Below, piece after piece: positions 1-64,000 of a DNA stretch of 64,000 nt (positions within the stretch are counted from its first letter, which is position 1; the number at the start of each line of letters is the position of its first letter). The translations under genes and the position numbers were made by a program. The notes beneath the pieces were generated by a model, which saw nothing but the letters and a program-made list of their open reading frames with translations, searched no databases and was not told the DNA's origin. Origin of the DNA: Burkholderiaceae bacterium (lineage in GTDB: Bacteria; Pseudomonadota; Gammaproteobacteria; Burkholderiales; Burkholderiaceae_C); contig JAHCKM010000005.1 of NCBI GenBank assembly GCA_026125795.1, forward strand, positions 124,001 through 188,000, read 5' to 3'.

Positions 1-307
1 GCTTGCTGCCGTCGATCACCAGGCAGGCTCCCACGGTCTGTCCGCACTGGCTGGTGCCCGCGCCGCGCGGCAGCACCGGCACCTTGAGCTCACGCGCGAT
101 CTGGATCGCGGCGCGCACGTCGGCGTCGTCGGTGGGCACGAACACGCCCACCGGCATCACCTGGTAGATCGACGCGTCGGTGGCATAACGACCGCGTGAG
201 GCGGCGTCGAACAGCACCTCGCCGCGGGTGTTGCTGCGCAGGCGCTTGGCCAGCGCCACGCTGGTGTCGGTGGCGGGCTGGAGCTTCGTGGCGTCGTCAG
301 GCTTCAT
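1..307 (-). CDS. FAD-linked oxidase, N-terminal part (GlcD/YdiJ-like), cut by window edge
   Basis: The first 102 residues of a flavin oxidase are visible; the rest lies beyond the left edge. The segment ATDASIYQV (residues 42-50) and the FAD pyrophosphate-binding stretch PRGAGTSQCGQ (80-90) are typical of the FAD_binding_4 family that includes glycolate oxidase GlcD, D-lactate dehydrogenases and the fused FAD/Fe-S protein YdiJ. The reaction is probably oxidation of a 2-hydroxy acid, but the substrate cannot be read from this fragment. The ATG at 305-307 has no ribosome binding site. A weak -10-like hexamer (GACACT on the minus strand, 314-319) lies six bases upstream, so a leaderless transcript is possible. 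Its neighbours, an aminotransferase and a TRAP transporter, would fit 2-hydroxy/2-oxo acid metabolism. Confidence 0.8.
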   Translation of the reverse strand, partial: MKPDDATKLQPATDTSVALAKRLRSNTRGEVLFDAASRGRYATDASIYQVMPVGVFVPTDDADVRAAIQIARELKVPVLPRGAGTSQCGQTVGACLVIDGSK

Positions 308-327
308 CGCTGCAGTGTCGAATGGCG

Positions 328-566
328 CGGCGCGGCGAGCGGTACCCGGGGTGGGCTCCTACTGGGTCGGTCGGCCTTGCAGGCCGACTTCGCTGCGGTG
401 CTCGCGCCACAAGGGCGGCTGCGATGCCGCTCGCAGCGGCCCTGAACGGGCCACTGCTTCATGGCTTCTCGCCGGTCCGGTCCCTTCGGGCCCAGACTCC
501 CCCTTGTGTCGCTGCGCTCCTCGCCGCCCCACAAGTCGCCCACCCCGGATACCGCCCACCGCGCTG
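328..566. repeat. MITE-like element with 29-bp imperfect terminal inverted repeats
   Basis: Bases 328-356 and 538-566 are inverted copies matching at 25 of 29 positions. A second nested inverted pair (404-415 and 501-512, 11 of 12 matching) and a local hairpin (370-377 with 381-388) lie inside. The 239-bp unit could fold into one long imperfect stem. No open reading frame in it looks like a protein. It sits between the FAD oxidase start and the GntR regulator end. The structure is read directly from the sequence; calling it a mobile miniature element is inference. Confidence 0.55.
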
Positions 567-882
567 AAACGCTCGTGGTCTTCCTCGATGAATACCTCGG
601 TGCCGCTGGCAAAGCCGTGGTCGGGTGTGCGCTGGCAGCGACATTGTGCGGCGCTGAGGAGCGCAGAGCGCATGGCCGCGCGCGCGCAGCGCGCGCTTCC
701 ACATCTGACTCGCGTCGACTGTTCGAGCACAGCGAACGCAGTGAGCGGAGCGAGTTTCGACGCGGGCCATGCGATCGAGCACCGGAAGGGAGTCGGCCCT
801 TTAGGGCCGACCGCTGCATACGAGCGCCGGCGTACACCCGGCCGTGGCTTTGCCTCGCTCGGTTCAATCATTCAAACGGCCT
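567..882. other. Gene-free, repeat-rich gap
   Basis: No credible gene is seen in these 316 bases. They contain a GTCGGCCCT/AGGGCCGAC hairpin (792-800 with 803-811) and alternating GC tracts near 677-697. A minus-strand stretch near 570-640 reads like protein (for example GTEVFIEEDHERF) but has no start context or extension, so it may be a decayed gene fragment. The gap ends at the stop codon of the GntR regulator. Confidence 0.5.
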
Positions 883-1569
883 TCAGCCTTTTGACGTCAT
901 CGCCAACGTCCCCGCGCGCATCATCTCCAGCACGACGTCACGCTTGTTGTTGACGTGCGTGATGAGCAGCGCGCGCAGACCCGCCGCATCGCGAGCCGCC
1001 AGCGCGTCGACCATCTGCGAGTGTTCCTTCATCGCGCGCTTCCACTTGCGCTCGTCCTGGTTGGAGCGAAAGCGCAGCGCCTGCAGCCGGGCGTTGGTCT
1101 GCGCGTAGGTGCGGGCCAGAACCGGGTTCTTGGCCGCCGCGTTGATCGCCGCGTGAATCTGCGCGTTGAGTCGGTAGTAGGCGCTCAAGTCACGCCGCGT
1201 GAACGCGGCCATCATCTCGAAGTGCAGAGCGCGGATGGCCTGCAGCTCCGCATCGGCGATGCGCTGCGCGGCCAGCTCGCCAGAAAGTCCCTCGAGGGCG
1301 GCCAGCAGCTCGAAGCTGTGTGCGATCTCCACCTCGTCGAGCTCGATCGCCACCGCGCCGCGATGCGGCAGCAGCATCACCAGGCCTTCGGCCGCGAGCT
1401 GCCGGATCGCCTCGCGCAGCGGCGTGCGTGAGACCTGCAGCCGCTCGGACAGCTCACGCTCGTTGAGCTTGGCGCCGGCCGGGATGCGGCCTTCGACCAG
1501 CATCGTGCGCAGCTTGCGCGCCACCTGCTCGTGCAACACCGTGCTGCGGATCGGGATGACGTCGGCCAT
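883..1569 (-). CDS. GntR-family transcriptional regulator with FCD effector domain
   Basis: A 228-residue DNA-binding regulator. Residues about 8-72 form the GntR winged helix-turn-helix, with the recognition segment ERLQVSRTPLREAIRQLAAE (43-62). Residues about 80-215 form the all-helical FCD ligand domain, including the NAQIHAAINAAAKN stretch typical of that fold. FCD regulators usually bind small organic acids and repress catabolic or transport genes. The longer reading frame starts at 1635, but homology begins at MADVIPIRST, so I place the start at 1569. Two identical palindromes (1598-1611 and 1676-1689) lie between this gene and the divergent aminotransferase and are the likely operators. 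It probably controls the aminotransferase-TRAP operon and itself. Confidence 0.88.
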   Translation of the reverse strand: MADVIPIRSTVLHEQVARKLRTMLVEGRIPAGAKLNERELSERLQVSRTPLREAIRQLAAEGLVMLLPHRGAVAIELDEVEIAHSFELLAALEGLSGELAAQRIADAELQAIRALHFEMMAAFTRRDLSAYYRLNAQIHAAINAAAKNPVLARTYAQTNARLQALRFRSNQDERKWKRAMKEHSQMVDALAARDAAGLRALLITHVNNKRDVVLEMMRAGTLAMTSKG

Positions 1570-1597
1570 GGGCAAGGGCGGTCGAGCGGACGCGCAA

Positions 1598-1611
1598 TTT
1601 TGTATGCAAAA
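1598..1611. promoter_or_regulatory. Putative GntR operator 1
   Basis: The 14-mer TTTTGTATGCAAAA is an interrupted palindrome of the type bound by FCD/GntR regulators. It sits 28 bases before the regulator's start codon and overlaps a TACAAA -10-like hexamer on the minus strand, so bound protein would block its own promoter. An identical copy lies at 1676-1689. Confidence 0.65.
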
Positions 1612-1675
1612 CATGCGCCCAGCAAGAGATGCCATGTCATAGGTGTGGCTCGATCCTGCAGGCTTGACACGCCTA

Positions 1676-1689
1676 TTTTGTATGCAAAA
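1676..1689. promoter_or_regulatory. Putative GntR operator 2
   Basis: This is an exact second copy of TTTTGTATGCAAAA, 78 bases from the first. A perfect -35 sequence TTGACA (1664-1669) lies directly before it, so the operator covers the expected spacer and -10 region of the aminotransferase-TRAP promoter. Repression from this site is inferred from position. Confidence 0.65.
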
Positions 1690-1745
1690 AATCCGTGCCT
1701 GCCTTGGCCAGCAACGGCGTGCGTCCGGCGCGCCTGCCCAAACCG

Positions 1746-2987
1746 ATGATTGCGCTCGACCACCATCCCAGCGGCCGCCACTTCCTGCAGATCCCCGGCC
1801 CGAGTCCGGTGCCCGACCGCATCCTGCGCGCGCTGAGCCTGCCGACCATCGACCACCGCGGCCCCGAGTTCGCCACGCTCGGGTTGAAGGTGATCGACGG
1901 GCTGAAGCAGGTGTTTCGCACCCGGCATCCGGTGGCGATCTACCCCGCCTCGGGCACCGGCGCGTGGGAGGCGGCGCTGGCCAACACCATGAGCCCGGGC
2001 GACGCGGTGCTGATGTTCGAGACCGGGCACTTCGCCACGCTGTGGCAAAAGATGGCGCTGCGGCTCGGGCTGCAGCCGGAGTTCCTGTCGGTGCCGGGCG
2101 CCGATGCGGCCACCGGCCTGCCCAACGGCTGGCGCCGCGGCGTGCAGGCCGACCTGATCGAGCAGCGCCTGCGCGCCGATGCCCAAGCCCGCATCAAGGC
2201 GGTGTGCGTCGTGCACAACGAGACCTCCACCGGCGTCACGTCGGACATCGCGGCGGTGCGCAAGGCGATCGACGCGGCCGGACATCCGGCGCTGCTGATG
2301 GTGGACACCATCTCCGGACTCGCATGCGCCGACTACCGCCACGACGAATGGGGGATAGACGTGTCGATCAGCGGCTCGCAGAAGGGCCTGATGCTACCGC
2401 CGGGCATCAGCTTCAACGCGCTGTCGCCCAAGGCGCTGGATGCCAGCAAGAGCGCCAGGCTGCCGCGCTCGTTCTGGGCCTGGGACGAGATCGTCGAGAT
2501 GAACAAAGGCGGCTACTGGCCGTACACGCCCAACACCAACCTGCTCTACGGCCTGAGCGAGGCGCTCGACATGCTGCTCGAGCAGGGGCTCGAGGCGGTG
2601 TTCGCGCGCCACCAGCGCTGGGCCGAAGGCGTGCGCGCTGCGGTGCGCGCCTGGGGGTTGCCGATCCAGTGCGCTGACGCCAGCGTGTATTCGCCGGTGC
2701 TCACCGGCGTGATCACGCCGGCCGGTGTCGATGCCGATGCGCTGCGCCAGTTGATCCACGAGCGCTTCGATCTCTCGCTCGGCACGGGGTTGGGCAAAGT
2801 GCGCGGCCGCATGTTCCGCATCGGCCACTTGGGTGACAGCAACGATCTGACGCTGGTGGCCACGGTGGCCGGCGTGGAGATGGGCCTGAAGCTTGCCGGC
2901 GTGGCGCTCGCGGGCAGTGGAGTCCAGGCCGCGATGGCCGAGTTCGCCGCCCGGCCTGCGCCCAAGCCGTTGCGCGCCGTGGCCTAG
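1746..2987 (+). CDS. Class V PLP aminotransferase (serine/alanine/aspartate-glyoxylate type)
   Basis: A 413-residue fold-type I aminotransferase. FLQIPGPSPVP near the N-terminus and SGSQKGLMLPPG are hallmarks of the alanine/serine-glyoxylate aminotransferase group. Lys213 in the second motif should carry the pyridoxal phosphate, and Asp187 in LMVDTISG should contact its ring nitrogen. The enzyme probably transfers an amino group to glyoxylate; serine, alanine, aspartate or ureidoglycine could be the donor and the sequence does not settle which. A GTG at 1695 would extend it by 17 residues, but homology starts at MIALDHHPSG. It is the first gene of an operon with a TRAP transporter and faces a GntR regulator. 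Confidence 0.85.
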   Translation: MIALDHHPSGRHFLQIPGPSPVPDRILRALSLPTIDHRGPEFATLGLKVIDGLKQVFRTRHPVAIYPASGTGAWEAALANTMSPGDAVLMFETGHFATLWQKMALRLGLQPEFLSVPGADAATGLPNGWRRGVQADLIEQRLRADAQARIKAVCVVHNETSTGVTSDIAAVRKAIDAAGHPALLMVDTISGLACADYRHDEWGIDVSISGSQKGLMLPPGISFNALSPKALDASKSARLPRSFWAWDEIVEMNKGGYWPYTPNTNLLYGLSEALDMLLEQGLEAVFARHQRWAEGVRAAVRAWGLPIQCADASVYSPVLTGVITPAGVDADALRQLIHERFDLSLGTGLGKVRGRMFRIGHLGDSNDLTLVATVAGVEMGLKLAGVALAGSGVQAAMAEFAARPAPKPLRAVA

Positions 2988-3042
2988 AACCTGAAGGCGC
3001 ACGACGCTCACCGTGATTCCACAAACGAAACGGAGACAAACC

Positions 3043-4017
3043 ATGAATCAACGCCGAACATTGCTCATCGCCGTTCTTGCCGCGACCGTCGCGGCGCCGG
3101 CTGCCGCGCAGACCGAAATCAAGTTCGGCCACGTCGGCGAGCCCGGCTCGCTGTTCGCGGCGTCGGCCGAGGAGTTCGCCAAGCGTGCCAACGCCAAGCT
3201 GGGCACCAAGGCCAAGGTCATGGTGTACGGCTCGAGCCAGCTCGGCGGCGACAAGGAGCTGCTGCAGAAGCTCAAGCTCGGCACGGTCGACATGGCGCTG
3301 CCATCGACGGTGATGTCGTCCGAGGCGGACCTGTTCGGCGTGTTCGAGATGCCGTATCTCGTGAAGGATCGCGCCCACATGCAGCGCATCGAGAAAGAGG
3401 TGTTCTGGAGCAAGCTGGCGCCTGAAGCGGAGAAGAAAGGGCTCAAGGTGGTCGCGGTGTGGGAGAACGGTTACCGCCACATCACCAACTCCAAGCGCCC
3501 GATCAACACGCCCGAGGACCTCAAGGGCATCAAGCTGCGCGTGCCCGAGGGCAAGTGGCGCGTGAAGATGTTCCAGGCCTACGGCGCCAACCCGTCGCCG
3601 ATGAAGTTCTCCGAGGTGTTCACCGCGCTGCAGACCGGCGTGATGGACGGCCAGGAGAATCCGTTCACGCAGATCTACAGCGCCAAGTTCCAGGAGGTCC
3701 AGAAGTTCCTGTCGCTGACCGGCCACGTCTACACGCCCGCCTACGTCACGGTCGGCGGCAAGAAGTGGGAGTCGCTCCCGGCCGACGTGCGCCAGGTGCT
3801 CGAGGACGTGGCCAAGGAGACACAGAAGTTCGTCTACGAGAAGGCGGCCAAGGACGACGAGGAGCTGCTCGGCAAGATCAAGGCCGCGGGCGTCGCCGTG
3901 AACACGCCCAACAAGGACGCGTTCGTCGCGGCCTCCAAGCCGGTGTACGAGGAGTTCGCCGGCGAGGTCAAGGGCTCGAAGGAAGTGATCGACCGAGCGA
4001 TCGCGTTGGGCAAGTAG
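3043..4017 (+). CDS. dctP: TRAP transporter substrate-binding protein, DctP family
   Basis: This 324-residue periplasmic protein captures an organic acid for the DctQM permease encoded next. Residues 1-22 are a Sec signal peptide ending PAAA|QTEIKFG. The body has the DctP fold signatures, including GIKLRVPEGKW, whose Arg normally pairs with the ligand carboxylate, and PMKFSEVFTALQTGVMDGQENP. The ATG at 3043 is chosen because a GGAG ribosome binding site lies just upstream and the signal peptide starts there; an upstream GTG at 3013 would add ten unlikely residues. The substrate is not evident; the adjoining aminotransferase suggests an amino or oxo acid. Confidence 0.9.
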   Translation: MNQRRTLLIAVLAATVAAPAAAQTEIKFGHVGEPGSLFAASAEEFAKRANAKLGTKAKVMVYGSSQLGGDKELLQKLKLGTVDMALPSTVMSSEADLFGVFEMPYLVKDRAHMQRIEKEVFWSKLAPEAEKKGLKVVAVWENGYRHITNSKRPINTPEDLKGIKLRVPEGKWRVKMFQAYGANPSPMKFSEVFTALQTGVMDGQENPFTQIYSAKFQEVQKFLSLTGHVYTPAYVTVGGKKWESLPADVRQVLEDVAKETQKFVYEKAAKDDEELLGKIKAAGVAVNTPNKDAFVAASKPVYEEFAGEVKGSKEVIDRAIALGK

Positions 4018-4020
4018 CCG

Positions 4021-4524
4021 ATGACCTTGGGGTCGTTCCGTCGGGGATACGAGCGCGTCCTCGAATGGATCTGCATCGTGCTCATGATTGCGCTCGCCGT
4101 CGAGGTGACGGCTGGCGTGGTGTTCCGCTACTCGGGGCACTCGCTCGTCTGGTACGACGAGGTCGCCACGATCCTGCTGGCCTGGGTGACGTTCTACGGT
4201 TCGGCGCTGGCGGTTCTCAAGCACGCGCACATGGGCGTGCCCGAGGTCGTGCGTTTGCTGCCGCCCGGCTGGCGCGTCGCCGCGGCGGTGGTCGCACAGC
4301 TGTGTGCGATCGCCTTCTTCGTGCTGCTGGCCTGGGTGGGTTATTCGATCCTCGAGATCCTGGCATCCGACCGCCTGGTTTCGCTGCCTGACGTCCCGGT
4401 GGCCTTGGCCCACTCGGCTATTCCCGTCAGCGCCGTGCTGATCGTGATCGCCCAACTGTTGGTGTTTCCCGAGCTGCTGCGCGAGGCGCGCGCGCAGCCG
4501 GCGCACGCGGAGAAGCCCGCATGA
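4021..4524 (+). CDS. dctQ: TRAP transporter small permease, DctQ family
   Basis: A 167-residue membrane protein with four predicted helices (about residues 13-35, 48-68, 87-110 and 125-148). The WYDEVATILLAWVTFYGSAL segment is typical of DctQ. It pairs with DctM to form the sodium-driven permease. The start lies three bases after the dctP stop and the end overlaps dctM by four bases (ATGA), indicating translational coupling. Confidence 0.88.
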   Translation: MTLGSFRRGYERVLEWICIVLMIALAVEVTAGVVFRYSGHSLVWYDEVATILLAWVTFYGSALAVLKHAHMGVPEVVRLLPPGWRVAAAVVAQLCAIAFFVLLAWVGYSILEILASDRLVSLPDVPVALAHSAIPVSAVLIVIAQLLVFPELLREARAQPAHAEKPA

Positions 4525-5804
4525 TCGGCTTCCTGGTGCTGGTCTGCGTGGTCGCGCTGGTGTTGATCAACGTGCCGATCGCCGTGGCGCTGTCGATCGC
4601 GTCGGTCATCGCGATGCTGGCCACGCAGGGCGCGGGCAGCCTGCCCAACGTGCCGCTCACGCTCTATCAGGGCGCGACGAGCTTTCCGCTGATCGCGATC
4701 CCGCTGTTCATCCTCGCCGCGGCGATCATGAACACGTCGGGGATCTCACACCGGCTGATCGACTTCTGCCAGGCGCTGGTCGGCTGGGTGCGCGGCGCGC
4801 TCGCGCAGGTGAACGTGCTCAGCCACATGTTCTTCTCAGAGATCTCGGGATCGGCGGTTGCCGGCGTGGCGGCCACCGCGTCGATCATCATGCCCGCGAT
4901 GAAGAAGCGCGGTTACCCGGGGCCGTTCACGGCCGCGGTGACCTCGTCCACGGCCACGCTGGCGATCATCATTCCGCCGTCGATCCCGATGATCCTGTAC
5001 GCGGTGATGGCCGGCACCTCGGTGGTCCAGATGTTCGTCGCCGGCATCGTGCCGGGCCTGCTCGCGTCGGGCGGCTTCATGGCGCTGTGCTACTGGTACG
5101 CGCTCAGGCACAACTGGCCGGTGGAGCAGATCTTCCAGTGGGGTGCGCTGTGGCGCGCCTTCAGGCATGCGTTCTGGGCGCTCACGCTGCCGATCATCAT
5201 TCTCGGCGGCATCTTCGGCGGCATCGTCACGGCCACCGAGGGCGCCGCGCTGGCCGTGGTCGCGGCGCTGCTGGTGGGCGGCCTGATCTATCGCGAGCTC
5301 GACTGGAAGCGCCTGCGCGACGCCGTGATCGACGGCGCGGTGCAGACCGGCACCGTGATGCTGCTGGTTGCCGGGTCGGCGCTGCTGGGGCTCTATCTCA
5401 CCGAGGTTCAGCTGCCGCAGCGCATCGCCGCGGCGATGTTGTCGGTCACGAACGAGAAGTGGGCGATCCTCGCAATCCTCAATGTCTTCTTCCTCGTCAT
5501 CGGCATGTTCCTGCACTCGGCGGCAGCCATCGTGCTGGTGGTGCCGATCGTGATGCCGGTGGTGACCGCGGCGGGGATCGATCCGGTGCACTTCGGCCTG
5601 ATCGTGACGCTCAACCTGGCGATCGGCCAGCAGACGCCCCCGGTGGCGAGCGTGCTGCTGCTCACCTGTTCGATCGCCAAGGAGAGCGTCTGGGACGTGT
5701 CCAAGGCGAACATCCCGTTCATCGGCGTCCTGCTCGCCGTGCTGCTGCTGATCACCTACGTTCCGGTCGTCACGCTGGGTCTCGTGGACTTCTTCTACCG
5801 CTAG
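4521..5804 (+). CDS. dctM: TRAP transporter large permease, DctM family
   Basis: A 427-residue, very hydrophobic protein with about a dozen membrane segments and DctM family signatures such as FPLIAIPLFILAAAIMNTSG, SEISGSAVAGVAATASIIMP and NLAIGQQTPPVASVLLLTC. This is the translocating subunit. The length is normal for the family. It is the last gene of the aminotransferase-TRAP operon, and a perfect 15-bp hairpin begins six bases after its stop codon. Confidence 0.92.
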   Translation: MIGFLVLVCVVALVLINVPIAVALSIASVIAMLATQGAGSLPNVPLTLYQGATSFPLIAIPLFILAAAIMNTSGISHRLIDFCQALVGWVRGALAQVNVLSHMFFSEISGSAVAGVAATASIIMPAMKKRGYPGPFTAAVTSSTATLAIIIPPSIPMILYAVMAGTSVVQMFVAGIVPGLLASGGFMALCYWYALRHNWPVEQIFQWGALWRAFRHAFWALTLPIIILGGIFGGIVTATEGAALAVVAALLVGGLIYRELDWKRLRDAVIDGAVQTGTVMLLVAGSALLGLYLTEVQLPQRIAAAMLSVTNEKWAILAILNVFFLVIGMFLHSAAAIVLVVPIVMPVVTAAGIDPVHFGLIVTLNLAIGQQTPPVASVLLLTCSIAKESVWDVSKANIPFIGVLLAVLLLITYVPVVTLGLVDFFYR

Positions 5805-5809
5805 GGACT

Positions 5810-6070
5810 CACTGGAGAAATCGCTTGCGCGATTTCTCCAGTGGTTCGATCAGTGTGAGAAGGACCGGCAAAGCCGGATCCTTCTCCCAAGAGGAACCCC
5901 GCTGCGCGTTGCTTCGCGGGGTCCAACAGGGCGGCGGCTTCGGCCGCCGCCTTCGTAGACTGCGCGTAGTAACACGCAGTGCAGTCTCACCTGGGATCAA
6001 GATCCGGCTTCGCCGGGCTTGATCCCACTGACCAGACTCTCTGGAGAATTGCGCAAGCAATTCTTCAGAG
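5810..6070. repeat. Block of seven consecutive hairpins in a convergent intergenic gap
   Basis: Seven adjacent inverted repeats fill the gap between dctM (plus) and the PaaK-like gene (minus). They lie at 5810-5843 (perfect 15-bp stem, TTGC loop), 5857-5886, 5893-5924, 5930-5951 (9-bp stem, TTCG loop), 5957-5987, 5993-6026 and 6039-6070 (14-bp stem, one mismatch). The first and last share the core CTGGAGAA. None is followed by a clear T run. They may end transcription from both sides or stabilise mRNA 3' ends; that role is inference. Confidence 0.75.
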
Positions 6071-6078
6071 CTTCCCGG

Positions 6079-7392
6079 CTACTTGTAGCTGCGCGCGTCC
6101 TCGATCACCTTGCCGTCGTTCGGCAAGCTGCCGGGCGCCGCGAGCACCACCTCGGCGCGCAGCTTGGTGACGTCGCGCACGCTGGTGGCGATGGCGTCGA
6201 CCAGGCCCTCGGGCCGGGCATGGACCTCGGCCTTGAAGGTGAGGCGATCGCTCGCCATTTCGCCTTCGACGACCACGCGAGCGCGCACGATCTCGGCGTG
6301 ACGGCGCGCGATGTCGGCCACCTGGCTCGGGTGCACCAGCATGCCGCGCACCTTGGTGGTCTGGTCGGCGCGGCCCATCCAACCCTTGATGCGCGCCTGG
6401 GTGCGACCGCTCGGGCAGCGCCCCGGCAGCACGGCCGAGAGATCGCCGGTGCCGAAGCGCAGCAGCGGGTAGTCGGTGTTGAGCACGGTCACGACCACCT
6501 CGCCGACCTCGCCCTCGGGCACCGGGTCGTCGGTGCCGGGCCGCACGATCTCGAGCAGCACGCCTTCGTCGACCACCAGGCCTTCGCGCGCGACGGTTTC
6601 GTAAGCGATCAAGCCGACGTCGGCGGTGGCGTAAGCCTGGTAGCCGTCGATGCCGCGCTCGTGCAACCAGTCGCGCAGCGATGGCGGAAACGCCTCGCCG
6701 CTGACCAGCGCCTTGCTGATCGAGCCGATCGACTGGTGGGCTTCAGCGGCCTTCTCGACCAGGATCTTCAGGAAGCTCGGTGTGCCGATGTAGCCGTGCG
6801 GCCTGAGGTCGATGATGGCCTGCAGCTGCAGCTCGGTGTTGCCGACACCGCCGGCAAACGTGGTGCAGCCGATCGCATGCGCGCCGCCTTCCATCATCGC
6901 GCCCGCCGGCGTCAGGTGGTAGCTGAAGCTGCAGTGGATCAGGTCTCCGGCACGAAAGCCCGCGGCCCAGATGGCGCGCGCCATGCGAAACGGATCGATG
7001 CCCTGGCCCTCGGGCTCGTAGATCGGCCCGGGCGACTGGAACACGCGGCGCGCGCCCTGGCTCGCGACCATGCCGCGCCAACCGATGGCCGAGCAGCCGC
7101 CCAGCGGATCCCACGGCGTGGCGGCACGATGCGCCTGCTGGCGCTGGTGCAGTTCAGTCTTGCGCAGCACCGGCAGGTGCGCAAAGGCCTGGCGCGTGGT
7201 GATGGCCGCGGCGTCCACCCGGCCGAGGCGTTCGGCGCCGGCGGGCGTGCCCTGCGCGCGCCGGATCAGCGCCGGCAGCGCGGCCAGCATGTCGCGCTCG
7301 CGCTGCGCCGGGTCGCGCGCCTCGAGCGCGTCATAGTGGCTGTCGGTGATCTTGGATTGGCCGCGCGGTGCGGCAGCTGCGGTCGACATCAT
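6079..7392 (-). CDS. PaaK-like phenylacetate-CoA ligase family protein in a Liv transport operon
   Basis: A 437-residue member of the ANL adenylating enzymes, closest by eye to phenylacetate-CoA ligase PaaK. Recognisable parts include YQAYATADVGLIAYE (the A5-like region), LRFGTGDLSAVL and KVRGMLVHPSQV in the C-terminal domain. The usual Ser/Thr/Gly-rich ATP phosphate loop (like SSGTTGKP) is not seen; its place appears to hold a QSPGPIYEPEG segment, so catalysis may differ. It is the last gene of a minus-strand operon with a Liv-type importer and a second acyl-CoA ligase, which suggests CoA activation of the imported substrate. A second Met directly after the first gives a minor start ambiguity. 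Confidence 0.75.
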   Translation of the reverse strand: MMSTAAAAPRGQSKITDSHYDALEARDPAQRERDMLAALPALIRRAQGTPAGAERLGRVDAAAITTRQAFAHLPVLRKTELHQRQQAHRAATPWDPLGGCSAIGWRGMVASQGARRVFQSPGPIYEPEGQGIDPFRMARAIWAAGFRAGDLIHCSFSYHLTPAGAMMEGGAHAIGCTTFAGGVGNTELQLQAIIDLRPHGYIGTPSFLKILVEKAAEAHQSIGSISKALVSGEAFPPSLRDWLHERGIDGYQAYATADVGLIAYETVAREGLVVDEGVLLEIVRPGTDDPVPEGEVGEVVVTVLNTDYPLLRFGTGDLSAVLPGRCPSGRTQARIKGWMGRADQTTKVRGMLVHPSQVADIARRHAEIVRARVVVEGEMASDRLTFKAEVHARPEGLVDAIATSVRDVTKLRAEVVLAAPGSLPNDGKVIEDARSYK

Positions 7393-7399
7393 CGGTCCT

Positions 7400-7696
7400 T
7401 CAGTCGTCGTCGCCCCAGCGTGCGAGGCGCTTCTTCACCTCGTCGATCAGCTTGCGCTGCTCGGGCGCGCTCTTCACGGTGAACGGGTCCCACTCCGGTG
7501 TGAGTGCCAGGCGCCGCGCCAGCCTGGCTTGAACGGCGTCGCCCTGGCGCTGCAGCTCGACCACGGCCTTGCCGCGCTGTTCGAACAGCGCACCGCGCGC
7601 GATGAGCTTGAGGTCGCGCATCGCCCGCTGCAGCTGCAGCAGCGATTGTTCGGCGTTGAACGGTGGGGGCGCGAAGCCGAAATCGTCGTCGGGCAT
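7400..7696 (-). CDS. Small conserved-looking hypothetical protein between livF and the PaaK-like gene
   Basis: A 98-residue soluble protein, MPDDDFGFAPPPF at its start, then largely helical and charged (LQLQRAMRDLKLIARGALF, ending LARWGDDD). There is no signal peptide, membrane helix or motif I recognise. It begins 11 bases after livF ends and stops seven bases before the next gene, so it is firmly inside the operon and probably translated. It might be a regulatory or assembly partner of the adjacent ligase or ATPase; that is a guess from position only. Confidence 0.65.
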   Translation of the reverse strand: MPDDDFGFAPPPFNAEQSLLQLQRAMRDLKLIARGALFEQRGKAVVELQRQGDAVQARLARRLALTPEWDPFTVKSAPEQRKLIDEVKKRLARWGDDD

Positions 7697-7707
7697 GGCG
7701 TTCCCCG

Positions 7708-8520
7708 TCACGCCAGCCAGCGCTTGCGGCGCTTGTAGCTCTTGACGTCGCGAAAGCTCTTGCGATCGCCGCCGCCCATGCCGAGATAGAACTCCTTCAC
7801 GTCCTCGTTCTCGCGCAGATCGGCGGCGGCACCGTCCATCACGACGCGGCCGTTTTCCAGGATGTAGCCGTAGTCGGCATAGCGCAGCGCCATGTTGGTG
7901 TTCTGCTCGGCGAGCAGAAAGGTGACGCGTTCCTTGGTGTTGAGGTCGCGCACGATCTCGAACACCTCTTGCACGATCTGCGGCGCCAGGCCCATCGAGG
8001 GTTCGTCGAGCAGGACCATCTTCGGGTTGGCCATCAGCGCGCGGCCGATGGCGCACATCTGCTGTTCGCCGCCCGAGGTGTAGGCGGCCTGGGCGCTGCG
8101 CCGCGTCTTCAGGCGCGGGAAGTAGGCATAGACCTTTTCCAGCGTGGCATCGACGGCGGCCTTGCCGTCCTTGCGCGTGTAGGCGCCGGTGAGCAGGTTT
8201 TCTTCGATGGTGAGGTGCGCGAAGCAGTGGCGCCCTTCCATCACCTGGATCACGCCGCGGTCGACCATCTCGGCCGTGGAGAGCTTCTCGATGCGCTCGC
8301 CGCGCAGCTCGATCGAGCCCTTGGTGACCTCGCCGCGCTCGCCGGCCAGCAGGTTGCTGACCGCGCGCAAGGTGGTGGTCTTGCCCGCGCCGTTGCCGCC
8401 GAGCAGCGCCACGATGCGCCCCTCGGGCACCTGCAGCGACACGCCCTTGAGCACGAGGATCACGTGGTTGTAGATCACCTCGATGCCGCTGACGTTGAGC
8501 AGGACGGAGTTGGCAGACAT
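7708..8520 (-). CDS. livF: Branched-chain-type ABC transporter ATPase LivF
   Basis: A 270-residue ATPase of the hydrophobic amino acid uptake family. The Walker A loop is GGNGAGKTTT, the signature TSGGEQQMCAIGRAL and the Walker B VLLDEPSMGL. LivF dimerises with LivG under the LivH/LivM permease. The open frame extends to 8646, but homology begins at MSANSVLLNV, giving the start at 8520. The C-terminal tail (SFRDVKSYKRRKRWL) is unusually basic. It is separated from livK by 144 bases holding several hairpins, unlike the tight joins elsewhere in the operon. Confidence 0.9.
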   Translation of the reverse strand: MSANSVLLNVSGIEVIYNHVILVLKGVSLQVPEGRIVALLGGNGAGKTTTLRAVSNLLAGERGEVTKGSIELRGERIEKLSTAEMVDRGVIQVMEGRHCFAHLTIEENLLTGAYTRKDGKAAVDATLEKVYAYFPRLKTRRSAQAAYTSGGEQQMCAIGRALMANPKMVLLDEPSMGLAPQIVQEVFEIVRDLNTKERVTFLLAEQNTNMALRYADYGYILENGRVVMDGAAADLRENEDVKEFYLGMGGGDRKSFRDVKSYKRRKRWLA

Positions 8521-8535
8521 GGCAGCTTGCGTTGA

Positions 8536-8609
8536 CTCTTCAAAGCGCCGTACCCGGCGCTTTGAAGAGGGCTCCGTCAGGAGCCCAGCCCTCCCTCTTG
8601 GAGGGAGGG
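8536..8609. repeat. Three adjacent hairpins upstream of livF
   Basis: Inverted repeats at 8536-8550/8555-8569 (perfect 15-bp stem, TACC loop), 8570-8575/8580-8585 (GGCTCC/GGAGCC) and 8589-8597/8601-8609 (CCCTCCCTC/GAGGGAGGG) fill most of the livK-livF gap. No T run follows on the minus strand. They may protect the upstream livK mRNA or tune livF expression. Confidence 0.7.
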
Positions 8610-8638
8610 GAGGGAGGGAGCTAAACGTTCGGCAGATC

Positions 8639-8678
8639 ACTGCCAACGTGATCGCCCCTGGCGATCACGACTGGCAGT
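8639..8678 (-). terminator. Hairpin spanning the livK stop codon
   Basis: GTGATCGCC (8648-8656) pairs with GGCGATCAC (8660-8668) around a three-base loop. ACTGCCA further out can pair with its partner near 8672-8678. The structure includes the livK stop (8665-8667). There is no U tract, so it looks more like an mRNA-stabilising or attenuating hairpin than a full terminator. This would let the binding protein be made in excess over the downstream genes. Confidence 0.5.
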
Positions 8679-9996
8679 CCTCCGGCGACCGTCGTGTGAG
8701 CTTCTTCTCGCCAGCGTATTTGTCCGCCGCCTGCTTGATCATCGGCTTGATGATCGACTGGTCGGCCTGATACCAGTCCGACGTGAACTCCCACTTGCTG
8801 CCGTTCCAGGTGTGCACGCGCGCCCACACGTCGCCGCGGTGGTCGGCGCAGCTCGTGCTGATGGGCTTGAGCACGCCGGCAAAACCGAGCGCGTCGAGCT
8901 TCTTCTGGTCGAGCGCCAGGTTCTCCAGCCCCCAGCGCACCTGCTCGCCGTTGACCACCTTGCCTTTGCCGAAGCGCTCCTGCGCACGTCGCACGCCTTC
9001 GGTGGACAGCATCGCCGCCATCAGGCCGCGCATGTACAGCACGCTGCCCACTTCCTCCTTCGGACCGGTGCCCTGGCCCTTGGCATGCACCAGGTCGAGC
9101 ACTTCCTTCACCACCTTGGCGTTGGGCTCGGCGCCGTGCTGCAGTGCCAGGCCGTGGTAGCCCTTGGCGCCGTCGCCGACGTCCTTCACATCCGGCTCGG
9201 CCGCGGCCCACCACACGCCGTACATCTTGTCGCGCGGATAACCCGTGGCCACTGCCTCCTTGATCGCGGTGGAGTTCATCACGCCCCAGCCCCACAGCAG
9301 CACGTAGTCGGGCCGGTTCTGGCGGATCTGCAGCCAGGTGGCTTTCTGCTCGATGCCGGGGTGGGCGACCGGCAGCAGTTGCAGGTCGAAGCCGTTCATC
9401 TTGCTGCGCTCCTGCAGCAGCGCGATCGGCTCCTTGCCGTACGGGCTGTCGTGGTAGACCAGCGCGATCTTCTTGCCCTTGAGCTTGTCGAGGCCGCCTT
9501 CCTTCTTGCCGATGTGCTGGATCAGCACGTCGGCGGCGTCCCAGTAGGTGCCGGTGAGCGGGAAGTTCCACTTGAACACCATGCCGTCGGTGCTCTCGCT
9601 GCGGCCGTAGCCGGCGGTGATCAATGGGATCTTGTCGGTGGGCACCTTTTCGGTCAGCGCGAACGTGATGCCGGTGGACAGCGGGTGGATCACGCTGGCG
9701 CCGCGGCTCTTCAGACGCTCGTAGCACTCCACACCCTTGTCCGTGGCGTAGCCGGTCTCGCACTCCTCCCAGGTGACTTTCACGCCGTTGATGCCGCCCT
9801 TGGCGTTGATCAGCTTGAGGTAGTCGACGTAGCCGTTGGCAAACGGCACGCCGTTGGGTGCGTAGGCGCCGGTGCGATACGACAGCACCGGGAAGAACTG
9901 CTCCTTGGCCTGCGCGAACGCAGGCGCCGAGGTGAGCACGGCCGTTGTGCTGGCGGCGGCGATGGCCGCTGCGAGGGCGAGGGATCTGAACTTCAT
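8665..9996 (-). CDS. livK: ABC transporter periplasmic substrate-binding protein, LivJ/LivK type
   Basis: A 443-residue binding protein of the type 1 periplasmic fold used by branched-chain amino acid and aromatic acid importers. Residues 1-28 are a Sec signal peptide (ending SAPAFA|QAKEQ). The mature part has the expected pattern, for example GYVDYLKLINAKGGINGVKV and PLSTGITFALTEKVPTDKIP. The start at 9996 is supported by GGAGG (10002-10006 on the complement); an upstream in-frame start at 10026 would put ten residues before the signal peptide. The residues do not reveal the ligand. The two ligase genes in the same operon hint at a carboxylic acid rather than an ordinary amino acid. Confidence 0.88.
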   Translation of the reverse strand: MKFRSLALAAAIAAASTTAVLTSAPAFAQAKEQFFPVLSYRTGAYAPNGVPFANGYVDYLKLINAKGGINGVKVTWEECETGYATDKGVECYERLKSRGASVIHPLSTGITFALTEKVPTDKIPLITAGYGRSESTDGMVFKWNFPLTGTYWDAADVLIQHIGKKEGGLDKLKGKKIALVYHDSPYGKEPIALLQERSKMNGFDLQLLPVAHPGIEQKATWLQIRQNRPDYVLLWGWGVMNSTAIKEAVATGYPRDKMYGVWWAAAEPDVKDVGDGAKGYHGLALQHGAEPNAKVVKEVLDLVHAKGQGTGPKEEVGSVLYMRGLMAAMLSTEGVRRAQERFGKGKVVNGEQVRWGLENLALDQKKLDALGFAGVLKPISTSCADHRGDVWARVHTWNGSKWEFTSDWYQADQSIIKPMIKQAADKYAGEKKLTRRSPEDCQS

Positions 9997-10087
9997 GTTT
10001 GCCTCCAGGGTTTGAGTCTGATTCAACGGACAACAGGCACCCGTGGGTGCACGCGAGAACGGCGAGTCAAGGGTTGATACGGATGGG

Positions 10088-11152
10088 TCAGTGCGGGAAT
10101 GGCCAGAGCCTGAGCTTCTCCTTGCCGATGGACCACAGGCGTGCCAGGCCGTGCGGCTCGACGATCAGGAAGAACACGATCAACGCGCCGAAGATCATGA
10201 ACGTGAGGTGCGACGCGGTGGCGGTGTCGATCGGAATGCCGAACAGGATCGGCGCGTTGTCGAGCACGATCGGCACGATCACGATGAATGCGGCGCCGAA
10301 GAAGCTGCCCATGATCGAACCGAGCCCGCCGATGATCACCATGAACAGCAGCTGGAACGAACGGTCGATGTTGAATGCGGCCGGCTCCCACCCGCCGAGG
10401 TAGACAAAGCCCCACAACGCGCCGGCCACGCCGACGAAGAACGAGCTGACCGCGAACGCGGTGAGCTTGGCGTAGACCGGCCGGATGCCGATCACCGAGG
10501 CCGCCACGTCCATGTCGCGGATGGCCATCCACTCGCGGCCGATGTGGCTGCGCACCAGGTTCTTGGCCACCAGCGCGAACACCGCGACGAAGCCGAGGCA
10601 GAACAGGTATTTCTCGGCCGGGGTGTTGATGATCCAGCCGAACAGGTTGAGCTCGCCGACGTTGACCGAGCCCGATGACGAGTTGTTGGTGAACCAGGGA
10701 ATGCGCAGAAACGCCCAGTCGCAGAAGAACTGCGCCGCCAGCGTGGCCACCGCGAGGTAGAGGCCCTTGATGCGCAGGGACGGGATGCCGAACAGCACGC
10801 CGACCACGGTGGCGCACACACCGCCGAGCAGGATCGCCAGCACCATCGGCATGCCGTCGATGCGGATCAGGAAGTTGTAGGCCGCGTAGGCACCCACCGC
10901 CATGAAGCCGCCGGTGCCCAACGAGATCTGCCCGCAGTAGCCCACCAGGATGTTCAGGCCGAGCGCCGCCAGCGACAGGATGAGAAACGGGATCAGGATG
11001 GCGCGGAACAGGTACTCGGTGGCCAGGAACGGCACCGCGGCGAACGCGAACGCCAGCAGCACGAGGATCAGCAACCGGTCCTGTGCGATCGGAAAGATCT
11101 GCTGGTCCGACCCGTAGGTGGTCTTGAATTGACCGTTTTCTCTATAGAGCAT
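10088..11152 (-). CDS. livM: Branched-chain-type ABC transporter permease LivM
   Basis: A 354-residue inner-membrane permease with about nine hydrophobic helices. LGLNILVGYCGQISLGTGGF and the EWMAIRDMDVAASVIGI coupling-helix region are typical of LivM. It partners with LivH, whose stop codon lies two bases upstream of this start. The gene is followed by livK after about 90 bases. Length and hydropathy are normal. Confidence 0.92.
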   Translation of the reverse strand: MLYRENGQFKTTYGSDQQIFPIAQDRLLILVLLAFAFAAVPFLATEYLFRAILIPFLILSLAALGLNILVGYCGQISLGTGGFMAVGAYAAYNFLIRIDGMPMVLAILLGGVCATVVGVLFGIPSLRIKGLYLAVATLAAQFFCDWAFLRIPWFTNNSSSGSVNVGELNLFGWIINTPAEKYLFCLGFVAVFALVAKNLVRSHIGREWMAIRDMDVAASVIGIRPVYAKLTAFAVSSFFVGVAGALWGFVYLGGWEPAAFNIDRSFQLLFMVIIGGLGSIMGSFFGAAFIVIVPIVLDNAPILFGIPIDTATASHLTFMIFGALIVFFLIVEPHGLARLWSIGKEKLRLWPFPH

Positions 11153-11154
11153 GG

Positions 11155-12084
11155 TCAGACCCGGTCAATGATCTTTTCCCCGAACAGACCCTGCGGCCTG
11201 ACGAGAAGTACCAGCAACACCACGACGTAGCCGAACCAGATCTCGATGCCGCCGCCGATCATCGGGCCGATGAAAACCTCGGACAGCTTCTCGCCCATGC
11301 CGAGCAGCAGGCCGCCGACGATCGCGCCGGGCACCGACGTGAGGCCGCCCAGGATCACCACCGGCAGTGCCTTCAACGCGAGCACCGACAGCGAGAACTG
11401 CACGCCGAGCTTGCTGCCCCAGATGATGCCGGCCACCAGCGCGACGAAGCCGGCCACGCTCCACACGATGACCCACACGCGCGACAGCGGGATGCCGATC
11501 GACTGCGCGGCCTGGTGGTCGTCGGCCACGGCGCGCAGCGCGCGTCCGGTGCCGGTGTACTGGAAGAACATCGTCAGCACGATCACCAGCGCGGCGGCGA
11601 TCACCGCCGCGTAGAGATCTTCCTTGTTGACCAGCACGCCGCCCTGGAACGCGCTCTCGAGCAGGAACATCGGGTCCTTGGGCAGCCCGATGTCGATCTT
11701 GTAGATGTCGCTGCCGAACACGGTCTGGCCGAATCCGTCCATGAAGTAGGTGATGCCGAGCGTGGCCATCAGCAGCGTGATGCCCTCCTGGTTGACCAGC
11801 TTGCCGAGCACGAAGCGCTCGATCACCCAGGCCACCGCGATCATCAGCGCCATCGCCGCGACGAAGGCCAGCAGATTGCCCAGCAGCTTGCTGTCGAAGC
11901 CCAGACTCTGGGGAATCCACTCGGCGAAGCGCGCCATCGCCAGCGCCGCAAACAACACCATCGCGCCTTGCGCGAAGTTGAACACGCCCGAGGCCTTGAA
12001 GATCAGCACGAAGCCGAGCGCGACCAGCGAGTACAGCATGCCGGTCATCAGGCCGCCGATCAGGGTTTCGAGGAAGAAGCCCAT
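11155..12084 (-). CDS. livH: Branched-chain-type ABC transporter permease LivH
   Basis: A 309-residue permease with about eight membrane helices. The start MGFFLETLIGGLMTGMLYSL and the later VWSVAGFVALVAGIIWGSKL are characteristic of LivH. The same frame stays open far upstream through livG, but the start at 12084 is fixed by the family N-terminus. It lies between livG (17 bases upstream) and livM (two bases downstream) and forms the permease heterodimer with LivM. Confidence 0.92.
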   Translation of the reverse strand: MGFFLETLIGGLMTGMLYSLVALGFVLIFKASGVFNFAQGAMVLFAALAMARFAEWIPQSLGFDSKLLGNLLAFVAAMALMIAVAWVIERFVLGKLVNQEGITLLMATLGITYFMDGFGQTVFGSDIYKIDIGLPKDPMFLLESAFQGGVLVNKEDLYAAVIAAALVIVLTMFFQYTGTGRALRAVADDHQAAQSIGIPLSRVWVIVWSVAGFVALVAGIIWGSKLGVQFSLSVLALKALPVVILGGLTSVPGAIVGGLLLGMGEKLSEVFIGPMIGGGIEIWFGYVVVLLVLLVRPQGLFGEKIIDRV

Positions 12085-12101
12085 CGTGTCGCCTTTGGGT
12101 T

Positions 12102-12890
12102 TCAGTGCACCGTGCCGAGGTAGGCGCTGATCACCTCGGGGTTGTTGCGCACGTCGTTCGGCACGCCGTCGCCGATCTTGCGGCCGTAGTCGAGCACCAC
12201 CACGCGGTCGGAGATGTCCATCACCACGCCCATGTCGTGCTCGATCAGCACGATGGTGGTGCCGAACTCGTCGTTGACGTCGAGCACGAAGCGACACATG
12301 TCCTGCTTCTCCTCGACGTTCATGCCGGCCATCGGCTCGTCGAGCAGCAGCACCTGCGGCTCCATCGCCAGCGCGCGGCCGAGGTCCACGCGCTTTTGCA
12401 GGCCGTAGGGCAGGCGGCCCACCGGTGTCTTGCGGTAGGGCTGGATCTCGAGGAAATCGATGATGCGCTCGACGAACTCGCGGTGCGCCATCTCCTCGCG
12501 TTGCGCGCCCGGCAGCCTCAGGGCCTGCTGGAAGATGTTGCTCTTCATCTTCAGGTTGCGGCCCGACATGAGGTTGTCGATCACGTTCATGCCCTTGAAC
12601 AGCGCCAGGTTCTGGAACGTGCGCGCAATGCCCATCTCGGCGACCTGGCGCGGATTCATGTGGCTGAAGGTGCGGCCGCGAAAGGTGATGGTGCCCTGCT
12701 GCGGCTGGTAGACGCCGTTGATGCAATTGAGCATCGAGCTCTTGCCGGCGCCGTTGGGACCGATGATGGCGCGGATCTCGTGCTCGCGCACATCGAAGCT
12801 GATGTCGGCCAGCGCCTTGACGCCGCCGAAGCTCAAGCTGATGTTCTTGACGTCGAGCACGACGTCGCCGATGTGCCGGGTATTGGTCAT
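12102..12890 (-). CDS. livG: Branched-chain-type ABC transporter ATPase LivG
   Basis: A 262-residue ATPase with Walker A GPNGAGKSSM, the LivG-typical GIARTFQNLALFKGMNVIDN segment and Walker B VLLLDEPMAGM. The signature region reads GRLPYGLQKRVDLGRAL, with PYG in place of the classic SGG, a known LivG variation. Its ATG overlaps the stop of the upstream acyl-CoA ligase by four bases, so the two are translationally coupled. It works with LivF to energise uptake. Confidence 0.92.
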   Translation of the reverse strand: MTNTRHIGDVVLDVKNISLSFGGVKALADISFDVREHEIRAIIGPNGAGKSSMLNCINGVYQPQQGTITFRGRTFSHMNPRQVAEMGIARTFQNLALFKGMNVIDNLMSGRNLKMKSNIFQQALRLPGAQREEMAHREFVERIIDFLEIQPYRKTPVGRLPYGLQKRVDLGRALAMEPQVLLLDEPMAGMNVEEKQDMCRFVLDVNDEFGTTIVLIEHDMGVVMDISDRVVVLDYGRKIGDGVPNDVRNNPEVISAYLGTVH

Positions 12891-14857
12891 GCGGCCCGCT
12901 TCAGCGCGGGGAAGGTTCTGACGTCGATGATCTTCAGGGTCGCCGACACGGCGCCGGTGCGGCCGTCCTCGAACTTGACCGCGGTCTCGATGAACTGCTC
13001 GCTCTTGCCGCCGTACAGCGCATCGACGAGCACCTGGTACTTCTCGCCGATGTGGCCGCGACGGACCTTGCGCGTGCGGGTGAGCTCGCCGTCGTCGGCG
13101 TCGAGCTCCTTGTGCAGGATCAGGAAGCGGCAGATCTGGCTGCCGGCGAGGCGCTCGTCGGCCGCCAGGTCGGCGTTGACCTGCTCGACGCACTCGCGGA
13201 TCAGGTTGAACACCTCGGGCTTGCTTGCCAGATCGGTGTATCCGGCATAGGGCAGGTTGCGCTTCTCGGCCCAGTTGCCGACCGCATCGAAGTCGATGTT
13301 GATGAAGGCGCACACCTTCTCGCGCTTGTCGCCGAATGCCACCGCTTCCTTGATGTACGGAAAGAACTTGAGCTTGTTCTCGACGTACTTGGGCGCGAAC
13401 ATCGCGCCGTCGTTCGGGCCGCCCATGATGCGGCCGACGTCCTTGGCGCGGTCGATGATCTTCAGGTGGCCGGTGGCATCGAGGAAACCGGCGTCGCCGG
13501 TGTGGTACCAGCCGTCGCGCGTGAGCACCTCGGCGGTGGCCTGCGGGTTCTTGTAATACTGCTTCAGCAAGCCGGGCGACTTGACCAGGATCTCGCCGGA
13601 ATCGGTCACCTTGATCTCGACGCCGTCGATCGGAACGCCGACGGTGTCGGCCTTGACCTCGTGGTCGGGCTGCAGGCAGACGAACACCGCGGTCTCGGTC
13701 GAGCCGTAGAGCTGCTTCAGGTTGACGCCGATCGAGCGGTAGAAGGTGAACAGGTCGGGCCCGATCGCTTCGCCGGCGGTGTAGGCCACGCGCACGCGCG
13801 AGAACCCCAGCGTGTTGCGCAGCGGGCCGAAGATGAGCACGTCGCCGAGCCGGTACTTGAGCCGGTCCAGCGTCGATACCGGCTTGCCGTCCATCAGCGC
13901 CGGACCGACGCGGCGTGCCACCGCCATGCAGGTCTTGTACAACCAGCGCTTGAGCGCGCTGGCGTCTTCCATGCGGATCGTCACGCTGGTGAGCAGGCCT
14001 TCGAAGATGCGCGGCGGCGCGAAGTAATACGTGGGACCGATCTCCTTCAGGTCGATCGTCACGGTCGAGGCCGACTCCGGGCAATTGACGATGTAGCCGC
14101 AGGCCAGCCACTGCGCATAGCTGAAGATGTTCTGGCCGATCCATGCCGGCGGCATGTAGGCCAGCACCTCTTCGCGCTCGGTGAGCTTGTCGAAGACCTT
14201 GCCGGCGGTGGCGCGGTCCAGCAGCGTGAAATGCGTGTGCACCACGCCCTTCGGGTTGCCGGTGGTGCCCGACGTGAAGAACATCGCCGCCACGTCGTGC
14301 TCGTTGCCTTTGGCCACCTCGGTGTCGAAGAAGCCGGGGTGCGCCGTGTCGTGCGCTCGTCCGGCGTCGATCAGCTGGTCGAGCGACGTCAGGCCGTCTT
14401 CCTGGTAGTTGCGCAGTCCGCGCGGATCGTCGTACCAGATGCGCTGCAGCTGCGGACACTGGGCGCGCAGCTCGAGCAGCTTGTCGACCTGCTCCTGGTC
14501 TTCGACGATCGCGAATCGCACCTCGGCGTTGTTGATCGGGAACACGAACTCGGAGGCAACGGCGTCCTGGTACAAGGGCACCGGGATGCCGCCGAGCGAC
14601 TGCGCGGCAAGCATCGACGCATAGAGCCGCGGCCGGTTTTCCCCCACCACCACCAGGTGTTCGCCGCGCGTGAAGCCGGCTTGGGCCAAGCCGCAGGCGA
14701 GATGGCGCACCAACTGGGCCAGCTGTGCCCAGGTGATGGTCTGCCAGATGCCGAAGCTCTTCTCGCGCAGCGCCGGCGCGTCGGGCCTTGCCTGCGCGTG
14801 CGCGAGCATCGTTTGCGGAAACGTAGCAGGCACGGGACGCGCTCCTTGCGAGGGCAT
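12887..14857 (-). CDS. AMP-dependent acyl-CoA synthetase (long-chain FadD15-like)
   Basis: A 656-residue ANL ligase. The ATP-binding P-loop is FFTSGTTGNPKG, the adenylate-binding segment is YGSTE, and YHTGDAGFLD carries the ribose-binding Asp. The size and the C-terminal extension resemble eukaryote-like long-chain acyl-CoA synthetases of the FadD15/ACSBG type. It should form a CoA thioester from a carboxylic acid, ATP and CoA. The open frame runs upstream to 15187, but the start at 14857 matches the family. A TAGCAT -10-like hexamer ten bases upstream (14868-14873) and no ribosome binding site suggest a very short leader. It is the first gene of the eight-gene liv operon. Confidence 0.9.
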   Translation of the reverse strand: MPSQGARPVPATFPQTMLAHAQARPDAPALREKSFGIWQTITWAQLAQLVRHLACGLAQAGFTRGEHLVVVGENRPRLYASMLAAQSLGGIPVPLYQDAVASEFVFPINNAEVRFAIVEDQEQVDKLLELRAQCPQLQRIWYDDPRGLRNYQEDGLTSLDQLIDAGRAHDTAHPGFFDTEVAKGNEHDVAAMFFTSGTTGNPKGVVHTHFTLLDRATAGKVFDKLTEREEVLAYMPPAWIGQNIFSYAQWLACGYIVNCPESASTVTIDLKEIGPTYYFAPPRIFEGLLTSVTIRMEDASALKRWLYKTCMAVARRVGPALMDGKPVSTLDRLKYRLGDVLIFGPLRNTLGFSRVRVAYTAGEAIGPDLFTFYRSIGVNLKQLYGSTETAVFVCLQPDHEVKADTVGVPIDGVEIKVTDSGEILVKSPGLLKQYYKNPQATAEVLTRDGWYHTGDAGFLDATGHLKIIDRAKDVGRIMGGPNDGAMFAPKYVENKLKFFPYIKEAVAFGDKREKVCAFINIDFDAVGNWAEKRNLPYAGYTDLASKPEVFNLIRECVEQVNADLAADERLAGSQICRFLILHKELDADDGELTRTRKVRRGHIGEKYQVLVDALYGGKSEQFIETAVKFEDGRTGAVSATLKIIDVRTFPALKRAA

Positions 14858-14867
14858 GAGGGTTGCG

Positions 14868-14873
14868 ATGCTA
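14868..14873 (-). promoter_or_regulatory. -10-like hexamer of the liv/acyl-CoA ligase operon
   Basis: TAGCAT on the minus strand lies ten bases before the ligase ATG. No convincing -35 is seen, so an activator may be needed; the divergent Crp/Fnr-type protein is a natural candidate. Confidence 0.4.
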
Positions 14874-14996
14874 GGCCCAGGTTTGACGTTTGGCTGTCTA
14901 TCTGACGACAATCCTAGGGTCCATCCCCATCGGTCTTTCCCCAGTGAGCCCGTATTCAAAGCGCTCACGAGCCGCAGCGCGCCGCGCGGAGGTTGC

Positions 14997-15722
14997 ATGA
15001 GCGAGCTCCACCTGTCGTCGGCTTCGGCGTTGCTGGCACGCTCGCGACAACCGACGGCCGAGGAGCTCTCGGGCGTCCCGTGGCTGGCGACCTTGACGCC
15101 CGAGGAAGCCGCGGTTGCTGCAGCCGACTTGCGGGTGCTGCAGGCCGAGCCGGGCGAGTACGTGTGCCGCGTCGGCCGGCCGGTCACCTACTGGCTCGGG
15201 CTGATCGACGGCCTGCTGAAGATGAGCAACGAGAGCGACCTCGGCATGCCCGTGACGTTCACCGGCCTGCCGCCCGGCGGCTGGTTTGGCGAGGGCACGG
15301 TGCTCAAGCACGAGCCGTATCGCTACAACATCCAGGCGCTGCGGCGCAGCCTGGTGGCGGGCATCACGGTGCCGACCTTCGACTGGCTGATCGAGCGCTC
15401 GATCGGCTTCAACCGCTTCATCATGCGCCAGCTCAACGAGCGACTCGGCCAGTTCATCGCCGCGCGCGAGATCGATCGCCTGAGCGACCCCGACGTGCGC
15501 GTGGCGCGCAGCCTGGCATCGCTGTTCCATCCGATCCTCTATCCCGGTGTCGGCGATCTGCTGCGCATCACGCAACAGGAACTGGGTTATCTCGTCGGGC
15601 TGTCGCGCCAGCGGGTGAACCAGGCGCTGCGCTCGCTGCAGGGCCGCGAGCTGATTCGCGTCGAGTACGGCGGCGTGCGTGTGCTCGATCTGGAAGGGCT
15701 GCGCCGTTTCCGGCCGATGTAA
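14997..15722 (+). CDS. Crp/Fnr-family transcriptional regulator
   Basis: A 241-residue regulator with an N-terminal cyclic-nucleotide-binding-like beta barrel (about 25-145) and a C-terminal winged helix (about 160-235). The recognition helix lies in ITQQELGYLVGLSRQRVNQA. The FNR-type N-terminal cysteine cluster is absent, so it is not an oxygen-sensing FNR, and no clear cAMP-binding signature is visible. The start is supported by GGAGG at 14988-14992. It faces the acyl-CoA ligase/liv operon across 139 bases and may regulate it, which is inference from position. Confidence 0.87.
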   Translation: MSELHLSSASALLARSRQPTAEELSGVPWLATLTPEEAAVAAADLRVLQAEPGEYVCRVGRPVTYWLGLIDGLLKMSNESDLGMPVTFTGLPPGGWFGEGTVLKHEPYRYNIQALRRSLVAGITVPTFDWLIERSIGFNRFIMRQLNERLGQFIAAREIDRLSDPDVRVARSLASLFHPILYPGVGDLLRITQQELGYLVGLSRQRVNQALRSLQGRELIRVEYGGVRVLDLEGLRRFRPM

Positions 15723-15782
15723 GTGGTGCAGCGGATCACGCGGCCGCTTGGGAGTGGCCCGGCGCTGGCCGCGCAGCGCTCA

Positions 15783-16676
15783 CTAACCGTTGACGATCCC
15801 TGCCGCGACGTGCCCCGACGGCACGTGGACCGCCGCGCCATCGACATGGCCGGTCTGGTCGTCGAAGAAGAAGTCGGGCTCGAACTCGCGCAGGAACTCG
15901 CCTTTGCTCAGGCCGCCAAGAAACATCGCCTCGTCGACTTCGATGCGCCAGTCCATCAGCGTGCGGATGGCGCGTTCGTGCGCCGGCGCGCTGCGCGCGG
16001 TGACCAGCGCGGTGCGGATGCGCATGTCGCGCGGCGGCGTGCGTTGCAGCCGGTGCAGTGCCTCCAGCAACGGCTTGAACGGGCCCGGCGCCAGCGGCGT
16101 CGTTGAACGTTCGAACTCGTGGGTGTGGAACGCGTCGAGCCCCTGCAGCTGGTACACGCGCTCGGCTTCGTCGGAAAACAACACCGCGTCGCCGTCGAAC
16201 GCGATGCGCACCTCGCTCGGATGGGCGTCGGAGGCGCGTGCGCTGTGCGGGTAGACGCGGGCCGCGGGCACGCCGGCATCGAGCGCCGAGCGCACGTCGG
16301 CTTCGTTGGCCGACAGGAACAAGTTGGCATTGAGCGGGCGCAGATAGCGCCAAGGCGGCTGGCCGCGGGTGAAAACGCCGCGTTGCACCGGCAGCCTGAA
16401 GTGCCGCGCGGAGCGGAACACGCGCATGCCGGAGACCGGGTCGTTGCGCGACAGAATCACCACCTCGACCAGAGGCGCATCAAGGTTGAACGCCAACAGC
16501 TTGTGGACCAGTGAAAAAGCCACGCCCGGGCGCGCCGGCTGCTCGAGCCGCTGCAACTGCAGCTGCATGTAGGCGCGATCATCGCTGGCCTCGAAGACCT
16601 GGTTTTCCTCCTCGAAGTCGAACAGGGCGCGCGACGAGATCGCGACCACGAGTTGGCCTTCGAGACTGGCGGGCAT
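15783..16676 (-). CDS. 5'-nucleotidase (cytosolic NT5C1-like family)
   Basis: A protein of about 297 residues matching the bacterial 5'-nucleotidase family PF06189. Recognisable parts are LVVAISSRALFDFEEEN near the start, the acidic IAFDGDAVLFSDEAE and MFLGGLSKGEFLREFEPDFFFDDQ near the end. These supply the HAD-like metal and nucleophile aspartates. It should dephosphorylate nucleoside monophosphates in the cytoplasm. Two in-frame ATGs exist, at 16688 and 16676. I prefer 16676 because TATGAT (16684-16689, minus strand) looks like a -10 box and overlaps the earlier ATG. The gene runs towards the Crp/Fnr gene and diverges from the cyclase gene. Confidence 0.82.
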   Translation of the reverse strand: MPASLEGQLVVAISSRALFDFEEENQVFEASDDRAYMQLQLQRLEQPARPGVAFSLVHKLLAFNLDAPLVEVVILSRNDPVSGMRVFRSARHFRLPVQRGVFTRGQPPWRYLRPLNANLFLSANEADVRSALDAGVPAARVYPHSARASDAHPSEVRIAFDGDAVLFSDEAERVYQLQGLDAFHTHEFERSTTPLAPGPFKPLLEALHRLQRTPPRDMRIRTALVTARSAPAHERAIRTLMDWRIEVDEAMFLGGLSKGEFLREFEPDFFFDDQTGHVDGAAVHVPSGHVAAGIVNG

Positions 16677-16683
16677 GTGCGGA

Positions 16684-16689
16684 ATCATA
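16684..16689 (-). promoter_or_regulatory. -10 box of the 5'-nucleotidase gene
   Basis: TATGAT on the minus strand ends seven bases before the ATG at 16676. There is no ribosome binding site, so the mRNA would start at or next to the start codon. Confidence 0.4.
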
Positions 16690-16740
16690 GGCCCCGCCTC
16701 TCAAGTCCCGGCCGTGGATGCCGACTGATACGACAACGCC

Positions 16741-18501
16741 ATGAACGCCTTCGTGCGCCGCCTGCTGCGCCTGGTTTGCCTGTTGTGCCTGCTGCCGGGT
16801 TGGGCCGCCGCGTGGGCTCCGCACGGCGAGCCGCTGCAGCTGCTCGACGATCGCGGCGAGGTCGACGCCTGGCCGGCGCTGACGATCCTGGCCGATCCCA
16901 CCGGCCAGTGGCAGGTGGAGGACGTGCAGGAGCGCATGAGCCAACTGCGCCCGCCGACCGGAGCCCGGGCTAACCTCGGCGTGCGCCGCGATGCGGTCTG
17001 GTTGCATCTGCCACTGGAAGTGAGCACCGGCGGACGCGGCCGCTGGTTGCTCGACATCGACTATCCATCGCTCGATCGCGTCGAGGTGTACCAGTTCACC
17101 GAAGGCCGCTTGATGAAGTTCGCGCGCGTCGGCGACGACCTGCCGTTCAGGTTGCGCACGCTGCAGGTGCGCACGCACGCGGTCGCGCTCGAGCTGCAGC
17201 CGGGCCAGCGCCACGAGCTGTGGCTGCGCGTGCAGACCACCAGCTCCATGGTGTTGCCGATCAGCCTGATGACGGCCGAGCGCTACCACCAGCGCGAAGC
17301 GAGCGTGCAGCTGATCCAGGGGGTGATCGCCGGCATCGGGCTGTGCCTGCTGATCTACAGCATCGCTCAATGGCTCAGCCTGCGTGACCGCACGTTCGCC
17401 TTCTATGCGGTCGCGATCAGCGGCACGACGGTGTTCTTCTTCTCCTACTACGGACTCGGCCCGCAGCACATCTGGACCGGCAGCGTCTGGATCACCAACA
17501 ACATCGCGCCGCTGTCGGTGCTGGTCGCGCTGGTCGGCGGGCTCTTGTTCATGGACCGCGCGCTGCTGGTGGCGCAGCACAACGCGCGTTGGTCGCTGGC
17601 GATGCGCGCCACGGCCTATGCCGCGAGTGCGGCCGCGGTTGCGTTCGCCGTCGGCCTGATCGACTACCGCATGGCGCAACTGGTCAGCACCGTGCTCGGG
17701 CCGTCGCTGATTGTGCTGGGGTTGCCGGCCGCGGTGGCGCGCCTGCGCGCCGGCGACCGCGCCGCGCTCTACGTGGTGATCGGCTGGGGCCTGTACGGCG
17801 TGGGCATCGGGGTCATGGTGTCTCTGCTGCGCGGCTACGTCGACAGCAACTGGTGGACGCAGCACGCCTTCGAACTGGGCATGCTGATCGAGATGGTGAT
17901 GTGGCAGCGCGTGTTGGCGGTACGTCAGCAGCAGCTGCGCCACGCCGCCGAGCAGGCTGATCGCGACCGTGAGGCCTTGCTGTCGCTCGCCCACACCGAC
18001 GCGCTGACCGGACTGCCGAATCGGCGCGGGCTGCACATCGAGCTGGCGGCCGCGCTGCCGCGCGCCAACGGCGAGCAGCAGCTTGCGGTATTCCTGCTCG
18101 ACCTCGACGGATTCAAGGCGGTGAACGACGCACTCGGTCACGACGCCGGCGACGAGTTGTTGAAGGAAGTGGCGGCGCGGTTGCGCGCTCCGCTGCGCCA
18201 CCGCGACGTGGTGGCGCGCCTGGGCGGCGACGAGTTCGTCGTGATGGCCACCGACCTGGCCGGCGATGACGACGCGCGCCGGTTGGGCTTCAAGCTGCTC
18301 GATGCGTTTGCCGTGCCGTTCAGCGTGCGCGGCCGTTCCTGCACGGTGGGCCTGACGGTGGGTTATGCGTTGGCGCCGCACGATGGACGTGACGCCGACA
18401 GCCTGCTGCAACGCGCCGACGCCGCGATGTACGCCGGCAAGCAGGCCGGCAAGCACACGCTGCGCCGCGGTCAGGCGTCGGTCAGCCTGGTGACGGCCTG
18501 A
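16741..18501 (+). CDS. Diguanylate cyclase with 7TMR-DISM sensor region
   Basis: A 586-residue inner-membrane signalling enzyme. An N-terminal signal segment (about 1-24) leads to a periplasmic 7TMR-DISMED2-like domain (about 40-180), seven membrane helices (about 195-395), a short coiled linker (RHAAEQADRDREALLSL) and a GGDEF domain (about 420-580). The active-site GGDEF is intact at 495-499. An intact inhibitory I-site RHRD lies at 486-489, so product feedback is expected. It makes cyclic di-GMP from GTP in response to an extracytoplasmic, probably carbohydrate-like, signal. It is transcribed alone, divergent from the nucleotidase gene. Confidence 0.92.
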   Translation: MNAFVRRLLRLVCLLCLLPGWAAAWAPHGEPLQLLDDRGEVDAWPALTILADPTGQWQVEDVQERMSQLRPPTGARANLGVRRDAVWLHLPLEVSTGGRGRWLLDIDYPSLDRVEVYQFTEGRLMKFARVGDDLPFRLRTLQVRTHAVALELQPGQRHELWLRVQTTSSMVLPISLMTAERYHQREASVQLIQGVIAGIGLCLLIYSIAQWLSLRDRTFAFYAVAISGTTVFFFSYYGLGPQHIWTGSVWITNNIAPLSVLVALVGGLLFMDRALLVAQHNARWSLAMRATAYAASAAAVAFAVGLIDYRMAQLVSTVLGPSLIVLGLPAAVARLRAGDRAALYVVIGWGLYGVGIGVMVSLLRGYVDSNWWTQHAFELGMLIEMVMWQRVLAVRQQQLRHAAEQADRDREALLSLAHTDALTGLPNRRGLHIELAAALPRANGEQQLAVFLLDLDGFKAVNDALGHDAGDELLKEVAARLRAPLRHRDVVARLGGDEFVVMATDLAGDDDARRLGFKLLDAFAVPFSVRGRSCTVGLTVGYALAPHDGRDADSLLQRADAAMYAGKQAGKHTLRRGQASVSLVTA

Positions 18502-18563
18502 GGGGGTACCCGGCGGCGCCGGTACGCACTACCACCGGCGAGCGGCAAGCCGCGAACCGCCGG

Positions 18564-19562
18564 CTACTGCACGAAGCCGATCGGCGCGCGTTTGTTCGAC
18601 GGCGTGGGCAGATCGCGCAGCTCGATCGCGCTGCGGCCATCCAGGCGTGCATTGCCGAAAGCGGTCATCCAGGCGCGGCGCATCTCGCGTGGTGCCAGGC
18701 CCGACATCTGGTCGAGCACCGGCTCGGCCGGCTCCGGCTCGAAGCGTGCGCCCCAATCGTGGCTGTCGCGGATGCGCTGGTACAGCCGCAGTGCGATGCC
18801 GCGCGCCGCGTCGCGGTCGGGCGCCTCGACCTCGTAGACGTTCATGCGGTTGAGGATCGGCTCCGGAATCGAGCGCTCGTCATTCGCGGTGGCGATCCAG
18901 ATCACCTGGCTGGCGTCGATCGCCACCTCGGCGAACTCGTCGGTGAAGCTGCAGGCAGTGTCGATCTCGAGCAGGCTGTACAACGAACCGAGCGGGTCGT
19001 AGGCGTGCTCGGCGCTCGCCTTGTCGATCTCGTCGACCACCATCACCGGGTTGGCGTACTGGCCGTCGACCAGCGTCTCGAACACCTTGCCCGGCCGCGC
19101 GCCCTTCCATTGCGACGACGCGCCGGACAGCACCCAGCCGGCCGTGAGCGAGCTCATCGACACGAAGCCCATGCCGGTGCCCAGCAGCATCGACAGCTGG
19201 CGCGCGAAGTGCGTCTTGCCGACGCCTGGCGGGCCGAGCAGCAGCGTGGGCGTGAACTCCAGCGCGTCGCGGCTGTCCTGGCACAACGCCAACTGGCGCT
19301 TCACGTCGTCGAGCACGTCGGCGAAATTGGGCATCTCGTCGTACAGGTGCTCCATCACGGGCAGCCCGGCGGGTTTGACCTGGAACCGCTCGGGACCTTT
19401 CTCGAGCATGCGCTCGTAGGTGGCGCGCAGGGTTTCGTGCTCCTTGGCGGGCAGCTTGGTCAGGCGGCGCTCGACCTCGTCGCATCGGTACACCGCGCGC
19501 ATCTTGGCGATCGGGATGTTCCCGCCGCCACGCACCGGTACCAGATCGTGGGAGCCCTTCAT
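18564..19562 (-). CDS. Orphan Lon-like AAA+ ATPase without protease domain
   Basis: A 332-residue AAA+ protein. Walker A is GPPGVGKTHF, Walker B is VMVVDEIDKAS and the sensor 1/arginine-finger region is VIWIATANDERSIPEPILNR. The module resembles the ATPase domain of Lon, but neither the Lon N-terminal substrate domain nor the Ser-Lys protease domain is present, and the protein ends soon after the small AAA subdomain. It may be a stand-alone remodelling ATPase or work with a partner encoded elsewhere. The frame is open to 19652; I chose the ATG at 19562. It converges on the cyclase gene and has no obvious operon partner. Confidence 0.82.
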   Translation of the reverse strand: MKGSHDLVPVRGGGNIPIAKMRAVYRCDEVERRLTKLPAKEHETLRATYERMLEKGPERFQVKPAGLPVMEHLYDEMPNFADVLDDVKRQLALCQDSRDALEFTPTLLLGPPGVGKTHFARQLSMLLGTGMGFVSMSSLTAGWVLSGASSQWKGARPGKVFETLVDGQYANPVMVVDEIDKASAEHAYDPLGSLYSLLEIDTACSFTDEFAEVAIDASQVIWIATANDERSIPEPILNRMNVYEVEAPDRDAARGIALRLYQRIRDSHDWGARFEPEPAEPVLDQMSGLAPREMRRAWMTAFGNARLDGRSAIELRDLPTPSNKRAPIGFVQ

Positions 19563-19810
19563 ACCAAGACCTCCGAAGTCGCCTTGACGCGATTCATTGA
19601 AGCAAACGCCGCGCCCGGCGTCACTTGGAATAACGCCTGACAAGTCACGCAATAACGCGCCGGGACGGCGCCTTGCAGCGTGGGTTGCAGCAAAAGTGCC
19701 CCGGGTTTTCCCCAGGAATGGGGGTATCGGGGGTTGGCTTCGGCCGGCGCCTTCGCGCCTTCACTTCGCGGCGCGAAGTGCGCCTTCGCCGAAACGGCCG
19801 GTGGCCTTTT
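19563..19810. other. Intergenic gap with short GC-rich palindromes
   Basis: Between the AAA ATPase start and the gspF stop. CACTTCGCGGCGCGAAGTG is an evident inverted repeat near 19761-19779, within a run of nested GCGCCTTCG/CGAAGG motifs. I see no gene or clear promoter. Confidence 0.4.
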
Positions 19811-21025
19811 TCAGCGCACCCAGGTGTTGAGCTGGATGATCGGCAGCAGCACCGCCAGCACGATCAGCATCACCACGCCGCCCATCGCGACGATCAGCAG
19901 CGGCTCGAGGATCGTGGCCAGGGCCATCGCGCGGCGCTGCACCTCGCCGCTGAGTTGGGCCGCGGCGCGCGCCAGCATCGTGGGCAACTCGCCGGTCTGC
20001 TCGCCCAGGCGCGCGAACATCGCGAGCAGGCCAGGAAACCGTCTTCGACCGGCGAGCGCCGAGGCCAGCGGCGCGCCTTCACGCACCTGCGCCAGCGCGT
20101 CGACCGCATCGGCGCGCAGCGCACGGTTGCCCAGCGTCTCGGCCGCGGCCTGCAAGGCCTTGAGGATGGGCACGCCGGCGCCGGCCAGCATGGCCAACGT
20201 GCCGGCGAAACGCGCCGCGTTGTAGCCGCGCGCAAGCCTGCCGACCAGTGGCAGGCCGAGTACCATCGCATCGAAGCGTTCGCGGAACGCCTCGTTGCGC
20301 AGCGAGACCATCAACATGGCGGTCCCGCCGGCGGTCGCCAGCAGCACCAGCCACCCCCAGTTGCGCACGAACGAGCTGATGCCGAGCATCGCCACGGTGA
20401 GCCAAGGCAACGCGCGCTTGCTGTTGGCGAACACGCTGGCGACCTGCGGCACCACGTAGGTGACCAGGAACACCACGATCACCACCGCGATCAGCGAGAC
20501 GATCGCCGGATAGAGCGCGGCGCCGAGCAGCTTGCCGCGCAGCGCCTGCCGCTCCTCCAGGTCGTCGGCAAGTTTTTCCAGCACGGTGCCCAGTGCACCA
20601 CTTTGTTCACCGGCGGCGACGACAGCGCGGTACACGTCGTCGAATTCGCGCGGCGCACTGGCCAACGCGCGGGCGAAGCTCGAGCCGGCGTTGACCTCTG
20701 CGCGCAAGTGCGCCACCAGGTCGCGATGGCGCGGATCCTCGGCCTCTTCGGACAGCGCCGTCAGCGCGCGCTCCAGCGGCAGACCGGCCGCCACCAGACC
20801 GGCGAGTTGGCGCGTCCACACTGCGAGCGAGGTGGACGTGAACGTGCGCCGCGTGAAGCGCACGCGGCTGGTCGAGGCGAGCGCGGTCGCGACGGCATCG
20901 ACGCCGAGCGGCACCAGGCCCTGGCTGCGCAGCTGCGAACGCACCGCCTTGGCGTTGTCGCCCTCGAGCAAGCCGGTGCGCGGCTTGCCTTGCGCGTCGA
21001 TGGCTTCGAAGCGGTAGGCCGGCAT
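19811..21025 (-). CDS. gspF: Type II secretion inner-membrane protein GspF
   Basis: A 404-residue polytopic protein with two repeated T2SSF domains and three membrane helices (about 170-190, 222-242 and 375-397). The start MPAYRFEAIDAQGKPRTGLLEG and the paired motifs FARALASAPREFDDVY and PTMLARAAAQLSGEV are characteristic. GspF anchors the ATPase GspE to the assembly platform. It is the last gene of the minus-strand gsp operon, 103 bases after gspE. Confidence 0.95.
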   Translation of the reverse strand: MPAYRFEAIDAQGKPRTGLLEGDNAKAVRSQLRSQGLVPLGVDAVATALASTSRVRFTRRTFTSTSLAVWTRQLAGLVAAGLPLERALTALSEEAEDPRHRDLVAHLRAEVNAGSSFARALASAPREFDDVYRAVVAAGEQSGALGTVLEKLADDLEERQALRGKLLGAALYPAIVSLIAVVIVVFLVTYVVPQVASVFANSKRALPWLTVAMLGISSFVRNWGWLVLLATAGGTAMLMVSLRNEAFRERFDAMVLGLPLVGRLARGYNAARFAGTLAMLAGAGVPILKALQAAAETLGNRALRADAVDALAQVREGAPLASALAGRRRFPGLLAMFARLGEQTGELPTMLARAAAQLSGEVQRRAMALATILEPLLIVAMGGVVMLIVLAVLLPIIQLNTWVR

Positions 21026-21084
21026 GTCAACTGCAACGCTCGCGGGTCCGGCGTGCGGCCGCCCGAAGCCGGACCAGCCGCCGC

Positions 21085-21121
21085 GGGGGGCAGCGACAGA
21101 GCGAAGCGACGAGCGTGGGGG
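21085..21121. repeat. GC-rich spacer motif between gspE and gspF
   Basis: On the complement this reads as a CCCCC block, an ACGCTCGTCGCTTCGCTC core and a GCTGCCCC block. Related, degenerate copies occur in other spacers at 499-530, 25850-25878 (same orientation as here) and 62090-62117. It does not code and may be a dispersed genomic repeat. Confidence 0.45.
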
Positions 21122-21128
21122 TCAACAT

Positions 21129-22547
21129 TTACTCGCGGGTGACGCGCAGCACTTCTTCCAGCGACGTGATGCCCTCGTCGACCAGCCGCTGGCCGTCCTC
21201 GCGCATTGGCCGCATGCCGGTGGATTCGGCGGCGACGAAGATCTGGCTTTCCGCCGAGCGGCTGTGGATCAGCGCGCGCAGCTTGTCGTCGACGCTCATC
21301 AGCTCGTAGACGCCCGTGCGGCCCTTGTAGCCGGTGTTGCCGCACTGGTCGCAACCCACCGGATGCCAGCGGCCGCTGGCGTCGCGTCGGCGGCAGTGGA
21401 CGCAGAGCTTGCGCACCAGACGCTGCGCCAGCACGCCGAGCAGCGAGCTCGACAGCAGGTACGGCTCGACACCCATGTCGATCAGCCGGGTCACGCTCGA
21501 CGGCGCGTCGTTGGTGTGCACGGTGGCCAGCACCAGGTGGCCGGTGAGCGACGCCTGGATCGCGATCTGCGCGGTCTCCACGTCGCGGATCTCGCCGATC
21601 ATGATCACGTCGGGGTCCTGGCGCAGGAATGCGCGCAGCGCCTTGGCGAACGTGAGGTCGATCTTCGGGTTGACCTGCGTCTGGCCGATGCCGGGCAGCT
21701 CGTATTCGACCGGGTCTTCCACCGTCAGGATGTTGGTGGTCGAGGTGGGCAGCCGCGCCAGCGACGCGTACAGCGTGGTGGTCTTGCCCGAGCCGGTGGG
21801 CCCGGTCACCAGCACGATCCCGTGCGGCTGCTCGATCAGGTTGACGAAGCGCTCCATCACCTCCTGGCTCATGCCGAGGCCTTCGAGCGAGAACTTGGTG
21901 TCGGTCTTGTCGAGCAGACGCAGCACCGCGCGTTCGCCGTGCGCCGCCGGCACGGTGGACACGCGCACGTCGACCGCGCGGCCGCCGATGCGCAGCGAGA
22001 TGCGGCCGTCCTGCGGCAGGCGTTTCTCGGCGATGTCGAGCTCGGCCATGATCTTCAGGCGTGAGATCAGGGCGGCGTGCAGCGCCTTGTTGGGCTGCAC
22101 CACCTCGCGCAGCGTGCCGTCGACGCGAAAGCGCACCGATGAGCTGCGCTCGTAGGGCTCGATGTGGATGTCGCTCGCACCATCCTTGGCGGCCTGCGTC
22201 AGCAGCGCGTTGAGCATGCGGATGATCGGCGCGTCGTCGGCGGCCTCGAGCAGATCCTCGACCGCCGGCAGGTCCTGCATCAGCCGGCTCAGATCGACCG
22301 CGCTCTCGACCTCGCCCACCACGGCCGCGGCGCTGCCTTCGCCGCCGGCATAAGCGGCCGCGATGCGCTGGCTCAGCGTGCTGGCGGCCTCGCGCTCGAA
22401 GCTGGTGACGTCGAACAGGCGCACCACCTCCGACATCGCGCCGGCGCTGGACTGATCGGCCGCCCACAGCACGCGTTGCGTGCCGTCGTCTTCGAGCAGC
22501 AGCGTGTTGGCTTTGGCAAACGCGTAGGGCAGGGGATGGCGGGCCAT
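21129..22547 (-). CDS. gspE: Type II secretion ATPase GspE
   Basis: A 472-residue secretion ATPase. Walker A is [12 protein letters not shown], the Asp box/Walker B region includes [20 protein letters not shown]'s core [12 protein letters not shown], and a zinc-binding CVHC/CDQC pair lies near the C-terminus. The N-terminal domain that docks to GspL is short but present. It powers pseudopilus assembly. It begins 12 bases after gspD ends. The shortened N-terminus compared with about 500-residue relatives seems genuine, as the upstream frame closes. Confidence 0.95.
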
Positions 22548-22559
22548 GAGAGCGCTGCG

Positions 22560-24905
22560 CTACGGCTGGTTGCGGGGGCCTGGACCGGAGGCCGGCGGCG
22601 CCGGCAGCGGCGGCGGGTCAAGCGGTGCCGAGGCTGCCGCGGGCGCGCGTTCCGGGATGATCGGGGCCTCGTTGATCGGCAGCAGCATGTTCTGCGCCGG
22701 CTGCGTGTCCTTCTGGCGTGCGCGGATGATGTCGTAGCGGTCGATCGACAGCTTGGACGCGGTGTCCGCGTCGCGCAGCACCACGGGACGCAGGAACACC
22801 ATCAGATTGGTGCGCTTGCGCGTGCGGCTCTCGCTGCGGAACAGACCACCCAGCACGGGGATGTCGCCGAGCAGCGGCACCTTGGACTTCTGATCGGTGA
22901 AGCGGTCCTCGATCAGGCCGCCGAGCACCAGGATGGATCCGTCGTCGACCACCACGGTCGATTCGATCGAGCGCTTGTCGGTCGACGGACCGGCGTTGGA
23001 CGTGCCCGGGGCCACCTGCTGGCTGATGCTGGAGGACTCCTGGAAGATCACCATGCGCACCGTACCGCCTTCGCCCACCTGCGGCTTGATGCGCAGCGTG
23101 ATGCCGACGTCTTTGCGCTCGATCGTCTGGAACGGGCTGGTGGTGGCGGTGCCGGTGTTGGTGAACTGGCCGGTGATGAACGGTACGTTGCTGCCGACGA
23201 TGATCTTGGCCTCTTCGTTGTCCAGCGTGATCAGGTTTGGCGTCGAGACGATGTTGGTATTGGTCTGGGTCTGCAGGAAGCGCGCGATCGCCGCCAGCGC
23301 ATAGGTACCACCGTAGTTCTTGAGCAGGCCGATGTTCAGGCCCTCGCCGGGCAGTGAGCCGCTGGTGCTGTTGCCGGTGACAGTCTGCGTCAACGAGATG
23401 ATGCTGGGCCCGGCAGTGTTGGTGTTCGTGCCGGCGAACAGGCCCCACTTGTCGCCCTGGCTGCCGATCAGGCCTTGCCACTGAAAGCCGAGGTCGGCCG
23501 CGTTGTCGCCGATCACCTCGACGATCAGGCTCTCGATGTAGATCTGCGCGCGACGCGTATCGAGCTGCTCGATCATCGTGCGCACCTGGCGGTACAGCGG
23601 CTCGGGCGCGGTGATGATCAGCGAATTGGAGGCCGGGTCGGCCTGGATGAAGCCGCCGGTGGATGGCTGCGCCGACGCGGCCAGCGGCGCCGTGGCCGCG
23701 GTGGAGCCCGTGCCGGCGATGCCGGTGGCCTGCGGCTGCTGGGGTTGCTGCTGTTGCGGCGTGAACTGCGAGCCGATGCCGCCGCTGGTGCCGCCCGCGC
23801 CGCCGGTGCCGGAGGGAAAGGCGGCGCGCAGCACGGTGGCCAACTTGGTGGCGTCGGCGTTCTTCAGGTGCACGACCCACACGTTGCCGCTGGCGCTGCC
23901 GGCGCCTTGCAGCGGCACGTCAAGGCGCTGCACCAGCGCGCGCAGCGTGGCCATGCGCACCGGATTGGCGGCGCGCAGGATCAGCGCGTTGGCGCGCGGA
24001 TCGACCAGCACGGTGAACGCGCCGCCGGCACCGGGCGCGCCCGGCACCGGGGCACCGGCCACCGCACCATCGCCCAGGCGCTGGATGATCGCGGCCAGAT
24101 CGCTCGCCACGCCGTGCCGGATCGGGATTACCTCGACATCGGTGGCTGACGGTGTGTCGAGGGTGGCGATGATGCGTGCGATGCGCTGCAGGTTGTCCGC
24201 GTAGTCGGTGATGACCAGCGTGTTGTTGCCCGGGTTGGCGTTGATCGTGTTGTTCGGGCTGATCAGCGGCCGCAACACCGCCACCAGGTTGTTGGGGTTC
24301 TCGTGGTTGAGCTTGAAGATCTGCGTCAGCACCTGGTCGCCGCGCACGCCGGGCGTGCCGACCGACACGGTGCCGGTCTGCAGCTTGGCGTCGGCTTCGG
24401 GCACCACCTTGAGCAATCCGGCCGCGTCGACCAGCGTGTAGCCCAGACCTCTGAGCGCGGCGAGGTAGTTGAGGTAGGCCTCGCGCACCGTCATCGGCTG
24501 CTCGCTGTAGACGGTGATCGTGCCCTTAACGCGGGGGTCGACGATGATCTGCCGGTCGATCATCACCGCCATCGCGCGCGTCACGGCCTCGATGTCGGCG
24601 TTGACGAAATTGACGGTCACCTGAGCGCCCGAGCGCAACGCGGCGGTTTGGCGGGCTGCACCGGTCCGCGGGCGTTGGGTGGGTGCCTGGGCGGCGGGCG
24701 CCTCGGGGGCGGCCGGCAGCGCCTGTGTGTCGGGCGATGGCTGCGGCGGCACCGGCTGCGGCTGCGCGCCCGGCGCGGGTGGGCTGGGCTGCTGCGCAGT
24801 GGCCAGTGCCGCGGCCAGCATGAGCGTCGCGCCCAAGGCCCTGGCCGAACGGGCTGATGCCGGCCGGCGAGGGGTCGCGCGATGTCCGCGTGGTTCCATG
24901 GTCAT
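22560..24905 (-). CDS. gspD: Type II secretion secretin GspD
   Basis: A 781-residue outer-membrane channel subunit. A signal region (LMLAAALATAQ) is followed by a Pro/Gln/Ala-rich linker, periplasmic N0-N3 domains (starting VTVNFVNADIEAVTRAMA) and the secretin domain with VPLLGDIPVLGGLFRS. The N3 domain carries a Gly/Gln-rich insert (SQFTPQQQQPQQPQATG), probably a flexible loop. The ATG at 24905 overlaps the gspN stop by four bases; the frame is open much further upstream but that reads through gspN. There is no lipobox, so a separate pilotin or self-targeting is likely. Confidence 0.95.
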   Translation of the reverse strand: MTMEPRGHRATPRRPASARSARALGATLMLAAALATAQQPSPPAPGAQPQPVPPQPSPDTQALPAAPEAPAAQAPTQRPRTGAARQTAALRSGAQVTVNFVNADIEAVTRAMAVMIDRQIIVDPRVKGTITVYSEQPMTVREAYLNYLAALRGLGYTLVDAAGLLKVVPEADAKLQTGTVSVGTPGVRGDQVLTQIFKLNHENPNNLVAVLRPLISPNNTINANPGNNTLVITDYADNLQRIARIIATLDTPSATDVEVIPIRHGVASDLAAIIQRLGDGAVAGAPVPGAPGAGGAFTVLVDPRANALILRAANPVRMATLRALVQRLDVPLQGAGSASGNVWVVHLKNADATKLATVLRAAFPSGTGGAGGTSGGIGSQFTPQQQQPQQPQATGIAGTGSTAATAPLAASAQPSTGGFIQADPASNSLIITAPEPLYRQVRTMIEQLDTRRAQIYIESLIVEVIGDNAADLGFQWQGLIGSQGDKWGLFAGTNTNTAGPSIISLTQTVTGNSTSGSLPGEGLNIGLLKNYGGTYALAAIARFLQTQTNTNIVSTPNLITLDNEEAKIIVGSNVPFITGQFTNTGTATTSPFQTIERKDVGITLRIKPQVGEGGTVRMVIFQESSSISQQVAPGTSNAGPSTDKRSIESTVVVDDGSILVLGGLIEDRFTDQKSKVPLLGDIPVLGGLFRSESRTRKRTNLMVFLRPVVLRDADTASKLSIDRYDIIRARQKDTQPAQNMLLPINEAPIIPERAPAAASAPLDPPPLPAPPASGPGPRNQP

Positions 24906-25807
24906 CCGATCGAAATGACCGACGTCGCACCTTGGCGCCGGCCGATGATGTTGAGCAGGTTGTTCAGCGCCGCCTCCTGGCCTTCGGCCGCGCTGGCCTC
25001 GCCGCGAAAGCGCGCGCGCGCGCCCGCCCATTGTCCGCTGCCCTTCAGGCGCAGCGCGCCTTCGAGCGTCTCGAGGTTCATCGTGGCGGTTTCGCCGGTG
25101 CCGGCGCCGCCGCGCACGCTGAAGCGGTAGCTGCCCAGCGTGTCGAGCGTCGACAGTCGCGACGAGACGCCCAGCAGGTCGAAGTCGACGCCACCGACGA
25201 CGCGCCAGCGCCCCTGCACCGCCTCCAGCGTCATACCGTTGCTGGTGATGCGCAGCACGCCGCCGAGCTGCATGGTGTTGAACGGCGTGCCCAGGCCGGC
25301 CAGCCAGGCGGCCGGCCATTGGCCGAGCGCTTGCGGCTGTGCCGGCAGGATGATCTGATAGCGGTTCAGCCCGAGCCGCACCTGCACGAGCAGCTCCCGG
25401 TCGAGGCAGCAGGCCTGGTTGACGCGCAATTCCATGCCATTGAAGCGCGGGCGGAGCTGCCAACGCAGGCGGCCGGGCAGTGCCGACGCATCCCGGCTGC
25501 CCAAGCCGCCCGTCAGCACCACCTGCGCACTGCCGTTCCAGATGGTGCCTTGCGCATCGGCCAGCAGCAGGCGCTGTTCGCTGGCGCGCGACACGGCATG
25601 AGCCAGCCAGCTGGCGGGTGCGAACAACACCAGGCCGATCAACACGCCGACCACCGCGCCCCAGATGGCCCAACGCGTCGACGCGTGGCGGGCGCGCTGC
25701 CAAGCCAGCTCGGCGAGCGTGGAGTTCTGGAACGCGCTCGGGTTGAGCTGCGACAACCGACCGTCGCGCGATCGGCGGCTCAACCAGGAGGGCCAGCGCA
25801 ACTCCAT
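24902..25807 (-). CDS. gspN: Type II secretion protein GspN
   Basis: A protein of about 301 residues with one N-terminal membrane helix (about 50-70, WGAVVGVLIGLVLFAPASWL) and a periplasmic domain matching GspN, for example GTIWNGSAQVVLTGGL and LLNIIGRRQG at the end. GspN is an accessory inner-membrane component found in some T2SS clusters. The ATG at 25807 is preferred over the adjacent TTG. It is coupled to gspD by an ATGA overlap. Confidence 0.88.
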   Translation of the reverse strand: MELRWPSWLSRRSRDGRLSQLNPSAFQNSTLAELAWQRARHASTRWAIWGAVVGVLIGLVLFAPASWLAHAVSRASEQRLLLADAQGTIWNGSAQVVLTGGLGSRDASALPGRLRWQLRPRFNGMELRVNQACCLDRELLVQVRLGLNRYQIILPAQPQALGQWPAAWLAGLGTPFNTMQLGGVLRITSNGMTLEAVQGRWRVVGGVDFDLLGVSSRLSTLDTLGSYRFSVRGGAGTGETATMNLETLEGALRLKGSGQWAGARARFRGEASAAEGQEAALNNLLNIIGRRQGATSVISIG

Positions 25808-25849
25808 CAACGTCCCCCCGGCCGCCTGAAGGGCGCTCGTGTCCCCAAC

Positions 25850-25878
25850 GGGGGCAACAAACGGAGTGAGCGTGACGG
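25850..25878. repeat. GC-rich spacer motif between gspM and gspN
   Basis: A degenerate copy of the GGGGGCA...GAGTGAGCGTGACGG spacer motif also seen between gspE and gspF. Non-coding. Confidence 0.35.
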
Positions 25879-25883
25879 TCCCA

Positions 25884-26390
25884 TCAGCTTCCGCCCAGGC
25901 TCAGGACCAGCGTGCCGGTGAAACCGCCCGGTGCACGCGTGAGGTTCGCCTCGATCGGTCGCGCCCGCGCGGCGCTGCGCGCCTCGACCAGCAGCGCGCG
26001 CACTTGTTCCGGGCTGGCGTTTTGCAGCGTCAGCAACGCGCGATCGTTCTGCAGGCTCAACCGCGCCTTGTCGCCGAGGCGTTCAGCGGCCGCCTTGATG
26101 GCCAGGCCCGCCTGGGCCACCGGTACCGGCGTGGCGTTGCGCAGGTCGCGCACCTCGGCGGCCATCGTGCGCATCTGCAGCAGCTGGGTGTCGAGCACTT
26201 CGAGCTGCGATGGCGCGCTGCGCAGCACGGCCAGAGCCGGCGCGATGAACAGCACCCAGACCAGGAAGGCGCCGACGACGAGGGCCATCACGACCAGGGC
26301 CATGCGGTCGCGCGCCGGGCGGGCACGCCAGGCTGCCCCGACGCGTTCGCGCAGCGGCTGCAGGCGGGCTTGCCAGCTTTCGCTCATCAT
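25884..26390 (-). CDS. gspM: Type II secretion protein GspM
   Basis: A 168-residue bitopic protein with one membrane helix (about 33-53, MALVVMALVVGAFLVWVLF) and a periplasmic ferredoxin-like domain. It partners GspL in the assembly platform. Two adjacent Met codons (26390, 26387) leave a trivial start ambiguity. It lies 169 bases downstream of gspL, an unusually wide gap for this pair. Confidence 0.9.
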   Translation of the reverse strand: MMSESWQARLQPLRERVGAAWRARPARDRMALVVMALVVGAFLVWVLFIAPALAVLRSAPSQLEVLDTQLLQMRTMAAEVRDLRNATPVPVAQAGLAIKAAAERLGDKARLSLQNDRALLTLQNASPEQVRALLVEARSAARARPIEANLTRAPGGFTGTLVLSLGGS

Positions 26391-26559
26391 GCCCCCATGG
26401 CGCCACGCGCCTTCCCCCAGGGCTCCACAGGAGCCCCTTGGTGGCTCCAGGGGAGCGAGCGCCTGCGCAACGGCCGTGCAGCGCTCACTGGTGCACCCTT
26501 GGCGCTGAGCGCCTGTCCCTCCCAGAGGGAATGAGCCCCGTCGGGCTGCCGGGCAGGGC
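26391..26559. other. gspL-gspM spacer with nested palindromes
   Basis: This 169-base spacer contains GGGCTCC/GGAGCCC and related inverted pairs near 26421-26455 and direct GCGCTCA/GCGCTGA repeats. No gene is seen. It resembles the other palindrome-rich spacers of the operon. Confidence 0.4.
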
Positions 26560-27810
26560 TCATGTCGCCCCCCGCGCGTTGCTGCCTGGTCGGCTCAGCA
26601 CCAAACGGCCTTCAGCGGCCTGCACGGTCCAACCGGCCGAACGCAGGCGCGCGCGAAAGCGCTCGATCTGGTCGCCGCTCCAGGTGCCCGCCACCAGCGT
26701 CAGGTTTCCTTGTTCGAAGCGCAACGACTGCACCGGGGGCTGTCCGTCGGGCCAGGCCTGGGTGGCCGCGGCCAGCGCGGCTTCAAGATCGGCATCACCC
26801 ACGCGGCCGGCGGCGGCGCGCAGGTTGTCGGTGGCGCGGCGCATCTGCACCGGCGCATCGACGATGGTCCCCACTTGCGGGTGAGCGGCCTTCAGCAGCG
26901 CCACCATCGCTTGTTGGCGGCGGTCGATCTCGCTGCGCTGGTGCAGCGCCCACAGGTTGATGCCGACGATGTGAAGCACAAGCAGGGTCAACACGCCGAT
27001 GCGCGCGGGCCGCCACGCCGGGCTGCGCATGCGCTTCCAGCTGTCGCGCAGAAAGCGCGAGCCGCGCGCACGCGGTGCGAGGTCGAACTGGCGCAGGTTC
27101 CACAACGAGCGCACGGCCTGCAGCGCATGGTCGCCGTCGCCGCGCACGGCCACCGGCATGCCGAGCCAGCGTTCCGCCTGCGCCGCCACGGCGGGGGAGG
27201 CGCTCCAGCGGGCGCCGTGCCGCGCCCAGGCCGACAACTGGTCGCGCACCCAGGTGCCGGCCATGCGGGCGCAGCGCACTCCGTGGGCATCGCTGTAGGC
27301 CAGCCAGGTCTGCGCGCTGCTACCGTCGGCGGAGTCCGACGCGGCAAAGAAGTGTCCGGTGGGCGGATCGTCGGGCCACAGCGCCGGCACCACACGCTCG
27401 ACGAACGCGCCGGCCTTCTCGAGCTGCTCCAGGTGGTGCTGCAGCCAGCCTTTGTGCACCGCGGCGACCCAGGTGGGATTGCCCGCCGAAGCCTGTGGCG
27501 CCACCGCCAGATGCACCGCCTGCTCATCGTCGAGCAACTGCTCCTCGAGCAAACCGACCAGCGCCGCGCGTAGCTTGGATGCCGGCGCGCGCGGCAGCGT
27601 GGCGCGATGCCAACTGACATCAGTGGGGCCCAACCACGCGACGACGGTGTCGGCCTTGGGCAGCAGCGTCGGCGTCGTGCGACCTTGGCGCAGCACGCTG
27701 AGGCCATCGGCGCTGAGCAGGTAGGCGTATTCGGGCGCAGCATCGCGCTCGCCATCGGCGGCGGCCCCGGCGCGGGCACGCGGAGGCAGGAGAACGACCA
27801 GGATCGACAT
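26560..27810 (-). CDS. gspL: Type II secretion protein GspL
   Basis: A 416-residue inner-membrane protein with an actin-like cytoplasmic domain (about 1-260), one membrane helix (about 272-292, IGVLTLLVLHIVGINLWAL) and a C-terminal periplasmic ferredoxin-like domain. TWVAAVHKGWLQHHLEQLEK is a typical segment. GspL binds GspE inside and GspM outside. The 128-base gap before it contains a hairpin after gspK and possible promoter sequence, so gspL-F could be expressed partly on their own. Confidence 0.9.
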   Translation of the reverse strand: MSILVVLLPPRARAGAAADGERDAAPEYAYLLSADGLSVLRQGRTTPTLLPKADTVVAWLGPTDVSWHRATLPRAPASKLRAALVGLLEEQLLDDEQAVHLAVAPQASAGNPTWVAAVHKGWLQHHLEQLEKAGAFVERVVPALWPDDPPTGHFFAASDSADGSSAQTWLAYSDAHGVRCARMAGTWVRDQLSAWARHGARWSASPAVAAQAERWLGMPVAVRGDGDHALQAVRSLWNLRQFDLAPRARGSRFLRDSWKRMRSPAWRPARIGVLTLLVLHIVGINLWALHQRSEIDRRQQAMVALLKAAHPQVGTIVDAPVQMRRATDNLRAAAGRVGDADLEAALAAATQAWPDGQPPVQSLRFEQGNLTLVAGTWSGDQIERFRARLRSAGWTVQAAEGRLVLSRPGSNARGAT

Positions 27811-27913
27811 CGGGACGCGAAGGCTAAACGCTTCGTGCGACTGTTACAAGGTCAGGCACTGGGAAATCAATCACTTGGCAGACTTTAGTTGTGGCGAATT
27901 GGGACGATGGTGA

Positions 27914-27931
27914 GCGCTCGTGAGCGAGCGC
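27914..27931 (-). terminator. Hairpin downstream of gspK
   Basis: GCGCTCG (27914-27920) pairs with CGAGCGC (27925-27931) around TGAG. It lies eight bases past the gspK stop codon (27939-27941 on the minus strand). No U tract follows, so read-through into gspL is likely and the role may be mRNA processing. Confidence 0.4.
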
Positions 27932-27938
27932 CGCCGCG

Positions 27939-28907
27939 TCAGCGGTCGACCATCACGCTGGCGACGCGCTCGCGCAGGATCGGCACCACGTCGAGCCCGC
28001 GCCGCTCGACCACGGAGCGCTCCTCGAGCGCGCGGTCGTCCAGGCGCAGCTTGCCGCGCACCTCAAAGTAGTTGGACTGGGTGCTGACATTCCGGGTGTT
28101 GAGCAACTGCGGCGACGGCACGTACTTGCGCGCGGCGTCAACCGTCCTGAATGCGAGCCGCGTGCGCGCCTGCACGATAGCCTGCGCGGCGCCCGCATCG
28201 AGCCCGGGGCTGACCGCGACGATGACTTCGGCGTCGGCCGTGTTGAGGTTGACGGGCGTGCGCACCGGCAGCAGCACCACATAGTTCTCGAGACGGTCGA
28301 GCACCACCGAATCGATGCCGAACCACGCCAGCTGGGCCACCGTGCGCGGTGCGATCGGCGTCGCGCCGGCCTGCGGCTCGGCGACCGACCAGGCAGCCCT
28401 CAAGCCCTCGGCGATGCGCGTGGCGGTGTCCGACGGCGCGTTGGCCGCTTCGCACAACTTCTGCAGCGCGAGGAACTCGGCCTCGACGATCTTGTCGGCC
28501 TCGATCAAGTTGCGCAGGTTGTAGCGGGCCTGCAGGTCGAAGATCACGCCCGAGAGGAACGCATCGGGTCCGCCTTCGGCGTTGTTGTCCTTGTCGGCGG
28601 CAAGGAAGGTCGACAAGCGTGCCTCGGCCAGCGGCGTGGCCCACGGCTCGCTGAGCGCGGTGGGGCCCCCGGTGCGGGCGTCCTCGCGCAGGATCAGCCT
28701 CGCCCAGTCGAGAGCACCGTTCAGGATCCAGGCCGACTGCGTGCGCGCGCGCTCGGCCGCCTCAACCTGGATCGCGCGGTTCTGCTGCCACACCATGCCG
28801 GCGGCCAGCGTGCTGACCAGCACCAGCAGCGCCATCGCGATCAGCAGCGCCGCGCCGCGCGAGCGCCGCGGCGATCGCGGGAGGCCGATGGTCGGGCGCG
28901 TCGTCAT
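27939..28907 (-). CDS. gspK: Type II secretion minor pseudopilin GspK
   Basis: A 322-residue minor pseudopilin. The leader ends RRSRG and is followed by AALLIAMALLVLVSTLAAG, a prepilin helix without the Glu5 found in other pseudopilins, as is normal for GspK. The helical SAM-like insert VNLNTADAEVIVAVSPGL is diagnostic. It caps the pseudopilus tip with GspI and GspJ. The start at 28907 overlaps gspJ by four bases. Confidence 0.93.
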   Translation of the reverse strand: MTTRPTIGLPRSPRRSRGAALLIAMALLVLVSTLAAGMVWQQNRAIQVEAAERARTQSAWILNGALDWARLILREDARTGGPTALSEPWATPLAEARLSTFLAADKDNNAEGGPDAFLSGVIFDLQARYNLRNLIEADKIVEAEFLALQKLCEAANAPSDTATRIAEGLRAAWSVAEPQAGATPIAPRTVAQLAWFGIDSVVLDRLENYVVLLPVRTPVNLNTADAEVIVAVSPGLDAGAAQAIVQARTRLAFRTVDAARKYVPSPQLLNTRNVSTQSNYFEVRGKLRLDDRALEERSVVERRGLDVVPILRERVASVMVDR

Positions 28908-29536
28908 GATCGCGCCGGCCCCAGCATCACGTCGCGCGTGAGGCGACGCTCGCCGAAGTTGATGACCAGCCGCACGCCGCTGGGCAGTGCGGCGCGCGGC
29001 ACGATCACCCCGCCGGCCGCCGGCGCCGGCACCACCGGGACAACATCGCCGCTCGACTGCGCGTTGGTCCACGCATTGCCGCGGTAGAAGTACACCTGCC
29101 ATTCGCTGGCCCCATCGAGCAGCCGCACCTGCTGGTCTTCATTGCCGAGCAGCTGCTGGCTCATTAGCCAGGCCTGCTGGAGTTCGAACGCTCGTTTGAC
29201 GCGCGGGCTGGCCCAGCGCCGCCACACGCCCTCACGCAGCGACCACACCACCACCTGGGCACCGTCCGGGGTCAGGCGCGTCAGGCGCAGCGCGGCGCCG
29301 TCGAACTGCAGGCCGGGCACGACGGTGCTGTCGTACAGCGATGCCAGGTCCTGCTCCCATTGACCAACCACGGTGGTCAGGCGCAGCGTGTGTTCGGCCG
29401 TCTGCTGGCTGATGTCGCGCGCGCGCACCATGCCGTCGACGCCCTGCCAACCCATCATGGCGAGGATGGCCATGATCAGCATCGCCACCAGCACTTCAAC
29501 CAGCGTGAAGCCGCGTTGGCGGGGGACGGTGGTCAT
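28904..29536 (-). CDS. gspJ: Type II secretion minor pseudopilin GspJ
   Basis: A 210-residue pseudopilin. The prepilin peptidase site is MTTVPRQRG|FTLVEVLVAM, with Glu5 present. The body fits GspJ, for example GWQGVDGMVRARDISQQT. It forms the tip complex with GspI and GspK. It starts one base after the gspI stop region and overlaps gspK at its end. Confidence 0.93.
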   Translation of the reverse strand: MTTVPRQRGFTLVEVLVAMLIMAILAMMGWQGVDGMVRARDISQQTAEHTLRLTTVVGQWEQDLASLYDSTVVPGLQFDGAALRLTRLTPDGAQVVVWSLREGVWRRWASPRVKRAFELQQAWLMSQQLLGNEDQQVRLLDGASEWQVYFYRGNAWTNAQSSGDVVPVVPAPAAGGVIVPRAALPSGVRLVINFGERRLTRDVMLGPARS

Positions 29537-29537
29537 C

Positions 29538-29918
29538 TCAGTAGCGCCCCAGCACGGTCGAGAGCGTCAGCAACGGAGCGCCATTGGCATCGGACATCAC
29601 CGCATCGACGCGCCGGAAATTGGGGTTGGGCGTCGGCCGGGTGACAAGCCTGCCCTGGTAGTCGCGGCCCATCTCGTTGCAGGAGAAGTCGGTGTCGCCG
29701 ACACCGGGAAACTGTTTGGCCAGGCGCAGATTGGTGAGCGCGTTGTCGGCACACCATTGCGCATTGACAATGTCGGTCAGGCGTTGCGCATTGTCGGTGA
29801 GGGCGCCGGCCGCCTTCAAGCCGGCGGCCAGCGTGATTGCCACCACGGCCACCGCGACCAGGACCTCCACCAGCGTGAAGCCGGTGGCGCGATCGCGGCG
29901 ACGCAATGTGCGCATCAT
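29538..29918 (-). CDS. gspI: Type II secretion minor pseudopilin GspI
   Basis: A 126-residue pseudopilin with the cleavage site RRRDRATG|FTLVEVLVAV and the conserved NAQWCADNALTNLRL region of GspI. It nucleates the tip complex. Its ATG overlaps the gspH stop by four bases. A second Met follows the first. Confidence 0.93.
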   Translation of the reverse strand: MMRTLRRRDRATGFTLVEVLVAVAVVAITLAAGLKAAGALTDNAQRLTDIVNAQWCADNALTNLRLAKQFPGVGDTDFSCNEMGRDYQGRLVTRPTPNPNFRRVDAVMSDANGAPLLTLSTVLGRY

Positions 29919-30340
29919 TGCACCGGCACGAACGGCCCGATGCCGTCGGTGGCCAGCGTGAGGTTGCGTTCGCCCAGGCGCAGCACGATGCGCTGCGGAC
30001 CGATCAACGGCTCGGGCCCGAGGACCAGTGCTCGCGCTCCGATCACCTCGGCGGTGACGTCGTCGGACAGCCAGTGCGTGGGCATCGGTTCGCCTCCGAT
30101 CGTGCCGACAAAACGGAACGGCGGATCTTCCGGCTTGGAGCCGACCTCAAAGCGCAACGGCACGCCGGCGCTGCGCGACTCGGAGCGTGCCACCTCGAGG
30201 AGGGCAGCCAGGCGCACGGCTTCGCGATCAAGCTGCGCCGCGGCGGGATCGCGCAACGACAGCGTCACGACGCCGACCGCCACCGCGATCAGCGCCATCA
30301 CGACCATCAGTTCGATCAGCGTGAAGCCGCGCACCGGCAC
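29915..30340 (-). CDS. gspH: Type II secretion pseudopilin GspH
   Basis: A pseudopilin of about 141 residues with PVRG|FTLIELMVVMALIAVAV at its N-terminus. I propose the GTG at 30340, which gives a five-residue leader. The only upstream in-frame ATG (30508) would give a 62-residue leader containing three tandem 9-residue repeats and would overlap gspG by 74 bases; a GTG at 30493 is similar. No ribosome binding site is clear for any of them. The mature body and length fit GspH, which joins the pseudopilus shaft to the tip. Confidence 0.8.
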   Translation of the reverse strand: MPVRGFTLIELMVVMALIAVAVGVVTLSLRDPAAAQLDREAVRLAALLEVARSESRSAGVPLRFEVGSKPEDPPFRFVGTIGGEPMPTHWLSDDVTAEVIGARALVLGPEPLIGPQRIVLRLGERNLTLATDGIGPFVPVQ

Positions 30341-30421
30341 ACGGATCGCATTGCCGCGCTGGTGCGCGCAAACCGTGTTGCCGCGTTGCCGCGCAGAGAT
30401 CGCGTTGCCGCGCTGGCGCGC
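30341..30421. repeat. Three tandem 27-bp repeats between gspG and gspH
   Basis: Three imperfect head-to-tail units (30341-30367, 30368-30394, 30395-30421) each contain a CGCGGCAA core on the minus strand. If translated in the gspH frame they read RQRGNAIS-like nine-residue repeats. They fill most of the space between the gspG stop and the likely gspH start. Confidence 0.7.
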
Positions 30422-30434
30422 GGGTGTGAACGGC

Positions 30435-30878
30435 CTACTGCCAGGATCCGACGTCGGCGTTCGTCCCCTCGCCGCCGGGCTGGCCGTCGGCACCGAAGCT
30501 GAACACATCGATCTCGCCTTTCACTCCCGGATTGACGTACTGGTAAGGCCGACCCCAAGGATCGTTGGGCAACTTCTCGAGATAAGGGCGCCAGTTGGGC
30601 GGAATGGTTCCCGTGGTGGGCTTGCGCACGAGCGCCTCGAGGCCCTGATCGGCTGCGGGATAACGCTGATTGTCCAGCCGATACAGCTTGAGCGCCTGCA
30701 TCAAGTTGTTCACGTCGGTGCGTGCGGCGGTGACGCGCGCGTCGTCTGCTCGGTCTAGCACGTTGGGCACGATCAAGGCCGCCAGCACGCCGATGATCAC
30801 CAGCACGACCATCAGCTCGATCAGCGTGAAGCCCTGCACGCGCACGCGGCGCGACGGGGACTGACGTGCAAGGTTCAT
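30435..30878 (-). CDS. gspG: Type II secretion major pseudopilin GspG
   Basis: A 147-residue major pseudopilin. The leader ends RRVRVQG, followed by FTLIELMVVLVIIGVLAALI. The DLDNQRYP-like calcium/loop region (KLYRLDNQRYPAADQGLEAL) and PWGRPYQYVNPG are standard for GspG. It polymerises into the pseudopilus. It is the first gene of the minus-strand gsp operon and diverges from gspC across 48 bases. Confidence 0.95.
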   Translation of the reverse strand: MNLARQSPSRRVRVQGFTLIELMVVLVIIGVLAALIVPNVLDRADDARVTAARTDVNNLMQALKLYRLDNQRYPAADQGLEALVRKPTTGTIPPNWRPYLEKLPNDPWGRPYQYVNPGVKGEIDVFSFGADGQPGGEGTNADVGSWQ

Positions 30879-30914
30879 CGTGCGGTGAAACGATTCAGTG
30901 CAGGTGAGCTGCAT

Positions 30915-30920
30915 GATAAT
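30915..30920 (+). promoter_or_regulatory. -10 box of gspC
   Basis: GATAAT ends six bases before the gspC ATG at 30927, so transcription would begin at the start codon. There is no ribosome binding site and the -35 region (GATTCA, 30892-30897) is weak. Confidence 0.4.
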
Positions 30921-30926
30921 CGTGCG

Positions 30927-31577
30927 ATGGCGATGCGCCTGTTGTCGTTTGTGATCTGGGCTGTCGTGGCGGTCAGCGCCGTGTTCTGGCTGACGCGGCT
31001 GTTGTCGCGCTCGGACCCCGCCCCGCCGCACACCGTCACGGCCAATGCCGGCGCCTCGGTCGCCTCGGCCGATCTGTCGCGCCTGCTCGGCAGCACGCAT
31101 ACCGCAGTGGCCGAGGCGGCGCCGGAGCCTGCCGCCGATGCGCGCTTCAAGCTGATCGGCGTGGTGGCGCCGAAGTCGAAGCAGCCCGACAGCGGGCTGG
31201 CGCTGATCGCGGTCGACGGCAAGCCGCCGCGCCCGGTGGTGCTGGGCGGCGTGGTCGAGGGTCCGCTGGTGCTGCTGGCGGTGAACCACCGTCGCGCCGA
31301 ACTCGGGCCTGCCGGTGGCGAAGCCACTGTGCGCCTCGAGCTCCCGGCCGTGCCGGAACCCAACCGATCGACGCGCGCGCCAGGCATGCCGCCCATTCCG
31401 CTGCCGCCGCAGAACGTGGCGCAACCGCAGCCCACCGTCCAGCCGCGCGCCGCCAATCAGCCGCCGCGCCAGGTTCCGAGCCAACAGCAACCGGGCCAGG
31501 TGCAACGCCAGGCGCCAGGGCAGGCGGCACCGCCGGCTCCGACGCCGAATCGGCCGCCGCCGGCGGTCAGTCGTTAG
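30927..31577 (+). CDS. gspC: Type II secretion protein GspC-like
   Basis: A 216-residue inner-membrane protein: a short cytoplasmic start, a membrane helix (about 6-25, LSFVIWAVVAVSAVFWLTRL), a homology region domain (about 70-140, DARFKLIGVVAPKSKQPDSG) that should contact the secretin N0 domain, and a long Pro/Gln-rich tail. The PDZ or coiled-coil end seen in Enterobacterial GspC is absent, which is usual in Burkholderiales. It couples the inner-membrane platform to GspD. It is divergent from gspG, and its 3' end overlaps the convergent cobT gene by 11 bases. Confidence 0.87.
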   Translation: MAMRLLSFVIWAVVAVSAVFWLTRLLSRSDPAPPHTVTANAGASVASADLSRLLGSTHTAVAEAAPEPAADARFKLIGVVAPKSKQPDSGLALIAVDGKPPRPVVLGGVVEGPLVLLAVNHRRAELGPAGGEATVRLELPAVPEPNRSTRAPGMPPIPLPPQNVAQPQPTVQPRAANQPPRQVPSQQQPGQVQRQAPGQAAPPAPTPNRPPPAVSR

Positions 31578-32655
31578 GTTCCCCGGACGGACCCAACTCG
31601 GCTGCGTGGGTCGTGATGCCCGACGGCCGGGACGGGCCCGGGTCTTCACCTTCGGCCACCTCCGTGAGCAGCGCTGCGGCGCTCTTCACCAGCGGCCAGG
31701 CCAACGCCGCGCCCGTGCCATCGGTGCTTTCCATGCCCAACTCGAGCAGCGCCGACGCGCGGAACAGGTTGAGTGCCTGGTCGAGCCCGCGATGGCTGTG
31801 GCTGCGACAGAACACGCAGTAGTCGGTGGCCGGCGTGGCGATGCGCGACGCCACCAACAGGGCGGCACACGCCGCCATGCCGTCGATCATGATCAAGTGG
31901 CGTTTGCTCGCGGCGACCAGCAGCACGCCAACCATCACGGCAACCTCGAAGCCGCCGAAGGCAGCCAGCACCTCGACCGGATCGGTCACGTCTTTGTGCT
32001 TGGTCTGGGCCGCTTGCACGATCGACATCAGGTGGTGCAGCAGCTCCGGGTTCATGTTGGGGCCGCTGACGATCAGATCGCGCACCGGCGTGTCGGTGAG
32101 ACGCGACAACACCAGCGCCGCGCTTTCGTGCGAGCCGACGCCGATGCCGGCCACCGCGACCAGATTGCCGCGCAGCGTGTCGCCGATCTCCATGCCGGCG
32201 CGGATGGCCGCGTGCGCATGGTCCACCGACATGGCCAAGCCGACACGCGCGTTGCGCGTGCCGTGCGCGATCTTGCGGCGGATCAAACGGTCGTGCGGCG
32301 CCACCATCTCGGCCACGCCGCAGTCAACCACCGACAGCTCGAGCCCCTGGATGCGCGCGAACACCGAGACCGGCAGCTGACCGGTGAGCAACTGCGCCAC
32401 CTGCTCGTGCGTCTGCTTGCGCTGCGGCACCGCGAGCCCGTCGACCGCGAGGCCGTGATCGGCGGCGAAGATCACCAGCTGCGGGTCGCGAAAGCGCGGC
32501 TTGAGCGTGTTTTGCATCAGGCCCAGGCGGATCGCCAGCGGCTCGAGCTCGCCCAGGCTGCCGGTGGCCTCGGCGCGCCGCTGCAGCTTTTCCTTCAGGG
32601 CGCTTTCAAGCAGCGGCTTGGAGGTGGGGGCGATCAGCGAGCGGTCGGCCGACAT
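31567..32655 (-). CDS. cobT: Nicotinate-nucleotide-dimethylbenzimidazole phosphoribosyltransferase CobT
   Basis: A 362-residue enzyme that makes alpha-ribazole phosphate from nicotinate mononucleotide and dimethylbenzimidazole in the lower-ligand branch of cobalamin synthesis. LVIFAADHGLAVDGLAVPQ, GEIGDTLRGN-type MEIGDTLRGNLVAVAGIG, and the catalytic Glu in LGMESTDGTGAALAWP are clear. Length is normal. No other cobalamin gene or riboswitch is seen nearby. A TACACT -10-like hexamer lies eight bases upstream and no ribosome binding site is evident. Confidence 0.94.
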   Translation of the reverse strand: MSADRSLIAPTSKPLLESALKEKLQRRAEATGSLGELEPLAIRLGLMQNTLKPRFRDPQLVIFAADHGLAVDGLAVPQRKQTHEQVAQLLTGQLPVSVFARIQGLELSVVDCGVAEMVAPHDRLIRRKIAHGTRNARVGLAMSVDHAHAAIRAGMEIGDTLRGNLVAVAGIGVGSHESAALVLSRLTDTPVRDLIVSGPNMNPELLHHLMSIVQAAQTKHKDVTDPVEVLAAFGGFEVAVMVGVLLVAASKRHLIMIDGMAACAALLVASRIATPATDYCVFCRSHSHRGLDQALNLFRASALLELGMESTDGTGAALAWPLVKSAAALLTEVAEGEDPGPSRPSGITTHAAELGPSGEPND

Positions 32656-32663
32656 GGACCGCT

Positions 32664-32669
32664 AGTGTA
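32664..32669 (-). promoter_or_regulatory. -10 box of cobT
   Basis: TACACT on the minus strand ends eight bases before the cobT ATG, implying a leader of zero to two bases. Confidence 0.4.
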
Positions 32670-32708
32670 CGTACGCACGCTGCGTGCGCGCGCCATGGGT
32701 TGGTCAAA

Positions 32709-34253
<1,545 letters not shown>

Positions 34254-34279
34254 GTCAAGGCTCCGGTTTGCGGGGCGGC

Positions 34280-34285
34280 ATCATA
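34280..34285 (-). promoter_or_regulatory. -10 box of ilvA
   Basis: TATGAT on the minus strand lies 26 bases before the ilvA start, with a ribosome binding site (GGAG) between. It sits beyond the sRNA terminator, so ilvA need not depend on the sRNA promoter. Confidence 0.4.
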
Positions 34286-34314
34286 GGGCAGCGGGCCCGC
34301 GGAGCCCGTACCAG

Positions 34315-34344
34315 AAAAAAGGCCCGAGGCGTGAGCCTCGGGCC
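34315..34344 (-). terminator. Rho-independent terminator of the ilvA-upstream small RNA
   Basis: A perfect 10-bp stem (GGCCCGAGGC with GCCTCGGGCC, 34321-34330 and 34335-34344) closes a four-base loop. On the minus strand it is followed by six U (34315-34320). This is the strongest intrinsic terminator in the window and lies upstream of ilvA, on the same strand. Confidence 0.85.
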
Positions 34345-34412
34345 CAATCCACCAATGGGATAGGTGGAGGAGACAACCTTCGCAGAACGCACCGCCAAGC
34401 GGGTGCTGCACT
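34315..34412 (-). ncRNA. Candidate small RNA (about 98 nt) with exposed anti-Shine-Dalgarno motif
   Basis: A self-contained minus-strand transcription unit: -35 TTGCGA (34443-34448), a 17-base spacer, -10 TAGACT (34420-34425), then about 98 bases ending in the terminator at 34315-34344. The RNA has no start codon. It can form a 5' hairpin (GCACCCGC with GCGGUGC), then a UCUCCUCC stretch (complement of 34366-34373) partly in a linker and partly leading into a second hairpin (UCCACC with GGUGGA), then the terminator. UCUCCUCC is complementary to ribosome binding sites, so it could pair with mRNAs. I recall reports of toxic betaproteobacterial sRNAs with an anti-SD motif; whether this belongs to that family is unchecked. 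A leader/attenuator of ilvA is the alternative. Confidence 0.6.
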
Positions 34413-34419
34413 GGGCGCA

Positions 34420-34448
34420 AGTCTAGCGTGGCGAATGTTGCATCGCAA
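34420..34448 (-). promoter_or_regulatory. Promoter of the ilvA-upstream small RNA
   Basis: TTGCGA and TAGACT on the minus strand are separated by exactly 17 bases, matching sigma-70 consensus at four positions in each box. It points away from the osmC-like gene. Confidence 0.55.
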
Positions 34449-34544
34449 TATGATTCATCGGGTGCGGTCTCATTCGACTGACAATGCGCAGCACTGGTGC
34501 GACAGCGCACCCGCCAGGTTCCATATTTTCAAGGAGGCGCTCAG

Positions 34545-34967
34545 ATGGAGTGCACAGTGCGTTGGGTACGCGACGGCGGCATGACGTTGATGGCCGAGAC
34601 CGGCAGCGGCCACGTGCTGATGATCGATGGCGCACCCGACGGTGGCGGTCGCAACCTGGCGCCGCGCCCGATGGAGACCGTGCTCGCCGGCACCGGCGGA
34701 TGCACGGCCTACGACGTGGTGACGATCCTCAAGCGCGGACGCCACGACGTGCGCGGATGTTCGGTGAAGCTGCAGGCCGAGCGAGCGACGACCGATCCGA
34801 AAGTGTTCACACGCATCCACATGCACTTCATCATCAGTGGCATGCAGTTGAACGCCGACGCCGTGGCACGTGCGGTGGCGTTGTCGCATGAGAAATACTG
34901 CTCGGCGACGGCGATGCTGGCAAAGACCGCCGAGATCACCGTCAGCCATGAAATCGTCGCGGCCTGA
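34545..34967 (+). CDS. OsmC/Ohr family protein (YhfA-like)
   Basis: A 140-residue OsmC-fold protein. RPMETVLAGTGGCTAYDVVTI contains one conserved cysteine after GG, and EKYCSATAMLAKTAEI contains the second. Both are needed for thiol-dependent peroxide reduction in OsmC/Ohr; the sequence is closest by eye to the YhfA branch, whose physiological substrate is unclear. A strong AAGGAGG ribosome binding site (34531-34537) selects the ATG at 34545 over an upstream in-frame codon. It stands alone, divergent from the sRNA and ilvA. Confidence 0.88.
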   Translation: MECTVRWVRDGGMTLMAETGSGHVLMIDGAPDGGGRNLAPRPMETVLAGTGGCTAYDVVTILKRGRHDVRGCSVKLQAERATTDPKVFTRIHMHFIISGMQLNADAVARAVALSHEKYCSATAMLAKTAEITVSHEIVAA

Positions 34968-34999
34968 GCCGCGAGCGCGGCGGGCTGCGGCGCTTCAGT

Positions 35000-35617
35000 T
35001 CAGATGTGATGCGCTGTTTGTGTCATTACCCGGGCGGCCAATCGCATCGCCAGCCTGATCGGTGCTGGCAACGACCCCGCGCCGCTTTGTTCGGCCGCGG
35101 CAGCATGCTCCGCCTCATCGCGCTTCATCTGCTCGACGATGGCGCGCGACGGCGCATCGCTCGTGGGCAAACGATCGAGATGGCCGGCGAGATGTTGCTC
35201 GACCTGCCGCTCCGTTTCAACGACGAAGCCCAGGCTCCAGCGATCACCGGCCCAGCCTGCCACCAGCCCGATGCCGAACGCGCCCGCATACCACAGCGGG
35301 TTCAACACGCTGGTGCGCGCACCGAGTTGCTCGAGCCGGCGCTCGGTCCAGGCGAGATGATCGACCTCCTGTTCGGCCGCTCGTTGCATCTGCTCGCGCA
35401 GTCTGGCATCGCGGGCAGTGAGCGACTGGGCCTGGTACAGCGCCTGCGCACACACCTCGCCGACATGATCCACGCGCAGAAGCGCCCCGGACAGCTTGCG
35501 CTCCTCGGGCGAGAGTGTGCATTCTTGCGCGCTTGGCGCGGGCCGCGATGCGTGCGCACCGCCCGACAAGGTGCGCAGCGCCTGGTCGGCGGAAGTGATC
35601 CACGAGTCAAGTCCCAT
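35000..35617 (-). CDS. coq7: Demethoxyubiquinone hydroxylase Coq7
   Basis: A 205-residue di-iron carboxylate monooxygenase of ubiquinone biosynthesis. The ligand motifs are spaced as expected: LRVDHVGEVCAQ, EQEVDHLAWTERRLEQL, ETERQVEQHL and MKRDEAEHA. It hydroxylates the demethoxyquinol ring at the membrane. The frame stays open far upstream, but the family starts at MGLDSWITSAD. A TAGAGT hexamer (35625-35630) sits seven bases before the ATG with no ribosome binding site. Confidence 0.94.
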   Translation of the reverse strand: MGLDSWITSADQALRTLSGGAHASRPAPSAQECTLSPEERKLSGALLRVDHVGEVCAQALYQAQSLTARDARLREQMQRAAEQEVDHLAWTERRLEQLGARTSVLNPLWYAGAFGIGLVAGWAGDRWSLGFVVETERQVEQHLAGHLDRLPTSDAPSRAIVEQMKRDEAEHAAAAEQSGAGSLPAPIRLAMRLAARVMTQTAHHI

Positions 35618-35624
35618 GCGGCCA

Positions 35625-35630
35625 ACTCTA
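35625..35630 (-). promoter_or_regulatory. -10-like box of coq7
   Basis: TAGAGT on the minus strand ends seven bases before the coq7 ATG, consistent with a leaderless transcript. The match to consensus is only partial. Confidence 0.3.
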
Positions 35631-35884
35631 TCGGAATCCCCGGGGTGGGTTTTCCTGGGTACGGTGGCCGCTTGCAGAGCCTTTTTGGCCGACGTCTGTT
35701 TCGCGTTGTTGCCAGACAACATCGGCAGCGCGAATCCGCCCCAAGTCTTTGCATCGCCGATGCCCCTCTGGTGCAATAGCCGCAACTTCCGCTGAGGAGG
35801 TTGGCCTGGTCGGCCGGCGTCGTTGTGTCGGGCGCGGCAGTCCCACAGATCAGGGCCTCTTGTCCAACTTAGGAGATCATTGCA

Positions 35885-36904
35885 ATGAAAAAATCTCTGC
35901 TCGCTCTGGCTGTGCTCGGCGCATTTGCTGGAGTGGCGTCGGCCCAATCGAGCGTCACGCTGTTCGGCATCGTCGACCTGAATGCGCGCAACACCAAGAA
36001 CGGCGACAACGAAGCGCTGAACACGCTGAGCCAGGACGGCAACGCGAGCAGCCGTCTCGGTGTTCGGGGCGTCGAGGATCTGGGCGGTGGCCTGAGCGCC
36101 GGCTTCTGGCTCGAGGGCGCGATCAATCCGGACACGGGTACGCCGGCCGGCCAGACTTGGCAGCGCCGTTCGACCGTCAGCCTGCTGGGTGGCTGGGGTG
36201 AACTGCGTCTGGGGCGTGACTACACGCCTTCGTTCTGGAACACGACCATCTTCGATCCGTTCGGCACCAACGGCGTCGGCGCCTATACGAACCTGGGTCT
36301 GAACACGCTGGGCACCAACGCCGGTACCTATGTGCGCGCCAACAACTCGATCGGCTACTTCCTGCCGAGCAACCTCGGCGGCCTGTATGGTCAAGCCCAG
36401 GTGTCAGCCGCCGAAGGTCCGACCAACGGCAACAAGCAGTTCAGCGGTCGCATCGGTTATGCCGCGGGCCCGTTCAACATCGCCGTGTCGCATGGCTCGA
36501 CCGAAGCGCTGCAGGGCGCCGCCGAGGTGAAGTACAAGCACAGCAACGTCGCGGGTTCGTGGAACTTCGGGTTCATGCGCCTGATGGCCCAATACGACAT
36601 GCTCGACGCAGGTCCGCGCGAGCAGACCACCTACCTCATCGGTACGGTCGTGCCGCTGGGTCAGGGTGAGTTCAAGTTCGCCTACACCAAGGCCGATCAG
36701 GAAGGCGCCGGGTTCGACGGTGCGGACGCGGACCAGATCGCAGTTGGCTACGTGTACAACCTGTCGAAGCGCACGGCCATGTATGGTCACCTGGCGCGGA
36801 TCAAGAACAAGGGTGCGGCTAACTTCCTGGTGCCCGGCGGTGCGGGTGCGGCCACGGGCGATACCTCGCGTGGCGTCGAAGTCGGCGTGCGTCACTCGTT
36901 CTGA
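35885..36904 (+). CDS. Gram-negative porin, Burkholderia type
   Basis: A 339-residue outer-membrane trimeric porin. Residues 1-20 are a Sec signal peptide (VASA|QSSVTLFG), followed by alternating beta strands. SSRLGVRGVEDLGGGLSAGF and WGELRLGRDYTP are typical of Burkholderiales porins, and the protein ends in Phe, the outer-membrane assembly signal. A TAGGAG ribosome binding site precedes the ATG and a clear intrinsic terminator follows. It provides passive diffusion of small hydrophilic solutes. It is monocistronic. Confidence 0.95.
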   Translation: MKKSLLALAVLGAFAGVASAQSSVTLFGIVDLNARNTKNGDNEALNTLSQDGNASSRLGVRGVEDLGGGLSAGFWLEGAINPDTGTPAGQTWQRRSTVSLLGGWGELRLGRDYTPSFWNTTIFDPFGTNGVGAYTNLGLNTLGTNAGTYVRANNSIGYFLPSNLGGLYGQAQVSAAEGPTNGNKQFSGRIGYAAGPFNIAVSHGSTEALQGAAEVKYKHSNVAGSWNFGFMRLMAQYDMLDAGPREQTTYLIGTVVPLGQGEFKFAYTKADQEGAGFDGADADQIAVGYVYNLSKRTAMYGHLARIKNKGAANFLVPGGAGAATGDTSRGVEVGVRHSF

Positions 36905-36930
36905 TTCGACAGAGCCGAGAGCACTTCGAG

Positions 36931-36954
36931 AGCCGCCCTTCGGGGCGGCTTTTT
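36931..36954 (+). terminator. Rho-independent terminator of the porin gene
   Basis: AGCCGCCC (36931-36938) and GGGCGGCT (36943-36950) pair around a stable TTCG loop, followed by a T run (36950-36954). It lies 26 bases after the porin stop. Confidence 0.9.
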
Positions 36955-36994
36955 CATGGGTGCGATGATGGCCCCCGTTGATCCTTGCGCAACG

Positions 36995-37696
36995 ATGATC
37001 CCAGCCTTGTCGATCAGACGCGCGGCGCTCCTGACCTCGCTCGGTATCGCGGCCGGATGCGCGACAGTGCCGCCCCCGGCGCCACCGGATGCACCAGAGT
37101 GGCAGTCGCTGCAATTGCCGGGAAAGCGGGCCACGAGCTACGTGCGCGTGACTTGCGCCGGGCGGTTGGCATGGCAGGCCAAGGGAGACGCATCGGCAAG
37201 TCTTTGGCGCCGCAAGGTCGACACCGCGGTGACGCACATGACCGAGGTGGAATTCTCTTGGTGGCTGCCGAAGACGATTGCAGACGCTGACCTGGGCCGC
37301 GCCGAAACCGCCGATTCGCCGGTGCGGGTGGTCTTCGCGTTCAGCGGGGACACGAGCAAGCTCTCGCTGCGCACGCGGTTGCAGTTTCAGCTTGCCGAAT
37401 CGTTGATGGGCGAAGCGCCTCCCTATGCGACGCTGATGTACGTGTGGGACAACAAGGCCGAGCCTGAATCGATCCTGCCGGGTGCACGCAGCGACCGCGT
37501 GCGCAAGATCGTGGTCGAGCGCGGCGAGATCAACCTGAGGCGCTGGAAGACCTATACGCGGCCGCTGTTCGCGGACTTTCAGCGTGCCTTCGGCGAACCG
37601 CCGGGCCGGCTGATCGGCATCGCGCTTCTCACCGATACCGACAACACCGGCAGCAAGGTCGAGGCGTGTTACGGCGACGTCGCCGTGCGTCCCTAG
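36995..37696 (+). CDS. DUF3047-type predicted lipoprotein
   Basis: A 233-residue protein with a twin-arginine-free lipoprotein signal: MIPALSIRRAALLTSLGIAAGC, with the lipobox around Cys22. The mature part matches my recollection of DUF3047 proteins (LAWQAKGDASASLWRR, EFSWWLPKTIADADLG, YVWDNKAEPESILPG). The function is unknown; the fold may be a carbohydrate- or small-molecule-binding beta sandwich. I chose the ATG at 36995 for the signal; 36956 is also in frame. It lies 75 bases before the dipeptide-type ABC operon, in the same direction, but there is no evidence that it is its binding protein. Confidence 0.75.
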   Translation: MIPALSIRRAALLTSLGIAAGCATVPPPAPPDAPEWQSLQLPGKRATSYVRVTCAGRLAWQAKGDASASLWRRKVDTAVTHMTEVEFSWWLPKTIADADLGRAETADSPVRVVFAFSGDTSKLSLRTRLQFQLAESLMGEAPPYATLMYVWDNKAEPESILPGARSDRVRKIVVERGEINLRRWKTYTRPLFADFQRAFGEPPGRLIGIALLTDTDNTGSKVEACYGDVAVRP

Positions 37697-37771
37697 CGCC
37701 AAAACGCCGTGCAACCGCTCCGGATTTCCCCCTTAGGTAGGCGCAATCGAATGCGCTGATGATGTGGGCGC

Positions 37772-38755
37772 ATGCTGGCATTCGTGTTGCGCCGACTGAT
37801 TCAGGCCGTGGTGGTCATGCTCACGGTGGCCTTCATCGCCTTCATGTTGTTCCAGTACGTCGGTGATCCGGTCACCAACCTGCTGGGACAGGATGCCACG
37901 CCCGAGCAGCGCCAGCAGCTGCGTGCGGACCTGGGGCTTGATGCGTCGTTTGCGGTGCAGTTTGCCCGTTTCGTGGGCAATGCCGCGCGCGGCGAGTTCG
38001 GGCTGAGCCTTCGCCAGGGCCGCAAGGTGTCCTCACTGATCGTCGAGCGCTTTCCGGCGACGATCGAGCTCGCCGTGTCGGCGGCTGTGATCGCCCTCGT
38101 GGTCGGTATCCCGTTGGGCGTGTACACGGCGTTGCGCCGCGGCCGCTTCGGCTCTCAGGTGTTCATGACGTTGTCGCTGCTCGGCGTGTCGTTGCCGACG
38201 TTTCTGATCGGCATCCTGCTGATCCTGGTGTTCGCGGTATTGCTCAAGGTGCTGCCGAGCTTCGGGCGCGGCGAGGTGGTGATGCTGGGCGGCTGGTCGA
38301 CCGGCTGGCTCACGGTCGACGGCTGGAAGCACCTCGTGCTGCCCGCGATAACGCTCGCGGTGTTTCAGCTGGCATTGATCATGCGACTGGTGCGCGCGGA
38401 GATGCTCGAGGTGCTGCGCACCGACTACATCAAGTTTGCCCGTGCGCGCGGCATCAGCGATCGCGCGGTCTACTTTGGCCACGCACTGAAGAACACGCTG
38501 GTCCCGGTGATCACCATCACCGGACTGCAGCTCGGCGCGCTGATCGCGTTTGCGATCATCACCGAGACCGTGTTCCAGTGGCCGGGCATGGGGCTGCTGT
38601 TCATCCAGGCGGTGCAGTTCGCCGACATCCCGGTGATGGCCGCATACCTCTGTCTGATCGCCTTGATCTTCGTGCTGATCAACCTGTTCGTCGACCTGCT
38701 GTACTTCGCGGTCGACCCCAGGCTGCGCATCGAGCGTCCGGCCACAGCGCACTGA
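37772..38755 (+). CDS. Dipeptide/oligopeptide-type ABC permease (DppB-like)
   Basis: A 327-residue permease with six membrane helices. The N-terminal MLAFVLRRLIQAVVVMLTVA and the coupling-helix region DYIKFARARGISDRAVYFGH are standard for DppB/OppB/NikB proteins. It forms the channel with the next gene product. It is the first gene of a four-gene transporter operon. No solute-binding protein gene is adjacent. The end is separated from the next start by one base. Confidence 0.92.
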   Translation: MLAFVLRRLIQAVVVMLTVAFIAFMLFQYVGDPVTNLLGQDATPEQRQQLRADLGLDASFAVQFARFVGNAARGEFGLSLRQGRKVSSLIVERFPATIELAVSAAVIALVVGIPLGVYTALRRGRFGSQVFMTLSLLGVSLPTFLIGILLILVFAVLLKVLPSFGRGEVVMLGGWSTGWLTVDGWKHLVLPAITLAVFQLALIMRLVRAEMLEVLRTDYIKFARARGISDRAVYFGHALKNTLVPVITITGLQLGALIAFAIITETVFQWPGMGLLFIQAVQFADIPVMAAYLCLIALIFVLINLFVDLLYFAVDPRLRIERPATAH

Positions 38756-38756
38756 C

Positions 38757-39701
38757 ATGGACACGACCGCAACAATCCGTGTGGCCGTCAAACCGAGCCG
38801 CTGGAAACGGTTCCTAGACAGTGACCTGTGGTTCAGCTTCACGCACTCGCCCACCGCGATCATCGCCGCAGCGATTGCGGTGCTGTGTGTCACGTGTGCA
38901 GTGTTCGCCAACTGGATCGCACCGCACAACCCGTTCGACATGGCGACCTTGGATTTGATGGATGCGCGCTTGCCACCGGCCTGGGTCGAGGGCGGCTCCA
39001 CCAAGTATCTGTTCGGCACCGACGATCAGGGGCGCGACATTCTGTCGGCCGTGATGTACGGCTCGCGCATCTCGCTGTTCGTGGGGCTGGCCTCGGTGGC
39101 GTTGTCGGTGCTGATCGGCGTGGGGCTCGGGCTGTTGTCAGGCTTCGTCGGCGGCGCGGTCGACGGCTTCATCATGCGCGTGTGCGACGTGATGTTGTCT
39201 TTCCCGGCGATCCTGGTCGCGCTGCTGATCGACGGTGCCGGCCGCGCGATATTCCCCAATGCGCACGAATCACTGGCGTTTTCGGTGCTGGTGATTGCGA
39301 TCGCGCTGACCGGCTGGGTGCAGTACGCGCGCACCGTGCGCGGCTCTACGATGGTCGAGCGAAACAAGGAGTACGTGCAGGCGGCACGCGTAATCGGCGT
39401 GGCGCCGCTGCGAGTGATGTTTCGGCACGTGCTGCCCAATGTGCTCGGGCCGGTGCTGGTGCTGGCGACGATCCAGATCGCGGGCGCGATCATCACAGAA
39501 GCGACTCTGAGCTTCCTCGGCGTCGGCGTGCCGCCGACATCGCCGTCGCTCGGTACGCTGATCCGCGTCGGACAGGACTTCCTGTTCTCGGGCGAATGGT
39601 GGATCACCATCTTTCCCGGCCTGATGCTGGTGTTGATTGCGCTGTCGGTCAATCTGCTCGGCGACTGGTTGCGTGATGCGCTGAATCCGCGGCTGCGCTG
39701 A
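38757..39701 (+). CDS. Dipeptide/oligopeptide-type ABC permease (DppC-like)
   Basis: A 314-residue permease with six helices, the second half of the channel. FGTDDQGRDILSAVMYGSRI and the coupling segment EYVQAARVIGVAPLRVMFRH are family hallmarks, and ATLSFLGVGVPPTSPSLGTL is near the end. An opening cytoplasmic stretch (about 1-30) precedes the first helix. Confidence 0.92.
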   Translation: MDTTATIRVAVKPSRWKRFLDSDLWFSFTHSPTAIIAAAIAVLCVTCAVFANWIAPHNPFDMATLDLMDARLPPAWVEGGSTKYLFGTDDQGRDILSAVMYGSRISLFVGLASVALSVLIGVGLGLLSGFVGGAVDGFIMRVCDVMLSFPAILVALLIDGAGRAIFPNAHESLAFSVLVIAIALTGWVQYARTVRGSTMVERNKEYVQAARVIGVAPLRVMFRHVLPNVLGPVLVLATIQIAGAIITEATLSFLGVGVPPTSPSLGTLIRVGQDFLFSGEWWITIFPGLMLVLIALSVNLLGDWLRDALNPRLR

Positions 39702-39704
39702 GGG

Positions 39705-40691
39705 ATGACGATGTCTCGGCCGTTGCTCGAAGTGAAACACCTGCGCGTGGAGTTCCCCACGCGGCGCGGCACGCTGGTGGCGCTGGACGACGTGACCTTC
39801 GATATCGCGCCCGGCGAGATCCTCGGCGTGGTTGGCGAATCGGGCGCCGGCAAGTCGCTGACCGGCGCGTCGATCATCGGCCTGCTGGAGCCTCCGGGCC
39901 GCATCGCCGCGGGTGAGATCCGCCTCGAAGGCGAGCGCATCGACAACCTGCCGCCTGAGCGCATGCGCGCCATCCGGGGGCGGCGCATCGGCGCAATCTT
40001 CCAGGATCCGCTCACGTCGTTGAACCCGCTGTACACCATCGGCCGACAATTGGTCGAGACGATCCAGACCCACCTGCCGATGAATGCAGTCGAGGCGCGT
40101 GCACGAGCGATCGGGTTGCTCAAGGAGACCGGCATTCCGGCGGCCGAAGCGCGCTTCGATCAGTACCCGCACCAGTTTTCCGGCGGCATGCGGCAGCGAG
40201 TCGTGATCGCGCTGGCGCTGGCGGCCGAGCCCAAGCTGATCGTGGCCGACGAGCCGACCACAGCGCTCGACGTGTCGATCCAGGCGCAGATCATCTCGTT
40301 GCTCAAGCGCACCGCCAAACAACATGGTGCCGCCGTGATGCTGGTCACGCATGACATGGGTGTGATTGCTGAGGCGAGTGACCGGGTGGCGGTGATGTAC
40401 GCCGGCCGCATTGCAGAGATCGGCCCGGTGCAGCAGGTGATCCACCACCCGGCGCACCCCTACACCGTGGGTCTGATGGGCTCGATTCCATCGATGGAAT
40501 CGGCGCGGGAACGGCTGCTGCAGATCGATGGCGCGATGCCGCGCCTGAATGCCATCCCGCCCGGGTGCGCCTTCAATCCGCGCTGCCCGAAGGTGTTCGA
40601 GCGCTGCCGGCACGACCGGCCTGACCTGCTGCAGGCGCAGGCGACGCGGGCGGCCTGTTGGCTGGTCGAGCCGGTCGCAGAGGCGGTTTGA
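39705..40691 (+). CDS. Dipeptide/oligopeptide-type ABC ATPase (DppD-like)
   Basis: A 328-residue ATPase with Walker [11 protein letters not shown], signature [16 protein letters not shown] and Walker [13 protein letters not shown]. The C-terminal oligopeptide domain includes [15 protein letters not shown], whose cysteines may bind an iron-sulfur cluster as in other OppD/DppD proteins. A second in-frame ATG at 39711 is better spaced from the AGGG site and may be the true start. Confidence 0.93.
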
Positions 40692-40773
40692 TGAACTGCC
40701 GCCCGGCTGCTCCGGTAGGAGCCCTGACCGGCCCGGGGCCTCGCCCCCGCGTGCGCGCCGCGGGGGATGGCTT

Positions 40774-41778
40774 ATGAGTGCGCTGGTCGAGGCCGTCGAC
40801 CTGGCCAAGGTGTTCGACGTCTCGCCCCCGTGGCTCAACCGCGTCCTGGAACACAAACCTCGCCAGTATGTGCACGCCGTCGACGGCGTCAGCTTCACGA
40901 TCGCCAAGGGCAAGACGCTCGCGCTGGTGGGTGAGTCGGGTTGCGGCAAGAGCACGGTCGCGCGCCTGCTGGTGGGGCTGTACCCGCCAACGCGCGGTCA
41001 GGTGCGTTTCGATGGCAAGCAGGCGCAAATCGCCTGGCAGACCCCGGACGGGCGGGCGCTCAGGCGTCGCATCCAGATGATCTTTCAGGATCCGTACGCG
41101 AGCCTGAACCCGCGTTGGACCGTGCGCGACATCGTCGCCGAGCCTTTGCGCGAGCACGCCTTGGTCTCCGATTCAGCGGCTCTCACTGAACGGGTGTCGG
41201 AGTTGCTGCGCCAGGTGGGGTTGGCGGCACCCGACATGGCAAAGTTTCCTCATCAATTCTCAGGCGGCCAGCGCCAGCGCATCTCGATCGCGAGAGCGCT
41301 TGCGACACAGCCGGAGTTCCTGGTGTGCGATGAGCCCACGTCGGCGCTCGATGTGTCGGTGCAGGCGCAAGTGCTCAACATCATGAAGGATCTGCAGCGC
41401 GAGCGCGGGCTGACCTACCTTTTCATCTCGCACAACCTTGCGGTGGTGCGTCACGTGAGCGATGACGTCGGCGTGATGTACCTCGGCCGCCTGGTCGAAC
41501 TCGCCGACAAGGGCACACTGTTCGAATCGCCGCGTCATCCGTACACCCGCATGCTGCTCGACGCGATTCCCGACATCGGCATGACGGGCCGCGCGCGCAC
41601 GCCGGTGCAGGGAGAAGTGCCCAATCCACTCAATCCGCCCAGCGGTTGTGCATTCCATCCGCGGTGCCCGCATGCCGATGAACGCTGCAAGCGCGAGCGA
41701 CCTGCGCTGTCGGACTTCAAGGGCATTCGCGTGGCCTGCCACGCGGTCATGGAAGGTCGCATCGGCGCGGCGGCCTGA
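40774..41778 (+). CDS. Dipeptide/oligopeptide-type ABC ATPase (DppF-like)
   Basis: A 334-residue second ATPase. Walker A is [10 protein letters not shown], signature [16 protein letters not shown] and Walker [13 protein letters not shown]; the C-terminal cysteine motif [15 protein letters not shown] is intact. The start follows an 82-base GC-rich spacer after the DppD-like gene, although the frame is open upstream. The stop lies nine bases from the convergent lysA stop. Confidence 0.93.
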
Positions 41779-41787
41779 CAAACCGCA

Positions 41788-43059
41788 TCAGTCGATCAGT
41801 GTTTCGCCGGCATACAGCGACTCCATGGTCTCGCGCCGTCGGATCAGATGCGCGGCATCGCCGTCGATCATGACTTCCGCGGCGCGCGGGCGGCTGTTGT
41901 AGTTGCTCGCCATCGCCATCGCGTAGGCGCCGGCGGATGTGATGGCGAGGAGGTCACCCTCGACCACCGTCAGAGAACGTTGGCGCCCCAGCCAGTCGCC
42001 CGACTCGCAGATCGGCCCGACGACGTCCCACGTTTCGGGCTCGGCGTCGCGCAATGCACACGGCGTGATGCCCATCCAGGCGTTGTACATCGCTGGCCGT
42101 ACAAGGTCGTTCATCGCGGCATCGACGATGCAGAAGTTGCGCTCGCCGCCGCGCTTGAGCACCTGCACGCGCGTCAGCAGCACGCCGGCATTGCCCACGA
42201 GCGACCGCCCGGGTTCGATCAGGATCTCGCGAGCACCGTGGCCGCGCGCGTCGATGCGCTCCAGCATGGCGCCGATCAACACGTCGGCCGGCGGGGGAGT
42301 TTCGTCGGTGTAGGTGATGCCCAGGCCACCGCCAAGATCGATGTGCGAGAGCGTCACGCCGGCGCGCTCGACGGCTTCGACCAGATCGAGCAGCCGATCG
42401 ACCGCCTCGAGGTAGGGCGCCCCATCCGTGATCTGCGAGCCGATGTGAAAGTCGATCCCGGCCACCTCGATGCCGGGCAGTTGGGCGGCGCGCTGGTACA
42501 CGGCCAGCGCGCGGTCGTGTGCGATGCCGAACTTGTTGCCGCGCAAACCGGTGGAGATGTAGGGATGCGTCCTGGCATCGACATCGGGGTTCACGCGCAG
42601 GCTGACCGGCGCGCGACGCTTCATCTGCGTGGCGACTTCTGCCAGCGTCGTCAGTTCCGACTCGCTCTCGACGTTGAAGCAACGTACGCCAGCGGCGAGC
42701 GCGAAGTGCATCTCTTCGGCGGTCTTGCCGACGCCCGAGAAGACCACCCGCGCCGGGTCGCCGCCGACCGCCAGCACGCGCTTCAGCTCGCCGCCGGACA
42801 CGATGTCGAAACCGCAGCCCAGCGCGGCGAACGTCTGCAGCACGGCCAGGGTGGAGTTGGCCTTCATCGCGTAGCAGATCAGGTGCTTGCGGGCAGCCAG
42901 TGCACGCTGGTACGGCTCGAGCGCGGCGCGCATCGCGCCGCGCGAGTAGACATACAGCGGTGTGCCATGCCGGACGGCCAGATCGGCGACCCGCACGCCC
43001 TCCAACCAGAGCTCACCGGCGCGCCGGTGCAGGAAAGGTGCGCCCGGCAGGCTGCTCAT
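41788..43059 (-). CDS. lysA: Diaminopimelate decarboxylase
   Basis: A 423-residue fold-type III PLP enzyme that converts meso-diaminopimelate to lysine. The PLP lysine is in HLICYAMKANSTLAVL, the phosphate-binding region includes HIDLGGGLGI, and the second-subunit active-site motif is GPICESGDWLG, whose Cys and Glu contact substrate. Length and motifs are normal. Its ATG overlaps the lptM stop by four bases. Confidence 0.97.
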   Translation of the reverse strand: MSSLPGAPFLHRRAGELWLEGVRVADLAVRHGTPLYVYSRGAMRAALEPYQRALAARKHLICYAMKANSTLAVLQTFAALGCGFDIVSGGELKRVLAVGGDPARVVFSGVGKTAEEMHFALAAGVRCFNVESESELTTLAEVATQMKRRAPVSLRVNPDVDARTHPYISTGLRGNKFGIAHDRALAVYQRAAQLPGIEVAGIDFHIGSQITDGAPYLEAVDRLLDLVEAVERAGVTLSHIDLGGGLGITYTDETPPPADVLIGAMLERIDARGHGAREILIEPGRSLVGNAGVLLTRVQVLKRGGERNFCIVDAAMNDLVRPAMYNAWMGITPCALRDAEPETWDVVGPICESGDWLGRQRSLTVVEGDLLAITSAGAYAMAMASNYNSRPRAAEVMIDGDAAHLIRRRETMESLYAGETLID

Positions 43060-43241
43060 CGTGCCGGCGCCGACGCCGCGTTGTCGGGCTGGGCCGCATT
43101 GGGCAACACCAGCGGACCCTTCTGGCCACAGGCCGCCGTGAACAGACCAATCGACAAGAGCGCCAGCAGTCTGGACAGGGTCAACCGCAAACCTGCTTCC
43201 GCGCGGATCAGGGGGGTGGCTACACTGCCGGGCTGAGGCAT
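43056..43241 (-). CDS. lptM: Small LPS-translocon-maturation lipoprotein LptM-like (YifL)
   Basis: A 61-residue lipoprotein. A signal helix (LSRLLALLSIGLFTAACG) ends in a lipobox with the conserved CGQKGPLVLP start of the mature protein, the signature of LptM/YifL. It is thought to assist oxidative maturation of the LptD channel. It precedes lysA in a translationally coupled pair, as in many proteobacteria. Only 18 bases separate its start from the divergent cyaY start, and a TACAAT -10 box lies between. Confidence 0.87.
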   Translation of the reverse strand: MPQPGSVATPLIRAEAGLRLTLSRLLALLSIGLFTAACGQKGPLVLPNAAQPDNAASAPAR

Positions 43242-43247
43242 TGCTGC

Positions 43248-43253
43248 ATTGTA
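43248..43253 (-). promoter_or_regulatory. -10 box of lptM-lysA
   Basis: TACAAT on the minus strand ends six bases before the lptM ATG, predicting a leaderless mRNA. No good -35 is seen. The same bases read ATTGTA on the plus strand towards cyaY. Confidence 0.4.
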
Positions 43254-43259
43254 TCGACC

Positions 43260-43628
43260 ATGTCTGCGCCCACTTCCGCTCCGAGCGCCATGACGGACAG
43301 CGAGTTCCACGTGCGCTCGCAAGCAGCGCTGGCGACCATCGAAGCGGCGCTCGACCGATGGCTGCAAGACGACGTGATCGACATCGACAGCCATCGCACT
43401 GGTGGGCTGCTCGAGCTCGACATTCCGGGTGGCGGCAAGCTCGTTGTGAACACCCAGCCCCCGCTGCATGAGTTGTGGCTGGCCGCCCGCAAGGGGGGGT
43501 ACCACTTCCGTTGGGTGGGAGACCGCTGGGTCGATTCTCGCGAAGGTGGCGAGTTCTTTGCCGTGCTGTCCCGTGAGCTGAGCGCGCAGGCCGGACGGGC
43601 CCTTTCGATTACCCCGGTCAGCGCTTGA
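43260..43628 (+). CDS. cyaY: Frataxin homologue CyaY
   Basis: A 122-residue frataxin-fold protein. The acidic first helix region (EAALDRWLQDDVIDIDSH) should bind iron; the central sheet carries LELDIPGGGKLVVNTQPPLH and ELWLAARKGGYHFRW. CyaY modulates iron-sulfur cluster assembly on IscS. An internal ATG at 43290 would give the more usual length of about 112 residues. The 3' end overlaps the convergent mrcA gene by 11 bases. Confidence 0.92.
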   Translation: MSAPTSAPSAMTDSEFHVRSQAALATIEAALDRWLQDDVIDIDSHRTGGLLELDIPGGGKLVVNTQPPLHELWLAARKGGYHFRWVGDRWVDSREGGEFFAVLSRELSAQAGRALSITPVSA

Positions 43629-45996
43629 ACAGGTCGAGGATGCTCTTGCGTTCATCCTCGCTGGGCGCTTGCGGCGGCAGTTGATCTTCCATCCCCAAGC
43701 TGGTGACGCCGGCACCGGGACCAAACTCCTCGTACATCCAGTCGCTGCCGTGCAGTGCCACGCCTTCGGGCGGCGGCAGCGAGCGTGGGGGAATGCTCTT
43801 GAGCGCGGTGGCCATGTACTCCATCCACACCGGTAGCGCGAGGCCACCGCCGGTTTCGCGATCGCCCAGTTTGCGAGGCGTGTCGTAGCCGATCCAAACT
43901 ACCGCGACAAGATCAGGCTGATAGCCGGCGAACCACGCGTCCAGCGAATCGTTGGTGGTGCCGGTCTTGCCGGCGATGTCGGGGCGTCGCAGCGCCGTGG
44001 CGCGTGCGGCCGTCCCAGAGCGCGTGACCTCCCGCAGCAACTGGGTCATCATGAAGGCGTTGCGCGCATCGATGGTGCGCACCGACGCGTCCAGGACCTG
44101 TGGCTTGGTTTCCTGCAGCACGCGGCCTTTGGAGTCGGTGACCCGAGCGATCAAGACCGGATTGATGCGGTAGCCACCGTTGGCGAACACGCTGTATGCG
44201 CCCGCCATCTGCAGCGGCGTGACCACTCCGGCGCCGAGCGCCATCGTGAGAAAGGCCGGGTGCTTCTCCGGCTCGAAGCCAAAGCGGGTGACCCAGTCCT
44301 GCGCATAGGCCGGGCCGATAGCCTGCAGGATGCGGATCGACACCATGTTCTTCGACTTGGCGAGCGCCTGCCTGAGCGGCATCGGCCCTTCGAACTTGCC
44401 GTCGAAGTTCTTCGGCTCCCATGGCTGGCTTCCGGTGGCCGTGGCATCGAAGAACAGCGGTGCGTCGTTGATCGTGGTCAACGGCGTGAAACCACGCTCG
44501 AGCGCGGCCGAGTAGATGAAGGGCTTGAAGCTCGAGCCCGGCTGTCGCCACGCTTGCGTCACGTGGTTGAACTTGCTCTTGTCGAAATCGAACCCACCGA
44601 CCATGGCGCGTATCTGCCCGTCGGTGGGCTGCATTGCGACGAACGCGCCCTCCACTTCGGGCTGCTGCGTCAGGCTCCAATCGCCTTTGGGGCCCTTGAC
44701 CACGCGCACCACGGCACCGGGTCGAATGCGGTTCTTCGGCGGCCCACGTTCTGAGAGACCGGAGGCAACCGGCTTGAGGCCGTCGCCGGTGACGGTGATC
44801 GATTCTCCAGATTGCAGCACTGCGACCACACGCTTGGGCGACGCTTCCACCACCACGGCGGCCAGCAGTTCATCGTTGTCCATGTGGTCGGCCAATGCTT
44901 CGGCGATGCGAGCATCGATGTCCTTGGCCTTGGATGGCAGATCAACGTAGGCCTCGGGTCCGCGGTAGACCTGCCGCCGTTCGTAGTCCATCAGACCCTT
45001 GCGCAGCGCTCGGTACGCCACCTCTTGCTCCGTGGCGTTGATTGTCACGTGGACGTTCAGCCCACGCGAATAGGTCTCCTCGCCGTACTGCGCGTAGATC
45101 AGCTGGCGCACGGTCTCGGCCACGTACTGGGCATGGACCTTGGGCTCGACCGCGCTGCGATAGCGCAACGTCTGCTGGCGCGCGGTTTCGGCCTGCTCCA
45201 CGGTGAGGTAGCCGTTCTCCACCATGCGGTCGATGATGTACTGTTGGCGCACCTTGGCGCGGCGCGGGTTGGCAATGGGGTTGTAGGCGGACGGTGCCTT
45301 GGGGAGGCCGGCGAGCATCGCCGCCTCGGCCACCGTGATGTCGTGCAGCGACTTGCCGAAGTAGACCTCGCTGGCCGCTGCGAACCCATAGGCGCGCTGC
45401 CCAAGGTAGATCTGGTTCATATAGATCTCGAGAATCTGCTCCTTGGACAACTGACTTTCGATCTTCAGCGCCAGCAGGATCTCGTAGATCTTTCGAGTGA
45501 ACGTCTTCTCGGTGGATAGGTAGAAGTTGCGCGCGAGCTGCATCGTGATGGTCGACGCGCCCTGACTCTTGAACTCGCTCAGACTGGCGATGCCCGCCCG
45601 CAACACGCCTTTGTAGTCGACGCCGCCGTGCTCGTAAAAGTGCGCGTCCTCGATCGCGAGCACGGCATCCTTCATCACCTTAGGGATCTGCCCGATCGGC
45701 GTGAACTGCCGCCGTTCCTCCCCGAATTCGCCAAGCATCACGCCATCGGCCGAGATCACGCGCAGCGGCAGCTTGGGTCGATAGTCACTGAGACCCGCGA
45801 TGTCGGGCAGGTTTGGGTATGCCACCGACAGAGCGATCGCGACCAAAGTGAGCAGTGTGACGGCGGCCGAGAGCGACAGACCGGCGGCCCAGCCCGCAAC
45901 GCGAAGCAGGTTCCGAGCCCAGCCTGGCCAGCTCTTGAAGGGGTCCCAGCGGGGGCCCGCGGGTGGCGCCGTGTCGGCGCGCGCTGAGTCGCTCAT
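43618..45996 (-). CDS. mrcA: Penicillin-binding protein 1A, bifunctional
   Basis: A 792-residue class A PBP. One membrane helix (about 30-55) is followed by a glycosyltransferase domain (about 75-250) with EDAHFYEHGGVDY and GASTITMQLARNFYL, an OB-like insert, and a transpeptidase domain (about 430-740). The catalytic motifs are SSFKPF, SKN (LAKSKNMVSIRIL) and KTGT (AGKTGTTNDSLDAW). It polymerises and cross-links peptidoglycan. A perfect TATAAT -10 (46011-46016) lies 14 bases upstream. Its position divergent from pilM is the usual arrangement in proteobacteria. Confidence 0.97.
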   Translation of the reverse strand: MSDSARADTAPPAGPRWDPFKSWPGWARNLLRVAGWAAGLSLSAAVTLLTLVAIALSVAYPNLPDIAGLSDYRPKLPLRVISADGVMLGEFGEERRQFTPIGQIPKVMKDAVLAIEDAHFYEHGGVDYKGVLRAGIASLSEFKSQGASTITMQLARNFYLSTEKTFTRKIYEILLALKIESQLSKEQILEIYMNQIYLGQRAYGFAAASEVYFGKSLHDITVAEAAMLAGLPKAPSAYNPIANPRRAKVRQQYIIDRMVENGYLTVEQAETARQQTLRYRSAVEPKVHAQYVAETVRQLIYAQYGEETYSRGLNVHVTINATEQEVAYRALRKGLMDYERRQVYRGPEAYVDLPSKAKDIDARIAEALADHMDNDELLAAVVVEASPKRVVAVLQSGESITVTGDGLKPVASGLSERGPPKNRIRPGAVVRVVKGPKGDWSLTQQPEVEGAFVAMQPTDGQIRAMVGGFDFDKSKFNHVTQAWRQPGSSFKPFIYSAALERGFTPLTTINDAPLFFDATATGSQPWEPKNFDGKFEGPMPLRQALAKSKNMVSIRILQAIGPAYAQDWVTRFGFEPEKHPAFLTMALGAGVVTPLQMAGAYSVFANGGYRINPVLIARVTDSKGRVLQETKPQVLDASVRTIDARNAFMMTQLLREVTRSGTAARATALRRPDIAGKTGTTNDSLDAWFAGYQPDLVAVVWIGYDTPRKLGDRETGGGLALPVWMEYMATALKSIPPRSLPPPEGVALHGSDWMYEEFGPGAGVTSLGMEDQLPPQAPSEDERKSILDLFKR

Positions 45997-46010
45997 GGAA
46001 ATGCCAATTG

Positions 46011-46016
46011 ATTATA
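46011..46016 (-). promoter_or_regulatory. -10 box of mrcA
   Basis: A perfect TATAAT on the minus strand, ending 14 bases before the mrcA start, leaving a leader of about 8 bases with no ribosome binding site. Confidence 0.5.
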
Positions 46017-46181
46017 GGAAGGTGGTCAGAATGAACCCGCCGCCAGCGTGAACTGCTTCTCGCCAGTCACAAACCGGGCATCGGGGTTCCCGTGGCCTAC
46101 TGCGGATTGAGCCGGCCGAAGGCTTGGTCACAAGCGTCGGTCAACCACAACGAGGCGGCAGATGAGTGCGGGAATTTTCCT

Positions 46182-46210
46182 TTGGTGCACATAGGCTTTA
46201 CTGCTAGCAT
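46182..46210 (+). promoter_or_regulatory. Probable promoter of pilMNOPQ
   Basis: TTGGTG (46182-46187) and TAGCAT (46205-46210) are separated by 17 bases, a plausible sigma-70 promoter for the pil operon. An inverted repeat AAGAGTG/CACTCTT (46225-46231 and 46237-46243) lies just downstream, in the expected leader, and might bind a regulator or form a hairpin. Confidence 0.45.
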
Positions 46211-46268
46211 TGAAGTGACTTATTAAGAGTGTGCAGCACTCTTATCTGCGTCTTGGGAGACCCAATTC

Positions 46269-47348
46269 GTGAGCTTTCTTGACCTGCTGTTGGGTCGCAA
46301 GCACCCACCCGTCATCGGTCTGGACATCAGTTCTTCCAGCGCAAAGCTGGTCGAATTGGGCCAGACTTCCGGCGGCGACTTCGTGTTGGAGCGCTTTGCC
46401 TCCGAACCGTTCGAAAAAGGCTGGATCACCGACGGTCAGATCGAAAAATTCGACGAGGTCGCGGATGCGGTGCGCCGCGTCGTGCAAAAGAGCGGCTCCA
46501 AGACCAAGCAGGTCGTGATGGCGATGCCGCAGTCGGCGGTGATCACCAAGAAGATCATGCTGCCCGCTGGCCTGCGCGAAGAAGAACTCGAACTGCAGGT
46601 CGAATCGGAGGCCAACCAGTACATTCCATTCTCGCTCGATGAAGTCAGCCTTGACTTTTGCGTGATCGGACCGAGCGCAACGTCGGTCGGCGATGTCGAG
46701 GTGCTGATCGCGGCTTCGCGCAAAGACCGCGTGCAGGACCGGCAGGGTCTGGCCGAGGCGGCCGGCTTGAAGCCGGTGGTGCTGGACATCGAATCGCACG
46801 CGTCGCGACTGGCCATGAGCCGAGTCATTTCCGCCCTGCCCAACGAAGGCAAGGACGCTCTCGTCGCGCTGTTCGAGATCGGCGCCGACACCACAAGCCT
46901 CAAGGTGCTGCGTGACGACGAGATGCTGTACGACCGCGACCAGGCCTTCGGCGGGTCGCAGCTGACGCAGTTGATCTCGCGCCAGTATGGCTTCTCCTTC
47001 GAGGAAGCCGAAGGCAAGAAGCTGGCCGGTGATCTGCCGGAAGATTATGAGGCTTCGATTCTGGTGCCCTTCGTCGACAGCCTGTCCCAGGAGATCGGAC
47101 GCGCCTTGCAGTACTTCTTCACCAGTACGCCGCACCATAAGGTTCACTACGTGATGCTGTCGGGCGGCACGGCCACGCTGCCAGGGTTGAAGGACAGGGT
47201 GACGGAGTTGACCGGCTTTGCGTCGATGGTGGTCAACCCATTCGACAACATGCGCTTGGGCTCGGGCATTCGTGAGGCCCGGATGCGCCGCGAGGCCGCT
47301 TCTTACCTGACGGCGTGCGGCTTGGCCATGCGGAGGTTCGTCCAGTGA
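46269..47348 (+). CDS. pilM: Type IV pilus assembly protein PilM
   Basis: A 359-residue actin-like cytoplasmic protein. The ATPase-fold phosphate loops are VIGLDISSSSAKLVEL and ALFEIGADTTSLKV, with the C-terminal VMLSGGTATLPGL adenosine motif. It binds the N-terminus of PilN and links the pilus motor to the periplasmic frame. The start is a GTG at 46269. It opens the pilMNOPQ operon and overlaps pilN by four bases. Confidence 0.95.
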   Translation: MSFLDLLLGRKHPPVIGLDISSSSAKLVELGQTSGGDFVLERFASEPFEKGWITDGQIEKFDEVADAVRRVVQKSGSKTKQVVMAMPQSAVITKKIMLPAGLREEELELQVESEANQYIPFSLDEVSLDFCVIGPSATSVGDVEVLIAASRKDRVQDRQGLAEAAGLKPVVLDIESHASRLAMSRVISALPNEGKDALVALFEIGADTTSLKVLRDDEMLYDRDQAFGGSQLTQLISRQYGFSFEEAEGKKLAGDLPEDYEASILVPFVDSLSQEIGRALQYFFTSTPHHKVHYVMLSGGTATLPGLKDRVTELTGFASMVVNPFDNMRLGSGIREARMRREAASYLTACGLAMRRFVQ

Positions 47349-47968
47349 TCCTGATCAACTTACTGCCGCACCGCGAAGAGAAGCGCGCCGCGCGCAAGCG
47401 TGCGTTCTTCGTTGCACTGGGCGTCGCAGCCGTCGTTGGCGCTGTCGTCGTCGGCATCTGGTACTCAGTGTTGCAGCAGCTCACTGCGGCGCAGCAGGCG
47501 CGCAACACGTTCCTCAAGACCGAGATCACCAAGCTTGAGGCGCAGATCAAGGACATTGCCAATCTGCGCAACGAGATCGAAGCGTTGAAGGCGCGCCAGC
47601 GGGCGGTCGAGGATCTGCAGACCAACCGCAACATTCCCGTCTATTTGCTCGATGAGCTGGTGAAGCAGACACCGGAAGGCATCTACCTCAAGGACATCAA
47701 GCAGAACGGTTCGGTGGTGACGATTGCAGGCATCGCCCAAACGAATGAGCGAGTGTCTGAGTTCCTGCGCAACACCCAATACAACTCCAAGTGGCTCGAG
47801 CGGCCCGAGTTGGTGGAGATCAGAGCGGTGAACATGCAAACGGCAAGAAGCGAACAACGGCGCTTGTTCGACTTTTCGATGCGTGTCACGTTGAAGCGTC
47901 CGGCGCCGCCCGCACCGGCAACGCCGAACGCGCCTGTTCCGGCCGCGGCGGCGGCCAAGTCGGCGTAG
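47345..47968 (+). CDS. pilN: Type IV pilus assembly protein PilN
   Basis: A 207-residue bitopic protein. The start ILINLLPHREEKRAARKR is the conserved PilM-binding peptide. One membrane helix follows (about 21-42), then a coiled coil (about 45-95) and a ferredoxin-like domain. It starts with a GTG that overlaps the pilM stop. The C-terminus has an Ala/Pro-rich tail. Confidence 0.94.
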   Translation: MILINLLPHREEKRAARKRAFFVALGVAAVVGAVVVGIWYSVLQQLTAAQQARNTFLKTEITKLEAQIKDIANLRNEIEALKARQRAVEDLQTNRNIPVYLLDELVKQTPEGIYLKDIKQNGSVVTIAGIAQTNERVSEFLRNTQYNSKWLERPELVEIRAVNMQTARSEQRRLFDFSMRVTLKRPAPPAPATPNAPVPAAAAAKSA

Positions 47969-47978
47969 GGAGAAGACC

Positions 47979-48665
47979 ATGGCTGCTCGATCGCGCCAAT
48001 TCGATGTGACGACTTTCCTGGACCACGCGGCGTCACAGTTTCGAGGCCTGAACGCACGAGAACCCGGTCAGTGGCCTGCGCTGCCCAAGCTCGCTACGTG
48101 GGTTGGCGCCGCACTCGCCGTGGTAGTGGCGGGTTGGTTCCTCGTGGTCTCGACCGCTGCCGATGAACTTCAGGCCGAACGCGACCGCGAGCCCGGGCTG
48201 AAAGCCGACTATCGCAACAAGCTGGCGCAAGCGGTGAACCTGACCGAGCTGCGCAGACAGAAGTTGCAGGTGCAGGAATACGTGACTCAGCTCGAGAAGC
48301 AGTTGCCTGGAAAGGCAGAGATGGACGCGTTGCTGTCCGACATCAATCAGGCCGGACTAGGCCGAGGACTGCAGTTCGAGCTGTTTCGTCCTGGGCAAGT
48401 GGAAGTCAAAGAGTACTACGCCGAGTTGCCGATCGCGATCCGCGTAACCGGTCGGTACCACGACATCGGCTCGTTCGCGGCCGATGTGGCAAACCTGTCT
48501 CGGATCGTGACGCTGCACAACTTGAATATTGCTGCCGCTCCAAGAGACACGAGTGGAAATCTCCTGATGGATGCCACTGCCCGGACGTACCGCTACTTGG
48601 ATACCAGCGAGGTCGATGCCCAGCGCAAGGCCGCCGCGGGCAAGACAGCGGGAGCCAAGAAATGA
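47979..48665 (+). CDS. pilO: Type IV pilus assembly protein PilO
   Basis: A 228-residue partner of PilN. One membrane helix (about 43-62), a coiled coil and the conserved LLSDINQAGLGRGLQFELF and EYYAELPIAIRVTGRYHDIG segments identify it. It forms a heterodimer with PilN in the periplasm. GGGAGAAG precedes the start. It overlaps pilP by four bases. Confidence 0.94.
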   Translation: MAARSRQFDVTTFLDHAASQFRGLNAREPGQWPALPKLATWVGAALAVVVAGWFLVVSTAADELQAERDREPGLKADYRNKLAQAVNLTELRRQKLQVQEYVTQLEKQLPGKAEMDALLSDINQAGLGRGLQFELFRPGQVEVKEYYAELPIAIRVTGRYHDIGSFAADVANLSRIVTLHNLNIAAAPRDTSGNLLMDATARTYRYLDTSEVDAQRKAAAGKTAGAKK

Positions 48666-49201
48666 TCGTCTGTCGCCTTTCTCGCTTTCTCTTGATCATT
48701 GGAGTGGCCAGCCTCGCCGTGGGCTGTGGGTCTGAAAGCGAAGAACTTCAAGGTTGGATGGATCAACAACGGCGCGAGGTCAAACCGAGCATCACGCCAC
48801 TTGTTGCGCCGAAGAAGTTCGATCCGGCGCCGTACCAGAGTGCACAAGCGGTCGAGCCTTTCAGCAATCAGAAACTCTCGGTCGCGCTCAAGCAGGAAGC
48901 CAGGCAGCCGAACTCGCTGCTTGCGGCAGAGATCAATCGCCGCAAGGAGCCGCTGGAGTTCTACACGCTGGACGGAATGAACATGGTCGGCAGCGTCACC
49001 AAACAAGGGAAGCCTTTCGCGCTGTTGCGGGTAGACAACCTGCTCTACCAGGTAAAGGTGGGTGATTACCTGGGTCAGAACTACGGGCGCATCCTCAAGA
49101 TCACGGAGACCGAGATCGCGCTGCGCGAGATCGTTCAAGACGCCGCAGGCGAATGGATCGAGCGGCCCAGCACGCTGCAGTTGCAGGAGAAGGCGCGATG
49201 A
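48662..49201 (+). CDS. pilP: Type IV pilus assembly lipoprotein PilP
   Basis: A 179-residue inner-membrane lipoprotein. The lipobox is SLAVGCG, and the C-terminal beta domain contains LEFYTLDGMNMVGSV and LLYQVKVGDYLGQNYGRI, the homology region that binds the secretin PilQ. It bridges PilNO and PilQ. It overlaps pilO and pilQ by four bases each. Confidence 0.94.
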   Translation: MIVCRLSRFLLIIGVASLAVGCGSESEELQGWMDQQRREVKPSITPLVAPKKFDPAPYQSAQAVEPFSNQKLSVALKQEARQPNSLLAAEINRRKEPLEFYTLDGMNMVGSVTKQGKPFALLRVDNLLYQVKVGDYLGQNYGRILKITETEIALREIVQDAAGEWIERPSTLQLQEKAR

Positions 49202-51357
49202 ATCAACGGTGGGAGAACCTCAACATGCAGAAGTGGCGCTTCCGGGCGGCCGCATTCGTCCTGGGGCTTGCGGCCCCGCTGGTCGGCTGGGCGCAGAACA
49301 CGATCCAGGCCATCACGAGCAGCCAGCAGGGCAGCAGCGAGGTTGTGCGTATCGAGCTCAGCGAGCCTCTGGCCGGCGTACCCAATGGCTTCACGGTGCA
49401 GGCACCTCCACGCGTTGCGATTGACCTGCCAGGCATCGGCAACGGCCTCGGTCGGTCGACCGTCGACGTCAATCAGGGCAACTTGCGATCGGTCAACGTG
49501 GCTCAAGCGGGGGACCGCACCCGCTTGGTGTTCAACCTGAAGCAGGCCGCCAACTACAAGGCCGAGCTTCAGGGCAAGGTGCTCGTCGTTGTCCTCGAGG
49601 GTAGCGGCAGTTCAGCACAAGCCGGCACCAGCCCTACAGGGGAACCGGTTCACTTTGCGGCCAGCCAGAACCGTGACCAGCTGCCGCTCAAGGAAATCGA
49701 CTTCCGGCGCGGTCCCGATGGCGCCGGTCGCGTCGTCGTGGGTTTGGCGAACACACAGGTCGGTGTCGACATTCGCCAGCAAGGCCAGAGCCTTGTGGTG
49801 GAGTTCCTGCGGTCGACGCTGCCCGATGCACTGCGCCGCAAACTCGACGTGACCGATTTCGGCACGCCGGTGCAAACCGTGTCGGCGCTGCAGTCGGGTG
49901 ACCGTGTGCGCCTTGTGGTCGAGCCGCGTGGGTCCTGGGAGCACAGTGCCTATCAGACCGACAACCAGTTCGTGCTGGAAGTCCGACCGATGAAGGTCGA
50001 CCCCAACAAGCTGACGCAGGGTCCTGGCTACGCAGGCGAGAAGCTCTCGCTCAACTTCCAGAACATCGAAGTGCGGGCGCTGCTGCAAGTCATCGCCGAC
50101 TTCACCAACTTCAACGTCGTGACCAGCGACACCGTCACCGGCAGCGTGACGCTGCGCCTCAAGGACGTGCCTTGGGACCAGGCGCTCGACATCATCCTGC
50201 AGAGCAAAGGCCTGGGAGTTCGCAAGTCCGGCAATGTGTTGTGGATCGCTCCGAAGGACGAGCTCGCCGCCAAGGAGAAGCTCGAACTCGAGTCGCGCAA
50301 GCAGATCACCGACCTCGAGCCCGTCCGCACGCAATCGTTTCAGCTGAACTACACCAAGGCCGAAGACGTGGCCAAAGGCCTGACCGGCTCCGGACAATCG
50401 GGTGCCGGTGCGCAAGCCACGCGGATCCTGAGCCCGCGCGGCAGCGTGATCTCGGAGAGCCGGACCAATCAGCTCTTCGTTACCGACATCCCCTCCAAGC
50501 TCGAGGAGATCCAAGCGCTGATATCCAAGATCGACATCCCGGTTCGCCAAGTGATGATCGAGGCGCGCATCGTCGAGGCGGACGACAAGTTCGGTCGCTC
50601 GCTCGGCGTGAAGTTGGGCGCTCTTGACCTGAACGCCAACCCGGGCTTCGACATCGGCCGCGGCCGCGTGTCGCTGCCCACTGGCAACTACCTGGGTGTC
50701 GGCGAACAGACCGGCCAGGCCGTCATCACCGGTGGCAGCTACATCCCGAATACGCAGTTCGTGAACCTGCCGGCGAACACCAGCGCGTTGGGCGGCGCGT
50801 CGGCGGGTACGTTTGCGCTGTCCTTGTTCAGCGCGTCGGCCAACCGCTTTCTCAACCTGGAGCTCTCCGCACTCGAAGCCGACGGCAAGGGCAAGATCAT
50901 CTCCAGCCCGCGCGTGATCACTGCCGACCAGATCAAGGCGCTGATCGAGCAAGGCGAAGAACTACCGTATCAAGTGGCGACTTCCAGCGGTGCGACGTCG
51001 ATCCAGTTCCGCAAGGCCAATCTCAAGCTGGAAGTCACGCCGCAGATCACTCCGGAAGGGAACGTGATCCTCGACGTCGACGTCAACAAGGACAGCGTCG
51101 GTCGCAACACCGCCGCGGGCTTCGCGATCGATACCAAGCACGTCAAGACCCAAGTGCTGGTGGAAAACGGTGGTACCGTCGTCATCGGCGGCATCTTCAC
51201 GCAGAACGAACGCGATGAAGTCAACAAGATCCCGCTGCTCGGCGACGTGCCCGTCATCGGCTACCTTTTCAAGAACACCGTTCGTACCGCCAACAAGACC
51301 GAGCTGCTGGTCTTCCTGACCCCACGCATCGTCACCGATCGGACGGCAGCTCGCTGA
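49198..51357 (+). CDS. pilQ: Type IV pilus secretin PilQ
   Basis: A 719-residue outer-membrane secretin. A signal peptide (about 1-33, ending VGWA|QNTIQ) is followed by two AMIN peptidoglycan-binding domains (about 40-270), N0/STN and N1 domains (from LSLNFQNIEVRALLQVIADF) and the secretin domain with VPVIGYLFKNT. It forms the gate through which the pilus passes. The start at 49198 overlaps the pilP stop and matches the signal peptide. Confidence 0.96.
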   Translation: MNQRWENLNMQKWRFRAAAFVLGLAAPLVGWAQNTIQAITSSQQGSSEVVRIELSEPLAGVPNGFTVQAPPRVAIDLPGIGNGLGRSTVDVNQGNLRSVNVAQAGDRTRLVFNLKQAANYKAELQGKVLVVVLEGSGSSAQAGTSPTGEPVHFAASQNRDQLPLKEIDFRRGPDGAGRVVVGLANTQVGVDIRQQGQSLVVEFLRSTLPDALRRKLDVTDFGTPVQTVSALQSGDRVRLVVEPRGSWEHSAYQTDNQFVLEVRPMKVDPNKLTQGPGYAGEKLSLNFQNIEVRALLQVIADFTNFNVVTSDTVTGSVTLRLKDVPWDQALDIILQSKGLGVRKSGNVLWIAPKDELAAKEKLELESRKQITDLEPVRTQSFQLNYTKAEDVAKGLTGSGQSGAGAQATRILSPRGSVISESRTNQLFVTDIPSKLEEIQALISKIDIPVRQVMIEARIVEADDKFGRSLGVKLGALDLNANPGFDIGRGRVSLPTGNYLGVGEQTGQAVITGGSYIPNTQFVNLPANTSALGGASAGTFALSLFSASANRFLNLELSALEADGKGKIISSPRVITADQIKALIEQGEELPYQVATSSGATSIQFRKANLKLEVTPQITPEGNVILDVDVNKDSVGRNTAAGFAIDTKHVKTQVLVENGGTVVIGGIFTQNERDEVNKIPLLGDVPVIGYLFKNTVRTANKTELLVFLTPRIVTDRTAAR

Positions 51358-51432
51358 GCGGCTGTTCCTTCGACCGACAGGGCGCCGTCGCATAGACTGC
51401 GCCCTGATCCATTGGGGAGCCCGTTTTCAGTC

Positions 51433-51999
51433 ATGACCACCATCGTCTTGGTCGGTATGCCGGGAAGCGGAAAATCGACGGTGGGGCGGCAGCTCGCACG
51501 ACGCTTGGGCTGGTCATTTGTGGACTCCGACGCCGAGATCGAGCGGCAGCTCGGTTGTTCCATCCGCAGTCATTTCGAGCAGCACGGCGAAGCCTCGTTT
51601 CGCGACATCGAACAGCAGGTACTTGCCGGCTTGCTGAAACGCGACTCGCACGTGGTCGCCACCGGCGGTGGCGCGGTTCTGCGTGAGGAGAACCGGCAAC
51701 TGATGCAGTCGCTGGGGCAGGTCGTGTATCTGCGCTCGACACCGGAGGAACTGATTCGTCGCTTGCGGCATGACACCAATCGACCTCTGCTGCAGGTACG
51801 CGATCCGATGCGCAAGCTGCGGGAGCTTTTCAGGGACCGCGATCCCCTTTACCGCGATGCCGCTCGATTCGTCATCGAGACCGGCAGGCCGTCGGTCAAG
51901 ATGCTGGCCGGGACCATTCTGATGCAGTTGGAGCTGGCCGGTGTCATCGATCCGTCGCATGTGCCGTCGCCGGTGGCGACGGCACCCACGGAGCATTGA
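51433..51999 (+). CDS. aroK: Shikimate kinase
   Basis: A 188-residue P-loop kinase that phosphorylates shikimate. Walker A is GMPGSGKSTVG, the shikimate-binding Asp is in FVDSDAEIE, GGGAVL supports the substrate site and RPLLQVRDP forms the lid. The gene follows pilQ by 75 bases and precedes aroB, a common proteobacterial order. The upstream GTG at 51412 is in frame but lies before the family start. Confidence 0.96.
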   Translation: MTTIVLVGMPGSGKSTVGRQLARRLGWSFVDSDAEIERQLGCSIRSHFEQHGEASFRDIEQQVLAGLLKRDSHVVATGGGAVLREENRQLMQSLGQVVYLRSTPEELIRRLRHDTNRPLLQVRDPMRKLRELFRDRDPLYRDAARFVIETGRPSVKMLAGTILMQLELAGVIDPSHVPSPVATAPTEH

Positions 52000-52030
52000 G
52001 CGGCCATGATCGTCAGCGGCTGCCCGCCTC

Positions 52031-52036
52031 TACACT
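52031..52036 (+). promoter_or_regulatory. -10 box of aroB
   Basis: TACACT ends six bases before the aroB ATG, so an aroB transcript could be leaderless in addition to read-through from aroK. Confidence 0.4.
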
Positions 52037-52042
52037 GCGGAA

Positions 52043-53164
52043 ATGTCTGATGCCGCTTCCACGGTTCCAATGACAAGTCTTCAACAGCGCACCGTCACGG
52101 TAGCGCTGCGCGAACGCAGCTACAGGATCTTGATCGGTTGCGGACTTCTCGGTTCAGCGGGCGTCTGGAAAGGACTACCTGAGGGCGGCGACGCGGTGAT
52201 CGTCACGAATCCCACCGTCGCCGCGCTCTACCTGCCGCGCTTGCGCGCCGCGCTGGCGACGAGGTACGCGAGGTTGTTGTCTGTCGAACTGCCCGATGGT
52301 GAGGAGCACAAGCACTGGCAGACGTTGAACCTCATCTTCGATGCCCTGCTGAACAATGGCTGTGACCGCCGCACCACTGTCTACGCGTTGGGCGGTGGCG
52401 TAGTCGGCGACATCGCGGGCTTTGCTGCCGCTAGCTTCATGCGGGGTGTGCCCTATGTGCAGGTGCCAACGACCTTGCTCTCGCAGGTCGATTCGTCGGT
52501 CGGTGGCAAGACTGCCATCAATCACCCGCTCGGCAAGAACTTGATCGGTGCTTTCCACCAGCCCCTGCGGGTGGTGTGCGACCTCGACGTACTGACATCG
52601 CTTCCGGACCGTGAGCTGCGCGCGGGCCTGGCCGAGGTGGTCAAGTACGGGGCGATCGCCGACTGGACGTTCTTCGAGTGGATCGAGAGCCATGCGACTG
52701 CGTTGCTGGTGCGGGACGTGGATGCGCTGGCGCATGCGGTTCAGCGCTCGTGCGAGATCAAGGCCGCGGTCGTCGCGCAGGACGAGCGCGAGAGCGATCT
52801 GCGAGCCGTCTTGAACTTCGGCCACACGTTTGGCCATGCGATCGAAGCTGGCTTGGGCTTCGGCAACTGGCTGCACGGCGAGGCCGTGGCTGCGGGCATG
52901 GTGCTCGGCGCGGCGCTATCTGTGAAGCTCGGCTTGATCGACCCGGCCGTGTCCGAACGACTGGTAGCTCTGCTGTCGAAACTCGGGCTGCCGACCAAGG
53001 TCCCCGCCTTGGGAGCCGATCGATATCTCTCGTTGATGCGGCTGGACAAGAAGGCCGTCAGTCGTGAGATCCGCTTCGTCGTGCTGACTGGAAGGGGGGA
53101 AGCGGCGCTGCGGCCCGCACCTGATGCGGTGGTGCGCGAAGTGATCGAGATGCACGTCGCCTGA
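52043..53164 (+). CDS. aroB: 3-dehydroquinate synthase
   Basis: A 373-residue NAD- and metal-dependent enzyme of the shikimate pathway. [40 protein letters not shown] and [12 protein letters not shown] supply NAD binding, catalytic lysines and zinc histidines. The length is normal. An internal Met at residue 10 is another possible start. It lies ten bases before the RAYT-like gene. Confidence 0.97.
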
Positions 53165-53174
53165 CGCCTTCGCC

Positions 53175-53876
53175 ATGGCTCGACTGCCGCGCTTGTCGCT
53201 GGCCGGTGTTGCGCACTTGGTGCTGCTGCGGGGCCACAACGGCGAGGCGGTGTTCCGCGACAGCGAAGATCGCCAGGCGTTTCTCGATGCGCTGGAAGAC
53301 GCTTCGGCCCGGGAGCAAGTGGCCTTGCATGCGTACGCGCTGCCTGCAGACCGCGTTTGGCTGCTCTGTACGCCGGCCGAGGATCGAGGACTGAGCCGCG
53401 CGATGCAGGCCGTGGGTCGGCGCTTCGCATCGGCGTTCAACCGGCGGTATCGGCGCAGCGGCAGCGTGTGGGATGGTCGCTATCGGTCCACCGTGGTCGA
53501 GCCCGGTCGCACATTGCTCGACACCATGGTGTTCGTCGATCGGCTGCCGATTGACCCGGTCACCGCGGGAGGCGAGGGCACCACGCCTTCGCCCTGGTCC
53601 AGCGCGCGCCAGCACGTCGGCTTCGGCGGCCCCATTTCGCTGAAAGACACAGCCGAGTACTGGGCGCTTGGAAACACGCCATTCGAGAGGACTGCGGCAT
53701 ACCGGGCGCTCTTGAGCGAAGCGCCCTCGGAATCCCAGGCTGAACGGATCGCGGCCGCTGCGCACAAAGGCTGGGCCCTGGGCTCGACGGGTTTCGTTGA
53801 ATCGCTCCAAAGCCGGACGGCTAGACCGCTCAGACCGAGGAGACGAGGCCGTCCGCGACAGCTCTCGAGTGATTAA
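53175..53876 (+). CDS. RAYT/Y1-transposase-like protein with lost catalytic residues
   Basis: A 233-residue protein with the outline of REP-associated tyrosine transposases. HLVLLRGHNGEAVFRDSEDR (14-33), FLDALEDA, LHAYALPADRVWLLCTP (51-67), GSVWDGRYRS (97-106) and the closing WSSARQH (141-147) align with the family. The HUH metal site, normally NHVHLL, is here DRVWLL (59-64), so both histidines are gone. The expected tyrosine nucleophile region reads MVFVDRLPIDPV, with Phe120 where Tyr would stand. It is therefore probably a domesticated DNA-binding derivative. It lies ten bases after aroB and is followed directly by a REP-like palindrome. Confidence 0.72.
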   Translation: MARLPRLSLAGVAHLVLLRGHNGEAVFRDSEDRQAFLDALEDASAREQVALHAYALPADRVWLLCTPAEDRGLSRAMQAVGRRFASAFNRRYRRSGSVWDGRYRSTVVEPGRTLLDTMVFVDRLPIDPVTAGGEGTTPSPWSSARQHVGFGGPISLKDTAEYWALGNTPFERTAAYRALLSEAPSESQAERIAAAAHKGWALGSTGFVESLQSRTARPLRPRRRGRPRQLSSD

Positions 53877-53939
53877 TATGTCCCCAATTAATTTGCACCA
53901 TATCGGTTCTTGCCTTTAAAAGGAGTCTGACCCCTTTTA
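53872..53939. repeat. REP-like palindromic element next to the RAYT-like gene
   Basis: Two palindromic parts: ATTAAT flanking ATGTCCCCA (53872-53892, overlapping the stop codon of the RAYT-like gene) and a 23-base palindrome at 53917-53939 with arms TAAAAGGAGTC and GACCCCTTTTA (one mismatch). The composition is AT-rich compared with its surroundings. The GGGTC...GACCCC pattern resembles repeats I recall near RAYT genes in Betaproteobacteria; that link is from memory. Confidence 0.65.
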
Positions 53940-54004
53940 TTTGACTTGAGATGCTTGTTGCAGTGCAGTAGATTGGCGAGCAGGTTCTTAGGGAGTTGCC
54001 CACC

Positions 54005-58753
<4,749 letters not shown>

Positions 58754-58782
58754 TCAGAACTCAACCCGCAGCAAGAACGAAG

Positions 58783-60255
<1,473 letters not shown>

Positions 60256-60387
60256 TCAGGCGCCGGCACCCCGCCGGCGTCGCGCAGACACATCGGTTCA
60301 CAAGCCCGCGAGCGGGCGCGGGACTGCGGGTTTGCCCGTGCGTGCCACAATCCCCGCCGTCACGCTCTTCGCGGCGACTCCAAGCGC
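60256..60387. other. gltD-mlaF spacer with hairpins
   Basis: Contains an inverted CGCCGGC/GCCGGCG pair near 60262-60282 and GCCCGC/GCGGGC at 60304-60309 and 60312-60317. There is no U tract. This probably marks the boundary between the glt and mla operons. Confidence 0.4.
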
Positions 60388-61215
60388 ATGTCGCCCGCAT
60401 CCCGTTTGATCGACCACCCTTTCATCGAGATCGACCAGGTCACGTTCGGCTATGACGCGAGCCGCACGATCCTGCACGACGTGACCATGAAGTTCCAGCG
60501 TGGGAGGGTCACCGCGATCATGGGTGGTTCCGGCTGCGGAAAGACGACGCTTCTGCGCTTGATCGCCGGCGTGCATCCGGCGACCAAGGGCCGCGTGATT
60601 TTCGATGGCGAGCCGGTCAACACGCAGGACAAGGAGCAGCTCTATCGCTTGCGCCGGCGCCTCGGCATGCTGTTTCAGTTTGGCGCGCTGTTCACCGACC
60701 TGAGCGTGTTCGAGAACGTGGCATTTCCGCTGCGTGAGCACACCGATCTGTCGTTGACGATGATCCGCGACATCGTGCTGATGAAGCTCAACGCGGTCGG
60801 CCTGCGCGGCGCCGCCCACCTGCGCATCAGCGAGGTCTCGGGCGGCATGGCGCGGCGCATCGCGCTGGCGCGCGCGATCTCGCTCGACCCCGAGCTGATC
60901 ATGTACGACGAGCCGTTTGCCGGACTCGACCCGATCTCCATGGGCGTGGCGGCCAACCTGATCCGCCAGCTCAATGACGCCACGGGCTCCACGTCCCTGG
61001 TGGTGTCGCACGACGTGCAGGAGTGCTTCGAGATCGCCGACTACGCCTACCTGATGTCGTCGGGCGGCAAGGTCGTGGCGCATGGCACACCCGACGAGTT
61101 GCGCGACTCCGACGATCCCGAGGTGCGCCAGTTCATCCGCGGCGAGCCCGATGGCCCGGTGCGGTTTCACTATCCTGCCAAGCCATTCGCCGAGGACTTG
61201 GGGGTGCCGCCGTGA
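60388..61215 (+). CDS. mlaF: Phospholipid transport ATPase MlaF
   Basis: A 275-residue ABC ATPase of the Mla system. Walker A is GGSGCGKTTLL, signature SEVSGGMARRIALARAI and Walker B LIMYDEPFAGLDP, characteristic of MlaF. It energises lipid movement between the inner and outer membranes with MlaE and MlaD. The first codon lies within a typical extended N-terminus; other starts are possible. Confidence 0.95.
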   Translation: MSPASRLIDHPFIEIDQVTFGYDASRTILHDVTMKFQRGRVTAIMGGSGCGKTTLLRLIAGVHPATKGRVIFDGEPVNTQDKEQLYRLRRRLGMLFQFGALFTDLSVFENVAFPLREHTDLSLTMIRDIVLMKLNAVGLRGAAHLRISEVSGGMARRIALARAISLDPELIMYDEPFAGLDPISMGVAANLIRQLNDATGSTSLVVSHDVQECFEIADYAYLMSSGGKVVAHGTPDELRDSDDPEVRQFIRGEPDGPVRFHYPAKPFAEDLGVPP

Positions 61216-61282
61216 ACCTGCACAGGCGCGCGAAGGGCGAGCTTTCCCCCGCGGGGCCGGGGCGCAGCGCCAAGGAGGCTGC

Positions 61283-62065
61283 GTGACCGTTTGGATCGCG
61301 GCGATCGGTGCGCTGGTACTGCGCTGGGTGACGTCGCTGGGTCATGCCGCGTACTTCTTCGCCGACCTGATCCGCTTCTCGCCGACGGCGCTGCGTCGCT
61401 TCGGTCTGGTGGTCACCCAGGTGCACGCCATCGGCAACCGCTCGCTCGTCATCATCATGGCCTCGGGGATGGCGGTTGGCTTCGTTTTGGCGCTGCAGAT
61501 GTACTACGCGCTCGTCCGCTATGGCGCGGCCGAATCGCTCGGACTGGTGGTCAACCTGTCTTTGGTGCGGGAACTGGGTCCGGTCGTGACGGCGCTGTTG
61601 TTCGCGGGAAGGGCGGGCACCTCGCTGACCGCCGAGATCGGCCTGATGAAGGCGGGCGAGCAACTTTCCGCGATGGAGCTGATGGCGATCGACCCGCGCG
61701 CCCGCGTGCTGGCACCGCGCTTCATCGGCGGCATCGTGGCGATGCCCATCCTCGCGCTCTTGTTCTCGACCATCGGCATCATCGGCGCCTATATCGTGGC
61801 GGTGCTCATGATCGGCATCGACCCGGGCAACTTCTGGTCGATCCAGCAGACCGGCGTGGACATCTGGCGCGACGTTGGCAACGGTATCGTCAAGAGCGCC
61901 GTGTTTGGCGTGATCTGCACCGCCGTCGCGCTTTACCAGGGCTACGAGACCAAGGCCACACCTGAGGGCGTGGCCTATGCCACCACGCGCACGGTGGTGG
62001 TTTCGTCGCTGTCGGTGCTGGGAATGGACTTCATCCTCACGGCGCTCATGTTCTCGACGCCGTGA
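61283..62065 (+). CDS. mlaE: Phospholipid transport permease MlaE
   Basis: A 260-residue permease with five helices. IIMASGMAVGFVLALQMYYA, ELGPVVTALLFAGRAGTSLTAEIGLM and GYETKATPEGVAYATTRTVV are the MlaE/YrbE signatures. The GTG at 61283 is chosen because AAGGAG (61272-61277) lies just before it; the frame is open upstream. It pairs with MlaF. Confidence 0.94.
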   Translation: MTVWIAAIGALVLRWVTSLGHAAYFFADLIRFSPTALRRFGLVVTQVHAIGNRSLVIIMASGMAVGFVLALQMYYALVRYGAAESLGLVVNLSLVRELGPVVTALLFAGRAGTSLTAEIGLMKAGEQLSAMELMAIDPRARVLAPRFIGGIVAMPILALLFSTIGIIGAYIVAVLMIGIDPGNFWSIQQTGVDIWRDVGNGIVKSAVFGVICTAVALYQGYETKATPEGVAYATTRTVVVSSLSVLGMDFILTALMFSTP

Positions 62066-62161
62066 TTTCGAAAGGGACGAACTTGACTGCCCCCATGCTC
62101 GTGTTGCTCGCTGCCCCGAAGAGGGGTTCGGCCTCCTCGAGGCCGCTCGTCGGAGGCTGAG
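62066..62161. other. mlaE-mlaD spacer with dispersed GC motif
   Basis: This 96-base spacer includes the CCCCC...TGCTCGCTGCCCC motif (62090-62117) related to those at 499-530, 21085-21121 and 25850-25878. No gene is seen. Confidence 0.4.
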
Positions 62162-62674
62162 ATGCCCAAGAAGAACGTGGAAATGCTGGTCGGCCTGTTC
62201 GTCGTGCTCGGCATTGCAGCGCTGGTGTTCATCGCGTTGAAGGCCGCCAATCTGGGCAGCTTCGGCAACAACGGCGGCTACACGCTGCAGGCGCGTTTCG
62301 ACAACATCGGCAGCCTGAAGCCGCGTGCACCGGTGCGCAGCGCCGGCGTCACCGTGGGCCGCGTCATCTCGATCCGCCTGGATCCCAAGACCTACCAGGG
62401 CCTGGTCACGATGGAGATCCAGCACGGCTTGGAGTTTCCTCGCGACAGCTCGGCCAAGATCCTCACGGCCGGCCTGCTGGGTGACCAATACGTCGGTTTG
62501 GAGGCCGGCGGTGAAGAGAAGAACCTCGCTGCGGGTGACATGGTGACGCAGACGCAGTCGGCAGTGGTTCTCGAGAACCTGATCGGCCAGTTTCTCTTCA
62601 ACAAAGCGGCCGAAGCAGGCACGGCAGTGCCCCCGGCGCCGCCGCCGTTGCCAGCGCCGGGCACCAAAAAATGA
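62162..62674 (+). CDS. mlaD: MCE-domain phospholipid transport protein MlaD
   Basis: A 170-residue periplasmic protein with one N-terminal membrane anchor (about 8-27) and an MCE domain (about 40-120; RFDNIGSLKPRAPVRSAGV, GLLGDQYVGLEAGGEEKNL). Hexameric MlaD forms a lipid channel on MlaE. A Pro-rich tail ends the protein. It overlaps the next gene by four bases. Confidence 0.95.
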   Translation: MPKKNVEMLVGLFVVLGIAALVFIALKAANLGSFGNNGGYTLQARFDNIGSLKPRAPVRSAGVTVGRVISIRLDPKTYQGLVTMEIQHGLEFPRDSSAKILTAGLLGDQYVGLEAGGEEKNLAAGDMVTQTQSAVVLENLIGQFLFNKAAEAGTAVPPAPPPLPAPGTKK

Positions 62675-63405
62675 CGGGCTTGTGTCGTATCGCGCCTGCA
62701 GCGCTGACGATGTTGGTGCTGGGCGGTTGTGCCGCCCCGCCGGGCACACCCAATGATCCGCTCGAGGGTTTCAATCGGTCGATGTTCTCGTTCAACGAAG
62801 CGGTCGACAAAGCGGTGCTGAAGCCCGTGGCCACCGGCTACGAGAAAGTTGTGCCGCAGTTCGTCCGCGCCCGCATCGACAACTTCTTCGCCAACCTGGG
62901 TGATGCCTGGTCCGCCGTGAACCTCGTGCTGCAGGCCAAGCCGCAGCCGGCTCTCGAAACCGGCATGCGCTTTGTCTTCAACAGCACCCTGGGTCTGGGT
63001 GGGCTGTTCGATATCGCCGGTGAAGCCGGCATGGAACGCCGCAACGAAGACTTCGGTCAAACGCTCGGTTGGTGGGGCGTCGGTCCAGGTCCTTATCTGG
63101 TGCTGCCGATCCTGGGACCCTCCACGGTGCGCGACAGCGCGGCGCTGGCGGCTGACTTCCAGGCGGCGCCGACGGCCTGGTTCCAGGAACGCCGCGATCA
63201 GGTCGGGGTGACCGTGCTGCAGGTCGTCAGCACCCGTGCCCGCCTGCTGTCGGCCACGCGCATGATCGACGATATCGCACTCGACAAATACCTGCTCATT
63301 CGCGACGGTTTCCTGGTGCGCCGCCGCAACCAGGTCTACGACGGCAATCCGCCCGAGGAGCCGGAGCCCCCTGAAGAGGGATCGGAAGCCCCGCCCCCCA
63401 AGTGA
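62671..63405 (+). CDS. mlaA: Outer-membrane lipid asymmetry lipoprotein MlaA (VacJ)
   Basis: A 244-residue lipoprotein. The lipobox is VLGGC, followed by the diagnostic DPLEGFNRSMFSFNEAVD and later RNEDFGQTLGWWGVG and GPYLVLPILGPSTVRDS. It removes phospholipids from the outer leaflet and passes them to MlaC. In this lineage it lies inside the mla operon between mlaD and mlaC. The C-terminus is rich in Pro and Glu. Confidence 0.95.
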   Translation: MTGLCRIAPAALTMLVLGGCAAPPGTPNDPLEGFNRSMFSFNEAVDKAVLKPVATGYEKVVPQFVRARIDNFFANLGDAWSAVNLVLQAKPQPALETGMRFVFNSTLGLGGLFDIAGEAGMERRNEDFGQTLGWWGVGPGPYLVLPILGPSTVRDSAALAADFQAAPTAWFQERRDQVGVTVLQVVSTRARLLSATRMIDDIALDKYLLIRDGFLVRRRNQVYDGNPPEEPEPPEEGSEAPPPK

Positions 63406-63466
63406 ACTCGTGGGTATTGCAATGCGTTAAGGTTGGGCGGTCGGACACAAGACCTGAGGAAAGCAG

Positions 63467-64000
63467 ATGTTTCGCACTCTTGCCATCGCCATGACCTTGG
63501 GCGCCACATTGTCGATGGCGCAAGCCCAGCAAACAGCCGATGCCTTCGTGATGAAGCTATCGACCGAAGTCATCGACGCGGTCAAGGCCGACAAGGCCAT
63601 CCAGGCCGGCGATGTCGGCAAGATCCGCTCGCTGGTCGATTCAAAGGTGCTGCCCAACGTAAACCTGCAGCGCATGGTCATCAAGTCGGTCGGCCCGCCG
63701 TGGCGCAGCGCCACGCCCGAGCAGCAAACGCGGCTGACCGAGGAGTTCAAGACCTACCTCATCAACACCTACGCCGGTGCGCTGACACAGGTGCGCGACC
63801 AGACGGTCAAGCTGCGACCCGTGCGCGCCGGCAGCAACGCCAACGAGGTCGTCATCGGCACGGACGTGGTCAACAAGGGCGAGCCCATCCAACTCGACTA
63901 CCGGCTCGAGAAGGCCGGCGACTCGTGGAAGATCTACGACTTCAACGTGCTGGGCTTGTGGGCCACCGACAGCTTTCGCAGTCAGTTTGCGCGCGACCTG
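63467..64000 (+). CDS. mlaC: Phospholipid-binding protein MlaC, cut by window edge
   Basis: The first 178 residues of MlaC. A signal peptide (about 1-20, MAQA|QQTADAFV) leads to the MlaC fold with PNVNLQRMVIKSVGPPWRSA and YDFNVLGLWATDSFRSQFA. It shuttles phospholipid across the periplasm between MlaA and MlaD. GAGGAA precedes the ATG. The remaining C-terminal part lies beyond the right edge. Confidence 0.94.
   Translation, partial: MFRTLAIAMTLGATLSMAQAQQTADAFVMKLSTEVIDAVKADKAIQAGDVGKIRSLVDSKVLPNVNLQRMVIKSVGPPWRSATPEQQTRLTEEFKTYLINTYAGALTQVRDQTVKLRPVRAGSNANEVVIGTDVVNKGEPIQLDYRLEKAGDSWKIYDFNVLGLWATDSFRSQFARDL

Follow-up and report, generated by a model that had tools for sequence, protein, structure and literature searches.

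A PhaR-type box in the promoter of a conserved RF02278 small RNA gene suggests a link between PHB storage and nutrient uptake in Burkholderiales

The stretch of Burkholderiaceae DNA analysed here, 64,000 nucleotides in length and referred to as the window, carries upstream of ilvA a small RNA (sRNA) of the family RF02278. We estimate a probability of roughly 0.73 that it is a free-standing gene with a PhaR-type box in its promoter, whose RNA represses the start sites of uptake-protein genes. Sequence comparison supports its family membership, structure and synteny, the conservation of the box, the co-occurrence with PhaR, a phasin-linked sibling RNA, and a bias at start sites; from here we infer PhaR binding, the direction of control and the repression of targets in the window organism.

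RF02278 RNAs are already known. As far as our searches reach, the new elements are the conserved PhaR-type box, the co-occurrence with PhaR and the phasin-linked sibling. In the literature searched, which lay mostly outside subscription journals and was available in part, neither PhaR control of RF02278 RNAs nor a phasin-linked sRNA in Betaproteobacteria was found.

An RF02278 RNA and its gene

A covariance search (cmscan) of the 64-kb window returned a single match at curated thresholds, namely RF02278 (Betaproteobacteria toxic sRNA) on the minus strand at 34375-34314. It scores 64.3 bits against a cut-off of 50 and spans the model from end to end (positions 1-64). The first-pass annotation had pointed to a family of anti-Shine-Dalgarno (anti-SD) toxic RNAs from Betaproteobacteria and proposed this search; the family it meant is RF02278. 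Its suggestion that the RNA belongs to or extends that family holds for the membership: on its own the window RNA is an ordinary RF02278 member and does not extend the family. Two family traits, the 5' core UGUCUCCUCC and a pair of hairpins behind it that ends in the terminator, are present. The epithet 'toxic' stems from growth inhibition on cloning or overexpression in Escherichia coli (PMC4603805), and for the relative S17 of Bordetella pertussis, overexpression in E. coli is reported to leave exponential growth unimpaired and to impair entry into stationary phase modestly (PMC11722255).

The gene lies entirely on the minus strand. Its promoter consists of a −35 element TTGCGA (34443..34448) and, 17 bases on, a −10 element TAGACT (34420..34425), both assigned from sequence and conservation. 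Judging from the positions of promoter and terminator and from the fold, the primary transcript is predicted to be about 99 nt long (34315..34413). A shorter processed form (34314..34375), which coincides with the covariance match, is predicted from S17S (PMC11722255). The intrinsic terminator (34315..34345) comprises an 11-pair stem (34345-34320) and six U that run to 34315. Thus the sigma-70-like promoter and the perfect terminator some 100 bases later, both proposed beforehand, are indeed in place. So is the proposed anti-SD stretch, UCUCCUCC at 34373-34366, although conservation refines the pairing core to UGUCUCCUCC (anti-SD site 1, 34366..34375). Hairpin 1 (34348..34368) pairs UCCACC with GGUGGA, as seen in fold and alignment. 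The region 34413-34314 folds at −47.3 kcal/mol (z = −4.34), which 1 of 200 shuffled sequences equals.

With 8 of 12 consensus letters, the sRNA promoter fell short of the 9 demanded by a promoter scan and was not listed by it. Its backing comes from conservation: of the 67 family loci with the box, 66 continue from the −35 element to a TANNNT at a spacing of 15–19 nt, which is 17, the value tried first, in 47 of those 66; the background for TANNNT is 1.4%. The earlier statement that the RNA has no start codon is correct for ATG and needs amending for GTG and TTG, both of which occur, with the frame 34510-34103 open throughout. A coding function was rejected, as the RNA lacks ATG (an open GTG frame runs through it).

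Distribution and conservation

RF02278 is widespread around the window organism. Within the genus, 4 of 6 genomes gave a match (3 above the cut-off), within the family 255 of 299 (208 above) and within the order 99 of 150 (59 above); in each case 0 of 14 control genomes did. Among the matches listed, a matching family genome carries one to three copies. A scan of genome contigs for the core gave at least 119 stretches, 80 of them with names, and in 52 of the 119 listed the core is followed by a T-run. The named records in the 52 include Hydrogenophaga, Variovorax, Burkholderia, Caballeronia, Massilia, Duganella, Janthinobacterium and Zoogloea; a few from Lachnospiraceae, Olsenella and Verrucomicrobiia look like chance occurrences. 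As a side observation, two order-level genomes of another family (G307 and G355; loci L072, L188-L194, L044, L195-L200) hold nine and eight RF02278 matches, and two of these (G307:C1:1646160 and 1646538) lie about 380 nt apart.

For comparisons of individual loci, 73 were taken from within the family (30 best scorers, 3 of the window's genus including its own, and 40 hand-picked among the matches listed) and 40 from other families, one per genome among the matches listed. The string GTCTCCTC is present in 114 of 115 loci; the one without it, L069, was dropped from the motif counts, which leaves 39 of the 40. The longer core GTCTCCTCCA occurs in 73/73 family loci and in 36/39 others (exceptions L036, L044, L052), where only its last two letters are freely tested, because the loci had been located via GTCTCCTC. 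Since two of these exceptions, L044 and L052, break the core after GTCTCCTC and were among the 19 sequences omitted from the alignment for length, the core was counted over all 112 loci. In the alignment itself, which comprises 82 of the 101 distinct sequences, both partners are exchanged in one sequence or more at 9 of the 14 predicted pairs, chiefly those of the terminator, and in hairpin 1 one C-G pair is U-A in 11 sequences. A lack of conservation in the stems or the CUCC motif had been named in advance as grounds for dropping the first-pass proposal; both turned out to be conserved.

In one respect the window RNA departs from its relatives. The loop of hairpin 1 commonly carries another anti-SD copy in RF02278 RNAs, although the curated model does not demand it; 69 of the 73 family loci have this copy, as do 36 of the 39 from other families. 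The window loop, UAUCCCAUU, lacks it and reads UAUCCC at this place, so that the window RNA would rely on its 5' site.

Given this conservation, the locus could hardly be a mere terminator behind a chance promoter with no function in trans. The conserved core, the covarying hairpins and the conserved promoter all speak against such an idea, as do relatives that are strongly expressed (PMC5688073) and that, according to PMC4603805, Northern blots have verified for four strains of B. cenocepacia, and we give it next to no credence.

Genomic neighbourhood and the question of an ilvA leader

The sRNA gene is flanked by an osmC-like gene (34545..34967, plus strand, PF02566), which is divergent to it, and by ilvA (32709..34253, minus strand, PF00291 and PF00585), the next gene downstream, which encodes threonine dehydratase. 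Genes for the synthesis of branched-chain amino acids are classical targets of attenuation. An RNA that points to ilvA from a distance of 60 nt might be its 5' leader or attenuator, with transcription starting upstream and the terminator governing read-through. Within the family the arrangement looks compatible with this idea: searches with tblastn found IlvA at 70 of the 73 loci, downstream on the sRNA strand in 70/70, and OsmC at 72, divergent upstream in 72/72. Outside the family the picture changes. At the 40 other-family loci, with flanks of up to 2.5 kb, IlvA was found at none, whereas OsmC was found at 25 and Coq7 at 15. Linkage to ilvA is accordingly not a property of the RNA wherever it occurs (70/73 inside the family, 0/40 outside). 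In this sample the osmC/coq7 neighbourhood outlasts the family and the ilvA neighbourhood does not, which argues against an ilvA leader and bears out the earlier view of an independent RNA gene.

Three further observations weigh against a leader. Copies of the core also occur elsewhere, and the coq7-adjacent S17 of B. pertussis acts in trans (PMC11722255). Moreover, TATGAT or TATCAT lies within 160 nt past the terminator in 59 of 73 family loci, compared with 2 of 1506 windows in other parts of these loci. This element fits a separate ilvA promoter and agrees with the −10 box that the first-pass annotation had assigned to ilvA beyond the terminator. Taken with the evidence in its favour, an ilvA leader appears very improbable to us, and we continue with the free-standing gene.

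A PhaR-type box in the promoter

Upstream of the sRNA loci a motif recurs, TTGCRNYGCARCA. In the window it takes the form of the box TTGCGATGCAACA (34436..34448, minus strand), the initial six letters of which are the −35 element. This box agrees in 11 of 12 letters, one position being off, with the PhaR consensus TGCRNYGCASMA, a Bradyrhizobium consensus deduced from footprints and a promoter alignment (PMC6201568).

Within 120 nt upstream, 68 of the 73 family loci and 20 of the 39 from other families hold a match of at least 11/12. Sixty column-shuffled motifs gave on average 2.25 (maximum 16) and 0.6 (maximum 3) such loci, respectively, and elsewhere in the same loci the box occurs in 177 of 3747 windows (4.7%). 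Outside the family, TANNNT follows at 15–19 nt in 11 of 19 loci bearing TGCNNYGCA, compared with the 66 of 67 inside it. The promoter of locus L042, which has the hexamers and spacing of S17, reads TTGCATCGCACAA, an exact PhaR motif. Across the window genome the pattern TTGCNNYGCARCA alone is weak (69 sites versus 40 for the reversed pattern), and near the window genome's own phaR there are just 11/12 matches.

The distribution of PhaR itself was compared with that of the box. The window genome, which was handled apart, encodes PhaR (PF07879, 101.6 bits), and the protein was found in 66 of 80 genomes tested, a set of 79 out of the 113 genomes with loci plus one more. Outside the family, 20 of 28 PhaR-bearing genomes have a box at 11/12, whereas 0 of 11 PhaR-less ones do (Fisher 4.5e-5, kinship ignored); at 10/12 the numbers are 27 of 28 and 3 of 11, and counted by family they are 10/13 versus 0/7 (p = 0.003). 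Inside the family this comparison is uninformative, since the box accompanies the RNA in 32 of 37 genomes with PhaR and in both genomes without a PhaR hit, these two being 87% and 76% complete. By eye, the loci of PhaR-less genomes (L045, L053, L055, L060, L063, L065, L075) show no box, and several carry TTAGATAAT or a close variant, as if their promoters had been rewired.

Could the box be something other than a PhaR site? It might be a sequence favoured around −35 elements, or a different regulator with TGC-N3-GCA sites might bind there. It does overlap the −35 element in 66 of 67 family cases, so that part of it is under promoter constraint, and 8 of the 28 PhaR-bearing genomes of other families lack it at 11/12. 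In addition, the PhaR site of Ralstonia eutropha is stated to be unrelated to the TGC-type site (PMC3206438). This report implies that PhaR sites may vary among species. On the other side, in the same source the region footprinted by PhbF of Herbaspirillum seropedicae, a protein 83% identical to Ralstonia PhaR, holds TG[N]TGC[N]3GCAA. A general −35 context can be addressed directly. Among family sRNA promoters of the form TTGCNN-16..18-TANNNT (n = 46), YGCA continues the −35 element in 43, while it does so at 0 of 17 TTGCNN-17-TANNNT sites elsewhere in 1.6 Mb of the window genome; in this genome the YGCA box is no general −35 context. With the box also missing at 11/12 from all 11 PhaR-less genomes of other families and the same motif preceding 23 of 30 phasin genes, we consider a non-PhaR box unlikely and favour a putative PhaR site.

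A sibling RNA downstream of phasin genes

Phasin genes are classical PhaR targets, and they lead to a second RNA. The window genome contains another RF02278-like copy, which at 33 bits stays below the cut-off (L002:1501-1563, minus strand, equal to G000:C2:794043-794105). Its place is some 100 nt past a phasin gene (PF09361) that is preceded by two exact PhaR motifs. The arrangement was followed in 30 phasin loci, those most similar to the phasin of the window organism out of 100 genomes. There, TGTCTCC with a T-run occurs within 350 nt downstream of phasin in 20 of 30 loci and in 0 of 120 control windows, and the 300 nt in front of phasin hold an exact PhaR motif in 23 of 30 loci, as against 1 of 228 control windows.

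The sibling RNAs are distinguishable from the window RNA by their first stem, which is mostly GGTACC/GGTACC, the version of the copy in the window genome (GGUACC/GGUACC), with GGATCC/GGATCC, GGCACC/GGTGCC and GGTCCC/GGGACC as further versions. In all 7 that were folded, TTGTCTCC is unpaired. An Rfam scan of 10 phasin-linked loci raised no sibling RNA above any Rfam cut-off (just tRNAs in L209). The 150 nt in front of four copies (L002, L005, L209, L210) are free of the box, which makes processing from the phasin mRNA their likelier origin. Judged by these features, the RNAs of the phasin 3' region look like an undescribed group of sRNAs.

Candidate targets among uptake genes

If the 5' end of the RNA pairs with ribosome binding sites, its complement should mark them. 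GGAGACA, the complement of the 5' seed, stands 2-9 nt before ATG at 111 places in the genome and at 7 for the reversed sequence; the stricter pattern GGAGGAGAC-N2-9-ATG has 6 sites genome-wide. As reversal also breaks the Shine-Dalgarno sequence, contrasts between extensions and between gene classes were used instead, with start sites taken from a self-written gene finder (937 and 318 genes). Over 1.2 Mb (G000:C1:1-1200000, L372-L431), the three letters that most often extend GGAG ahead of ATG are ACA, with 19 of 231 cases where 8.5 are expected from single positions.

The genes behind these sites often encode periplasmic binding proteins. Pfam scans covered 18 of 19 targets (one crossed the end of a piece) and 18 of 20 drawn controls. 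Ten of the 18 GGAGACA genes encode solute-binding proteins (5 DctP, 3 TctC, 2 Peripla_BP_6); of the controls one does (TctC), and two more are other parts of ABC transporters. At start sites, once all homologues are included, GGAGAC precedes 18 of 29 solute-binding genes and 22 of 202 others (p = 4e-9). Because 10 of the 11 seed proteins behind this test came from the target list, it was repeated without the seeds: GGAGAC then precedes 8 of 18 solute-binding genes (p = 0.0008), while GGAGACA alone is not enriched among these non-seed genes (1/18, p = 0.54). In a separate 400 kb, GGAGACA is found before 3 of 4 solute-binding genes and 5 of 90 others (p = 0.0016) and GGAGAC before 3 of 4 and 15 of 90 (p = 0.02); the difference in duplex energy in this stretch is not significant (p = 0.11).

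The bias could have another source, if GGAGAC were simply the ribosome binding site that solute-binding genes prefer and the targets of the sRNA were few. Related genes can have common 5' regions, GGAGACA alone is unenriched in the non-seed set, and the bias comes from one RNA-bearing genome. Yet the 18 solute-binding genes with GGAGAC have drifted far apart, their best BLAST pairs reaching no more than 42% identity and 32% on average, and belong to three Pfam families, 10 by Pfam and the rest by homology. Furthermore, no other two-letter extension found in at least two of them is enriched. The S17 system points in the same direction: its deletion raised 91 genes as scored, 70 of them with matching sites, and 32 transporter-related genes or operons are included (PMC11722255). 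A mere preference of these genes therefore has some weight but seems rather doubtful, and we retain solute-binding-protein genes as the candidate targets of the sRNA.

A proposed circuit between carbon stores and uptake

How might these elements work together? In the proposed circuit, a sigma-70-type promoter with its −35 element inside a PhaR-type box would drive the RNA of about 99 nt, which is probably cut to a form of about 61 nt starting with UGUCUCCUCC. The 5' end of this form, probably with the help of Hfq, would pair with ribosome binding sites of the type AGGAGACA and block translation, chiefly of solute-binding-protein genes of the DctP, TctC and Peripla_BP_6 families. When PHB is absent, PhaR would sit on the −35 element and keep the sRNA off. 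PhaR bound to PHB granules has been reported for Ralstonia and Sinorhizobium (PMC6201568, PMC12542648), and granules that take up PhaR would open the promoter. The sRNA would then appear along with the sibling RNA from the 3' region of the phasin mRNA, the translation of solute-binding proteins would be blocked and carbon uptake would fall. A putative PhaR site in the sRNA promoter thus suggests that full stores lower nutrient uptake.

Extended to the whole group, RF02278 RNAs would carry the PHB-storage regulon of Burkholderiales to the post-transcriptional level, kept off by PhaR and released by granules. The same UGUCUCC seed against solute-binding proteins would come from two arrangements, one being a free gene with the PhaR box at −35, the other an RNA located in the 3' part of the phasin mRNA. 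We think that this wider proposition is probably right, with less assurance than for the window gene. If true, it would describe a conserved loop by which full carbon stores feed back on nutrient import, and would supply a missing regulator of a widespread sRNA family. The trigger for the accumulation of RF02278 RNAs in Burkholderia is stated to be unknown by Sass et al., who mention an upstream motif that three copies have in common (PMC5688073), and the authors of the S17 study postulate an unnamed repressor in the Bvg- mode (PMC11722255); for both, the PhaR-type box at −35 is a testable candidate. A 2021 review likewise calls the role of riboregulation in the PHB synthesis of Cupriavidus necator undeciphered (PMC8401924), and the PhaR-boxed sRNA would be a candidate for it in a bacterial group used for bioplastic.

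Relation to known systems

The closest relatives are the Burkholderia double-hairpin RNAs of RF02278 (ncS03, ncS05, ncS27, ncS62; bdhR1), which have the core UGUCUCCUCC, two hairpins and the terminator in common with the window RNA and differ from it in the second anti-SD copy that its loop lacks. Bordetella S17 and Burkholderia ncS27 presumably act at ribosome binding sites. For S17, transcription from a mapped promoter, processing by RNase E, dependence on Hfq and the repression of one direct target are reported (PMC11722255). Its promoter, compared here by hexamers and spacing, has a −35 TTGCAT, a 17-bp spacer and a −10 TACTAT, and its abundant short form starts at the C/U-rich core, as predicted for the window RNA. 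The coq7 neighbour of S17 is common to 15 of the 40 other-family loci. The two RNAs differ in the length of their leader form (190 versus about 99 nt), in one flanking neighbour and in the Bvg-linked expression of S17, which is higher in the Bvg+ mode; the part of the S17 account consulted states no link to PHB (PMC11722255).

A similar logic has been described for MmgR of Sinorhizobium (RF00519), an sRNA with a connection to PHB that PhaR/AniA represses (PMC12542648), although it is a different, alphaproteobacterial RNA. The PhaR/PhbF regulon is comparable in that the motif upstream of its phasin genes is the same as the sRNA box; the parts of the regulon literature consulted name no betaproteobacterial sRNA as a member. 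CU-rich anti-SD stretches like those of the window RNA are known from Neisseria NmsR/RcoF and the alphaproteobacterial ar14, which are weak matches, and the targets of NmsR lie in the TCA cycle (PMC5688073), unlike the candidates proposed here.

Membership in other Rfam families was considered and rejected on score, with the window RNA reaching 32.2 bits for NmsR (RF02877, cut-off 52), 27.2 for ar14 (RF02344, cut-off 58.8) and 16.7 for MmgR (RF00519, cut-off 41), and staying below the cut-offs of SorY and anti-hemB. Second copies in L211, L212 and L220 read TTTCTCCTCTATTTCTCCTTTGTAGATT, which is near the consensus of Neisseria NmsRb, and going by this likeness they are a possible bridge between the RF02278 and NmsR families.
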